A program made the position numbers and the translations under genes. From a bacterium (GTDB lineage Bacteria > Hydrothermota > UBA3073 > JACQXS01 > JAGMCI01): DNA of 43,877 nt. Where the stretch lies: assembly GCA_030018315.1 (NCBI GenBank), contig JASEGA010000017.1, positions 1 to 43,877 of the forward strand. Reading direction: 5' to 3'. The notes below the pieces were generated by a model. The model saw nothing but the letters and a program-made list of their open reading frames with translations. It was not told the DNA's origin and did no database searches. This document shows positions 1 to 43,877 of this stretch, piece by piece. The stretch's first letter is position 1; each line of letters starts with the position of its first letter.

Positions 1-3000
1 CATCGCGGTTACTATAGCTTGCACTACCTGCACCTCCACACTTCCAGGAATGAGTAGGTGAGTGACTCCTATAAGTCTCAATATGCCACTCATCTTTATA
101 ACCACTTGTAACTTGATAATGAGTCCAGCCCGCATTTGCAGGCTCAAGTGAGTCAGAGAAGCCAGGTGTTAGGATACACTGTAGTTTTATATCAAATGTA
201 TTTGCACCATACTTGAGAAATAAAGTTGTAGAATAAGGCGAATAACCTAATCTACTTGCATAGATGTCGTAGTTACCAACTGGAATCTGGGTTGTTGAAT
301 AATTACCGTTAGTATCAGATACAACAGCAAAGACTGGTGTAGTTGTATCTCCAGCTACATATCCTTTTATTCTTACACCAGGAATAGGATTATCATTACT
401 TAAGTCAGTCACAGTGCCAACTAATGTGCCAAAAACCTGGATTACAGGGAATGATTCTTTATAGATACGATAGCCCCTCTTTGCAATATAGCCCCATAGG
501 TTGCCTAAACTTGTAGGCACAACTCCTAAATTAGCTATTGTCCCAATTGTGAATACAGATGTATCAACTCCACACCCTTTAGTAAATAATGTGAAACCTG
601 AGTCACCACCCGTACGGGCAGTTATGGTGCCTTCATAATAAGGAGTTAAAGTATCTACCATCCCTAATTCTGTAACCTGTGCTGATATATCAGGAGAAAG
701 TAATGTATCCCACCCAATCACCCATATAGAGTCTATAAACATATCCCAACTAACACCTATTTCACGACCAGTGCATTTTAAAACCTCTCCGTATGGGGCA
801 GTAACATTGATTACACACTGTCCAGCTGCATTTGTTGTATCACATAATGAGACTCCAAGTCCATAGATTTTAGTTACTACATCTGCAATACCTTGGTTTA
901 GAGTATCAAGAACTGTAATCTCAACAGGAGTTAGTGTATTTACTTGAATAGTATCCGGATTGATAGTTACTATTGCTGCAGGCACCACTTGAATATTCCC
1001 TTCATAAGGTAAGAAGTTATGAGCTGTAACTGTTGCATATAAAGTGCCTATAGAAGTTGGGGGAGTTGGCAAGTTCATTGTAGCAACCCCGTTCTCATTG
1101 GTATACCCTATTGCATAGACATTGTCCTCTTCTTTCATAACACAAACAAGCGCACTCTTAACAGGTACGTTATCACTTGATACAGTGACTTCAAACCATG
1201 TCTGTCCTACTGGTATTGTAGGAAGATGCTCAACAGCCAAGCTCTTTGGCTCATCTGTCCACATTGGAAGCTCAGGGTCACCAAATAAATTGAGCTCATA
1301 AAGACAATATCTCCAATACTCAGGCCACTGTCCTGATTGAGAAGCAGTGACATATGCATCCTTAGATGCTGCATGAGCTTCACCTAAATGATAAAGGCCA
1401 TCATTAAACAATTTCTTATAGAATGCGAGGTCTATACACTCACTCGGTCCTAACTCTGGTGGCGTTCCGTATCCATATCTTGAGTTCATAATAGATGCTA
1501 TACCACCACCATTTGGATTATTTATAAAGTGCTCTGCAAAACAGTCACCACCTGCTACTTCATCTACTGCACCACAAAAACATGAAATAGCGTTGTGGAT
1601 ACCAAGTCTACCACCATTGTGAAGTCCATCAACATCAGATGAAGTGAGAATGGCAGCACCCTGTCCACTATAGACTCCATACTCATTTCCATGCGCTGCA
1701 TAATGAGCAAAGCCAAACCCAGCATTAAGTGAGTCTATCACTATCTGCCGACTTATCGTCCCCTGTGCCTCAGACAATATTGCATCCAGCCAGCTAGCAG
1801 GTGTAACCGCTGCTATGGAATCGCTTATTATATCACCTGTGTAACCATAAAATAATCTTAATGCTGCAAGTAGTATCTTCTTCTGGTATCCCGTTGGTGG
1901 GTTCTTCTCATAAGTTAACACCTTATTTATAAAAGTCTCTACTTGAGTCAAATTTCTTGCAGGTGCCCTACCTACAAAGACATCAGCATAAATATCTACG
2001 TTATCTGTCATTTCTCCATAAATTCCATTATTATTTCCATCCCATGTTCCATTTGTATCTGAATAATATAAATCACAAGGCTCCCACTCCTCGTCTGGAT
2101 AATAACCTACACCCGGGTCCATACAGAATACATCCCTCCTTGGCACAACTTCTTGATTATTTTCATAATCACACTGTCCACCTAATAGAAAGTATATAGT
2201 ACCCCAATTACTATATGCATCTTTAATAAAATTGCGTATCTTTATTTGGTTATCTGAGCCTGAGCAGTTAGCATATATTGAGTCTAATTTTACAACTCTT
2301 GCACGCACTCCTTTCTTTGTCTTCCAATCAGCAAGGCTTTGGAATTCAGGCGCAAAATCGGAGCTCGTTATTATGCAATAGCTGATTTCATCTTGCCTAT
2401 CCTTAACTAATGGAGCATATATATCTATATCTTCAGGGTTTATAACTAAGCTCCTAATTATTCTTTCCATAGATTGCTTCTGGAATTTAGTTATCTCACT
2501 CATAATATGTGTAGTTTCGTACTTTAATTTCAAAACAATATTTGAATAGAAAATAAGAGTGCGTTCCGCCGGAATATATTGGACAGGATAAACGAGTATC
2601 TCAGCGATTCTATATCCACCTTTAGAGCCAGTACCGACAAATTCGGTAAGTTTACCGGGATAATGAGAGTATGAACTGTAAACATCAGGATTAGGTCCTA
2701 CAAATGGTATTTCCTTATTAATTGAAATGGGTCTTGGTGGCTGTGTCGGGCAAATAGTATACTTACCAGGTAATATTTCTTTATCAACTGATATAACTTC
2801 TATTCCACTCGCAGTAGCTGTCGTCGGAATAAGAATTCTTACTTGGTAACATGGTAGCATAGGACTACCAGCCTCACCAGTGGATATACCGTCTTTAAGT
2901 TTAACGACATCGTATCCGTTAAACTTACCAAATGAGAGGCCGGCTTTACTAAAACTGACTTTCTCTATAATAAGCTCACCACCAAGAGCTGGTATGCTAA

Positions 3001-3037
3001 GAAAAAGTATCCCCAATAAGCTTAAAAGTTTCTTCAT
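1..3037 (-). CDS. Gingipain-like C25 cysteine peptidase, secreted, C-terminus cut by window edge
   Basis: I translated the minus strand from the ATG at 3037; the frame is open for 1012 codons and runs off the left edge without a stop. A good ribosome site (AAAGGGGTG) precedes the ATG. The product starts with a signal peptide (MKKLLSLLGILFLSIPALGG), then a propeptide-like region to about residue 215. The C25 catalytic domain (about 217-585) holds the His of HYAAHGNEYG (H449) and the Cys of ISCFCGAVD (C486), and ends with the family-typical LFGDPELP. Ig-like stretches follow, then a carboxypeptidase-regulatory-like domain (about 867-955) and the beginning of a further beta domain. C25 proteases of this architecture are secreted and usually anchored through a C-terminal sorting domain, which would lie outside the window. 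The gene is 34 bp downstream of tyrS on the same strand. Family assignment is firm; substrate is unknown. Confidence 0.9.
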   Translation of the reverse strand, partial: MKKLLSLLGILFLSIPALGGELIIEKVSFSKAGLSFGKFNGYDVVKLKDGISTGEAGSPMLPCYQVRILIPTTATASGIEVISVDKEILPGKYTICPTQPPRPISINKEIPFVGPNPDVYSSYSHYPGKLTEFVGTGSKGGYRIAEILVYPVQYIPAERTLIFYSNIVLKLKYETTHIMSEITKFQKQSMERIIRSLVINPEDIDIYAPLVKDRQDEISYCIITSSDFAPEFQSLADWKTKKGVRARVVKLDSIYANCSGSDNQIKIRNFIKDAYSNWGTIYFLLGGQCDYENNQEVVPRRDVFCMDPGVGYYPDEEWEPCDLYYSDTNGTWDGNNNGIYGEMTDNVDIYADVFVGRAPARNLTQVETFINKVLTYEKNPPTGYQKKILLAALRLFYGYTGDIISDSIAAVTPASWLDAILSEAQGTISRQIVIDSLNAGFGFAHYAAHGNEYGVYSGQGAAILTSSDVDGLHNGGRLGIHNAISCFCGAVDEVAGGDCFAEHFINNPNGGGIASIMNSRYGYGTPPELGPSECIDLAFYKKLFNDGLYHLGEAHAASKDAYVTASQSGQWPEYWRYCLYELNLFGDPELPMWTDEPKSLAVEHLPTIPVGQTWFEVTVSSDNVPVKSALVCVMKEEDNVYAIGYTNENGVATMNLPTPPTSIGTLYATVTAHNFLPYEGNIQVVPAAIVTINPDTIQVNTLTPVEITVLDTLNQGIADVVTKIYGLGVSLCDTTNAAGQCVINVTAPYGEVLKCTGREIGVSWDMFIDSIWVIGWDTLLSPDISAQVTELGMVDTLTPYYEGTITARTGGDSGFTLFTKGCGVDTSVFTIGTIANLGVVPTSLGNLWGYIAKRGYRIYKESFPVIQVFGTLVGTVTDLSNDNPIPGVRIKGYVAGDTTTPVFAVVSDTNGNYSTTQIPVGNYDIYASRLGYSPYSTTLFLKYGANTFDIKLQCILTPGFSDSLEPANAGWTHYQVTSGYKDEWHIETYRSHSPTHSWKCGGAGSASYSNRD

Positions 3038-3071
3038 GGTTTCACCCCTTTAAGTTATAAATAATCTAATT

Positions 3072-4277
3072 TTAACTTTTGTCAAGTATTTTTTTATTTT
3101 TTATCTTTATTTTAAGAAATTTTCGCTTTCCAACTTTAATGGTATAAATTCCTCTTTTATTGAACTCAAAATTTATATCTCTTATAGCGACTCCATTGAG
3201 CTTAACCCCTCCTTGTTCAATTAGCCTACGAGCCTCGCTTCGGCTTGGTGCAAGTCTTGAGTCTACAAGTAAACTTACTAACCTGATATTCTTCATCATA
3301 GGTGTATAGGTTGGAATTTTTGTCGGTAGTTCCTTTTTGCTAAAGATTTTTAAGAACTCATCCTTAGCTTTAAGTGCCTCATTATGCGAGTGATACATTG
3401 AGACAACCTCCTCTGCAAGTCTTAATTTTAAATCTCTTGGATTTACAGTCTGTTCCTTTAAGTTTTTTTCTATATGCTTTATTTCATTATCTGATAAATT
3501 AGTTGTTAATTTAAAGTAATTAATAATTGAAGTGTCAGGGATTGACATTAATTTTCCGAACATCTCATTTGGATGTTCAGCGATACCTATGTAATTATTA
3601 TAGCTTTTACTCATTTTCTTAGTTCCATCCAAGCCTTCAAGTAATGGCATTGTAATAATAACTTGTGGTTGCTGTCCAAATTCTCTCTGTAATTGTCTAC
3701 CAAGCAGTAGGTTAAATTTTTGGTCCGTCCCACCTATTTCAATATCAGCGTTTGTTGCAACTGAGTCATAAGCTTGAAATAGTGCGTAGAGTAACTCATG
3801 CAATGAAATTGGCTCTTTTTTAGAATACCTTTTAGTAAAATCTTCACGTTCAATCATTTGGGCGACAGTAGATTTAGAAGCAAGTTTTATAAGAAACTCT
3901 GGAGTAAGTTTACTAAGCCACTCTGAGTTGTATCTAAATTCTAACTGGTTAGGTTGTAAGATCTTAAGTATCTGCGACTTATATTCTTTCATATTCTTTT
4001 TGATTTCTAAATCCGTAAGTTGTGGTCTTGTTTTAGATATTCCTGATGGGTCACCAATTTTAGCTGTAAAATCGCCTACAATAAGGATTGCTTGGTGTCC
4101 TATCTCTTGGAATTCATATAATTTTCTTAAAACAACTGCAAATCCGAGATGTATTTCTGGGGCAGTGGGGTCTATTCCAAGTTTTACCCTTAATTTTTTA
4201 CCACTCCTAAGTCTCTTAAATAACTCCTCCTCAGGTATAATCTCAGCTGTGTTTCTCTTTATTATCTCTAAATTCAT
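3072..4277 (-). CDS. tyrS: Tyrosyl-tRNA synthetase
   Basis: This enzyme charges tRNA-Tyr with tyrosine in the cytoplasm. The 401-aa length fits the family. The class I HIGH signature appears as PEIHLGF (H43) and the KMSKS loop as KKMSKSYNN (residues 221-225). The tyrosine-pocket segment YALFQAYDS and the GGTDQKFN motif are both present. The C-terminus carries an S4-type RNA-binding domain (PSRSEARRLIEQGGVKLNG). No clear Shine-Dalgarno precedes the ATG, and I could not identify a confident promoter. It is followed closely on the same strand by the C25 protease gene and preceded by a small membrane-protein gene about 70 bp away, so a shared transcript with the plsX group is possible but not shown. 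Confidence 0.97.
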   Translation of the reverse strand: MNLEIIKRNTAEIIPEEELFKRLRSGKKLRVKLGIDPTAPEIHLGFAVVLRKLYEFQEIGHQAILIVGDFTAKIGDPSGISKTRPQLTDLEIKKNMKEYKSQILKILQPNQLEFRYNSEWLSKLTPEFLIKLASKSTVAQMIEREDFTKRYSKKEPISLHELLYALFQAYDSVATNADIEIGGTDQKFNLLLGRQLQREFGQQPQVIITMPLLEGLDGTKKMSKSYNNYIGIAEHPNEMFGKLMSIPDTSIINYFKLTTNLSDNEIKHIEKNLKEQTVNPRDLKLRLAEEVVSMYHSHNEALKAKDEFLKIFSKKELPTKIPTYTPMMKNIRLVSLLVDSRLAPSRSEARRLIEQGGVKLNGVAIRDINFEFNKRGIYTIKVGKRKFLKIKIKNKKILDKS

Positions 4278-4344
4278 ATCTTAATCGGTAAAATTGCAAA
4301 GGAGCGAATTAAAGTATGTGAATCTCTGCTGCTAGCCATTTCCT

Positions 4345-4530
4345 TTATAAGCTCACGGTCTTTTCTCCTTCACTTGAAATAAGTGCCCCAAACTTCAGAG
4401 ACAGTTCTTTTATAAGTTCACGAGCAGCATGTCCATTTACACGAGATGCCCATGAAAGAAATGCTCCTAAAATGCCTGCAAAAAGACCTGCTCCACCTAA
4501 TACCAGTGCAATAACTTCCCAAAAATTCAT
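4345..4530 (-). CDS. Small predicted membrane protein (61 aa), unknown function
   Basis: The family is not recognised. The protein has a hydrophobic, Gly/Ala-rich N-terminal helix (about residues 5-27, VIALVLGGAGLFAGILGAFL) followed by a short polar tail of about 30 residues, so it is probably a single-pass inner-membrane peptide. I accept it as a gene because a strong ribosome site (GGAGGGAG) stands just before its ATG and it begins 10 bp after the plsX stop on the same strand. It therefore looks like part of the OmpA-like > plsX operon. No catalytic motif is visible. Confidence 0.6.
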   Translation of the reverse strand: MNFWEVIALVLGGAGLFAGILGAFLSWASRVNGHAARELIKELSLKFGALISSEGEKTVSL

Positions 4531-4540
4531 AGCTCCCTCC

Positions 4541-5491
4541 TCACATAAATGTTTTTTCTATTTGCTTATTGATACCCAACTCTATATATTTAGCTGCCAT
4601 ATAAATTGCATTCCTAATAGCTTTTGAGTTTGACCTTCCATGACATATAATAGTTACTCCTTTGGCACCGAGTATTATTGCTCCACCATATTCTTCATAA
4701 CTCATTCTTGAAAAAAATTTATGTAACGAAGGTCTAAGTAGAACTCCGCCCACTTTTGCTTTAAATGAACTTCTTATAGCATCTTTTATTGTAGTTTTGG
4801 TAAGTTCAACTATACTCTCACCAAACTTAAGTATTGCATTTCCCACAGTGCCATCACATACTACAACATCGCTCACTCCTTCCAAAATTTGATGTCCTTC
4901 AATATTACCTAAAAAATTTAGCTTAGAGTTACGCATAAGTTCAAAAGCTTCTCTTGTAACTGTGCTCCCTTTTATATCTTCTTCTCCTACTGAAAGTAGT
5001 GCTACAGTTGGATCTTCTTTTCCAGTCAGTCCTTTTACACACTGGCATCCCATAACTCCAAACTGAAACAAATCTTCCGCTTTTGCTGCAGTAGTAGCGC
5101 CTATATCAAGCACAAAAGTGAACCCATTCTTAGTTGGGAAGAATGTCCCTAAAGCTGGTCTTCTTATTCCTTTAACTCTTCCAAGCCATAATGAGTTGAA
5201 CATTAAGTATGCACCTGTATTTCCGGCTCCCACAAATGCATCTATTTTACCATCTTTTTGGAGTAGTGTTCCAATTGCAATTGAAGAGTCCTTCTTCTTA
5301 AATGCATCTTGTGGTGATTCATCCATTCTTATTGTGGTTGGAGCGTGCACAATCCTTGATTCCGGTATTTCGCCTTTAAGTTGAGTTTTATCCCCTACTA
5401 AAATAAAGTCTAAATCCTTTATCTCTCTTACTGCGTCTATAACAACCTTTGGCGCATAGTCACCACCCATTGCGTCTATTCCTATAATCAT
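4541..5491 (-). CDS. plsX: Phosphate acyltransferase PlsX
   Basis: PlsX makes acyl-phosphate from acyl-ACP, which PlsY then uses to start phospholipid synthesis. The 316-aa protein starts with the family-typical IIGIDAMGGDYAP and contains SPQDAFKKKDSSI, VGAGNTGAY and VCDGTVGNAILKFGE, all standard PlsX segments. The usual partner fabH is not adjacent. The start codon overlaps the stop of the upstream OmpA-like gene (ATGA, 5488-5491), so the two are probably translationally coupled. This links membrane-lipid synthesis to an outer-membrane protein on one message. Confidence 0.96.
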   Translation of the reverse strand: MIIGIDAMGGDYAPKVVIDAVREIKDLDFILVGDKTQLKGEIPESRIVHAPTTIRMDESPQDAFKKKDSSIAIGTLLQKDGKIDAFVGAGNTGAYLMFNSLWLGRVKGIRRPALGTFFPTKNGFTFVLDIGATTAAKAEDLFQFGVMGCQCVKGLTGKEDPTVALLSVGEEDIKGSTVTREAFELMRNSKLNFLGNIEGHQILEGVSDVVVCDGTVGNAILKFGESIVELTKTTIKDAIRSSFKAKVGGVLLRPSLHKFFSRMSYEEYGGAIILGAKGVTIICHGRSNSKAIRNAIYMAAKYIELGINKQIEKTFM

Positions 5492-7611
5492 TCGGATAAA
5501 ATACGGAACTCTATTCTTCTGTTTTTTGCACGTCCTTTTTCAGTTCTATTACTTGCAATTGGTTGTGTCTCTCCATATCCACGTGCTTGAAGTCTATCCA
5601 CTGAAATCCCGTGTGTTACAAGATACTCTTTTACTGCTTCAGCTCGTAGTTGTGATAGTTTTAAATTATATGTATCACTTCCTTCTGAAGATGTATGACC
5701 TGCAATTTCAATCTTTATATTAGGGTGTTTTTTAAGCAGTTCTACAGCTTCATCAAGCATTTTGTAAGAAGTAGGTTTAATATTAGCTTTGTTAAATTCA
5801 AATGTTATGCCACCAAGAATAATTTTTTCCTCTATTTTGAAAAGCTCAAAATTCTTTATCAGTGAGGCATCTGGATTACAAACTATCGCCGCTCCCTCTA
5901 CGACATAACCTTCGGCTTTTATCTTTATGTTATAAGTACCCGATGGAATCTCTACTCTATAAGTGCCAGTCTCAGGGTCACTTTTGACAGGTGGAATATC
6001 TGTTCCTTGGAATTCAATTTCAGCTTCAATCCCTCTGCGAGTAGAATAATCTACTATCTTACCAATAAGAATAGACTTTCGTTCTACAGGTGATAATTCA
6101 ATATTCAATAATGTAGTTTCTTCAGGTTTACAAATTACTGGTTGTGTCCAAGGGATATAACCTGTTTTTTCTATTCTTAATATATATGTCCCGGGTAACA
6201 GTTCTGTTTTGTATATTCCTGAAGCATCACTTTTTACTTCTGGTAGTTCAGTTTCTGGAAAAGAAATGGTAGCAAGACAAGGCTTTTGAGTAACTTTATC
6301 TATTATCTTACCAGTCAGTATTGAGACATATACTTTTTTACGCTCAAGTCTAAAATTAACAACTACCCTTTTTTCTTGTTCCACCAAAATGATAACTTCT
6401 TGTGACGGCTCATATGTCTCTTTTTGCATAGGTGAGGCATACACTAAAGTTTGACCCACAGGGAGTTCAATTTCGTATATCCCTTGCTCATCAGTAGTTA
6501 TTGTAGTATCAAATCCGGGAAATGAAATTATGGCTCTAATTGGTTTTTCACTCACTTTATCCACCACTCTACCTGCAATTATACCCCTATTTACTGGCGG
6601 TTTTACGAAATCAAAACTTTGTGAAAAAGTTAGATTTACTGCCCATGGTGGAGTAGTTCCGAATCCTCTTTGAACCTTAAGGTCGTCATCAACAAATCCT
6701 GTGTCATAGCCCATAAGTCTAAAATCCATAGATATAGTTAGCCATGTGTTTTTTTCTGTCTCAAACCGTAATCCCGGTGATAAATAAAGTCCTCCATCAT
6801 TATATTCTGGTTTCACTCTTTTCTCACCATAAGCCTCCACAAATGAAGATAATTTGAAGTAATTTAACTCTATCCCTGCCCCATAAGTGTATTTATTGTA
6901 ACTATCTGGATGAGGATAGTTTATATATCCACCGTTAAGGTGAAATTTTATCTGTGGCTGAGTTAAGATGTTGACAGTGAGTAGTCCACTCCCTCCATAA
7001 GTGGCGCCACCAACAGTAAAAAATCTGTGTATCCCACCATTACCTAATCTACAAGCGTAGCCAAAGATAGTATCAGTTCCACATACATTTGGAGGTGATA
7101 TCCTTTTAGTTCCAGTAGGAAAAGATGCTATTGGATAAATTCCTAAATCAATTACTTTTGTAAATTTTGGATAAACTAACCGTATAGCTTGGGTAGGAGT
7201 AAATTTTATTCCAAGTTTTGTATCTGATAACCCCCAACTTACAGCACCTGCTCCTCCCCAAGGGATGTCGGTCTGCATCACATCTGTAAGGAAGCCTGAA
7301 TTTAGATTTAAGGAAAGATAGTCTGTAAATGAGAAGCCGAGTCCAATAGAAAAATCTGAGCCTGCGCATTGCCATTTAGTTCCTTCATGTAATCCACCAA
7401 ATTGGTCGTATACTACTAAACTATCTAAACTTGTTGTCCAATATCCTCTAATTCCAAAAGTATAATCAAGTTTACCAAAAGGTTCTGAACTTGCAGAGAC
7501 AATTCTTACAAGTCCGCTCGTTCCAGTGGAGGTTGGAGCACCTGATAAAGTAGAAGTCAAAAATATACCTATCCACAGAATCCTTCGGAAAATAAATACT
7601 ACTTTTCTCAT
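5488..7611 (-). CDS. Outer-membrane protein: beta-barrel-like N-terminus, three carboxypeptidase-regulatory-like domains, OmpA C-terminus
   Basis: The 707-aa protein starts with a signal peptide (RRILWIGIFLTSTLSGA). Residues about 30-340 are rich in aromatic, alternating beta-strand sequence as in an outer-membrane barrel. Three homologous carboxypeptidase-regulatory-like repeats follow, beginning near 345 (GRVVDKVSEKPIRA), 433 (GKIIDKVTQKPCLA) and 515 (GKIVDYSTRRGIEA). The C-terminal 108 residues form an OmpA peptidoglycan-binding domain (IEIAGHTSSEGSDTYN, then RAKNRRIEFRI). It probably tethers the outer membrane to the cell wall and exposes or organises surface structures. Its promoter is visible at 7631-7658, and its stop overlaps the plsX start. 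Confidence 0.9.
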   Translation of the reverse strand: MRKVVFIFRRILWIGIFLTSTLSGAPTSTGTSGLVRIVSASSEPFGKLDYTFGIRGYWTTSLDSLVVYDQFGGLHEGTKWQCAGSDFSIGLGFSFTDYLSLNLNSGFLTDVMQTDIPWGGAGAVSWGLSDTKLGIKFTPTQAIRLVYPKFTKVIDLGIYPIASFPTGTKRISPPNVCGTDTIFGYACRLGNGGIHRFFTVGGATYGGSGLLTVNILTQPQIKFHLNGGYINYPHPDSYNKYTYGAGIELNYFKLSSFVEAYGEKRVKPEYNDGGLYLSPGLRFETEKNTWLTISMDFRLMGYDTGFVDDDLKVQRGFGTTPPWAVNLTFSQSFDFVKPPVNRGIIAGRVVDKVSEKPIRAIISFPGFDTTITTDEQGIYEIELPVGQTLVYASPMQKETYEPSQEVIILVEQEKRVVVNFRLERKKVYVSILTGKIIDKVTQKPCLATISFPETELPEVKSDASGIYKTELLPGTYILRIEKTGYIPWTQPVICKPEETTLLNIELSPVERKSILIGKIVDYSTRRGIEAEIEFQGTDIPPVKSDPETGTYRVEIPSGTYNIKIKAEGYVVEGAAIVCNPDASLIKNFELFKIEEKIILGGITFEFNKANIKPTSYKMLDEAVELLKKHPNIKIEIAGHTSSEGSDTYNLKLSQLRAEAVKEYLVTHGISVDRLQARGYGETQPIASNRTEKGRAKNRRIEFRILSE

Positions 7612-7630
7612 TCTAACAGTCTTTTTAAGA

Positions 7631-7658
7631 ATTATATCTTAGAATCAAACTCCGTCAA
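7631..7658 (-). promoter_or_regulatory. Predicted sigma-70 promoter of the OmpA-like gene and plsX
   Basis: Read on the minus strand this is TTGACG, 16 bp, TATAAT. The -10 element ends 19 bp before the ATG at 7611, so the leader would be only about 12-13 nt with no clear Shine-Dalgarno. It lies back to back with the prfA promoter. Confidence 0.65.
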
Positions 7659-7666
7659 GAAAAAAG

Positions 7667-7695
7667 TTGACATTTAAGAAAGTGTAAGGTATAAT
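7667..7695 (+). promoter_or_regulatory. Consensus sigma-70 promoter of prfA-prmC-nadK, apparently leaderless
   Basis: The sequence has an exact TTGACA (7667-7672), a 17-bp spacer and an exact TATAAT (7690-7695). Only six bases separate the -10 from the prfA ATG at 7702, so transcription should start at or within a base or two of the start codon. Confidence 0.8.
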
Positions 7696-7701
7696 AAAAT
7701 T

Positions 7702-8790
7702 ATGGACGAAGTGATAATCCACAAATTTAAAGATTTAGAGAACAGGTTTAATGAACTAAATAAACTACTCACTCTTCCAGATACCCTTAAGGACAGGAAT
7801 AAATTTATAGAATTGTCTCAAGAGTATAACGAGCTATCGCGTCTTCTTAATCTTTGGAGAAGGTACTCTGAGTTATCAGCTCGCATCTCTGATGACGAGC
7901 GTATTTTATGTTCTCAAGACGAAGAGCTAAAACATATTGCAAAAGAAGAGATTGATGAACTTAAGGTAGAGAAAATTAGGTTAGAAACTGAGCTTTTAGA
8001 TTCACTTGTTCCAAAAGACCAAAATGATTCTCGCAGTGTAATAATGGAAATAAGACAAGGTGCAGGTGGGGATGAATCATCTATTTTTGCACGCGATCTA
8101 TTTAGGATGTATTCAAAATATGCAGAACGACAAGGGTGGCAAGTTGAGATATTAAGTTCTCATCCTACCTCAATTGGTGGATTTAAAGAGATTATATACT
8201 ATGTAAAAGGAGAAGCTGTTTACGGAAAGTTAAAATATGAAAGTGGTGTCCATAGAGTGCAGCGAATTCCTATAACAGAATCTGGTGGCAGAATCCATAC
8301 TTCTACAGCTACTGTATGTGTTCTTCCAGAAGCCTTGCCAATTGATATAAAAATTAATCCCGATGATATAAAACTTGAGTCTTTTAGGGCACGTGGTCAT
8401 GGTGGACAAAATGTAAATAAGGTATCATCAGCTGTCAGGCTAACCCATATTCCAACGAATACAACAGTAGTTTGCCAGGATGAACGCTCCCAATACCAAA
8501 ATCGGGTAAAGGCAATGAAAATTTTGCTTGCCAGAGTCTACGAGCTTGAGCGTAGAAAACGCGACGAAAAAGTTCAAACTACACGTAGACAGCAAATAGG
8601 AGAAGGTGAGAGGGCTGAAAAAATAAGAACATATAATTATCCACAACAAAGGGTAACTGACCATCGTATAAACATTACACTTTACAAACTTGACTCCGTG
8701 CTTGATGGAGAACTTGACCCATTAATAAATGAGCTTAAAAATGCAAATAGCAGAAATTATTACTCATACAGCTCAATCTCTAAAGAATAA
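7702..8790 (+). CDS. prfA: Peptide chain release factor 1
   Basis: RF1 recognises UAA and UAG in the ribosomal A site and triggers peptide release. The 362-aa length is standard. The codon-reading tripeptide is PIT (residues 190-192, in RIPITESGGRIHTS), the PxT pattern of RF1 rather than the SPF of RF2. The catalytic GGQ is at 234-236 (HGGQNVNKVSSAVRL). The start is set by a consensus promoter whose predicted start site falls on the ATG, so no ribosome site is expected. The next gene, prmC, overlaps its 3' end; PrmC methylates the GGQ glutamine, so product and modifier are co-expressed. The presence of RF1 means UAG is an ordinary stop here. Confidence 0.98.
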   Translation: MDEVIIHKFKDLENRFNELNKLLTLPDTLKDRNKFIELSQEYNELSRLLNLWRRYSELSARISDDERILCSQDEELKHIAKEEIDELKVEKIRLETELLDSLVPKDQNDSRSVIMEIRQGAGGDESSIFARDLFRMYSKYAERQGWQVEILSSHPTSIGGFKEIIYYVKGEAVYGKLKYESGVHRVQRIPITESGGRIHTSTATVCVLPEALPIDIKINPDDIKLESFRARGHGGQNVNKVSSAVRLTHIPTNTTVVCQDERSQYQNRVKAMKILLARVYELERRKRDEKVQTTRRQQIGEGERAEKIRTYNYPQQRVTDHRINITLYKLDSVLDGELDPLINELKNANSRNYYSYSSISKE

Positions 8791-9598
8791 GGGGATTGAA
8801 GAATCTATGCTTGAGGCAGAGACGCTCGTAGCCCATAGTTTGAGGTTAGATAGGACTTCTATCTATCTAAATTATGATAAACCTCTATCAGATTACAAGC
8901 TTAAAATTATATCCAGAATTATAAGGAGAAGACTTAATCGTGAGCCTCTGCAATACTTAACTAAAAGTGTAAATTTTTTTGGTCTCAATTTCATAGTTGA
9001 ACCGCCTGTTTTTATTCCGAGACCAGAGACTGAAGTTTTAGTCCAAACTCTTATAGAACTTGGTATGGGTTTGATTAATCAAACCCATACCATTGGGGAG
9101 ACTGTAATTTTTGATGTAGGAACAGGGTGTGGAGCAATTGGGATAGCGAGCCTTAAGTTTTTGCCCCATGCAATAGTTTACGCATCTGATGTAATTGACC
9201 TTAAGCTTGCTAAAAAAAATGCAGAAAGAATTGGAGTAAGTGATAGAATAAATTTTTTAGTAGGCGACTTACTTACCCCATTTAAAAGTAAAAGAGCAGA
9301 TTTTATAGTCTCAAATCCGCCGTATATACCTACTCAACTCATACCCACACTTCAGCCTGAGATAAGATTTTTTGAGTCCCGCACTTCAATAGATGGAGGT
9401 AAAGATGGTTTGGCTTTTATCTCTAAACTGATAAAAACTGCACCCTTATATCTTAAGCCGTCCGGAGTGTTACTGGTAGAAATTTCTCCTCAACAAAAAG
9501 AAAAAGTAAAATATGAAGCAGTAAAGTATTTTAAAGAAGTTAATTTTATCAACGATTTCTTTGATAGGACTCGTATCCTTTTAGCAAAATGCGCATAG
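8729..9598 (+). CDS. prmC: Release-factor glutamine methyltransferase PrmC (HemK)
   Basis: PrmC N5-methylates the Gln of the GGQ motif in RF1/RF2 using SAM. The SAM-binding motif is DVGTGCGAIGIA and the catalytic motif is NPPY (SNPPYIP); an all-helical N-terminal substrate domain precedes them. The reading frame overlaps prfA by 62 bp; an internal ATG at 8741 (MQIAEIITHTAQSL) fits family starts equally well, and neither has a strong ribosome site. Between the N-terminal domain and the SAM motif lies an extra segment GMGLINQTHTIG, encoded by a 32-bp perfect palindrome at 9061-9092 that appears to be an inserted repeat (see its own entry). The gene overlaps nadK by 10 bp. Confidence 0.95.
   Translation: MSLKMQIAEIITHTAQSLKNKGIEESMLEAETLVAHSLRLDRTSIYLNYDKPLSDYKLKIISRIIRRRLNREPLQYLTKSVNFFGLNFIVEPPVFIPRPETEVLVQTLIELGMGLINQTHTIGETVIFDVGTGCGAIGIASLKFLPHAIVYASDVIDLKLAKKNAERIGVSDRINFLVGDLLTPFKSKRADFIVSNPPYIPTQLIPTLQPEIRFFESRTSIDGGKDGLAFISKLIKTAPLYLKPSGVLLVEISPQQKEKVKYEAVKYFKEVNFINDFFDRTRILLAKCA
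9061..9092. repeat. 32-bp perfect palindrome inserted in frame in prmC
   Basis: The two 16-base arms are exact reverse complements with core GGGTTTGATTAATCAAACCC. The same 20-bp core recurs in the Sua5 gene at 24247-24274. It is read as GLINQT in both proteins. The other two frames of the core contain TGA or TAA, so only this frame can be tolerated in a gene. Confidence 0.9.
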
Positions 9599-10431
9599 GA
9601 ATAATTGCAAACCCTGAAAAAGCTCTCATCTCATCTGTTATCCCAGAGCTTATACAATGGTTGCAGGAAAATAAGCAACAGGTGTTTATATCAGATGAAA
9701 ACAAGGCTCTTGTTAGTGATAAAAAAATCATAGTAAAACTTAAGGACATTACAAAAACTTCAGATGTTATCCTTGCTATAGGAGGAGATGGCACCCTATT
9801 AAAAGCAGCCCGAATTGTCGGTAACTCAGGAATCCCAATTCTTGGAATTAATCTTGGTGGACTCGGCTTTCTTACAGAGGTGGCACTTGATAACTTATAT
9901 CCTGCTCTCACTCGGTTAATAAGGGCAGATTATGAAATTGAATTGAGAATGGTATTAGAGGCTAATGTTAAACAACGTCCCCTCTATGCATTAAATGACG
10001 CTGTTATTATGCAGACAGGAGTGGGGAGGATGCTTCAATTTACAGTTTATATAGATGATAAGTATGTATCAGAATTTTCATCTGATGGTATAATAATTTC
10101 AACACCAACTGGCTCTACTGCATATTCACTTGCTGCTTTCGGTCCTATACTTCACCCAAAACTTGAATCTATAGTGGTTAACTTGATATGTCCTCATACA
10201 CTTGGGGCAAGACCAATAGTGGTATCAGATGATTCTACTGTAAAGATAGAATGTAAGAGTAAAAAATCAGCCCTTGTAATAGATGGGCAAGAAAGAGTGT
10301 TACTAAATCAAGGTGAAAAAGTACTTATCCGAAAAGCAGATTATAAGATAAAACTGATAAAATCAAGTGCGCGTGATTTTTACGAAATCCTTCGTACTAA
10401 ATTAAAATGGGGTGGCGGTAAAGAAAGGTAA
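9589..10431 (+). CDS. nadK: NAD kinase
   Basis: NadK phosphorylates NAD to NADP in the cytoplasm. The 280-aa protein has the diagnostic GGDGT motif (residues 65-69, LAIGGDGTLLKAAR), the ALNDAVI segment (the usual NE/ND motif) and TPTGSTAYSLAAFGPILHP, as in bacterial NAD kinases. It starts inside the last codons of prmC (10-bp overlap, no Shine-Dalgarno), so it is the third gene of the prfA operon and is probably translated by coupling. Confidence 0.97.
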   Translation: MRIGIIANPEKALISSVIPELIQWLQENKQQVFISDENKALVSDKKIIVKLKDITKTSDVILAIGGDGTLLKAARIVGNSGIPILGINLGGLGFLTEVALDNLYPALTRLIRADYEIELRMVLEANVKQRPLYALNDAVIMQTGVGRMLQFTVYIDDKYVSEFSSDGIIISTPTGSTAYSLAAFGPILHPKLESIVVNLICPHTLGARPIVVSDDSTVKIECKSKKSALVIDGQERVLLNQGEKVLIRKADYKIKLIKSSARDFYEILRTKLKWGGGKER

Positions 10432-10500
10432 AAGATGGGACAAAAAAGAGGGCGTCCCTATCAGTTCTCTAAATGAGTACAATTGGTGTCAAGTACAATT

Positions 10501-10523
10501 GGTGTCAGGTCTGAATAAAAATA
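10501..10523 (+). repeat. GGTGTCAGGTCTGA repeat, copy A
   Basis: These 23 bases are identical to the reverse complement of 21963-21985. Repeats of this kind are often the ends of small transposon-derived or REP-type elements; no transposase is seen next to it. Confidence 0.7.
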
Positions 10524-10621
10524 ACTTGCAAAATAATGGATAAAAATAAGTCCCAAATCCAAATACTGCCAATACCCAAGTAAATTCCAAACTCCAAATC
10601 CCAATCCCAGATATGGAAAAA

Positions 10622-10652
10622 GCGAGATTCTTCGCTATCGCTCAGAATGACA
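10622..10652 (-). repeat. Dispersed repeat of the TGTCATTCTGAGCG family
   Basis: On the minus strand it reads TGTCATTCTGAGCGATAGCG followed by AAGAATCTCGC. A close copy is on the plus strand at 20009-20034 and a diverged one on the minus strand at about 16930-16958. Confidence 0.7.
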
Positions 10653-10738
10653 CTTTCAAGGTTTGGAGTGACATTTATAAACACCTTACGTGTCTATTCG
10701 TGTTTTCTTTTGTCTGTGTCAGTCTGTGTTCCTCATCT

Positions 10739-11734
10739 CTATTCTCTGACCTCTATAACTATTGGCATACCTCCTCTTTCCTTTCCCCCTTTGCAGACCT
10801 TTATTCTTGAACATATTGAATCACTGTATTCTCTATCCTTCTTATAATAGATATAGATGTAAAAACGAGAGCGTTTTTTAGGCATTCCCATCTTCTTATA
10901 ACAATAGTGTTTCCTAACCTTCTCTAATTTCCATATCAAGTTCAATGGCTCCATCTTAGAAGCTAATCCACCTCTCCTTAACACGCCAATCTTCATCCCA
11001 CAAGACTTGAACCTTTTCTCCAATTGCTCAGCTAATTGCTCAGGTGATATGTGAAAGAAGTCGCCTGTTATTATATCAAGTATCCCTATCCCTACCTGGT
11101 TCTTCGTTAACAGCTGCCTATTGATAGTTCTTGGTGGAATAATTTCTATCTGCTTTTCCATAGGGCGATAACAGTTTGGACATACCACTTTGGGAGAAGC
11201 TAACTTCCCTTTAGAGATAACTAATTTGCTCCAGTTAAGTGAAGACCCTATCGCAAGACCATTTAGACTCATAAAATAATGATAGCCAGACCATGGCTTC
11301 CTGTCCTTCCTGATTACAAGTGGTTCCCATATCGGATATATTAGCTCACTCTTATATTTGGATGCTATTTTGGCAAGTACTCTCATCCGGTCCCATGTTG
11401 CTTTTTCCTTCTCCGTGTGAGGAGTATAACGGCGCATCAAACTTGATGCAAATATACCACTCTTCACTTTACCATTCTTATCTATATATTTGCGTCTCGA
11501 TAATAGAACACCAATAGCACCTTCTTTTGGTCTGAACCCAATACTTTTTTCAGCTATATCGCCTGTCATCTTCAACTTACCCCACATAGTTCCAAAAGCA
11601 CCAACCTCATCAGGTATATATCCACTTGGGTTAATTAATCTACCAGGTGTACGCTGCAAGTCCCTTATCCCCAGGTCCGCCAGTTTAGATTTCGTCTTCT
11701 TATCTAGCTTACTTTTCTTTTTATCACCCATCAT
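10739..11734 (-). CDS. Unrecognised 331-aa cytoplasmic protein
   Basis: I do not recognise the family. The protein is basic and begins with a Lys-rich segment (GDKKKSKLDKKTKSKLADLG). Conserved-looking blocks are GYIPDEVGAFGTMWGKLK and WDRMRVLAKIASKYKSELIYP. A single CxxC (VVCPNCYRPM) lies mid-protein, too few cysteines for a full zinc ribbon. No signal peptide or membrane helix is seen. The start is supported by a ribosome site (AGGAG) and an upstream promoter (11798-11825). The C-terminal approximately 50 residues, rich in Tyr, Arg and Lys, run into the repeat-filled region and may not be original. It is flanked by repeats and stands alone, which suggests an accessory gene. Confidence 0.65.
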   Translation of the reverse strand: MMGDKKKSKLDKKTKSKLADLGIRDLQRTPGRLINPSGYIPDEVGAFGTMWGKLKMTGDIAEKSIGFRPKEGAIGVLLSRRKYIDKNGKVKSGIFASSLMRRYTPHTEKEKATWDRMRVLAKIASKYKSELIYPIWEPLVIRKDRKPWSGYHYFMSLNGLAIGSSLNWSKLVISKGKLASPKVVCPNCYRPMEKQIEIIPPRTINRQLLTKNQVGIGILDIITGDFFHISPEQLAEQLEKRFKSCGMKIGVLRRGGLASKMEPLNLIWKLEKVRKHYCYKKMGMPKKRSRFYIYIYYKKDREYSDSICSRIKVCKGGKERGGMPIVIEVRE

Positions 11735-11797
11735 AGCTCCTATATACTTTTAGGCAGGTGCGGGACACTCCATAATTATCAAGTTTTGAACTCTTAT

Positions 11798-11825
11798 ATT
11801 ATACACCATATATTTGTTTTGCCAA
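11798..11825 (-). promoter_or_regulatory. Predicted promoter of the 331-aa protein gene
   Basis: On the minus strand the sequence is TTGGCA, 16 bp, TATAAT, about 64 bp before the ATG at 11734. Unlike its divergent neighbour, this gene keeps a normal leader with a Shine-Dalgarno. Confidence 0.6.
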
Positions 11826-11882
11826 GTAAAAATGAAAAAATATATAAATTGGAATTTCTCACAAAACAAAAACAATTTTTGG

Positions 11883-11910
11883 TTGACATAGTTTAATATA
11901 GTTTTATAAT
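11883..11910 (+). promoter_or_regulatory. Consensus promoter abutting the lamin-tail protein gene
   Basis: TTGACA (11883-11888), a 16-bp spacer and TATAAT (11905-11910) are present. The ATG at 11923 begins 12 bases after the -10, so the leader would be about five nt, too short for a ribosome site. Confidence 0.7.
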
Positions 11911-11922
11911 AAAATATAGTTT

Positions 11923-13776
11923 ATGTCTATATTCTCTTTGCTACAGTTTATCTTTATAGCAGACGGCAGTTTTTCTATTTTACCAATGGCAGCATCTGAT
12001 AGCACTCCTTTTATTGTAAGAGTAGAAGCTTCTGGACTAATCCCTGATAGTATCTATAGATTTACAGTTTATGCGTATGGTGGGGAGCCGCGAGTCATTT
12101 CTGAGAGATGGACAACTGGGAAGTGGAAAGGTGGTTATGCATACACTGATTTTTCATCCGATAACTCAGGTAACTGGAATAGCTGGGTTCCTTTGAGGGT
12201 TATTGAGGAACCGGAAGAAGGATATAATTATTATATAAAATTTAAAGTTAAAAAAGGGAGTGATGATGTTTTTGAATCCAGTGTCCACTTTTCAGATGGA
12301 TTTCAAATTCTTGATATGTTCTCTCAGGGTGGCTGGCTTACTGGCACTGTTTATTTAGACTCTAATTTTACTACACCTGGTGAAGCTGTAGTGGTTATGG
12401 CAAAGGATTCGCAAGGCTATATCATTGGAGCTTATGTCACTGAGAATAACACAATTGATGAAGGAAACCTCCCCATCCCTGGTCGTTTTTGTATGGCAAC
12501 ACCTGCTATATTTATTGAAGAGATAGAATTTGAGGATATAAGTGGTAATCCAGTTATTGGATGGGTTGGCACTCATCCTCCGTGGTATGTTTTGCCTGGG
12601 GATACGACATGGGTTGACCCATTTTCTATTTCTATTCAGAATATATCGTTTATACCGGAAACTCCAAATGTAGGTGATAGTGTTGTAATTTCTGTTCTAC
12701 TCTACAATCCTCGAGAAGCGATACAAAATATTGAAATAAAAGTCACTTATGAAAAGGGGGAAGATAGTGGTGAAATAGGGAGTATTGGATTAGATAGTAT
12801 ACCAGGGCATAGTCATTCAGCTAATGAAATATTATGGAAAGATTTAATTGAAGGCAATTATAAGATTAGGGTGCAAGTGACAGCGGCCAGCTTTAGTGTC
12901 CAGACATTTAAGTGGCTCAAAGTTGGGTTAGGTAATATTGTCTTAAATGAGGTTATGTATAACCCTATAAATTCAGGTGAATGGGTTGAACTTATAAATA
13001 GAGGCACTAATACAGTGAATATCAAAAACTGGTCAATTGAAGATAATACTACTAAAAGTCTAATTACATCGGATGACTGTTTCGTTGAGAGTGGTGGCTT
13101 TGTAGTAATTGCAGAGTCTACGGGCTCTGTTTTACATTCAATTTATGGCTCTTTTCCATCTCCTGTTTTTGAGCTTGGCAGTAAATTTCCGAATTTAAAA
13201 AATGAAGGTGATACCATAATGCTAAGAGATAGTAATAATACAATCCAAGACCTATTGGGATACAAAGATGATTGGGGGAGTGAAGCAAAAGGCGTAACAC
13301 TTGAACGAATCAATCCAAATCTTGCTACAAATAATCCTGACAACTGGGGCTCCTGTGTTATAGCTACTGGGGGAACACCGGGTAAAGTTAATTCTATATA
13401 TGTTGAGTACCTGTTAGAGAAAGCTACCCTTTATGTACATCCAAAAATTTTCTCACCCGAAAATCCTGATTCAAATGTAGCGTTCATTTCTTACACTCTA
13501 CCTTTTACTAAAGCAAAGGTTAGGCTTTATATATATGACAGATGTGGTAGATGTGTCCGTAAACTTGTTGACGGTGAGCCATCAGGAGTGCAATCAAGGT
13601 GGACGTGGGAAAAAGGGGAGGCGACTTGGAGTCATATATGGAATGGAAAAGGTGATGACGGTAATCGTTTACCGATGGGTATTTATATAGTTTATTTAGA
13701 GGCAAAAGACCAATACTCTGATAAACTTGTGAATGAGAAGACAACTGTAGTGATTGCAAAACGATTATCAAGATAA
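11923..13776 (+). CDS. Secreted lamin-tail-domain (LTD) protein with FlgD-like C-terminal Ig domain
   Basis: The 617-aa protein has, in order, a weak hydrophobic N-terminus, a beta-rich region, a CARDB-like Ig domain (about residues 235-335, FIPETPNVGDSVVISVLLYN), and a lamin-tail domain (about 343-490, IVLNEVMYNPINSGEWVELINR...GDTIMLRDSNN). The C-terminal Ig domain is of the FlgD type (LYIYDRCGRCVRKLVDG ... WNGKGDDGNRLPMGIYIVYLEA). LTD plus FlgD-Ig architecture is typical of large exported surface proteins in these lineages. The signal peptide is atypical (few positive charges before the hydrophobic stretch), but the start is fixed by the promoter lying immediately upstream. Function is unknown beyond a likely cell-surface or secreted location. 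Confidence 0.85.
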   Translation: MSIFSLLQFIFIADGSFSILPMAASDSTPFIVRVEASGLIPDSIYRFTVYAYGGEPRVISERWTTGKWKGGYAYTDFSSDNSGNWNSWVPLRVIEEPEEGYNYYIKFKVKKGSDDVFESSVHFSDGFQILDMFSQGGWLTGTVYLDSNFTTPGEAVVVMAKDSQGYIIGAYVTENNTIDEGNLPIPGRFCMATPAIFIEEIEFEDISGNPVIGWVGTHPPWYVLPGDTTWVDPFSISIQNISFIPETPNVGDSVVISVLLYNPREAIQNIEIKVTYEKGEDSGEIGSIGLDSIPGHSHSANEILWKDLIEGNYKIRVQVTAASFSVQTFKWLKVGLGNIVLNEVMYNPINSGEWVELINRGTNTVNIKNWSIEDNTTKSLITSDDCFVESGGFVVIAESTGSVLHSIYGSFPSPVFELGSKFPNLKNEGDTIMLRDSNNTIQDLLGYKDDWGSEAKGVTLERINPNLATNNPDNWGSCVIATGGTPGKVNSIYVEYLLEKATLYVHPKIFSPENPDSNVAFISYTLPFTKAKVRLYIYDRCGRCVRKLVDGEPSGVQSRWTWEKGEATWSHIWNGKGDDGNRLPMGIYIVYLEAKDQYSDKLVNEKTTVVIAKRLSR

Positions 13777-13874
13777 AGAATTAACCGCAGATAGATGCAG
13801 ATTAAAACGAGTTATATAAAATTTGGCAACAAAAACAGAAGGGGGATGATGAAATACCCAAGATTTATATCGGG

Positions 13875-14661
13875 ATGACGAGTATATTCTTTGGTCTGCT
13901 CGTTGTGTCATCTACAAGAGCAGATACTACTTATGTAAGTGGTATCATTGACACAAATACAGTCTGGGCACCAGCTGGAAATCCGTATATTGTGACAGGA
14001 AATGTGCTTGTTGATAGTGCCGTAACTTTGGATATTGAACCGGGGTAGAGGTAAGACTTGACAGTGCAAAGTATATAATGATAAAGGGAAATTTATACGC
14101 GATTGGGACAGCAATGGATTCAATCATAATATCAGCACGAGATACTACACAAAGGTGGAGCAGGCTATGGTTTAAGCCATCATCAAGATGTAGTTTGAAA
14201 TATTGCAGAATTGAATATGCAGGTAATTCAGCTATTTATGATAGCATTGCTTTTTCCCTTTATATAGGCTATAACACAATCACTAACAACTATGCTCTTT
14301 ATGGTAGTGGCATCCGTAGTTATGGCTCACCTACAATTAAGTATAACACTATAACTGATACCATTGCTTCTGCTATATACATATCTTCAGATAGTGCTCT
14401 GATTGACAGTAATAACTTGTATGCCACTGGGTATGCGGTCTATAATTATAGTGAAATAGATATAGATGCCAGATATAATTACTGGGGACAGTAAGCAGTG
14501 ATACTATTGATATGAAAATCTGGGACTATTATGATGATTTTACCAAAGGGATAGTACATTACGAACCTTTCTTAACCGAGCCAGTGCAAGGAGTGGAAGA
14601 AAAAGCAAAATGCAAAGTTCAAACTTCAAAGTCAAAGGCTATAAGCCAGTCAAGGTTGTAA
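13875..14661 (+). pseudogene. Broken NosD/right-handed beta-helix surface protein
   Basis: Three pieces in different frames reconstruct one protein. The first (from ATG 13875) is a signal peptide and start (MTSIFFGLLVVSSTRADTTY ... LDIEPG), ended by a TAG at 14046. One missing base in the CCGGGG run near 14040 restores EPGVEVRLDSAKYIMIKG, which continues as the second piece to 14494 with parallel beta-helix repeats (NTITNNYALYGSGI, NTITDTIASAIYI, ARYNYWG). A second shift near 14490-14497 would restore SDTIDMKIWDYYDDF and a tail ending at 14661. An alternative start with its own ribosome site (GGGGGATGATG, 13841-13851) is in yet another frame, so the 5' end may also be damaged. The intact protein would have been exported. 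Confidence 0.75.
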
Positions 14662-14702
14662 AATTGAGGTAATAGTGAAGCAAGTAGAGAAAGGTGAAGC
14701 CC

Positions 14703-15380
14703 ATGAAATTTAAGGGATTACAAAAATTGTCTGTAATTGAGTATCCGGGCAAACTTTGTGCAATTGTATTTACTGGAGGCTGCAACTTCAGGTGTCATTA
14801 TTGCCATAATCCAGAGCTCGTTGTTGGGTATGAGAAGCTTCCTGATATAGATGAAGAGAATATTATTACCTTTATGCAAAAAAGGAAAAGATTCCTCGAC
14901 GGCTTATGTATCACGGGAGGTGAGCCTACTCTCCACCAAGAACTTCTTCAATTTATTGAGAAGATTAAAAAACTTGATTTCCTGGTAAAACTGGATACAA
15001 ATGGGACAAATCCAGAGCTCATATCTCATGTTATAGAAAATAGGTTTGTAGATTATATAGCGATGGATATAAAAGGAACACCCGAGCGTTATAAGGAGAT
15101 AGCAGATGTAAATATAGATATTTCAAAAATTAAAGCTAGTGTCCAACTTATAATGCATAGTAATATAGATTACGAGTTCAGAACAACTGTATTTCCTGAG
15201 TTCTTTGGTAAAGAGGACGCAAAACAAATTGGTGAATGGGTAAAAGGTGCAAAGCGGTATGTCTTACAACAGCCAAGAGTAGTGAAGATGCTTAATGGAA
15301 CTCTTAAGGATGCAAAACTTTATAGTGATTTAGAATTGAGTCAATTTACACAATTTCTACCAAACTGTGTAATCAGATAA
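14703..15380 (+). CDS. Radical SAM protein, anaerobic ribonucleotide reductase activase-like (NrdG family)
   Basis: The 225-aa protein carries the radical SAM motif CNFRCHYC, a following CITGGEPTLH and the substrate segment LDTNGTNPELI. Length and sequence match the long form annotated as anaerobic NTP reductase activating protein (YIEYPGKL-like start, here SVIEYPGKLCAIVF). Members of this family generate a glycyl radical on a partner enzyme. No NrdD or other glycyl-radical enzyme is in the window, so the partner is unknown. I prefer the ATG at 14703 over the GTG at 14694 because AAAGGTGA stands seven bases upstream of it. Confidence 0.9.
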   Translation: MKFKGLQKLSVIEYPGKLCAIVFTGGCNFRCHYCHNPELVVGYEKLPDIDEENIITFMQKRKRFLDGLCITGGEPTLHQELLQFIEKIKKLDFLVKLDTNGTNPELISHVIENRFVDYIAMDIKGTPERYKEIADVNIDISKIKASVQLIMHSNIDYEFRTTVFPEFFGKEDAKQIGEWVKGAKRYVLQQPRVVKMLNGTLKDAKLYSDLELSQFTQFLPNCVIR

Positions 15381-15528
15381 TTATGATTACACAGATTTAT
15401 TTTAGATTACACAGATTAAAATGTAGGGGCGGGGTAACCCCTCCCCTATCCATCGGTGTAATCTGGTTTTATCCACAGGATGCTGTGCATAATCTGTATA
15501 ATCAGGTATAACTAAGATAGGAGGTAAC
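15381..15528. repeat. Nested dispersed repeats between the radical SAM gene and trpB2
   Basis: The spacer consists of TTACACAGATT-type words (15386-15420 and about 15453-15505, in inverted orientation) around a GTAGGGG palindrome at 15423-15449. That palindrome matches 25 of 27 bases of the one inside dprA (20215-20241). The inner and outer inverted repeats could fold into one long hairpin. No terminator T-run is seen. Confidence 0.65.
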
Positions 15529-16827
15529 ATGAAAAAGTTGAGGCAAGTAAGCTTTGGTTTAAAAGATATGCCACACCAGTGGTATAACATAATTCCAGAT
15601 TTACCTGCACCATTGCCACCACCAAAAGACCCGGATGACGGTAGACAAAGGGTAGCAAAACTACCTGACTTGATGATAGGTGAATGTTTGAAACAGGAGT
15701 TATCACAGGAGAGGTGGGTAGATATACCCAATGGGATTATTGAGTTATATGCACAAGCTGGTAGACCACGGCCCTTGTTTAGGGCTTTAAATTTAGAAAA
15801 GAAGCTGGAAACTCCAGCGAGATTATATTATAAAGGTGAATTCTTTTCACCAACTGGCAGTCATAAAGTGAATACTGCTCTAGCTCAGTGTTGGTATGCT
15901 AAAAAGCAGGGCTTTGAGCGAGTGACGACTGAGACAGGTGCCGGTCAGTGGGGAACTGCTCTTGCTTATGCAGCAGCGCTTATAGGGCTAAAATGCACAA
16001 TATTTTGGGTTCGCAGTGTGTATAACTGGAAACAAGACCGCCGAAACTTTATGGAACTATTGGGAGCAGAAGTTAACCCTTCTCCATCACCTAAGACAGA
16101 ATGCGGTAGAGTACTGTATGGTAAGAATCCCAATCATCCTGGCTCGTTAGGAATTGCAATTTCAGAAGGGTTGGAAGATTCACAAAAGGACCCGAAAGCA
16201 GTGTATTGTCTTGGCTCTGTTCTTAATCATGTACTTTTGCACCAAACAATAATTGGACTTGAGACACAAAAACAGTTTGAGGTATTTGATGATTATCCTG
16301 ATGTTGTAATCTCATGTCTAGGTGGTGGGTCAAATTTTGGTGGCTTTGCAATTCCATTTATTGGCGATGTGCTTAAGAAAGGCAAAAAGATAAAGTTTAT
16401 TGCTGCACAATCAGAAGTAGCTCCTAATCTTCAAGGTGAATATAGATTTGACTTTGCAGATTACGCTGAAATTACTCCCCTCCTTAAGATGTATACACTT
16501 GGTCATAAAGTAGAGATGAAACCTATAAAGGGAGATGGGCTCAGGTACCATGGCTGTTCACCTATAATTAGTTTACTTAGAAATTTAGGTTATATAGATA
16601 CAATAGCTTACCCATCCGATGAGCGCTATGTATTTGAATGTGCAAGAACTTTTATTGAGACAGAAGGGTGGCTACCTGCACCTGAATCTGCATATTCAAT
16701 TGCCTGCGCTATAGATGAAGCAATCAAATGTAGAGAATCGGGTGAGAAGAAGGTAATTGCTTTTAATGTATCAGGACACGGATTTTTGGATATATTTGGG
16801 TATAGAGAGGTGCTTGGGCTACAGTAA
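15529..16827 (+). CDS. TrpB2-type tryptophan synthase beta-like PLP enzyme
   Basis: The 432-aa protein has the TrpB2 N-terminus (MPHQWYNIIPDLPAPLPPPKDP), the PLP lysine in SPTGSHKVNTALAQ (K113) and the phosphate-binding glycine loop CLGGGSNFGG. The family condenses serine with indole to give tryptophan. TrpB2 is usually independent of TrpA, and no trpA or other trp gene is adjacent, so the role could be indole salvage; iorAB downstream makes indole-ring metabolism a plausible theme, but that is inference. The start is supported by an AGGAGG ribosome site. Confidence 0.95.
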   Translation: MKKLRQVSFGLKDMPHQWYNIIPDLPAPLPPPKDPDDGRQRVAKLPDLMIGECLKQELSQERWVDIPNGIIELYAQAGRPRPLFRALNLEKKLETPARLYYKGEFFSPTGSHKVNTALAQCWYAKKQGFERVTTETGAGQWGTALAYAAALIGLKCTIFWVRSVYNWKQDRRNFMELLGAEVNPSPSPKTECGRVLYGKNPNHPGSLGIAISEGLEDSQKDPKAVYCLGSVLNHVLLHQTIIGLETQKQFEVFDDYPDVVISCLGGGSNFGGFAIPFIGDVLKKGKKIKFIAAQSEVAPNLQGEYRFDFADYAEITPLLKMYTLGHKVEMKPIKGDGLRYHGCSPIISLLRNLGYIDTIAYPSDERYVFECARTFIETEGWLPAPESAYSIACAIDEAIKCRESGEKKVIAFNVSGHGFLDIFGYREVLGLQ

Positions 16828-16883
16828 ATTAGATGTAGTATCTTTAAGTGATGGCTACAATATCTGAGTAAAAAGGAGGGGAG

Positions 16884-17452
16884 ATGAGGGCAGGATTTGG
16901 TTTGGTGTTGTGTTTGGTCCTTTGTGATGAGATTCTGAAACAAGTTCAGAATGACAGGGGGGTCTGCTTTGCTCAGCAGTAGGTGGCAAGATATAATGGA
17001 CCAGGTAATTACAGTGATGTGGCGTATGCGATAGCAGTTGATGGTGAGTATGTGTATGTGACAGGAGGGAGTCCGGGTTCTGGCGCTGATTGGGACTATG
17101 CGACGATAAAGTATTCAAGTGTAGGAGTGGAGAAGAGTTCAAAAGTCTAAAAGTTCTGGAAGTGTATCCAAATCCATCTTTTGGCAATGCTTTGATTAAG
17201 TATGAGTTGCCGGAAAATGCGATAGTTAGTTTGAGGCTCTATGATATATCAGGTAGATTGGTGAATACCATTTATTCTGGGACACAAGAAAAAGGCGAGT
17301 ATGAGGTTGAGCTGAATGGCGAGTACATGGGTTCGCCCCTACCCACAGGCATTTATTTCCTGAGATTAGAGGTCCCGATAAATCGTGATTTCGCTTTGCT
17401 CAACAGGCGAGTTAAAAGTAACAAAGAAACTTACAATATTGAAATAGAATGA
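16884..17452 (+). pseudogene. Broken secreted protein: beta-propeller fragment plus C-terminal sorting domain
   Basis: An ATG at 16884 follows a strong ribosome site (AAAGGAGGGGAG) and encodes a hydrophobic leader (MRAGFGLVLCLVLCDE), then a stretch derived from a dispersed repeat (16930-16958). An in-frame TAG at 16980 stands where the family pattern WVARYNGPGNYSDVAYAIAV expects Trp, so it looks like a TGG-to-TAG change. The frame continues to GADWDYATIKYSSVGVE, then is lost near 17130. Another frame resumes with KVLEVYPNPSFGNALIKYEL ... LYDISGRLVNTIYSG ... GIYFLRLE, a type A sorting-type domain. Most of the propeller is missing, so this is a deleted remnant. Confidence 0.75.
17318..17342. 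repeat. Partial GTAGGGG-family palindrome in a sorting-domain remnant
   Basis: GGCGA and TTCGCC arms surround GTACATGGG, and the right side ends CCCCTAC like the other family members. It is read in frame as NGEYMGSPLP inside the C-terminal domain of the broken gene at 16884-17452. Confidence 0.45.
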
Positions 17453-17464
17453 GACAAAAAAACA

Positions 17465-17486
17465 TTTTGGGTCAGGAGACCCAAAA
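17465..17486. repeat. Hairpin-forming repeat, 9-bp stem
   Basis: TTTTGGGTC and GACCCAAAA are exact inverted arms around AGGA. No T-run follows on the plus strand, so I do not call it a terminator for the upstream remnant. It may be another dispersed repeat. Confidence 0.5.
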
Positions 17487-17569
17487 CTACACCGTGAAAA
17501 AAATGCCTAAAACACATAAATTTTTAGGGGACTTTTAGGTATTTTGGATTTTAGACATTTGTAGTTCAA

Positions 17570-19309
17570 ATGAAGGCACTTCTTTCAGGTAATGAGGCAG
17601 TAGCTCGTGGGGCATGGGAAGGAGGATGTCGGGTTGCGTGTGCATACCCGGGAACTCCATCTACAGAGATACTTGAAAATATAGCAAAATATAATGAAAT
17701 TTATAGTGAGTGGTCTACGAATGAGAAGGTAGCTTTTGATGTTGCCTCTGGTGCCTGCTTTGCGGGTGCACGTGTACTCGTGGCAATGAAACATGTTGGA
17801 CTTAATGTGGCAGCAGACCCATTCTTTTCTATGAGTTATTTAGGTGTTACTGGCGGCTTTATAGTTGTTTCTGCTGATGACCCCGGGATGTGGTCATCAC
17901 AAAATGAACAAGATAATCGCTGGTATGCAAAGATGGCTAAGGTACCTATGCTTGAACCATCTGATTCACAGGAAGCAAAAGAGTTTGTTAAGGTTGGATT
18001 TGATATTTCAGAAAAGTTTGATACCCCTGTGCTTCTCAGACTAACCACAAGAATTTGCCACTCTAAAACTGTAGTTGAACTTGCTGACCGAGTTGAATAT
18101 CCACCTGCAGGCTATGTTCCTAACATACAGAAGCGAATGGTTCTTCCTGGAACATCAAATGCTATGATGCGTCATCCAATTGTTGAACGTCGTCTTCTTG
18201 AGCTTAAAAAATACAGTGAAAAATTTAATAGTAATCGGATTGAGTATGGAAATCGCTCTTTAGGAATTATTACTTCTGGAATAGCTTATCAGTATGCAAA
18301 AGAAGTATTTCATAAAGCATCTTTCCTTAAACTATCAATGACTTATCCAATTCCTGATAACTTAATAAAGAAATTTGCATCGCAAGTTGATAAGTTATAT
18401 GTAATTGAGGAGGGAGACCCATTTCTTGAGACACATATAAAAGCACTTGGAATAGCAGTTATTGGCAAGGAGAAAGTGCCTGTATGTGGTGAACTTGACC
18501 AATCAGTACTTAAAGAAAATTTTGGGCTTGAGGTAGTACCTCTTAAAAAGAAAAAAATCACAGCTGGGGGTATTACTAAAATACCTGCAAGGCCACCAGT
18601 CCTATGTCCGGGGTGTCCGCATCGTGGTGTATTTTATACAATTAATAGACTAAAACTTTATGCAATTGGTGATATTGGATGCTATACATTAGGAACATTA
18701 CCACCTCTTAACGCAATGGATAGTTATGTTTGTATGGGGGCATCAATTGGAAATGTGCATGGACTGGATGTAGCTCTTAGGAACAAAATACTTGGAAAAG
18801 TTGTCGCAGTGATTGGTGATTCGACATTTTTTCATGCAGGTATTCCGGCGCTCATAGATGTTGTTTACAATAAAGGAGTGTCTACAATAATTGTGCTTGA
18901 TAACCTAACGACTGCAATGACTGGGCATCAGAATCACCCGGGGACAGGGTTGACATTTAAGGGAGAGAAAACTAAAGAGATACTAATTGAAGATGTTGGT
19001 AAAGCATGTGGAGTTAATCGTGTTTATATAGTTGACCCATATGACCTAAAAGCCACAATGGAAGTGATAAAGAGGGAGGTCAAATTTTCTGAGCCATCTC
19101 TCATAATTGCAAGAAGAGCCTGTGCATTAATGGTAAAATCTGAGTCACCTCTTAAAGTCAATTTGGATAAATGTACGGGTTGTAAGTTATGTGTTGGACT
19201 TGGCTGCCCGGCAATAACTATGCACGATAAAAAGGCATGGATAGACCCAATGCTGTGTAACGGATGTGGTATGTGTAAACAGGTATGTGTTAAAAAAGCT
19301 ATAACTTAA
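17570..19309 (+). CDS. iorA: Indolepyruvate:ferredoxin oxidoreductase, alpha subunit
   Basis: IorAB oxidatively decarboxylates aryl-2-oxo acids (from Trp, Phe, Tyr) to aryl-acetyl-CoA with ferredoxin reduction. The 579-aa protein starts with LSGNEAVARGAWEGGCRVACAYPGTPSTEI (pyrimidine domain, about 1-170). A TPP-binding domain (about 345-520) contains GDSTFFHAGIPALIDV and LDNLTTAMTGHQNHPGTG. Two [4Fe-4S] motifs close the protein: C535, C538, C541 and C546, then C563, C566, C569 and C573. The gene is 11 bp upstream of iorB. No Shine-Dalgarno or convincing promoter was found before the ATG. It implies an anaerobic, ferredoxin-based amino-acid fermentation route. Confidence 0.96.
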   Translation: MKALLSGNEAVARGAWEGGCRVACAYPGTPSTEILENIAKYNEIYSEWSTNEKVAFDVASGACFAGARVLVAMKHVGLNVAADPFFSMSYLGVTGGFIVVSADDPGMWSSQNEQDNRWYAKMAKVPMLEPSDSQEAKEFVKVGFDISEKFDTPVLLRLTTRICHSKTVVELADRVEYPPAGYVPNIQKRMVLPGTSNAMMRHPIVERRLLELKKYSEKFNSNRIEYGNRSLGIITSGIAYQYAKEVFHKASFLKLSMTYPIPDNLIKKFASQVDKLYVIEEGDPFLETHIKALGIAVIGKEKVPVCGELDQSVLKENFGLEVVPLKKKKITAGGITKIPARPPVLCPGCPHRGVFYTINRLKLYAIGDIGCYTLGTLPPLNAMDSYVCMGASIGNVHGLDVALRNKILGKVVAVIGDSTFFHAGIPALIDVVYNKGVSTIIVLDNLTTAMTGHQNHPGTGLTFKGEKTKEILIEDVGKACGVNRVYIVDPYDLKATMEVIKREVKFSEPSLIIARRACALMVKSESPLKVNLDKCTGCKLCVGLGCPAITMHDKKAWIDPMLCNGCGMCKQVCVKKAIT

Positions 19310-19320
19310 AAGTCAATATT

Positions 19321-19908
19321 ATGCAAAATACAAAAAATATCCTAATCTGTGGAGTTGGTGGTCAGGGGATACTTTTAGCGTCTGATATACTCGCAAAGGT
19401 TGCACTTAATTGTGGATTTGATGTCAAAAAAAGCGAAGTCCACGGTATGGCACAGAGGGGGGGAGCTGTGGTATCAGCTGTTAGATTTGGGGATAAAGTT
19501 TATTCACCCCTTGTAGGTGATAAGGAAGCTGATATAATTTTGGCATTTGAAAAACTTGAAGCTTTAAGAAGAGTTAATTATCTTAAACCTGGTGGTACTT
19601 ATATTGTTAACGATTGCGAATTGCCACCGCTTTTGGTATCAATGGGTGAAGAAGAATATCCTAAAAATATCGTGCTACAACTTAAAAAATTAGCTAAAGA
19701 AGTTGTTCTTATAAATGGTTTGGGCCTAGCCAAACAATCGGGTAACCCAAGAACTGTCAATATTGTCCTATTAGGAGCACTTGCAAAGAAATTTGACTTT
19801 CCAAAAGATAAATGGTTACAGGTGATTAAGCATACTGTGCCTCCAAAAACTTGGGCAGCAAATAATAAGGCATTCCTGTTAGGCTTCTCGTTTAAATCAT
19901 TGATGTAA
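19321..19908 (+). CDS. iorB: Indolepyruvate:ferredoxin oxidoreductase, beta (gamma-domain) subunit
   Basis: The 195-aa protein begins with ILICGVGGQGILLASDILAK and contains KSEVHGMAQRGGAVVSAVRFG, the hallmarks of the pyruvate/ketoisovalerate oxidoreductase gamma domain found in IorB. It pairs with IorA from the same transcript. The length is normal for the short form. A hairpin (CCAGCCTA/TAGGCTGG, 19928-19948) lies about 20 bp after its stop, without a T-run. Confidence 0.95.
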   Translation: MQNTKNILICGVGGQGILLASDILAKVALNCGFDVKKSEVHGMAQRGGAVVSAVRFGDKVYSPLVGDKEADIILAFEKLEALRRVNYLKPGGTYIVNDCELPPLLVSMGEEEYPKNIVLQLKKLAKEVVLINGLGLAKQSGNPRTVNIVLLGALAKKFDFPKDKWLQVIKHTVPPKTWAANNKAFLLGFSFKSLM

Positions 19909-19927
19909 ACTGAATTTCAGTCTAAAT

Positions 19928-19948
19928 CCAGCCTATTGTGTAGGCTGG
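19928..19948 (+). other. Hairpin after iorB
   Basis: CCAGCCTA and TAGGCTGG are exact arms around TTGTG. It could assist termination after iorB, but there is no U-tract, so its role is uncertain. Confidence 0.35.
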
Positions 19949-19956
19949 GTAATGAA

Positions 19957-20035
19957 ATGACCAAACTGGATTACTGGTTACTTTTGCATTCAATCCTTGA
20001 GCTATCCTGTCATTCTGAGCGAAGCGAAGAATCTA
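19957..20035 (+). repeat. Decayed copy of the dprA 5' end plus dispersed repeat
   Basis: Bases 19957-19996 would encode MTKLDYWLLLHSI, nearly the same as the real DprA start MKLNYWLLLHSI; 33 of 40 bases match 20037-20076. Between the two copies lies a TGTCATTCTGAGCG-family repeat (20009-20034). The first copy runs into a stop (TGA, 20038-20040) after 27 codons. Confidence 0.75.
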
Positions 20036-20036
20036 C

Positions 20037-20933
20037 ATGATGAAACTAAATTACTGGCTACTTCTGCATTCAATTCCCGGGATAGGGGCTGCTACTTTTA
20101 ACAAGTTGCTTGAAAGATTTGGTGAACCTAATAGAATTATTCAGGCAAAAAGAGAAGAACTCATGTGTATCCCAAGGTTAAGCCCAAGGTTAGTAAACTC
20201 AATACTGTCAATCCGTAGGGGCGGGGTAACCCCGCCCCTACATTATATACAAGATATGGATAAAATTCTTGTTGAACTCAATAAGAGACAGTTTAAAATG
20301 ATTACAAGATATAATGAAGATTACCCTTCAAGGCTTAGAGGAATAAAAAATTCACCCCCTATCATTTATGTCTATGGTAAACTGGATATGCCTAAGACCA
20401 TAGCTATAGTGGGTACAAGACAAGCCTCATTTCAAGGCTTACAAAAGGCTATTGAGTTTGCAAGTAAGCTTGCTACTCGAGGTTTTACAATTGTATCAGG
20501 TTATGCGAAAGGTATTGATACTTATGCTCATCTTGGTGCACTTAAAGGAAAGGGGAGAACGGTAATGGTGCTTCCGACAGGTGTACTCAATTTTGCCTTG
20601 CATAAAGAGCTCTATGGAGTGAGAGCAGAACTGTGGGAGCATGGTACAATTGTATCTGAATTCTTTCCAACAGCCGGTTGGACTACAGGGCAAGCAATGT
20701 TAAGAAATCGTATAATTAGTGGACTTGGAGATGCTACCCTTGTGATTGAGGCAGGCGAGAAGGGTGGTACAATAGCAACAGCAAAATGGGCAAAGGAACA
20801 AGGTAAACCGCTGTTTATATCAAGTCCAGCAGATAATAAGAGTAGCAAAGAAATAATTGGGCTTGGTGCTAAATTAGTAGAAAGCCCTGAAGATGTTTTA
20901 AGGGAACTAACCAGTTTTTCGGTCTCATTTTAA
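20037..20933 (+). CDS. dprA: DNA-processing protein DprA
   Basis: DprA binds incoming single-stranded DNA and loads RecA during transformation. The 298-aa protein has an N-terminal helix-hairpin-helix (LLHSIPGIGAATFNKLLERFG) and a Rossmann core (VGTRQASFQGLQKAIEFASKL, TIVSGYAKGIDTYAHLGAL, NRIISGLGDATLVIEAGEKGGTIATA). It lacks the C-terminal winged-helix domain of longer members. A 27-bp palindrome (20215-20241) is read in frame as RGGVTPPLH between the HhH and core domains. Both gene ends have extra partial copies nearby (19957-19996 and 21780-21905). Two adjacent ATGs (20037 and 20040) are available and no ribosome site is obvious. Confidence 0.92.
   Translation: MMKLNYWLLLHSIPGIGAATFNKLLERFGEPNRIIQAKREELMCIPRLSPRLVNSILSIRRGGVTPPLHYIQDMDKILVELNKRQFKMITRYNEDYPSRLRGIKNSPPIIYVYGKLDMPKTIAIVGTRQASFQGLQKAIEFASKLATRGFTIVSGYAKGIDTYAHLGALKGKGRTVMVLPTGVLNFALHKELYGVRAELWEHGTIVSEFFPTAGWTTGQAMLRNRIISGLGDATLVIEAGEKGGTIATAKWAKEQGKPLFISSPADNKSSKEIIGLGAKLVESPEDVLRELTSFSVSF
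20215..20241. repeat. 27-bp GTAGGGG palindrome inserted in frame in dprA
   Basis: Two exact 13-base arms (GTAGGGGCGGGGT and its complement) flank one central A. A 25/27 copy is intergenic at 15423-15449. The G+C content is far above that of the gene. It adds nine codons that keep the frame open. Confidence 0.9.
20772..20897 (+). repeat. dprA 3' segment, left copy of a direct repeat
   Basis: This part of dprA is repeated at 21780-21905, 1008 bp downstream, with six mismatches over about 126 bases. Confidence 0.9.
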
Positions 20934-20937
20934 TCCA

Positions 20938-20985
20938 CTGCAACGCCGCCCTCGCGCCACCCCCGCACCGCCCATTTTCGGACAA
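20938..20985. other. Short GC-rich block after dprA
   Basis: The run CGCCGCCCTCGCGCCACCCC and the following bases are over 70% G+C in a region otherwise near 35%. It sits just after the dprA stop, at the left border of the toxin/antitoxin segment. I see no gene or clear hairpin in it. Confidence 0.45.
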
Positions 20986-21019
20986 AAAATTAGTGATATA
21001 TGCTAGCGAGATTTAAAAC

Positions 21020-21046
21020 TTGACTTTTTTGATGGCGTAGTATATT
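21020..21046 (+). promoter_or_regulatory. Possible promoter of the PIN/antitoxin pair
   Basis: TTGACT (21020-21025) is followed after 15 bp by TATATT (21041-21046), with another -10-like TATACA at 21048. Either would start transcription within about six bases of the ATG at 21059. The spacing is short of the optimum, so this is tentative. Confidence 0.35.
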
Positions 21047-21058
21047 TTATACAATAGA

Positions 21059-21520
21059 ATGAAGTTGAGAATTTACACAGATACTTCAGTAATTGGAGGC
21101 TGCTTGGATGAAGTGTTCAAAGATGCGTCTTTAAAACTGATTGATAAATTTAAACGGGGCGAAATGATACCAGTAATATCTGAGCTCACCACACTTGAGT
21201 TGAGAGATGCACCTAAGGAAGTTCAGAATATATTTAAGGAAATACCCGAAGAGAATATAGAATATGTGGAGTTAACAGAAGAGGCAGTGAATCTTGCCCA
21301 TAAATATATATCTGAGGAAGTAGTAGTGAAGGATGAATTAGTGGATGCCGAACACATAGCAATTGCAACAATAAGCCGTGTAGATGTAGTAGTAAGTTGG
21401 AACTTTAAGCATATTGTTAACTTAAATAGAATACGCGGCTTTAATGCAATAAACTTAAAAATGGGCTATCCTTTATTAGAAATAAGAAGCCCTTGGGAGG
21501 TGATGGTTTATGAAGGGTGA
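21059..21520 (+). CDS. PIN-domain protein, probable VapC-type toxin
   Basis: The 153-aa protein has a PIN fold pattern: the first acidic residue in YTDTSVIGG (D8), E47 in TLELRD, D96 in KDELVDAEHIAIATI and the terminal VVSWNFKHIVN motif (N115). PIN toxins are Mg-dependent RNases that inhibit translation. It overlaps by 11 bp a 57-aa gene of antitoxin size (21510-21683), so the toxin comes first, the reverse of most VapBC pairs. The pair lies between two copies of the dprA 3' end, which suggests acquisition. No Shine-Dalgarno precedes the ATG. Confidence 0.85.
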   Translation: MKLRIYTDTSVIGGCLDEVFKDASLKLIDKFKRGEMIPVISELTTLELRDAPKEVQNIFKEIPEENIEYVELTEEAVNLAHKYISEEVVVKDELVDAEHIAIATISRVDVVVSWNFKHIVNLNRIRGFNAINLKMGYPLLEIRSPWEVMVYEG

Positions 21521-21683
21521 AAGGAAATTTGATGCTGTAAAAATGATGCGTGAAATTAGAGATAAGTTGAGTAAAGAGTTTATGAATATGAGCTATGATG
21601 AGCAAAAGAGATATATAAAGGAAAGAGTTGAATTTAAGGCAAGACAGGTAAATGAATCCTCATCCGCCTTAATTTCAAAATGA
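21510..21683 (+). CDS. Small partner of the PIN protein, probable antitoxin (57 aa)
   Basis: I translated this by hand from the ATG at 21510. It encodes MKGERKFDAVKMMREIRDKL followed by a charged helical stretch (SYDEQKRYIKERVEFKARQ) and stops at TGA 21681-21683. A strong ribosome site (GGGAGGTGATGG) lies inside the 3' end of the PIN gene and the two genes overlap by 11 bp, so translation is coupled. The FDAVKMMREIRDKLSKE pattern is one I associate with short partners of PIN proteins. It has no recognisable DNA-binding domain, so the pair may lack classical operator autoregulation. Confidence 0.75.
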   Translation: MKGERKFDAVKMMREIRDKLSKEFMNMSYDEQKRYIKERVEFKARQVNESSSALISK

Positions 21684-21779
21684 AGTTGAATTTAGGCTAT
21701 ATTGAGGTATGAAAATACAATCTTTCATTACGGAAATTGTGTTTCGTACAGTTGGGCTCTGTCCTATAGAAAAATGTGC

Positions 21780-21911
21780 ATAGCAACAGCAAAGTGGGCA
21801 AAGGAGCAAGGTAAACCGCTGTTTATATCAAGTCCAGCAGATACTAAGAGTGGCAAAGAAATAATTGGGCTTGGTGCTAAATCAGTAGAAAGCCCTGAAG
21901 ATGTCTTTTAA
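21780..21911 (+). pseudogene. Duplicated 3' fragment of dprA
   Basis: The fragment encodes IATAKWAKEQGKPLFISSPA and then DTKSGKEIIGLGAKSVESPE, the same as the DprA C-terminus apart from three residues. It differs from 20772-20897 at six of about 126 bases. The homology begins abruptly at 21780 and ends at 21905; the fragment stops at TAA 21909-21911 without the last ten DprA residues. It has no plausible independent function. Confidence 0.85.
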
Positions 21912-21993
21912 ACTGACACCCCGGTTCTCCTTGGGTTGCTCATTGTATAATTATATTAACAGTATTTTTATTCAGACCTGACACCATTTACCT
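21912..21993. repeat. GGTGTCA-type repeats, including copy B
   Basis: On the minus strand, 21985-21963 is identical over 23 bases to 10501-10523 (GGTGTCAGGTCTGAATAAAA and on). A second TGACACC is at 21913-21919. These flank a small AT-rich spacer. The next gene begins directly after, and its 5' end may have been affected. Confidence 0.6.
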
Positions 21994-23343
21994 TTGTGGT
22001 GCGCGGACAAGGAAGCAAAAAAATTTATAAAATTACAATTGAATAGGATTGTGCAAAGAATCTTTTTAATAATAGTTTCTACTTTAGGATTACCTGTGTC
22101 TATTAGCTGGGGAGACCTTGAAGAATTGGGGTCAATTGTGGGTGATTATCAAGATGTGGTAGTAGGTGATTACGCTTATTGTCTTGGCGATTCAGCACTA
22201 AAAATTATAGATATTTCAGACCCCACACACCCTATTATTGTAGGAAATTTACCTTTATCCAGCACAATTGGAGTTGACTGGAATCTTTTCATCAAGCAAA
22301 ACTATGCTTATATTGCCAATGGTGATTTACAAATTGTAGATATTTCACATCCTACAAATCCCGTGCTTATTCTTTCTCAAGCCGTTATTTGGACTACCAG
22401 AGATATTTATGTGGATAGTATTTACGCCTATATAGTAGGGTATCTTGTTGTTCCCCCTTATACTAACAATGGAATATTAGAAATATTAGACATTTCCACT
22501 CCATCCGCTCCTTCTGTTGTGGGTAGTTTGATAATAGAAGATAGACAATTCAGCACCATTTATGGGAAGGAGAATTATGTGTATATTGGGACTCAGGCTT
22601 GGGGACCGACCCCACTATATGCAGTAGAGGTAACTAATCCCTCAGCACCACAAGTCACAGATACTCTAGATGGTTTTATTGTGATGGACGATATTCATGT
22701 AGAGAATAATTATGCTTATATAGTTACTCACAATGGGTTTCATATAGTAAATATTTCCAATCCTTTCGATCTAACGTTTGTACAAAGTTTACCGCTACTT
22801 TCTGGGTCAAGTATTTTTGTCGAAAATCCTTATGTGTATATAGCTGCTATGAACAAAGGATTAAAAATTGTAGATATCTCTGATTGTCAAAACCCACTTG
22901 TTGTTGACAGTGCATCTACACTTGGTGTTTCGTGTGCTGTTTATAAAAACAATAAGTATATATATTTGGCGGATGGCAATGCGGGAGGGACAGGAAACGG
23001 CGGTTTTCGCATTTTTAGATTTACTTCCGGGGTGAAAGAGAGAGAATTTTCTTCCTCTGAGACGTGTTTTTATCAAAACTACCCAAATCCATTTGAGGGA
23101 AAAACAATAATTAGATATACGTTCCCTTCCCGAGTTAAACCTTTTTACTTTTTGAAAATCTATAATGTCGCAGGTAAATTGGTAAGGACTGTAGAACTGA
23201 AGGAAAAAGGAGGTGGAACTTTTTGTTGGAATGGTACTAATGAAGAAGGGGGAAAAGTTTCCAGTGGGATTTACTTTTATCAATTTTATTCAGTGGATAA
23301 AAGTTTTATAGAAGATTTTGGTAAAATGTTAAAAATGAAATAG
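21994..23343 (+). CDS. Secreted LVIVD-repeat beta-propeller protein with C-terminal sorting domain
   Basis: The protein consists of repeated LVIVD units (LKIIDISDPTHPIIVG, LQIVDISHPTNPVLI, LEILDISTPSAPSVVG, FHIVNISNPFDLTFVQ, LKIVDISDCQNPLVVD), which form a propeller-like surface domain. It ends with a type A-like sorting domain (YQNYPNPFEGKTIIRYTFPS ... VAGKLVRTVEL ... GIYFYQFYSVD). The start is uncertain: the longest frame opens with a TTG at 21994, but the hydrophobic signal sequence (QRIFLIIVSTLGLPVSISWG) suggests the GTG at 22051 or the TTG at 22039. No good ribosome site supports any of these. A repeat abuts the 5' end, so the original start may be lost. Confidence 0.85.
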   Translation: MWCADKEAKKFIKLQLNRIVQRIFLIIVSTLGLPVSISWGDLEELGSIVGDYQDVVVGDYAYCLGDSALKIIDISDPTHPIIVGNLPLSSTIGVDWNLFIKQNYAYIANGDLQIVDISHPTNPVLILSQAVIWTTRDIYVDSIYAYIVGYLVVPPYTNNGILEILDISTPSAPSVVGSLIIEDRQFSTIYGKENYVYIGTQAWGPTPLYAVEVTNPSAPQVTDTLDGFIVMDDIHVENNYAYIVTHNGFHIVNISNPFDLTFVQSLPLLSGSSIFVENPYVYIAAMNKGLKIVDISDCQNPLVVDSASTLGVSCAVYKNNKYIYLADGNAGGTGNGGFRIFRFTSGVKEREFSSSETCFYQNYPNPFEGKTIIRYTFPSRVKPFYFLKIYNVAGKLVRTVELKEKGGGTFCWNGTNEEGGKVSSGIYFYQFYSVDKSFIEDFGKMLKMK

Positions 23344-23717
23344 GAGGTGAAGTATGTTAAGGAGAATAATGGTGTCACAGGAGAATAATGGTGTCAAGTC
23401 TGATTTTTTCTCTCCGGAATTTAGAGCTAAAATTAAAATGAAGAAATAAAATATTGTGGTTGATAGAAAAAATATAGGAGTCAAGGAGAGAGGCAAAACC
23501 ATAAATATGGAGAGAAAGAATACCCTCAAATTGGTTGTAATAGAGACGACAGTGCAAGTTAAATGGTGTCAATTCTTTCTAAGTTCTTATATTTCATAAG
23601 CTTACATTAATACTTTTCACTACGCATCGTTCCTTGAAGTCCTCTTTTATATTATAACAATTCCATCAAAAAGTCAATTCTTTTTTCTGATTTCAGAGTA
23701 GAAAAATTTATAAAGCC
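23344..23717. other. Gene-free stretch with GGTGTCA repeats
   Basis: I find no convincing coding region. GGTGTCA occurs at 23371, 23391 and 23566, the second in GGTGTCAAGTCTGATTTTTT, which resembles the GGTGTCAGGTCTGA elements at 10501 and 21985. The A/G-rich sequence between could be a decayed mobile element, but I cannot recognise a transposase in any frame. Confidence 0.5.
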
Positions 23718-23738
23718 AGCTATACTATAAATATAGCT
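23718..23738. terminator. Possible terminator after the Sua5-phosphatase gene
   Basis: AGCTATA and TATAGCT are exact arms around a seven-base loop, directly after the minus-strand stop. On the minus strand a T-rich stretch (GGCTTTATAAATTTTTC) follows; on the plus strand TTATTCTATTCTTTTC follows, so it could work in both directions. Confidence 0.45.
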
Positions 23739-24788
23739 TTATTCTATTCTTTTCTTTAATTTTTCTACCCAAGCAGTTATTGATTTAATAAGTTGCTCCC
23801 GTGTTTCTAAATAAGTTTCTATGGTTCCCCCTATGGGGTCTTTAATTCCACCGGGTGCAATAACACGGGTCTTAAATTTTGCTTCAGGAAATAAGCTAAT
23901 AACTTCGTCTTTTTGTGCCTCGTCCGCAGTTAGGATAAGGTCAGCCCAATTTATAAGTGATTGAGAGATTGGTTTTGAGTAGTAAGAGCTAATGTCAACC
24001 TCTATTTCTTTCATCACTTGAATTGTTGACTCAGTAGGTAGTTCTCCATAAGTTCCATGAATACCACAGGCGTCAACTTCTACTGATGGAAGTAGTTTTT
24101 TAAGAATTCCCATAGCCATTGGAGACCTGCATCTATTTGCTGAGCAGACAAAGAGTACACAAAAATTAACTCCTTTCCCTAATTTAATATATCGTTTTGT
24201 AACAGATTCAAGTTCAAGTATTCCAACCTTCCCTTTTCTTAATAGTGTAGGGGTTTGATTAATCAAACCCCTACTTACATCAATGATTGTAGAAGGAAGT
24301 CCCCACTTACATCTTCCTTGAATAACAAAATCTGGCTCAATATTCATTTCTAAGTGGTCTGTTGGGGGTGTTGTACCTTCAATGTTTGCACTTGTAGTTG
24401 CAAGTGGTTTGTTATATTGGCGTAAAAGATTGAGTACAAATTCATTGTCCGGTATTCTTATTCCTACCGTATAATCAGATGTAGGGATAGGTACATTTCT
24501 TTTTGCATTAAAAATAATAGTTAGCCCACCGGGCCAGAATTTTTCCACAAGTCTTGTTGCAGTTATTGTAACTTTAGGTACATATTTTTTAAGTTTAGAT
24601 TTGTCGCTAATAAAAAGGATAAGCGGTTTATCTAACGACCTTTGCTTTAGTTTATATATTCTATCTATTGCAATTTGATTATATGCATCACAGCCAATTC
24701 CATATACAGTATCTGTAGGAAATCCAATTATACCATCATGTTTAAGGACTTGTATTGCGCTTTCTATTAACTTAGTATTTTTATTCAT
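23739..24788 (-). CDS. Fusion: Sua5/TsaC threonylcarbamoyl-AMP synthase + low-molecular-weight protein phosphatase
   Basis: The N-terminal half (about residues 1-200) is a Sua5/YrdC domain (FPTDTVYGIGCDA, KLKQRSLDKPL, TTSANIEG), which makes threonylcarbamoyl-AMP for t6A37 of tRNA. The C-terminal half is a low-molecular-weight phosphatase with the CX5R loop VCSANRCRSP (C215, R221) and the acid Asp in GGIKDPIGG (D317). In Bacillus the separate genes ywlC and ywlE are near neighbours, and YwlE is an arginine phosphatase, so the second half may act on protein phospho-arginine. I use the ATG at 24788, because a promoter (24802-24829) lies inside the longer frame that opens at 24857. A palindrome-encoded GLINQTPT (174-181) extends a loop of the Sua5 domain. 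Confidence 0.9.
   Translation of the reverse strand: MNKNTKLIESAIQVLKHDGIIGFPTDTVYGIGCDAYNQIAIDRIYKLKQRSLDKPLILFISDKSKLKKYVPKVTITATRLVEKFWPGGLTIIFNAKRNVPIPTSDYTVGIRIPDNEFVLNLLRQYNKPLATTSANIEGTTPPTDHLEMNIEPDFVIQGRCKWGLPSTIIDVSRGLINQTPTLLRKGKVGILELESVTKRYIKLGKGVNFCVLFVCSANRCRSPMAMGILKKLLPSVEVDACGIHGTYGELPTESTIQVMKEIEVDISSYYSKPISQSLINWADLILTADEAQKDEVISLFPEAKFKTRVIAPGGIKDPIGGTIETYLETREQLIKSITAWVEKLKKRIE
24247..24274. repeat. 28-bp perfect palindrome inserted in frame in the Sua5 domain
   Basis: The arms run from GTAGGGG to CCCCTAC around the core GGGTTTGATTAATCAAACCC. It combines the outer ends of the dprA and intergenic palindromes with the core of the prmC palindrome, so all belong to one family. 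It is read as GLINQTPT. Confidence 0.9.
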
Positions 24789-24801
24789 TTTGTCGTTACT
24801 A

Positions 24802-24829
24802 ATTGTACCACATTTTTCAAATTTGTCAA
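24802..24829 (-). promoter_or_regulatory. Promoter of the Sua5-phosphatase gene
   Basis: On the minus strand the sequence is TTGACA, 16 bp, TACAAT. The ATG at 24788 is 13 bases after the -10, so the leader is about seven nt or less. This places the true start downstream of the longest possible frame. Confidence 0.65.
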
Positions 24830-24850
24830 TTTTTGTGAATGCTTTTTTAT

Positions 24851-24884
24851 TTGACAAATAGAAGAAATTGACTTACATTATAAA
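24851..24884 (+). promoter_or_regulatory. Possible promoter of the MBL hydrolase gene
   Basis: TTGACA is at 24851-24856. A -10 could be TACATT at 24874-24879 (17-bp spacer) or TATAAA at 24879-24884. Either puts the start site at or next to the ATG at 24888. Confidence 0.45.
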
Positions 24885-24887
24885 ATT

Positions 24888-25628
24888 ATGGAAGTAGTTT
24901 TTATAGGTACAGGGTGTGGTGTCCCATCAAACCAAAGGAGCTCACCTTGTATATTAATACGAGTAGGAAAAGATAATTTATTGTTTGACACAGGACCGGG
25001 GAGCCTTAGAAAACTATTTGAAGCTGGCTTTACTTACAAAGATATCGGGTATCTCCTATACACTCATTTTCATGTAGACCATATTGCTGACCTTGCTCCG
25101 TTCCTTTTTGCGTCTAAATACACTGAAAATTTAAGAGAAAAAGATTTATATATTATAGGTCCCAAGGGAATTAAAAGATTTTATCAAAAATTGCTCAACC
25201 TTTATGGGGAGCAGATTCAGTCCTTACATTATAATGTAAAATTAATTGATGAGAATAAATTTTCTACTTCTAACTGGAAAATAAGCACAGTAAGCCTTCC
25301 ACATACACCTGAATCCATAGGTTATAGAGTTACAGACCGAAGGAAGAGGGTAATAGTATACTCTGGAGATACTGAATACTCTGCTACTCTTGTTGAGCTT
25401 GCACGTGGTTCAGACCTCCTTATCCTTGAGTGCTCCTTTCCAGTCTCCACTCCCGGTCATCTTTATCCTGGACTTGCAGGTAGGATAGCAAAGGAAGCAG
25501 GGGCAAAACAGCTTATTCTTACACATCTTTATCCAATATGCGAACCATATGACTTGCTTTCACCTATTCGGGCAGAATTTAGTGGGAAGGTTGCTATAGC
25601 TCAAGACCTTATGAGAGTGAAAGTGTGA
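24888..25628 (+). CDS. MBL-fold hydrolase, RNase Z-like
   Basis: The 246-aa protein is a metallo-beta-lactamase with the zinc motif THFHVDH (H60, H62, D64, H65), a later HTPESIGYRV His, YSGDTEYS Asp and THLYP His, as in the RNase Z/ElaC group. It opens with VVFIGTGCGVPSNQRSSP, typical of that group. RNase Z trims tRNA 3' ends. The protein is shorter than the roughly 300-aa RNase Z and I cannot see the flexible exosite arm, so it may act on another phosphodiester. It is divergent from the Sua5 fusion, which also serves tRNA. Confidence 0.85.
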   Translation: MEVVFIGTGCGVPSNQRSSPCILIRVGKDNLLFDTGPGSLRKLFEAGFTYKDIGYLLYTHFHVDHIADLAPFLFASKYTENLREKDLYIIGPKGIKRFYQKLLNLYGEQIQSLHYNVKLIDENKFSTSNWKISTVSLPHTPESIGYRVTDRRKRVIVYSGDTEYSATLVELARGSDLLILECSFPVSTPGHLYPGLAGRIAKEAGAKQLILTHLYPICEPYDLLSPIRAEFSGKVAIAQDLMRVKV

Positions 25629-25707
25629 CGCTGCTCATTGTATAGATTGAGAGTGTTGCGAATTAAATATATGTGGCATAAAAGTTAATTTTATACCAGG
25701 AGGAAAA

Positions 25708-27149
25708 ATGTTCAAAAATATATGTTTGATAGCAGTTCTTAGTATTGTATATACTAAACTCTCTTTAGGAGACTGGACACTACCTGAGCCTGTAGCAGTG
25801 AGTCCAACCAACGACTTTGGAGTTACACTTACTTTGGATAATTCAAATCATATCTGGACAGCATGGTATACATTTTATGATGGAGAATATTTTGGTTCTA
25901 TTGCTCCTGTTGTGACTTACTTCAATGGAGAATCTTGGGTTACTCCTGTACAAATGAGCCCCGCATTTGGGATTAATGAGTATTGGTTTGAACGAGTTAA
26001 GCCTGGGATAGCAAAAGATTATCTAAATAATATCTGGCTTTCTTGGGCACCTTATAGGGAAGCTGTCAAACAAGAATTTGGAGTGTGGACAAGCTATTAT
26101 AATGGGTCTAACTGGAGTACTCCTTTAGGGATAAACGATTATGGTGAAGGGCGGGTTCCACTTGAATTTAACAAAGCTACCAATAAACTTGTCCTTGCTT
26201 TTGAAATTGGAGGGTACCAGAACATGACTAATTTTACTTCTCTTTATCTTACCTCATTTGATGGAGATACATGGTCTATACCTTGCTGTATTGCTCAGGG
26301 ATGGAGTGATTATGTTTCAGGAAATTGGGAAACTTTTGGTAAAGCATCTTTAGCAAGCACTGGGTCTTTAATATGGGTGGGTTTTGAAGATTGGGGAAGA
26401 TTTTATTATCCGGATTCCTCTTTTTTTCACGCTGTTTATGTAGGTTGCTCCAATCTGCAAAGTGGCAGTTTTGTCCCAGAGTGGAGTCACGATGGAGAGG
26501 AATGCGATATTACAAGTGATCCTTATGGAAATATTTGGGTGAGCTTTGTAGATAGTGGTGCGGTTTATACAGCATATAGAGATACCGCTGGCTTCTGGTC
26601 TATTATTCCATCTGTAATTCAGGGGGCAAACTTTTCTTCCATTACAGTAGATATAACAGGTCGAGTATGGCTCACCGTGAATTCTTCTAATGATATATGG
26701 GTAACTTATTGGACAGGGGTAGGATGGGCAGAACTTCAGCCTATTACTTCTGACACCGTTGAGGATTCTCATCCGGAGATAATTGGAGACGCTTCTGGAA
26801 GGATGTGGGTGTTATGGGAGAGAGGCGGTGATATTTATTATTCTACTTCATTTGAAGGTATTGAAGAATCCAATTTAATATCTACATACTCCGCCCCATT
26901 TTTGGCCCTATATCCTAACCCCGCCTCCTCTGAAGTGTGTATATCCTATTTAATTCCGAGTCTGGAAGGGTAGAGCTCAATGTCTATAATCTCGGAGGAA
27001 AGAAAATAAAGATGCTCATCTCCGATTTCTTTGATACAGGTGAGAGGAAAATCATTTGGGATACAAGAGATATATCTCAAGGTATTTACTTCTTAAAACT
27101 TAAGTTCAACGATACTTATGTTGTGAAGAAACTTCTGGTATTAAGATAG
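25708..27149 (+). pseudogene. Secreted beta-propeller-like protein with frameshift in the C-terminal sorting domain
   Basis: The frame starts at ATG 25708 after an AGGAGG ribosome site, with a signal peptide (MFKNICLIAVLSIVYTKLSL). Repeats around NIWLSWAP, GNIWVSFVDSG, GRVWLTVNSSNDIWVTY and GRMWVLWERGGDIYYS suggest a beta-propeller. The sorting domain begins (LALYPNPASSEVCISYLIPS) and hits TAG at 26971-26973. One base missing near 26957-26960 puts it back in frame as ESGRVELNVYNLGGKKIKML ... GIYFLKLKFND, ending at 27149. Without the domain the protein would probably be exported to the periplasm but not sorted to the surface. A sequencing or assembly error is possible. Confidence 0.8.
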
Positions 27150-27173
27150 ATTTGCAACCTTAGTTCTAAAGTC

Positions 27174-28331
27174 TTGGTTATCTTAGGTATTGACGAAGCT
27201 GGTAGAGGCCCTGTAGTGGGTCCGCTTGTAGTTTGTGGAGTTGTTTGTGCTGAAGAAGAGGCGAGTAGATTAAAAGAAGCAGGAGTGAGGGACTCCAAAA
27301 CTCTCACTCGTGAGCAGAGAGAAAAACTTGTTCCAATTATTAAATCCATTATCCAAGAGTTCCGGATAATAAAGATTCCTCCCAATGAGATAGACAGGGA
27401 AAACTTAAATGAGGTTGAAATAAAAGCTATGTCAACTTTAATTCAGTGGGCTCGAGTTAGAAAAGTTATCCTTGATGTTCCTGCCAATACTAAAGGAATT
27501 AAAAAATATTGCAATAAGATAAAACAACTTATCCATGACTCAGAGGTTGAGATAATTGGAGAGCCACACGCTGATTCAACTTATCCTATAGTTAGTGCTG
27601 CAAGTATTTTAGCAAAAGTAGCAAGAGACTGGGAAATTGATGAATTACATAAAAAATATGGTGATTTTGGGTCAGGCTACCCGGCAGACCCCAAAACCAG
27701 AAAATTTGTCCAAGAATGGTATAAGACACCCGGAATAGTTAGAAGGAAGTGGCTGACTTGTGCAGAAATTCTTGTTACAACTGGCAAGATTATAGTTATA
27801 GGGGCACGGGATACGGGCAAGACTGAGTTTTGTAAAAAGCTTGTAAACCTGGGCTTAAATAGAGGGTATAAGGTAGGGGTTATGGATTTAGATATTGGCC
27901 AATCTCACATAGGAGCACCTGGGAGTTTAGGGTTTGGTATAGCCTACAAGAAAATAAGAGATTTAAGCCATATACCACCAACCATTGTTTATCCTGTAGG
28001 TACACTTTCACCTGCTGGGCATAGTGAAAAAATTCTTACTGGAATTAAATATATGCTACACAAAATTCCAGCCTCTATTAATTTCCTCGTAATTGATACA
28101 ACAGGTTATGTAAATGGAATGGATGCTTTGAAATTAAAGATACAAAAGGTAAAACTTATAAATCCTGATAGGATTGTTTTCCTTGAGCGTAATACTGAAC
28201 TTGACCAACTTGCAGTAGCATTGGGGCCGAGAGAGATTTATAGATTTTCCATCTCATCAAAAGTAAGCAAGAAATCAAAATCTAAAAGGAAGAAATTTGT
28301 TGACAGAAAGCTAAAATTTAACTATATTTAA
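27174..28331 (+). CDS. Fusion: archaeal-type RNase HII + Clp1/Grc3-type polynucleotide 5'-kinase
   Basis: Residues about 1-198 are RNase HII: GIDEAGRGP (D7, E8), the DSK motif (40-42), D101 and D134 (HADSTYPIVSAASILAKVARD). The blocks YGDFGSGYPADPKTRKF and IVRRKW are typical of archaeal RNase HII. Residues about 203-385 form a P-loop kinase: Walker A GARDTGKT (G210-T217), then MDLDIGQSHIGAPGSLGFG (D238, D240), the pattern of the Clp1/Nol9/Grc3 family that phosphorylates RNA or DNA 5'-OH ends, then FLVIDTTGYVNG, a Walker B-like strand. The tail is Lys-rich (SKKSKSKRKKF). RNase HII cuts at ribonucleotides in DNA and leaves 5'-phosphate, so the kinase must serve 5'-OH ends from another source. 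The start is a TTG; rpoA follows after 20 bp. I do not know this fusion from the literature. Confidence 0.88.
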   Translation: MVILGIDEAGRGPVVGPLVVCGVVCAEEEASRLKEAGVRDSKTLTREQREKLVPIIKSIIQEFRIIKIPPNEIDRENLNEVEIKAMSTLIQWARVRKVILDVPANTKGIKKYCNKIKQLIHDSEVEIIGEPHADSTYPIVSAASILAKVARDWEIDELHKKYGDFGSGYPADPKTRKFVQEWYKTPGIVRRKWLTCAEILVTTGKIIVIGARDTGKTEFCKKLVNLGLNRGYKVGVMDLDIGQSHIGAPGSLGFGIAYKKIRDLSHIPPTIVYPVGTLSPAGHSEKILTGIKYMLHKIPASINFLVIDTTGYVNGMDALKLKIQKVKLINPDRIVFLERNTELDQLAVALGPREIYRFSISSKVSKKSKSKRKKFVDRKLKFNYI

Positions 28332-28351
28332 AATCTAAAGGAGGTAGATTT

Positions 28352-29329
28352 ATGAAACTTTTGCCTTTAAAGATGCCAGAGAAAATAGAAATCTTGGAAC
28401 GGGCTAATAATTATGGTAAATTCTTCTTATCGCCACTTGAGAGAGGGTTTGGTATTACTATTGGAAATGCATTGAGGAGAGTCCTTTTATCGTCAATCCA
28501 AGGGTCTGCTATCTCAGCAGTAAAAATTGATGGAGTATTGCATGAATTTTCTACAATTCCTGGAGTTTATGAAGATGTTCCGGAAATTATTCTTAATTTA
28601 AAACGTGTAAGGATAAAACTATTAAATAAACTTGAAAAGAAATTTCTTCTTTCTATTAAGAAAAAAGGAATCGTAAAAGCTTCTAATATTAAGATAGACA
28701 ACACCTGTAAGATAATAAATCCAGACCAACTTATACTAACTGTAACAGATGATATAAAGCCTTTCAATATAGAGCTCACAGTGACTTCTGGTAGAGGATA
28801 TGTTCCTTCCGAGTTCTTAAAAAAAGATGATGCCCCAATTGGCACAATATTTATTGATGCATTTTATTCACCTGTAACAAAGGTAAATTATAAAGTAGGA
28901 AATACTCGTATAGAGAAGCGAACAGACTACGATACTCTGACTCTCGAAGTTTGGACAGATGGCGGGATTTCGCCTGAGTATGCAGTTGGTTTAAGCGCTT
29001 TAATTTTAAAAGAGCATATTAACCTATTTGAAAATTTGAGAAGAGAAGAGAAGATTGAAAGGATTAAAGAGATAGACGAAAAGGAGAAAGAGTTCCGCAA
29101 GATATTGGCAATAAAAATATCAGACCTTGAACTTTCTGTTAGGGCTTCTAATTGCCTAAAAAATGCTAAGATTGAAACTCTTGGCGACTTGGTTAAAAAA
29201 ACGGAAGCCGAAATGCTTGAGTATCCAAATTTTGGAAGAAAATCACTTGCCGAGTTAGTCGATTTACTGAAAAAATATGGTCTTTCATTTGGTATGAGTT
29301 TATTAAAAGGTAATAAGAGAGAAAAATGA
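28352..29329 (+). CDS. rpoA: RNA polymerase alpha subunit
   Basis: The 325-aa protein has the assembly domain (NYGKFFLSPLERGFGITIGN, LRRVLLSSIQGSAIS, about 1-230) and the C-terminal DNA- and activator-binding domain (LSVRASNCLKNAKIETLGDL ... FGRKSLAELVDLLKKYGL, about 250-320). It starts after an AAAGGAGG ribosome site. The usual upstream neighbours (rpsM, rpsK, rpsD) are absent; the RNase HII-kinase gene takes their place. Its stop overlaps the rplQ start (ATGA). Confidence 0.97.
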   Translation: MKLLPLKMPEKIEILERANNYGKFFLSPLERGFGITIGNALRRVLLSSIQGSAISAVKIDGVLHEFSTIPGVYEDVPEIILNLKRVRIKLLNKLEKKFLLSIKKKGIVKASNIKIDNTCKIINPDQLILTVTDDIKPFNIELTVTSGRGYVPSEFLKKDDAPIGTIFIDAFYSPVTKVNYKVGNTRIEKRTDYDTLTLEVWTDGGISPEYAVGLSALILKEHINLFENLRREEKIERIKEIDEKEKEFRKILAIKISDLELSVRASNCLKNAKIETLGDLVKKTEAEMLEYPNFGRKSLAELVDLLKKYGLSFGMSLLKGNKREK

Positions 29330-29763
29330 GGCATAATAAAAAAGTTCGTAAACTTGGTAGACCGAGAGATGCTCGGCGTGCCTTACTCTCAAATCTTGTT
29401 CGCTCAATCTTTACCCATTACGGAATTGTAACTACTCTTTCTAAGGCAAAGGAGGCAAGCAGATTAATTTCACGGCTGATAACTTTTGCTAAAATAGGAA
29501 GTACGTCTGCAAGAAGGGAAGTATTTGCACATTTACAAGATAAGAAAATTGTACAAAAACTATTTAACGACATTGCACCAAGATTTGCTGACCGAAAAGG
29601 AGGTTATACAAGGATTATCCGTCTTGGTCCAAGGAAAGGTGATGGTGCAAAGATGTCATTACTTGAACTAATAGGATTTGAAGGAGAACGCAAAAAGAAG
29701 CAAGAAGAGCTTGAAGAGAGACGTAAAGAACGTGAAGAAAAAGAATTAAGAGGTGTAGAATGA
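29326..29763 (+). CDS. rplQ: 50S ribosomal protein L17
   Basis: The first approximately 115 residues match L17 (MRHNKKVRKLGRPRDARRAL, LVRSIFTHYGIVTTLSKAKE, GGYTRIIRLGPRKGDGAKMS). A charged tail of about 30 residues (GERKKKQEELEERRKEREEK) extends it beyond the typical bacterial length and probably forms a helix. It overlaps both rpoA and ppdK by ATGA, so the three are tightly coupled. Confidence 0.97.
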   Translation: MRHNKKVRKLGRPRDARRALLSNLVRSIFTHYGIVTTLSKAKEASRLISRLITFAKIGSTSARREVFAHLQDKKIVQKLFNDIAPRFADRKGGYTRIIRLGPRKGDGAKMSLLELIGFEGERKKKQEELEERRKEREEKELRGVE

Positions 29764-32435
29764 AGTACGTCTATTTCTTTGGTGATGGTAAAGCTGATGG
29801 AAGTGCAGAGTTCAGAGATTTACTTGGTGGTAAGGGGGCAGATTTACATGAAATGACCCGACTTGGTCTACCTGTGCCACCTGGGTTTACTATATGTACA
29901 GATGTGTGTAGATACTATTATGAGCATAATAAGACCTATCCGGATGGACTTAAAGAAGAAGTAAGCAACAACATCTCTAAAGTTGAAGAAGTAATAGGTA
30001 GAAAATTTGGTGACCCAGAGAATCCTCTACTATTTTCAGTCCGCTCAGGGGCAAAAGTCTCAATGCCAGGAATGATGGATACTGTTCTTAATATTGGATT
30101 AAATGACAGAACTGCATGTGGACTTATATCTCAGACAAAAAACACAAAGTTTGCCTACGATTGTGAGCGAAGATTAATTCAGATGTATGGGAGTGTGGTT
30201 TTGGGAGTTCCTCACGAAGAATTTGAAAAATTGCTTAGCGCTAAGAAGAGAGAAAAAAAAGTTTCACAAGATACAGAACTTACCTCGGAGGATTGGAATG
30301 CACTTATCATCCAGTATAAAAATCTCATTAAAAAATATACTCATCATGATTTTCCTTCTAATCCTTTAGAGCAACTTTGGGGAGCTATTGGGTCAGTTTT
30401 TGAATCCTGGAACAACAAAAGAGCTATTGAATACAGGAAGATACACGGGATTCCCGGTGATTGGGGAACTGCAGTAAATGTTCAAACAATGGTTTACGGT
30501 AATATGGGAGAGACATCGGGGACAGGCGTGGCGTTTACTCGTAATCCAGCTACAGGTGAGAATGTATTTTATGGTGAATGGCTTAGAAACGCACAAGGTG
30601 AGGATGTAGTTGCTGGAATAAGGACACCTCACCCAATAAATGTCTTGCAAAAAGGAGATAGTGAGCTACCTTCATTAGAAGAAGAAATGCCAAAAGTTTA
30701 TTCTGAACTTCTTAATATAAGGGAAAAGCTTGAACGCCATTATCGTGATATCCAGGATATTGAATTTACAATAGAACAAGGCAAACTATGGATGCTACAG
30801 ACAAGGAGGGGCAAGCGCACTCCACTCTCTGCAGTTAAGGTAGCAGTGGATATGGTTGAGGAAGGGTTAATTACTAAAGAAGAGGCAGTGCAGAGAGTTA
30901 ACCCATCTGATATAGATTTTCTTCTCCACCCGATGATAGATCCAAATGCAAAACTTAATGTCCTTGCCCAGGGACTACCGGCTTCTCCGGGAGCTGCATC
31001 AGGCAGGATAGTCTTTAGTCCAGAAGATGCAGTTAAGGCGAAGGAGAGGAATGAACCTTCTATTCTTGTAAGATTTGAGACTTCACCTGAAGATATAGCA
31101 GGGATGGCAAGTTGTGAAGGTATACTAACACAGCGCGGTGGAATGACATCCCATGCAGCAGTTGTTGCCAGAGGGATGGGGAAGCCGTGTATAGTAGGGT
31201 GTGAGTCTATATCAATAGACTATCAACTTGAAGAGTTTAAAACAGGTCATGAAGTCATTAAGAAAGGCGATGTTATTACAATAGATGGTGGTACTGGAAG
31301 AGTGATTAAAGGTGATGTCCCAAAAGTACGTGCCTCTCTGAAAGGAGAATTTGGTAAATTACTTAGCTATGCGGATGAGGTGAGAAAATTAGGAGTAAGG
31401 GCAAACGCTGATACACCTGAGGATGCAAAGGTAGCACGCGAATTTGGTGCTGAAGGGATAGGACTATGCAGGACTGAGCATATGTTTTTTGGAAAAGACA
31501 GAATTAAAGCTATGAGAGAGATGATACTCGCTGATAATACTGAGCAGAGAAAACGAGCACTATCTAAACTTCTCCCAATGCAATGTGATGACTTCAAAGG
31601 TATATTTAAAGAGATGGATGGCTTACCAGTGATAATAAGGACACTTGACCCACCACTTCATGAATTTTTGCCGCACAAAGCTGAACAAATTAAAGAACTT
31701 GCTAATGAAATGAAAGTGTCTGAAGCCAAACTCAAAGAGAAAATTGCGAGCCTTTCAGAGCTCAATCCAATGCTTGGACATCGTGGGTGTAGGCTTGGTG
31801 TATCTTATCCTGAGATTACTGAAATGCAAGCACGTGCCATATTTGAGGCAGTATATGAAGTTAAAAACCAAGGTATAGAAGCTATACCTGAAATTATGAT
31901 TCCTGTCTTATCAGAAGCGAAGGAGTTTGAAAATCAAAAAGAGATAGTAGATAGAGTAGCACATGAAGTTATGGAAAAATACGGTGTAAAATTCAAATAC
32001 CTTGTTGGAACAATGATAGAAATACCGAGAGCCGCATTAACTGCAGACCAAATAGCAAAATCTGCCGATTTCTTCTCATATGGGACAAATGACTTAACTC
32101 AGACAACTTTTGGTTTTTCAAGAGATGATGTAGGTAAAATCCTTCCAGATTATATTAAAAAAGGCATATTAAAATACGACCCATTTCAACGCATAGATGA
32201 AGATGGAGTAGGTGTTCTTGTGCGTATAGGGATAGAACGAGGACGTTCTACAAAGCCAGACTTAGAAATAGGAATATGTGGAGAGCACGGAGGTGAGCCG
32301 CATTCAGTAGAATTTTGTCATCGTGTAGGTATGGATTATGTTAGCTGTTCCCCTTATCGTGTTCCTATAGCACGACTCGCAGCTGCACAAGCAGTATTGA
32401 GAGAAAAAAATAAAGGGGGAGAAGATGCGGAATAA
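29760..32435 (+). CDS. ppdK: Pyruvate, phosphate dikinase
   Basis: PPDK interconverts pyruvate, ATP and Pi with PEP, AMP and PPi; in anaerobes it often serves PPi-linked glycolysis or gluconeogenesis. The 891-aa protein has the ATP-grasp start (LGGKGADLHEMTRLGLPVPP), the phosphohistidine loop GGMTSHAAVVARGMGKPC (H465) and the PEP/pyruvate barrel (GHRGCRLGVSYPEI, GTNDLTQTTFGFSRDD, GICGEHGGEPHSVEF with the catalytic Cys). It is complete. Its start overlaps the rplQ stop, so a central metabolic enzyme is translated from the rpoA-rplQ message, an unusual arrangement. Confidence 0.97.
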   Translation: MKYVYFFGDGKADGSAEFRDLLGGKGADLHEMTRLGLPVPPGFTICTDVCRYYYEHNKTYPDGLKEEVSNNISKVEEVIGRKFGDPENPLLFSVRSGAKVSMPGMMDTVLNIGLNDRTACGLISQTKNTKFAYDCERRLIQMYGSVVLGVPHEEFEKLLSAKKREKKVSQDTELTSEDWNALIIQYKNLIKKYTHHDFPSNPLEQLWGAIGSVFESWNNKRAIEYRKIHGIPGDWGTAVNVQTMVYGNMGETSGTGVAFTRNPATGENVFYGEWLRNAQGEDVVAGIRTPHPINVLQKGDSELPSLEEEMPKVYSELLNIREKLERHYRDIQDIEFTIEQGKLWMLQTRRGKRTPLSAVKVAVDMVEEGLITKEEAVQRVNPSDIDFLLHPMIDPNAKLNVLAQGLPASPGAASGRIVFSPEDAVKAKERNEPSILVRFETSPEDIAGMASCEGILTQRGGMTSHAAVVARGMGKPCIVGCESISIDYQLEEFKTGHEVIKKGDVITIDGGTGRVIKGDVPKVRASLKGEFGKLLSYADEVRKLGVRANADTPEDAKVAREFGAEGIGLCRTEHMFFGKDRIKAMREMILADNTEQRKRALSKLLPMQCDDFKGIFKEMDGLPVIIRTLDPPLHEFLPHKAEQIKELANEMKVSEAKLKEKIASLSELNPMLGHRGCRLGVSYPEITEMQARAIFEAVYEVKNQGIEAIPEIMIPVLSEAKEFENQKEIVDRVAHEVMEKYGVKFKYLVGTMIEIPRAALTADQIAKSADFFSYGTNDLTQTTFGFSRDDVGKILPDYIKKGILKYDPFQRIDEDGVGVLVRIGIERGRSTKPDLEIGICGEHGGEPHSVEFCHRVGMDYVSCSPYRVPIARLAAAQAVLREKNKGGEDAE

Positions 32436-32591
32436 AAAGTTCAGCATCTCTTTAAGTAATATATCTAAAACCATGTCTAAGATAGAAAGTTTCCCTAACA
32501 CTCACCAAATCAAAAACTATAATCCAAGAAGTATTGAGTATATCTAAGAAAGCTAAGCGACAAAGATTTTAATCTTTCTGAATGACCAAAA

Positions 32592-32623
32592 AGATGAAAT
32601 TTATTGTAATCAAAATTTCATCT
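32592..32623. promoter_or_regulatory. Operator-like inverted repeat before the prenyl synthase gene
   Basis: AGATGAAATTT and AAATTTCATCT are exact 11-base arms around a 10-base loop, ending 10 bases before the ATG at 32634. It would overlap any promoter there (TTGTAA at 32604 and a TAATAA-like -10 near 32626). It could bind a regulator or form an mRNA hairpin. Confidence 0.4.
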
Positions 32624-32633
32624 CTTAATAATT

Positions 32634-33680
32634 ATGGAGTTTCAAAAAGAACTTATAGAATATAAAAATCAGATAGATAGTGTGATTAAAGAGTACCTTG
32701 AAAAAGAAAGGGAGAGGGCGAGTTTGATTGATTCATCCAATGTCAAAATTATAGATTTTATAACAAATTTCTGTCTCCGTGGCGGTAAGCGTATACGACC
32801 AATTCTGTTTGTCAAAGGATATGAAGCTGTAGGTGGTAAAAATTTACCCGAGATTACACATACATCTATTTGTATGGAATTTCTTGAAACTTACCTTTTA
32901 ATTCACGATGACATAATAGACCAAGATGCAATGAGACGAGGTGGTCCATCATTTCATAAGATGAGTGGTGGTTGGAAAAGGGATCCGCGCTTCGGTGTAT
33001 CTTCTGCAATAATTGCTGGTGATATGCTCGGTAGTCTTAGTAGCAAGGTTATTATGGAAGCAAATTTTAGAGAAGACCTTAAATTGAGAGCATTAAAAGA
33101 ATTTACTAACGCCGAAATTCGCTGTTTCCATGGTGAATTATACGATGTTATCCTTGAACACCAAAATGAAGTATGTGAAAAAGACTTCTTTAAAATGATA
33201 GACCTGAAAACTGCAAGTTATACTACACAAGCACCACTTATTATGGGTGCTATTTTAGGGAATGGTACTGATGTCCAAATTGAGACACTGAGAAAGTATG
33301 GTAAACTCTTAGGTGAAGCTTTCCAAATAATTGATGATATACTTGGAACATTTGGAGATAAAAACATAATTGGTAAGCCAGTAGATTCAGATATTAAACA
33401 AGGCAAAAAGACACTGTTGTTGATTTATGCATTTAAGTATGCTAAAAAAGAAGACAAAAACTTTCTGAAAATGGTATGCGGTAATAAAAAGTTGACGAAA
33501 AGTGAGTTACAGCGTGTAAAAAATATACTAATTAAAACCGGCTCATTAGCCTATTCACAGAATAAAGCACAAGAATTAGTAAATCAAGCAAAAGCTATTT
33601 TGAACCAAAATAATCTTAATTCTAAAACCAAAAACTTCTTAAATCAATTCTCAGATTTTATAATTAAAAGGGAACTTTAA
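32634..33680 (+). CDS. Polyprenyl (trans-isoprenyl) diphosphate synthase
   Basis: The 348-aa enzyme elongates allylic diphosphates with IPP. The first Asp-rich motif is HDDIIDQDAMRRGG (D92, D93, D96) and the second is IIDDILGTFGD (D234, D235), with GGKRIRP near residue 50. The first motif has only the standard two-residue spacing (DDxxD). Chain length cannot be set from sequence alone; farnesyl/geranylgeranyl or longer quinone side chains are all possible. The Asp-rich motifs and Lys contacts are intact. Confidence 0.92.
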   Translation: MEFQKELIEYKNQIDSVIKEYLEKERERASLIDSSNVKIIDFITNFCLRGGKRIRPILFVKGYEAVGGKNLPEITHTSICMEFLETYLLIHDDIIDQDAMRRGGPSFHKMSGGWKRDPRFGVSSAIIAGDMLGSLSSKVIMEANFREDLKLRALKEFTNAEIRCFHGELYDVILEHQNEVCEKDFFKMIDLKTASYTTQAPLIMGAILGNGTDVQIETLRKYGKLLGEAFQIIDDILGTFGDKNIIGKPVDSDIKQGKKTLLLIYAFKYAKKEDKNFLKMVCGNKKLTKSELQRVKNILIKTGSLAYSQNKAQELVNQAKAILNQNNLNSKTKNFLNQFSDFIIKREL

Positions 33681-33696
33681 ACTATATATTTTATAG

Positions 33697-34560
33697 ATGC
33701 AGGAATTATTAGAAAAGTTTATTGAGAGCCTAAAACTTGAAGGAGCATCTCCTCACACCATAAGGAGTTACAGGGTAGATATTGAGGAATTAGCAGACTT
33801 CCTGAAGCAAAAAACAGCAGAACATATAGGAAAGAGAGATATTAGGGATTTTCTTGCAAGTCTTGCACGCTATAGTTATGATAAGAGGTCGATTTCAAGA
33901 AAACTCTCTGCCATACGCTCATTTTTTAAATTTCTTGTAAAAAGAGGAATTATAGGGCAAAACCCATGTGTGGATCTACATGCTCCAAAACTTGAACGCA
34001 AGATTCCATCATTTTTGACTTTTGAAGCTGCAGAAAAACTTATGAAACTTACAGGACTTTCTAACAGAGATTCCGCTATTCTTGAGCTACTCTATGGGAC
34101 AGGGATGAGAGCATCTGAACTAATTAAACTTAATATAGGAGACATCAACTTTATAAATGAGACTGTAAAAATATTTGGAAAACGAGAACGTGAGCGAATA
34201 ATACCATTAACAAGAAAAGCAAGAGAGTCTTTACAAAGATATTTAGATGAACGAAGATTAACATCTCAATCTATTAGAGTTCAAGAGCCTCTATTTTTGA
34301 ACAAAAATAGGAACCGCCTATCTCAGCGTAGTTTACAACGTATTGTAAACAAGTATATAAGGAAAGTAGCAGAACTCACCCGTACAAGCCCACACACCTT
34401 ACGGCACACATTTGCTACCCACCTTCTTGATAGAGGGTGCGATTTACGAACAGTGCAGGAGTTGCTGGGGCACTCTTCTATTTCATCTACTCAAATCTAT
34501 ACTCATATAACCCCGGAGAGATTAAAGGAAGTCTACAAACAAGCTCATCCACGAGCATAA
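33697..34560 (+). CDS. Tyrosine recombinase XerC/XerD-like
   Basis: The 287-aa protein has an N-terminal core-binding SAM-like domain (about 1-90) and a catalytic domain with R138 (LYGTGMRASELIKL), K162, H233 and R236 (HTLRHTFATHLL), H259 (LLGHSS) and Y268 (STQIYTHI). This full set and size fit chromosome-dimer resolvases rather than phage integrases. I cannot tell XerC from XerD; bacteria of this type may use one enzyme. It follows the prenyl synthase by 16 bp with no ribosome site. Confidence 0.93.
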   Translation: MQELLEKFIESLKLEGASPHTIRSYRVDIEELADFLKQKTAEHIGKRDIRDFLASLARYSYDKRSISRKLSAIRSFFKFLVKRGIIGQNPCVDLHAPKLERKIPSFLTFEAAEKLMKLTGLSNRDSAILELLYGTGMRASELIKLNIGDINFINETVKIFGKRERERIIPLTRKARESLQRYLDERRLTSQSIRVQEPLFLNKNRNRLSQRSLQRIVNKYIRKVAELTRTSPHTLRHTFATHLLDRGCDLRTVQELLGHSSISSTQIYTHITPERLKEVYKQAHPRA

Positions 34561-34607
34561 TAAAAGTTAAAATGTACAGTTTAAAACTAAATCATGTAGG
34601 AGGAAAC

Positions 34608-34805
34608 ATGAAAGAATGCAATGTAGAATATAATAAAAGGAGATGCTCCTGTACTTATGAACCGTGCGATAAAAAAGGCATATGCTGTGAATGTATTAGT
34701 TATCACTGGAATAAAAGACAGCTACCGGGTTGTCTATTTCCACCCGAAGTAGAACGCACTTATGACCGTTCTATTAGAAGATTTATTGAAGCCTATAGCA
34801 AGTAA
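34608..34805 (+). CDS. Small Cys-rich protein, DUF6485-like (65 aa)
   Basis: From the ATG at 34608 (ribosome site AGGAGG) the product is MKECNVEYNKRRCSCTYEPC followed by DKKGICCECISYHW and RQLPGCLFPPEVERTYDRSI. Eight cysteines in 45 residues suggest a metal- or cluster-binding fold. The pattern resembles the DUF6485 proteins of anaerobes, whose function is not known to me. A longer frame from 34437 overlaps the xer gene and lacks support. The gene lies 27 bp before the aldolase and may be in its operon. Confidence 0.8.
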   Translation: MKECNVEYNKRRCSCTYEPCDKKGICCECISYHWNKRQLPGCLFPPEVERTYDRSIRRFIEAYSK

Positions 34806-34832
34806 AAAATAAAGAAAGGAGGCATTGTTAAA

Positions 34833-35624
34833 ATGGATTGGGGATTAAAGAATCGTATAGCACGAATAATTAAGCCAGATACTGGTCGAACTGTTATGTT
34901 AGCAGTAGACCATGGCTATTTCCTTGGCCCAACAAGTGGATTAGAAGTACCAAGTAAAACAATTGCACCACTATTTCCTTACGCTGATTCATTGATGCTT
35001 ACGCGTGGAGTACTACGGACATCAGTAGATGCTAATGCTGATATTCCAATTGTTCTCAGAGTGTCTGGTGGGACAAGTATTCTTGATGACGATTTGTCAA
35101 ACGAGGGTATTACTACTTCTATAAAAGAGGCTATCCGTCTTAATGTAGCTGGAGTGGCACTTTCTATTTTTGTAGGGTCGCCACATGAGAAAGAGACTTT
35201 GTTATCTCTTGCTAACTTGATTAATGAAGCTGAAGAATATGGGATCCCAGTTCTGGCAGTCACAGCCGTAGGTAAAGAGATGACACGAGATGCTCGCTAT
35301 CTTAGTTTAGCTTGTCGCATTGCTGCTGAGCTCGGTGCACATATGGTGAAAACATACTATTGTGAAGAATTTGAAAAGGTTGTGGAGAGCTGTCCTGTTC
35401 CTATAGTTATTGCGGGTGGTAAGAAACTACCAGAGCGCGATGCTTTACAACTTGCATTTAACGCTGTTCAAAAAGGAGCTATTGGTGTAGATATGGGAAG
35501 AAATATATTCCAATCCGATTACCCTGTAGCAATGATAAGGGCAGTGCGTGAGATTGTCCATAAAAATGCATCTGCTGACAAAGCTTTTGACTTGTTCAAT
35601 AACATTAAAAGTGGTAAAAAGTAG
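34833..35624 (+). CDS. LsrF/DhnA-type class I aldolase
   Basis: The 263-aa protein closely resembles LsrF: DWGLKNRIARIIKPDTGRTV, AVDHGYFLGPTSGLE, LTRGVLRTS, IAGGKKLPERDAL and GVDMGRNIFQSDYPVAM. The Schiff-base lysine is K173 (HMVKTYY). LsrF degrades phospho-AI-2, but no lsr transporter or kinase is nearby. Related enzymes are fructose-bisphosphate or aminodeoxyheptulosonate aldolases, so the substrate is open; an adjacent Zn dehydrogenase suggests a sugar or polyol route. It starts after a strong AAAGGAGG site. Confidence 0.88.
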   Translation: MDWGLKNRIARIIKPDTGRTVMLAVDHGYFLGPTSGLEVPSKTIAPLFPYADSLMLTRGVLRTSVDANADIPIVLRVSGGTSILDDDLSNEGITTSIKEAIRLNVAGVALSIFVGSPHEKETLLSLANLINEAEEYGIPVLAVTAVGKEMTRDARYLSLACRIAAELGAHMVKTYYCEEFEKVVESCPVPIVIAGGKKLPERDALQLAFNAVQKGAIGVDMGRNIFQSDYPVAMIRAVREIVHKNASADKAFDLFNNIKSGKK

Positions 35625-35637
35625 CCTATGAGATTAG

Positions 35638-35673
35638 TGTATATCCGTGTTCATATCAGTGTTTATCTGTGTT
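35638..35673. repeat. TATCTGTGTT-type dispersed repeat against the dehydrogenase start
   Basis: The element TATCCGTGTTCATATCAGTG with TTTATCTGTGTT ends three bases before the ATG at 35677. It is related to the repeats near 10685-10735 and to the inverted CACAGATTA words at 15386-15420. Confidence 0.5.
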
Positions 35674-35676
35674 ACT

Positions 35677-36702
35677 ATGCGTGTAGCAATGTATTACAAC
35701 AATAAGGATGTAAGATTAGAGGAGATGCCAGTCCCAAAAATTGGCCCAGATGAGTTATTGGTAAAAGTAACAGCAAGTGGAATCTGTGGTAGTGATGTGA
35801 TGGAGTGGTATCGTGTCAAAAAGGCACCATTGGTACTTGGGCATGAAATTGCAGGAGAGGTTGTTAAAATTGGAAGAGATGTGAAGAATTACAAAGTTGG
35901 TGATAGAGTCTTTGTCTCACATCATGTTCCTTGTAACAAATGCCATTACTGTTTGAAGGGTTATCATACTGTATGTGATACTTTACGGTCAACAAATTTT
36001 GACCCCGGTGGCTTTGCTGAATATATACGGGTGCCAAAAATAAATGTGGACTACGGTGTGTATCTTTTACCTGATGGGATGTCTTTTGAAGAAGGCACAT
36101 TTATAGAGCCATTGGGATGTGTTGTGCGTGGTCAAAGAATAGCAAAAGTTAAACAGGGAGACACTATACTTGTTATAGGGAGTGGTATTTCTGGATTACT
36201 CCATATACAATTAGCTCACGAATTGGGAGCAAAGCGAGTGATTGTTACAGATATAAATGAATATCGACTTAAGGTGGCAAAAAAATTTGGAGCAGATGCT
36301 GTAGTAAATGCTAAAGATGATGTACCGATGCGAGTGTATAATGTTAATGAAAATAGACTCGTCGATGTTGTTATTGTTTGTGCAGGTGCCATTTCTGCCT
36401 TTGCTCAAGCATTGAAATGTGCAGACCGTGGCGGTACAATCTTGCTGTTTGCACCGCCAGAACCGGGCGTCAATCTCAGCATACCTGGTTGGGAGTTTTG
36501 GAGAGACCAGATAAAATTAATATCTACATATGCTGCTAGCTCTCAGGATATTACCACTGCAATAGAATTAATTTCAACCCATAAAGTATGCGTGCAAGAA
36601 ATGATAACACATAGGTTAAGTTTGGCAGAGGCAGGACTTGGCTTTAAACTTGTCGCTAAAGCTAATGAATCTATAAAAGTAATTATTAAACCACAGAAGT
36701 AA
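35677..36702 (+). CDS. Zinc-dependent alcohol/polyol dehydrogenase (MDR family)
   Basis: The 341-aa enzyme has the catalytic zinc ligands C37 (GICGSD), H56 and E57 (LGHEIAGEV), the structural zinc cysteines C86, C89, C92 and C100 (CNKCHYCLKGYHTVC) and the NAD-binding GSGISGLLHIQLA. It resembles sorbitol and threonine dehydrogenases. I use the ATG at 35677; a longer GTG start at 35647 would translate a dispersed repeat (TATCCGTGTTCATATCAGTG and on) as its N-terminus. The ADH may act with the LsrF-like aldolase 52 bp upstream. Confidence 0.92.
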   Translation: MRVAMYYNNKDVRLEEMPVPKIGPDELLVKVTASGICGSDVMEWYRVKKAPLVLGHEIAGEVVKIGRDVKNYKVGDRVFVSHHVPCNKCHYCLKGYHTVCDTLRSTNFDPGGFAEYIRVPKINVDYGVYLLPDGMSFEEGTFIEPLGCVVRGQRIAKVKQGDTILVIGSGISGLLHIQLAHELGAKRVIVTDINEYRLKVAKKFGADAVVNAKDDVPMRVYNVNENRLVDVVIVCAGAISAFAQALKCADRGGTILLFAPPEPGVNLSIPGWEFWRDQIKLISTYAASSQDITTAIELISTHKVCVQEMITHRLSLAEAGLGFKLVAKANESIKVIIKPQK

Positions 36703-36719
36703 TTGGTTAAATGGTGACT

Positions 36720-36749
36720 GGTTAAATAATAGAGAGAAACTATTTAACC
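36720..36749. repeat. Inverted repeat before the isoaspartyl peptidase gene
   Basis: GGTTAAATA and TATTTAACC are exact arms around 12 bases; a further GGTTAAATGG lies at 36704. It may be a repeat or a weak terminator for the dehydrogenase gene. Confidence 0.4.
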
Positions 36750-36761
36750 GTTTAAACCAAG

Positions 36762-37640
36762 ATGGTAGTTATTGTTCATGGTGGGGCAGGTAAAATAGAG
36801 AATATGGTAAAAAGGAGGAAAGCGATTATTGAAATTTGTAAACTTGGCTATGGAATTCTTAAAAATGGAGGAACAGCCATTGATGCAGTTGAGCGTGTGA
36901 TAGTTGAACTTGAAGATAATCCATTTTTTAATGCCGGAACAGGTGCCGTTTTAAATATTGAAGGAGAGGCAGAACTTGACGCCGCTATTATGATGGATGA
37001 TATGGCATGTGGAGCAGTTGCTTGTATAAAGAAAGTGAAGAATCCAATACTCGTTGCAAGGAAAGTGATGGAAGAGACAGACCATGTTATGTTGGTGGGA
37101 GATGGAGCTACGCGGTTTGCAAGGCTTACAGGCTTTCCACCGTATAATCCTGTGACCGCAAGAAGAAAAAAGATGCTCCAAAAAGGACTCAAAGAGTTGA
37201 AAGAAGGTAAAACACCGCACTATCTCTCAAAGATAAGAAAATTTATACAAAAGTTCGGAACTGTTGGAGCCTGTGCAATTGATAAAGAAGGGAAACTTGC
37301 ATCAGCTACAAGCACAGGAGGGACGTTTATGCGTCTTCCGGGCAGGGTAGGAGATACCCCCCTAATAGGGGCAGGTACTTACGCATGCGAATGGGGGGCA
37401 GTCTCATGTACAGGCCATGGTGAATGTATTATTAAGCTATGTCTTGCAAAAACAACATGTGATGCAATGAAATCAATGAATGCTCAAAAGGCAATAAATT
37501 TAGCATTAAAGATTGCCGGAAAGCACGGTTGTGAATGTGGACTAATTGGGATAGATAAAAGAGGAGGGGTAGGATTCGGATTTAACACAGATGAAATGAT
37601 TTGGACTTATATTAAAAATGGAGAATCAAAGCATTTTTGA
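36762..37640 (+). CDS. Isoaspartyl peptidase / L-asparaginase (Ntn hydrolase)
   Basis: The 292-aa precursor cleaves itself before the catalytic Thr of GTVGACAID (T167). HGGAGKIENM at the start, NAGTGAVLN and the TSTGG motif after the cleavage site match the plant-type asparaginase family, which removes isoaspartyl residues and hydrolyses asparagine. The start has no ribosome site. It overlaps the next gene by one base (TGATG), so the two are coupled. Confidence 0.93.
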   Translation: MVVIVHGGAGKIENMVKRRKAIIEICKLGYGILKNGGTAIDAVERVIVELEDNPFFNAGTGAVLNIEGEAELDAAIMMDDMACGAVACIKKVKNPILVARKVMEETDHVMLVGDGATRFARLTGFPPYNPVTARRKKMLQKGLKELKEGKTPHYLSKIRKFIQKFGTVGACAIDKEGKLASATSTGGTFMRLPGRVGDTPLIGAGTYACEWGAVSCTGHGECIIKLCLAKTTCDAMKSMNAQKAINLALKIAGKHGCECGLIGIDKRGGVGFGFNTDEMIWTYIKNGESKHF

Positions 37641-38599
37641 TGAATAAAAAAACTTGGTTTATAGGAATATTGATTGTTATTGGAATTCTGGGATTTGCTC
37701 TTGGCAGGAAAAGAGAATTCAAAGAGACAAGATTTATGATGGATACAGTCTGTGATATAAAAGTAGTAGCAAGACTACGGCCCAAAAAGGCAATAAATGC
37801 AGCTTTTAATGTTATGCGTAAAATAGATAGTCTTGCAAGCTTTGAGGGCTCCGGAGATATTGCAAGAATAAATCAAGGCGAAAATATTACTGTCTCACCA
37901 GAGGTGCTTGAAATTATAAAAGATGGTATACAAATAGGAGAGCTAACTCATGGTGCTTTTGATATAACAATTAGACCGTTAGTGGAATTATGGGGCGATT
38001 TCAAGGTCAAGAAAATACCGAATAAGGAGGAGATAGAAAAGAGGTTGCCTTTAGTAAACTATAAAGAAGTTACAATTGACTATAAAGATAGAAAGATAAA
38101 ATTTATGAATATGGAGATGAAACTTGACCTTTCTGGTATTGCAAAAGGTTACGCAGTGGATTGTGCAGTTAAGACCTTAAAATCAATGGGCATAAAAGCG
38201 GGCATTGTAAACGCAGGTGGCGATGTAAAGGTATTTGGAGATAGGATATGGAGGGTAGGGGTTAAAAATCCGAGAGGTTCCGGTATTATAAAAGTATTAA
38301 AGCTAAAAAATCAGGCTGTAGCTACATCTGGGGACTATGAAAAGTACTTTATACTTGATGGAATAAGATATCATCATATATTAAATCCGCACACTGGATG
38401 GCCTGCTACCCAGTGTGCTTCAGTGACCATAATTTCTGAAAACGCATGGTTTGCAGATGCAACTGCAACTGGAGTTTTTGTACTTGAACCCAATAAAGGA
38501 ATTGTTCTTTTAGACTCATTACAAATTCCAGGTATTATAATAACACCCGACTTAAAGTTTATAGAATCCAAATCAATCTCCTCATTTATATCAAAGTAG
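37640..38599 (+). CDS. apbE: FAD:protein FMN transferase (ApbE), membrane-anchored
   Basis: ApbE attaches FMN to Thr/Ser of target flavoproteins such as RnfG/NqrC subunits. The 319-aa protein has an N-terminal membrane helix (TWFIGILIVIGILGFALG), then RFMMDTVCDIKVVA, MKLDLSGIAKGYAVD, NAGGDVKVFG and HHILNPHTGWPA, all typical. A Cys expected for a lipoprotein anchor is absent, so it stays as an N-terminal anchor facing the periplasm. The ATG at 37640 is preferred over a TTG three bases earlier. No Rnf genes are in the window. Confidence 0.94.
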   Translation: MNKKTWFIGILIVIGILGFALGRKREFKETRFMMDTVCDIKVVARLRPKKAINAAFNVMRKIDSLASFEGSGDIARINQGENITVSPEVLEIIKDGIQIGELTHGAFDITIRPLVELWGDFKVKKIPNKEEIEKRLPLVNYKEVTIDYKDRKIKFMNMEMKLDLSGIAKGYAVDCAVKTLKSMGIKAGIVNAGGDVKVFGDRIWRVGVKNPRGSGIIKVLKLKNQAVATSGDYEKYFILDGIRYHHILNPHTGWPATQCASVTIISENAWFADATATGVFVLEPNKGIVLLDSLQIPGIIITPDLKFIESKSISSFISK

Positions 38600-38603
38600 C
38601 CGT

Positions 38604-38631
38604 AAAAGGTATTGCACTACTTATACCCTTT
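38604..38631. terminator. Weak hairpin between convergent genes
   Basis: AAAAGGTAT and ATACCCTTT pair over GGTAT/ATACC with a bulged C and are followed on the plus strand by a T-rich run (CTTTATTCTTTT). It lies between apbE and the convergent zinc-ribbon gene. Confidence 0.4.
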
Positions 38632-38641
38632 CTTTATTCTT

Positions 38642-39082
38642 TTATTCTAACACTTTCCCGCAATGAGAGCATTTCCACTTAATTTTGCCATCTCCTTTAA
38701 TAACATTTAGATTTAGTTTAACAGGAACCATTTTACCATCTTTACAGAATGGACATTGGAAAGTGAAAGCACTGAAATTTTTTAGCTCTACTGCAAATTC
38801 TTGTGGCAAATTAGTGCTTATATTTCCATCTAACACAAATTTAGCTGGCACACTTGTGTTAATGTCAGCATTAAACTTAGTAGGCATATCAACTGTAATA
38901 CGACCATCAAATTCTTTTGGAAACCTAACCTGTGCAAGCTCTCCTTTAAGTTCAACCGATATTTTGTCCGGGAATACAACTTTTAGTTCAACCCCTTTAC
39001 GAAAGAACCCATAAATCATAATCAAACTGGTTACCAAAAGACCACCAATGAATGCTAATATTCCTATCCACAAGTGTTTCAT
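38642..39082 (-). CDS. Membrane-anchored protein with C-terminal zinc ribbon, unknown function
   Basis: The family is not recognised. The 146-aa protein has an N-terminal membrane helix (LWIGILAFIGGLLVTSLIMI, residues 4-23), a beta-rich middle with repeating short strands (VFPDKISVEL, RFPKEFDGRITV, NISTNLPQEFAVEL) and a zinc ribbon of the CPFC...CSHC type at the end (FQCPFCKDGKMV, WKCSHCGKVL). The bactofilin-like strand pattern in the middle is suggestive only. It lies 21 bp after yggS on the same strand and probably shares its message. Confidence 0.7.
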   Translation of the reverse strand: MKHLWIGILAFIGGLLVTSLIMIYGFFRKGVELKVVFPDKISVELKGELAQVRFPKEFDGRITVDMPTKFNADINTSVPAKFVLDGNISTNLPQEFAVELKNFSAFTFQCPFCKDGKMVPVKLNLNVIKGDGKIKWKCSHCGKVLE

Positions 39083-39103
39083 AGATTCTCTTACTACCTG
39101 CGA

Positions 39104-39769
39104 CTACTTTCTTTCACCAAATATTCCTCTTCCAATTCGTACCATATTTGAGCCCTCTTCAATTGCAATCTCATAATCGTCAGTCATTCCCATTGATAGC
39201 CATTGCATAGAGACTTTTGGGATATTCTCATCTTCTATTTTATCTTTAAGTGCCCTTAAAAGTTTAAAACTTGGTCTCGGGTCTTGATTTAATGGCCCAA
39301 TCGTCATGAGTCCCTGAATTACTATGTTTGGGAGGTTAGATATTTTTCTTATAGAAGTGATTACTTGGTCGGGATTAAATCCATATTTTGTAGACTCACC
39401 TGAAGTATTTACTTCAATTAACACTGGTATAGGTTTGCAAGCTCTTTTGTTAATCTCTTCTGCTAAATGTAAAGTATCAAGTGATTGAATCATTGCGAAA
39501 ATATCAAGTGCTTTATTTATCTTATTTGTTTGTAAATGACCAATCATATGCCACTCAGCATTGGATTTGACAGCATAATACTTTTTAAGTGCATCTTGAA
39601 CTACATTTTCACCAATTATCCTGATTCCGCACTCAATTGCCTCTTCTATTCTTTCAGGTGTAACCCCTTTAGAGGCACACACAATTACAACTGAAGCTGG
39701 GTTTCTCCCTGCTCTTTTTGCCGCTTTATCAATTTTTTCTCTAATCCTCTCTATATTTTCACCAATCAT
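39104..39769 (-). CDS. YggS/PROSC-type PLP homeostasis protein
   Basis: The protein binds PLP through the lysine of VIVCASKGV (K34) and helps keep B6 levels and amino-acid pools in balance. GENVVQDALKKY, WHMIGHLQTNK, VLIEVNTSGESTKYGF and LSMGMTDDYEIAIEEGSNMV are family blocks. I use the ATG at 39769 with a GGAG site eight bases upstream; the longer frame to 39844 would translate a GTAGGG-family palindrome. tmRNA lies upstream on the same strand. Confidence 0.94.
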   Translation of the reverse strand: MIGENIERIREKIDKAAKRAGRNPASVVIVCASKGVTPERIEEAIECGIRIIGENVVQDALKKYYAVKSNAEWHMIGHLQTNKINKALDIFAMIQSLDTLHLAEEINKRACKPIPVLIEVNTSGESTKYGFNPDQVITSIRKISNLPNIVIQGLMTIGPLNQDPRPSFKLLRALKDKIEDENIPKVSMQWLSMGMTDDYEIAIEEGSNMVRIGRGIFGERK

Positions 39770-39814
39770 TGTGGACTCCGGATATTGATATGAACCTATA
39801 GATTGTAGATTAGA

Positions 39815-39842
39815 GTAGGGACACGGCACGCTGTGTCCCCAC
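39815..39842. repeat. Imperfect GTAGGG-family palindrome between tmRNA and yggS
   Basis: GTAGGGACACGGCA pairs with CGCTGTGTCCCCAC over 28 bases with three mismatches. It is 20 bp from the tmRNA 3' end. Confidence 0.6.
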
Positions 39843-39861
39843 AATTATTACCAATATTTTA

Positions 39862-40206
39862 TGGAGGCGGCGGGAGTTGAACCCGCGTCCAAAGGTAACT
39901 CAGTAAAGGTATCTACATGCTTATCCTTGTTTTTAATCTCATCCCCCAAACTCCACAAGGCAGGATTTTGAAGAACCAGGCTCTTGTAATTCTCGTCCTC
40001 TTTCCCAAAAGCCAAACAGAAAGAAGACTATCCCTTATATCGGCACCCTTCTAAACCCTAAGGGCAAAGTTTAGAGGATGGAGCCACAATTATGCAGCTC
40101 TTGCAGCGAAAGATTCGCCAAATATGACTTACTTGGTTTTAACGAGCCCCAAGCTACTCGGTATGCAACCTTTATTGGTTTACCCCTGTCGAACCCTTTC
40201 GCCCCC
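39862..40206 (-). ncRNA. ssrA: tmRNA (SsrA)
   Basis: The 5' end GGGGGCGAAAGGGTTCGACAG and the 3' T-arm segment GGACGCGGGTTCAACTCCCG are diagnostic. The acceptor stem pairs GGGGGCG with CGCCTCC (one G-U) and ends in discriminator A; CCA is not encoded. PK1 is visible (CGAG-TAG-CTTGG-GG-CTCG-TTAAAA-CCAAG). The tag frame ends with GCT GCA TAA (stop 40092-40090). The most likely resume codon is GGC at 40119, twelve bases after PK1, giving the tag GESFAARAA; the frame is also open further upstream (ATA TTT). The RNA is 345 nt and rescues stalled ribosomes with SmpB. It stands alone with its own promoter. Confidence 0.96.
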
Positions 40207-40214
40207 ATAATATA

Positions 40215-40242
40215 AATATATTTCAAATTTGTAAAATGTCAA
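40215..40242 (-). promoter_or_regulatory. Predicted tmRNA promoter
   Basis: On the minus strand the sequence is TTGACA, 16 bp, TATATT, eight bases before the tmRNA 5' G at 40206. Confidence 0.6.
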
Positions 40243-40288
40243 GACTTAAATTGTAATTACAGAGAGAAAAAGCTATATTATATATAAT

Positions 40289-41116
40289 TTAGAAAAGTAA
40301 TTTCTTTATAGCTTCAAGTGATTTAATAGCTCTTTCTTTTGGACGCACTTCTATAATGAAATAAGGATTTACTTCCTTTAGTATTTCAAAATAGTGGTTA
40401 AAGTCAACTGTTCCTGTCCCCGGGATACCATGCTCATCCCAACCACCATGATTATCATGTAAATGGACCTCTTTTACTTTATTAAGATACTTCAGGAAAA
40501 ATTTTTCTTCTAACACCTTGCCTTTATCCTCTATTCTATTTGTATGAGCAATATCCCATGTCAGCCATAAATTTTGTGTGTCAAGCAGTTCTTCCAAAAC
40601 CTTATGCGAGATCTCATATCTAAATCCTGCTGTATTTTCAATACATACTGGCACTCTATCTTTCGAATATTCTGCAAGTTCTATAAGAGCATACTTTAGG
40701 GTAGTCTCGTATTGTTGGGGTATAATTTCATGGATATAAATCATTTTACCGTCCACACTGATTAGGAAAGTTGAACCAAGATGTAAGGTAACTGTTTTAG
40801 CGTTAATATCGGTACCAAAGTTTATAATTTCACAGAGTCTCTTAAGAGTCCCATTTAATGCTTTCTTATGTAGGTTAAACAAAGATAAACCTTCAGGTGC
40901 GTGAAGCAATATTGGAAATTCATAATCTCTAATCCTTTTTCTTTGGATAGCAGAGTAATTTTCTGGGAAAAAAGATGGATTTGTTTGGTTTAATTCAACA
41001 CATGTAAATCCATATTTTATACCAAATTCAATAGCCTCAAATGCATCTTCAAAATCAAACAGTGCCTGATAACCTATTCTTTTTTCCACAGGATCATTCG
41101 GAAATATTTTTTTCAC
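40289..41116 (-). CDS. Sugar phosphate isomerase/epimerase-like TIM barrel
   Basis: The 275-aa protein belongs to the xylose isomerase-like/AP endonuclease 2 fold. Likely metal ligands lie in CIENTAG (Glu), WDIAHTNRIED (Asp, His), HLHDNHGGWDEHG (His) and IIEVRP (Glu). The substrate is unknown. It starts with GTG inside the last codons of the radical SAM gene (23-bp overlap; AAAGGAG about ten bases upstream), so the two are co-translated. Confidence 0.87.
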   Translation of the reverse strand: MKKIFPNDPVEKRIGYQALFDFEDAFEAIEFGIKYGFTCVELNQTNPSFFPENYSAIQRKRIRDYEFPILLHAPEGLSLFNLHKKALNGTLKRLCEIINFGTDINAKTVTLHLGSTFLISVDGKMIYIHEIIPQQYETTLKYALIELAEYSKDRVPVCIENTAGFRYEISHKVLEELLDTQNLWLTWDIAHTNRIEDKGKVLEEKFFLKYLNKVKEVHLHDNHGGWDEHGIPGTGTVDFNHYFEILKEVNPYFIIEVRPKERAIKSLEAIKKLLF

Positions 41117-42542
41117 CTGCTAAATACTCCTTTTCCCAATACTTATTAGTTAGCTTTTTGACTTCTTCTCCATATTTAATAAGCCCAGTTCTATAACCTA
41201 CATCTTCAATTGCAAGTTGTGCCTCTTCATTTACAGGGTGAGCGTTGGTTGATTTAAGAATTTCATATAACTCACCGTAATGGTCTCTTATAGGACATGG
41301 ACAAAAGAGGTTATTTACCTTATCAGGTGGCTGCTCGTATCCATATTTTGCTTGCCATTTTCTTATTGATTTAAATAATTTTGAGTTTATCACTGTATCA
41401 AGGTTACCACCATTTTTATATACATCTACCATATTATGGACTGAATACGGTATAAAAACGCACGGCATCACATTTCCATCCCAATCAATATAAAAATATC
41501 CACCCCCTCTTGCTGCACATATACAACCATCAGATGAGGTTCCAGAATTCCAGAAGTCAACAAGAAATATTTGTCTATCCCGTACTAATTTCCATTCCTT
41601 ATGCATCAAATCTACTCTTTGCTCAGCGGTAGGCAATAGCTCTAAGTTAAAACCTCTCCCAATTGGCATATAGTGAAATACCCATCCATATATTGCACCT
41701 TGTTCTTTAAAATAAAAATCTAAAAACTCTTTAGATACAATTAAATCCGCATTCTTGTTTGTAACAGTTATAGATATACCAAACGGGATTCCTTCTTCTC
41801 GTAAGTTTTTCATAGCAGACACAACCTTTTTAAATACTCCATTGCCACGTCTTTCGTCTGTTTCTTTTTTCAAACCTTCAACTGAAATAGCTGGTGTAAT
41901 GTTTCCTAAATCTGCAAGCCTATGTGCCATAGGTTTATCAATAAGTATCGCATTTGTATACATAAGGAAAAAGCAGTCCGAATGGTGTTCAGCAATATCA
42001 AGGAAGCTCTTACCTTCACTCCTATAAATTAACGGCTCACCCCCTGATATGACAAAAAAATTTATCCCCCACGCAGATTTTGCATCTGTAATTACTTGGT
42101 CAAACACAGAAAATTGGAGTTTACCTAAATTTTCAGATGCTGCCGCATAACAGCCGATACATTTTAAATTACAAGCTCCAGTAGGAGATATAGTGATAAA
42201 CATTGGTGGTTTAAACCCATGGCGGCGGATGAAGTTGCGTCTCTTATAAAAACCGCCCAAAAACACATTTCCTAAAAAAACGGAGAGTAACCCTTGTGCC
42301 GCCTTTCTTGATATATGTCCTCTTTCAAACGCTTTTGCCACAGATGAAAGAAGAGCCTTACCCATCATATATTTATCATCCTGAACCCTTATTGGACGGT
42401 TATCTGGATTTGCAACAATTAAGTCTCTGTATATTCTTTGCTCTACCTGATGCAGTAAAAACTTTCTTATGGTTGGGATATGAATAGCTGTACCACTAAC
42501 TTTTGTAAACAAATTCAATGGTAAAGATTTAACAAAGGTCAC
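41094..42542 (-). CDS. Radical SAM protein with auxiliary-cluster cysteines (SPASM-like)
   Basis: The 482-aa protein has a helical N-terminus of about 110 residues, the radical SAM motif CNLKCIGC (C124, C128, C131), VISGGEPLIYR and ISVEGLKKETDERRG. A Cys-rich C-terminus (DGCICAARGGG, DWDGNVMPCVF, FCPCPIRDHYGELYEIL) probably binds extra FeS clusters. The substrate is not known to me; SPASM-type enzymes modify peptides, carbohydrates or lipids. It sits in a three-gene operon: its start overlaps the aminotransferase stop (ATGA) and its end overlaps the TIM-barrel gene. Confidence 0.88.
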   Translation of the reverse strand: MTFVKSLPLNLFTKVSGTAIHIPTIRKFLLHQVEQRIYRDLIVANPDNRPIRVQDDKYMMGKALLSSVAKAFERGHISRKAAQGLLSVFLGNVFLGGFYKRRNFIRRHGFKPPMFITISPTGACNLKCIGCYAAASENLGKLQFSVFDQVITDAKSAWGINFFVISGGEPLIYRSEGKSFLDIAEHHSDCFFLMYTNAILIDKPMAHRLADLGNITPAISVEGLKKETDERRGNGVFKKVVSAMKNLREEGIPFGISITVTNKNADLIVSKEFLDFYFKEQGAIYGWVFHYMPIGRGFNLELLPTAEQRVDLMHKEWKLVRDRQIFLVDFWNSGTSSDGCICAARGGGYFYIDWDGNVMPCVFIPYSVHNMVDVYKNGGNLDTVINSKLFKSIRKWQAKYGYEQPPDKVNNLFCPCPIRDHYGELYEILKSTNAHPVNEEAQLAIEDVGYRTGLIKYGEEVKKLTNKYWEKEYLAGEKNISE

Positions 42543-43756
42543 TTTACTTCCTCCTTTATAAGCTCACCAAGCCTTTGTATGCCTTTATCTATCAATTCAA
42601 GTGTTGGGTATGAAAAATTTAGCCTCATAGTGTTCTTTCCGGAGCCATCGTAATAAAAAGAAGTACCTGCCACATAAGCCACATTCTTCTCAATTGCCTT
42701 AGGCAAGAGTGCCTCTGCATCCATGTATCGTGGTAGTATTACCCACAAGAAAAGCCCGCCATCCGGCCTTGTCCATTTAAGATTTTGAAGACTTGGCATA
42801 TATTTATTAAGAGTATTAAGCATGCATTCCCTCTTTTCTCTATACTTAACAACAAGCTTTTTGATATGCTCGTCGAGTACATCTCTTCTAAGTATTTCAT
42901 GAACAATTGCCTGAGTAAATGGTGAAGTACATAGGTCTGTTCCCTGTTTAGCAACAACAAGTTGGTTTATGGTTCTCCAGTCTCCAAGTATATATCCAAG
43001 TCTTATCCCAGGGCAGAGAATCTTACTAAATGTGAAAAGTGTTATGACTCTACCCTTTGGAGCAAGTGCAAATAAGGAAGGGATTGACTCCCTATAAAAT
43101 CTTAATTCTCTATATGGGGTATCTTCTAAGATTAAGAAGTCGTATTTTTCCGCCACTTCAATTAATTGTTTCCTTTTTTCAAGTGTCATTACTGACCCAT
43201 CAGGATTCTGGAAATCGGGAACAACATAAATAAATTTAACCAACCGTTGTGTCCTTCCCAGTTTCTTTAACTTTTCTGGAATTATGTCAACTACTATTCC
43301 ATCAATATCCACCGGTATTCCTATGAATCTTGCCCCATAACAATTAAATGCCTGGAGCCCACCAAGGTAAGTTGGCATTCCTACTATTACAATGTCTCCG
43401 GGATCTACAAATATTTTGGACACAAGGTCTAACCCCTGTTGTGAAGCAGTAATTATAAGTATTTCATCTTCGTTGACTTCTATATTTTCTTTTCTTTTTA
43501 ACCGCTTAATTATTTCTTCTTTCAGCCCTTGGTGTCCCTCAGTAGGTCCATATTGGAGTATTTTTTTACCTTCTTTTTCTAATACAGTTTTAGTAGCATC
43601 TTCAACAATATCAATGGGAAACAGTGATGGGTCTGGCATTCCACCAGCAAAATATATTATATCAGGTCTTGTAACGAGTTTTAGTAATTCCCTTATTGTA
43701 GAACGCTTCATTGTCATAGCCCTTACAGAGAGTCTGTCTTCAAAAAACTTAAACAT
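42539..43756 (-). CDS. PLP-dependent aminotransferase, class I (2-aminoadipate/LysN-like)
   Basis: The 405-aa enzyme has the PLP lysine in TFSKILCPGIRLGY (K245), VVPDFQNPDGSVM and EDTPYRELRFYR, as in the LysN/MocR-like subgroup that acts on 2-aminoadipate and branched or aromatic amino acids. It starts after a strong site (AAGGAGGGAAA). It is the first gene of the operon with the radical SAM protein and the TIM barrel. The amino acid substrate is undetermined. Confidence 0.92.
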   Translation of the reverse strand: MFKFFEDRLSVRAMTMKRSTIRELLKLVTRPDIIYFAGGMPDPSLFPIDIVEDATKTVLEKEGKKILQYGPTEGHQGLKEEIIKRLKRKENIEVNEDEILIITASQQGLDLVSKIFVDPGDIVIVGMPTYLGGLQAFNCYGARFIGIPVDIDGIVVDIIPEKLKKLGRTQRLVKFIYVVPDFQNPDGSVMTLEKRKQLIEVAEKYDFLILEDTPYRELRFYRESIPSLFALAPKGRVITLFTFSKILCPGIRLGYILGDWRTINQLVVAKQGTDLCTSPFTQAIVHEILRRDVLDEHIKKLVVKYREKRECMLNTLNKYMPSLQNLKWTRPDGGLFLWVILPRYMDAEALLPKAIEKNVAYVAGTSFYYDGSGKNTMRLNFSYPTLELIDKGIQRLGELIKEEVK

Positions 43757-43833
43757 TTTCCCTCCTTCTCATAGAAAACTTTATTCTAAATTTTAAAATT
43801 TTGCAAGTAATTTTTTATTTTATGTTATTAATT

Positions 43834-43877
43834 CGTCAAGATGTTAAATTTTTATTACATCAAAATGTTAAAATTTT
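43834..43877. repeat. Imperfect 24-bp-period repeat at the right edge
   Basis: CGTCAAGATGTTAAATTTT (43834) and CATCAAAATGTTAAAATTTT (43858) are related units 24 bases apart, upstream of the aminotransferase gene. More units could follow outside the window. Confidence 0.4.

Follow-up and report, generated by a model that had tools for sequence, protein, structure and literature searches.

Double-foot REPs, in which GT[AG]G...C[TC]AC marks the two ends of the element, have been described as the partners of TnpA_REP transposases of subclass 2.4 (equivalent to RAYT group 4), and in this subclass the tnpA_REP gene itself can contain in-frame REPs, located between its HuH and Y motifs (Quentin et al. 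2018, PMC6006769). GTAG-tagged REP families, intragenic REPs and the Rickettsia RPEs are described by Di Nocera et al. 2013 (PMC3733652), and there is biochemical evidence that other TnpA_REP cleave at CT next to the REP (PMC8266576). The palindrome described here, which lies in the reading frame of a Sua5 gene, is very probably a double-foot REP and a substrate of HUH single-strand transposases belonging to TnpA_REP/RAYT subclass 2.4 (group 4 of Bertels).

The palindrome in the Sua5 gene and its relatives in the window

The window (the whole stretch of 43,877 nucleotides that was analysed) is part of a genome of 1.95 Mb in 74 contigs with 96.5% completeness. Positions 24247-24274 form a perfect 28-bp palindrome, GTAGGGGTTTGATTAATCAAACCCCTAC, whose two arms of 14 nt pair with 100% complementarity and enclose no loop. 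This element, its host gene and the other members of the family in the window are as follows:

23739..24857, minus strand: host gene, a fusion of a Sua5/TsaC-type threonylcarbamoyl-AMP synthase and a low-molecular-weight protein phosphatase, 372 aa, with PDB matches to both parts
24247..24274, no strand: very probable double-foot REP with core TTTGATTAATCAAA, in frame in the Sua5 domain, SRGLINQTPT on the minus strand
9061..9092, no strand: 32-bp perfect palindrome with the same core and GTATGGG/CCCATAC feet, in frame in prmC, GMGLINQTHT
20215..20241, no strand: 27-bp member with core CGGGGTAACCCCG and feet as in the Sua5 copy, in frame in dprA, RRGGVTPPLH
15423..15449, no strand: 27-bp degenerate member, GTAGGGGCGGGGTAACCCCTCCCCTAT, intergenic, downstream of 14694-15380 and upstream of 15529-16827
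39815..39842, no strand: degenerate member, GTAGGGACACGGCACGCTGTGTCCCCAC, immediately before the first ATG of a YggS-like gene

The original prediction, that the Sua5 palindrome is read in frame as GLINQT and has the same core as the one in prmC, agrees with the minus-strand codons (AGT AGG GGT TTG ATT AAT CAA ACC CCT ACA, or S R G L I N Q T P T) and with an identical core at 9063-9090, from which the perfect prmC palindrome extends to 9061-9092. The outer ends had also been said to match those of the dprA and intergenic palindromes; this holds for both feet of the dprA copy (20215-20241) and for only one foot of the intergenic copy (15423-15449), the other being imperfect. The degenerate member ahead of the YggS-like gene is similar to the CACGG class borne by a resident transposase (L396).

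The Sua5-phosphatase fusion (23739-24857, minus strand) can be aligned almost end to end with sequences from many relatives and, based on these alignments, appears to be widespread across the phylum. Another gene in the window (27174-28331, plus strand) encodes an RNase HII in apparent fusion with a C-terminal P-loop domain similar to polynucleotide kinases of the Clp1 type.

Genome-wide inventory and core classes

Random expectation does not account for the number of copies, with two matches to GTAGGGG-N(8-30)-CCCCTAC in the window (0 expected in shuffles) and 38 perfect-foot copies across the genome compared to one for a reversed-pattern control. For the core TTTGATTAATCAAA, the genome contains 33 exact copies, or 43 when one mismatch is allowed, at which setting its reversed control yields two matches, while fixed-length matches with ≤2 foot mismatches number 79, compared to 11 for the control. 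An inventory of the fetched loci of this genome holds 71 distinct members with lengths of 27, 28 or 32 bp and core classes that include TTTGATTAATCAAA, CAATTCATGAATTG, CGTATTGCAATACG, CGGGGTAACCCCG/CGAGGTAACCTCG, TTCAAAATTTTGAA and CACG..CGTG. A 32-bp variant, TTTGATTAATTAATCAAA (L012:1501-1532), has TTAA added at the centre and is still a perfect palindrome. The feet are common to these variants and the core classes recur across genomes and phyla, in keeping with the earlier proposal of one modular family that the Sua5 copy bridges.

Direct repeats of 1-5 bp flanking the copies show no excess over shuffled flanks and there is no flank symmetry around the copies beyond chance. The lack of flanking repeats fits single-strand transposition, yet provides no positive insertion scar. 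A MITE of a DDE transposon was considered and rejected, as the target-site duplication expected of such an element is missing, the 1-5 bp repeats being at the shuffled level. Directly 5' of the GTAG foot, the 142 sides of the 71 copies have T in 78 cases and C in only five, a possible sign of a preference at the target or boundary.

Host genes and reading frames

A majority of the 71 copies (45) lie wholly within ORFs of ≥100 aa and in frame; of the rest, three are at the edge of an ORF and 23 are outside ORFs of this size. Based on Pfam, most of the element-bearing ORFs are genuine genes, with supported hosts that include dnaX, murD (two elements), dxr, obg, plsY and hypA, as well as genes for an asparagine-synthase-like protein, a MiaB-like radical SAM protein, a purL-like AIRS/GATase protein and two class I tRNA synthetases, of which one contains a leucyl editing domain, among others. 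The two palindromes in murD (L011/L027, contig C4) are separate, at residues ~161 and ~253 of a single 457-aa ORF. Four paralogues (L006, L013, L029, and L105) have the same palindrome at the identical place in a C-terminal sorting domain of the Por_Secre_tail type, which indicates that it was duplicated along with the domain.

The recurrence of GLINQT follows from the palindrome itself, because one frame in three lacks a stop. Two frames of the 28-mer run into stops (GTA GGG GTT TGA, and TAG in the other), leaving AGG GGT TTG ATT AAT CAA ACC CCT open; this sole stop-free frame is the same on both strands, such that GLINQT is the only possible peptide. Selection on the peptide is unneeded as an explanation and was set aside, as the remaining frames carry stops and the repeated peptide is forced. 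Likewise, VGAIHELPL is the only possible peptide for the CAATTCATGAATTG class, while the CGTATTGCAATACG class allows either VGAYCNTPL or RGVLQYAPT, both of which are observed.

Length change in host proteins

The segment from STxxDxS to LLRKG has nine residues in the Sua5 domain studied here, all of them encoded by the element, compared to three to five residues in 29 Sua5 homologues of relatives. The insert is missing from all 29 aligned homologues, none of which has GLINQT, and it is not present in the threonylcarbamoyl-AMP synthases of the PDB. The loop after STIIDVS is thus lengthened, as had been predicted, by a net gain of ~4-6 residues, compared to the 9-10 codons supplied by the element.

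This shortfall recurs in other hosts. Relative to the element-free order relative G006, the net gains are +4 in Obg, +5 in Dxr, a GlcD-like FAD oxidase and a radical SAM protein, +6 in a PurL-like protein and Sua5, +7 in PrmC, +8 in a MiaB-like protein and +10 in DprA, and PDB alignments concur on the shortfall for Dxr, Obg, MiaB, the asparagine-synthase-like protein, MurD, and PrmC. A MurA-like gene of the relative G007 (L447) has gained +5. At the site in this gene, the native V and L coincide with the residues encoded at the two ends of the element and may represent short junction matches, with a possible bias from gap placement.

In the comparison with G006, 297 of 427 background windows (about 70%) show no length change and a clean insertion is therefore expected to appear usually as +9 or +10, with the caveats that inserts survive in loops, whose length varies above average, and that one gene, PhoH, is an outlier (-35) and inflates the mean. 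A net gain of about five in most genes, compared to the 9-10 codons of the element, counts against simple insertion. With about ten codons supplied and about five gained, native codons would have been either replaced or afterwards lost, and on the evidence of these alignments it is likely that they were replaced, at insertion or afterwards. It is conceivable, if rather doubtful, that double-foot REPs act in this lineage as editors of protein loops, whereby the stop-free frame of a palindrome would take the place of ~3-6 native codons, through integration or later selection, and would repeatedly rewrite the surface loops of core enzymes that remain functional.

Distribution across genomes

The exact 28-mer is found in 72 stretches of GTDB genomes under at least a dozen phylum-level names, including Zixibacteria, Nitrospirota, Dadabacteria, Aminicenantes, Sumerlaeota, Planctomycetota, Roizmanbacteria, Ignavibacteria, Rhodothermales, Latescibacterota, Edwardsbacteria, and Acidobacteriota, and an identical set of cores recurs in unrelated genomes. 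In these foreign genomes, 63 of 76 exact copies fall outside ORFs, and at least four of the 13 inside are in transposase genes. Perfect-foot copies within ORFs account for 27 of 37 in the genome of the window and five of five in the same-family G001 (of 10 present), 10 of 17 and three of 18 in the order relatives G007 and G002, none of five in the phylum relative G025, and one of five in the Dadabacteria genome G044. Even within one genus, G002 and G007 differ in the coding share of their copies. With a coding share that is high in the lineage of the window and mostly low elsewhere, coding-rich placement is a trait of the lineage.

Copy numbers also vary widely among relatives, and the TTTGATTAATCAAA class is absent among the perfect-foot copies of G001. 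Copies of the CGTATTGCAATACG class in this genome (L422-L434) are in frame in genes, one of them ahead of an IAVMGCIVNG motif typical of IspG. The nearest relative is from the same family only and the comparison contains no DNA-level empty site.

Association with MPNHxHG transposases

A search of the genome of the window for Y1 transposases recovered two; in L017, one of the two, a 27-bp palindrome follows the HUH motif, MPNHIHG, directly and in frame. A protein search added a further gene (L396) and a 35-aa N-terminal remnant. The two MPNHxHG transposases of this genome (L017 and L396) bear cores other than TTTGATTAATCAAA, and an intact transposase with the TTTGATTAATCAAA core was not found in the 96.5%-complete genome. 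The cognate enzyme is accordingly missing or has been lost, or it acts in trans. The remnant (contig C6:28643-28747, L105) consists of 35 residues of the MPNHxHG type and lies ~290 bp from a TTTGATTAATCAAA element; it is possibly the decayed cognate transposase.

Elsewhere, the exact 28-mer occurs in frame after MPNHxHG in Y1 transposases from Nitrospirota (L058), Edwardsbacteria (L092), Zixibacteria (L055), and Rhodothermales (L100), a sample that derives from a pattern scan for the element and is biased by that selection. In the unbiased sample, whose transposases were retrieved solely by protein similarity, 18 of 25 MPNHxHG transposases have a palindrome at +4 to +30 residues from the HUH motif, compared to nine of 228 control windows in the same ORFs, and most of the remaining MPNHxHG members have worn remnants (e.g., VGADLRVCP). 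The association does not extend to Y1 transposases at large, as most Y1 proteins (MPDHxHL types) are without such a palindrome, and holds for the MPNHxHG subfamily.

On a transposase tree constructed without the loop, core class requires 11 changes compared to a mean of 19.6 for shuffled classes (none of 200 shuffles reached so low a count). The CAATTCATGAATTG transposases, which come from four distant genomes, group in a single clade (support 97/95). This clustering indicates that the core class tracks the transposase lineage across phyla and, in combination with the occurrence of the 28-mer under at least a dozen phylum-level names, points to apparent travel between phyla with the transposases.

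Origin of the Sua5 copy

Based on the literature on other TnpA_REP, a subclass 2.4 transposase would recognise the folded hairpin with its GTAG foot, cut and rejoin single-stranded DNA at the replication fork and leave new copies elsewhere. We infer that such a transposase moved the Sua5 copy, which would have entered the turn that joins the strands STIIDVS and LLRKG and would have survived due to its one stop-free frame, a net length change that is a multiple of three and the tolerance of the turn for extra residues. The Sua5 domain presumably still works, given that its sequence is otherwise conserved and uninterrupted.

The main competitor to transposase-driven movement is a selfish protein-coding palindrome of the Rickettsia type (RPE-like), which would spread without a RAYT and be specialised for insertion into ORFs. 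Such an element would explain why in-frame copies dominate in this genome (45/71, and 27/37 for perfect feet) where no cognate intact transposase was found, and in-frame palindrome insertion has its classic case in R. conorii (PMC3733652). It is nevertheless improbable, as the same palindromes reside within RAYT genes and follow their clades, and the predominance of copies outside genes in other genomes (63/76) assigns coding insertion to the lineage and not to the element. The perfect two-fold symmetry, the near-identity of the copies and the enrichment of T and avoidance of C immediately 5' of the foot could instead reflect a conserved DNA site, such as a protein-binding palindrome or a signal for transcription or replication, that is held in place by selection and is not mobile. 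This is very improbable for sites that are scattered over unrelated genes with many core classes side by side, that differ widely in copy number among relatives, whose class is absent among the perfect-foot copies of the same-family G001, and whose Sua5 representative is not common to relatives. That the loop belongs to Sua5 as a regular conserved segment, with the palindrome incidental, found no support and is practically untenable, having already been refuted by the 29 homologues with three to five residues and no GLINQT and by the many occurrences of the identical 28-mer in unrelated genes.

Comparison with known systems

The assignment of the palindrome to the double-foot REPs extends these elements to an uncultured lineage where most copies lie in the reading frames of genes. 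Core genes of this genome supply tens of natural insertions that are in frame, and the gap between the length of the element and the net gain makes the mechanism of integration testable. A transposase gene that bears its own palindrome is not a novelty, having already been described for subclass 2.4 (PMC6006769); the element is of the double-foot REP kind, already known, and it is the distribution that is unusually coding-rich.

Compared to the subclass 2.4 REPs (PMC6006769), the family shares a long hairpin bounded by GT[AG]G and C[TC]AC, a GC-rich stem base, dispersal in multiple copies and in-frame copies after HuH in tnpA_REP genes, and differs in that most copies here are in frame in unrelated conserved host genes and that the TTTGATTAATCAAA core occurs without an intact resident transposase having been found. 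The GTAG-tagged REPs (PMC3733652) are likewise small hairpins with a GTAG foot and many copies, some of them in frame in ORFs; however, the tag of the classic families is unpaired and at one end only, whereas here GTAG is paired with CTAC, and classic REPs are mostly intergenic, whereas about two thirds of the copies here are within genes. Rickettsia RPE-1, RPE-4, and RPE-6 are also palindromes in frame in many protein genes, including those for tRNA modification and replication, but differ in sequence by description, with a CGTC tag for RPE-4/6 (PMC3733652) in contrast to GTAG here, and have no known transposase, whereas the element described here is carried by a family of Y1 HUH transposases.
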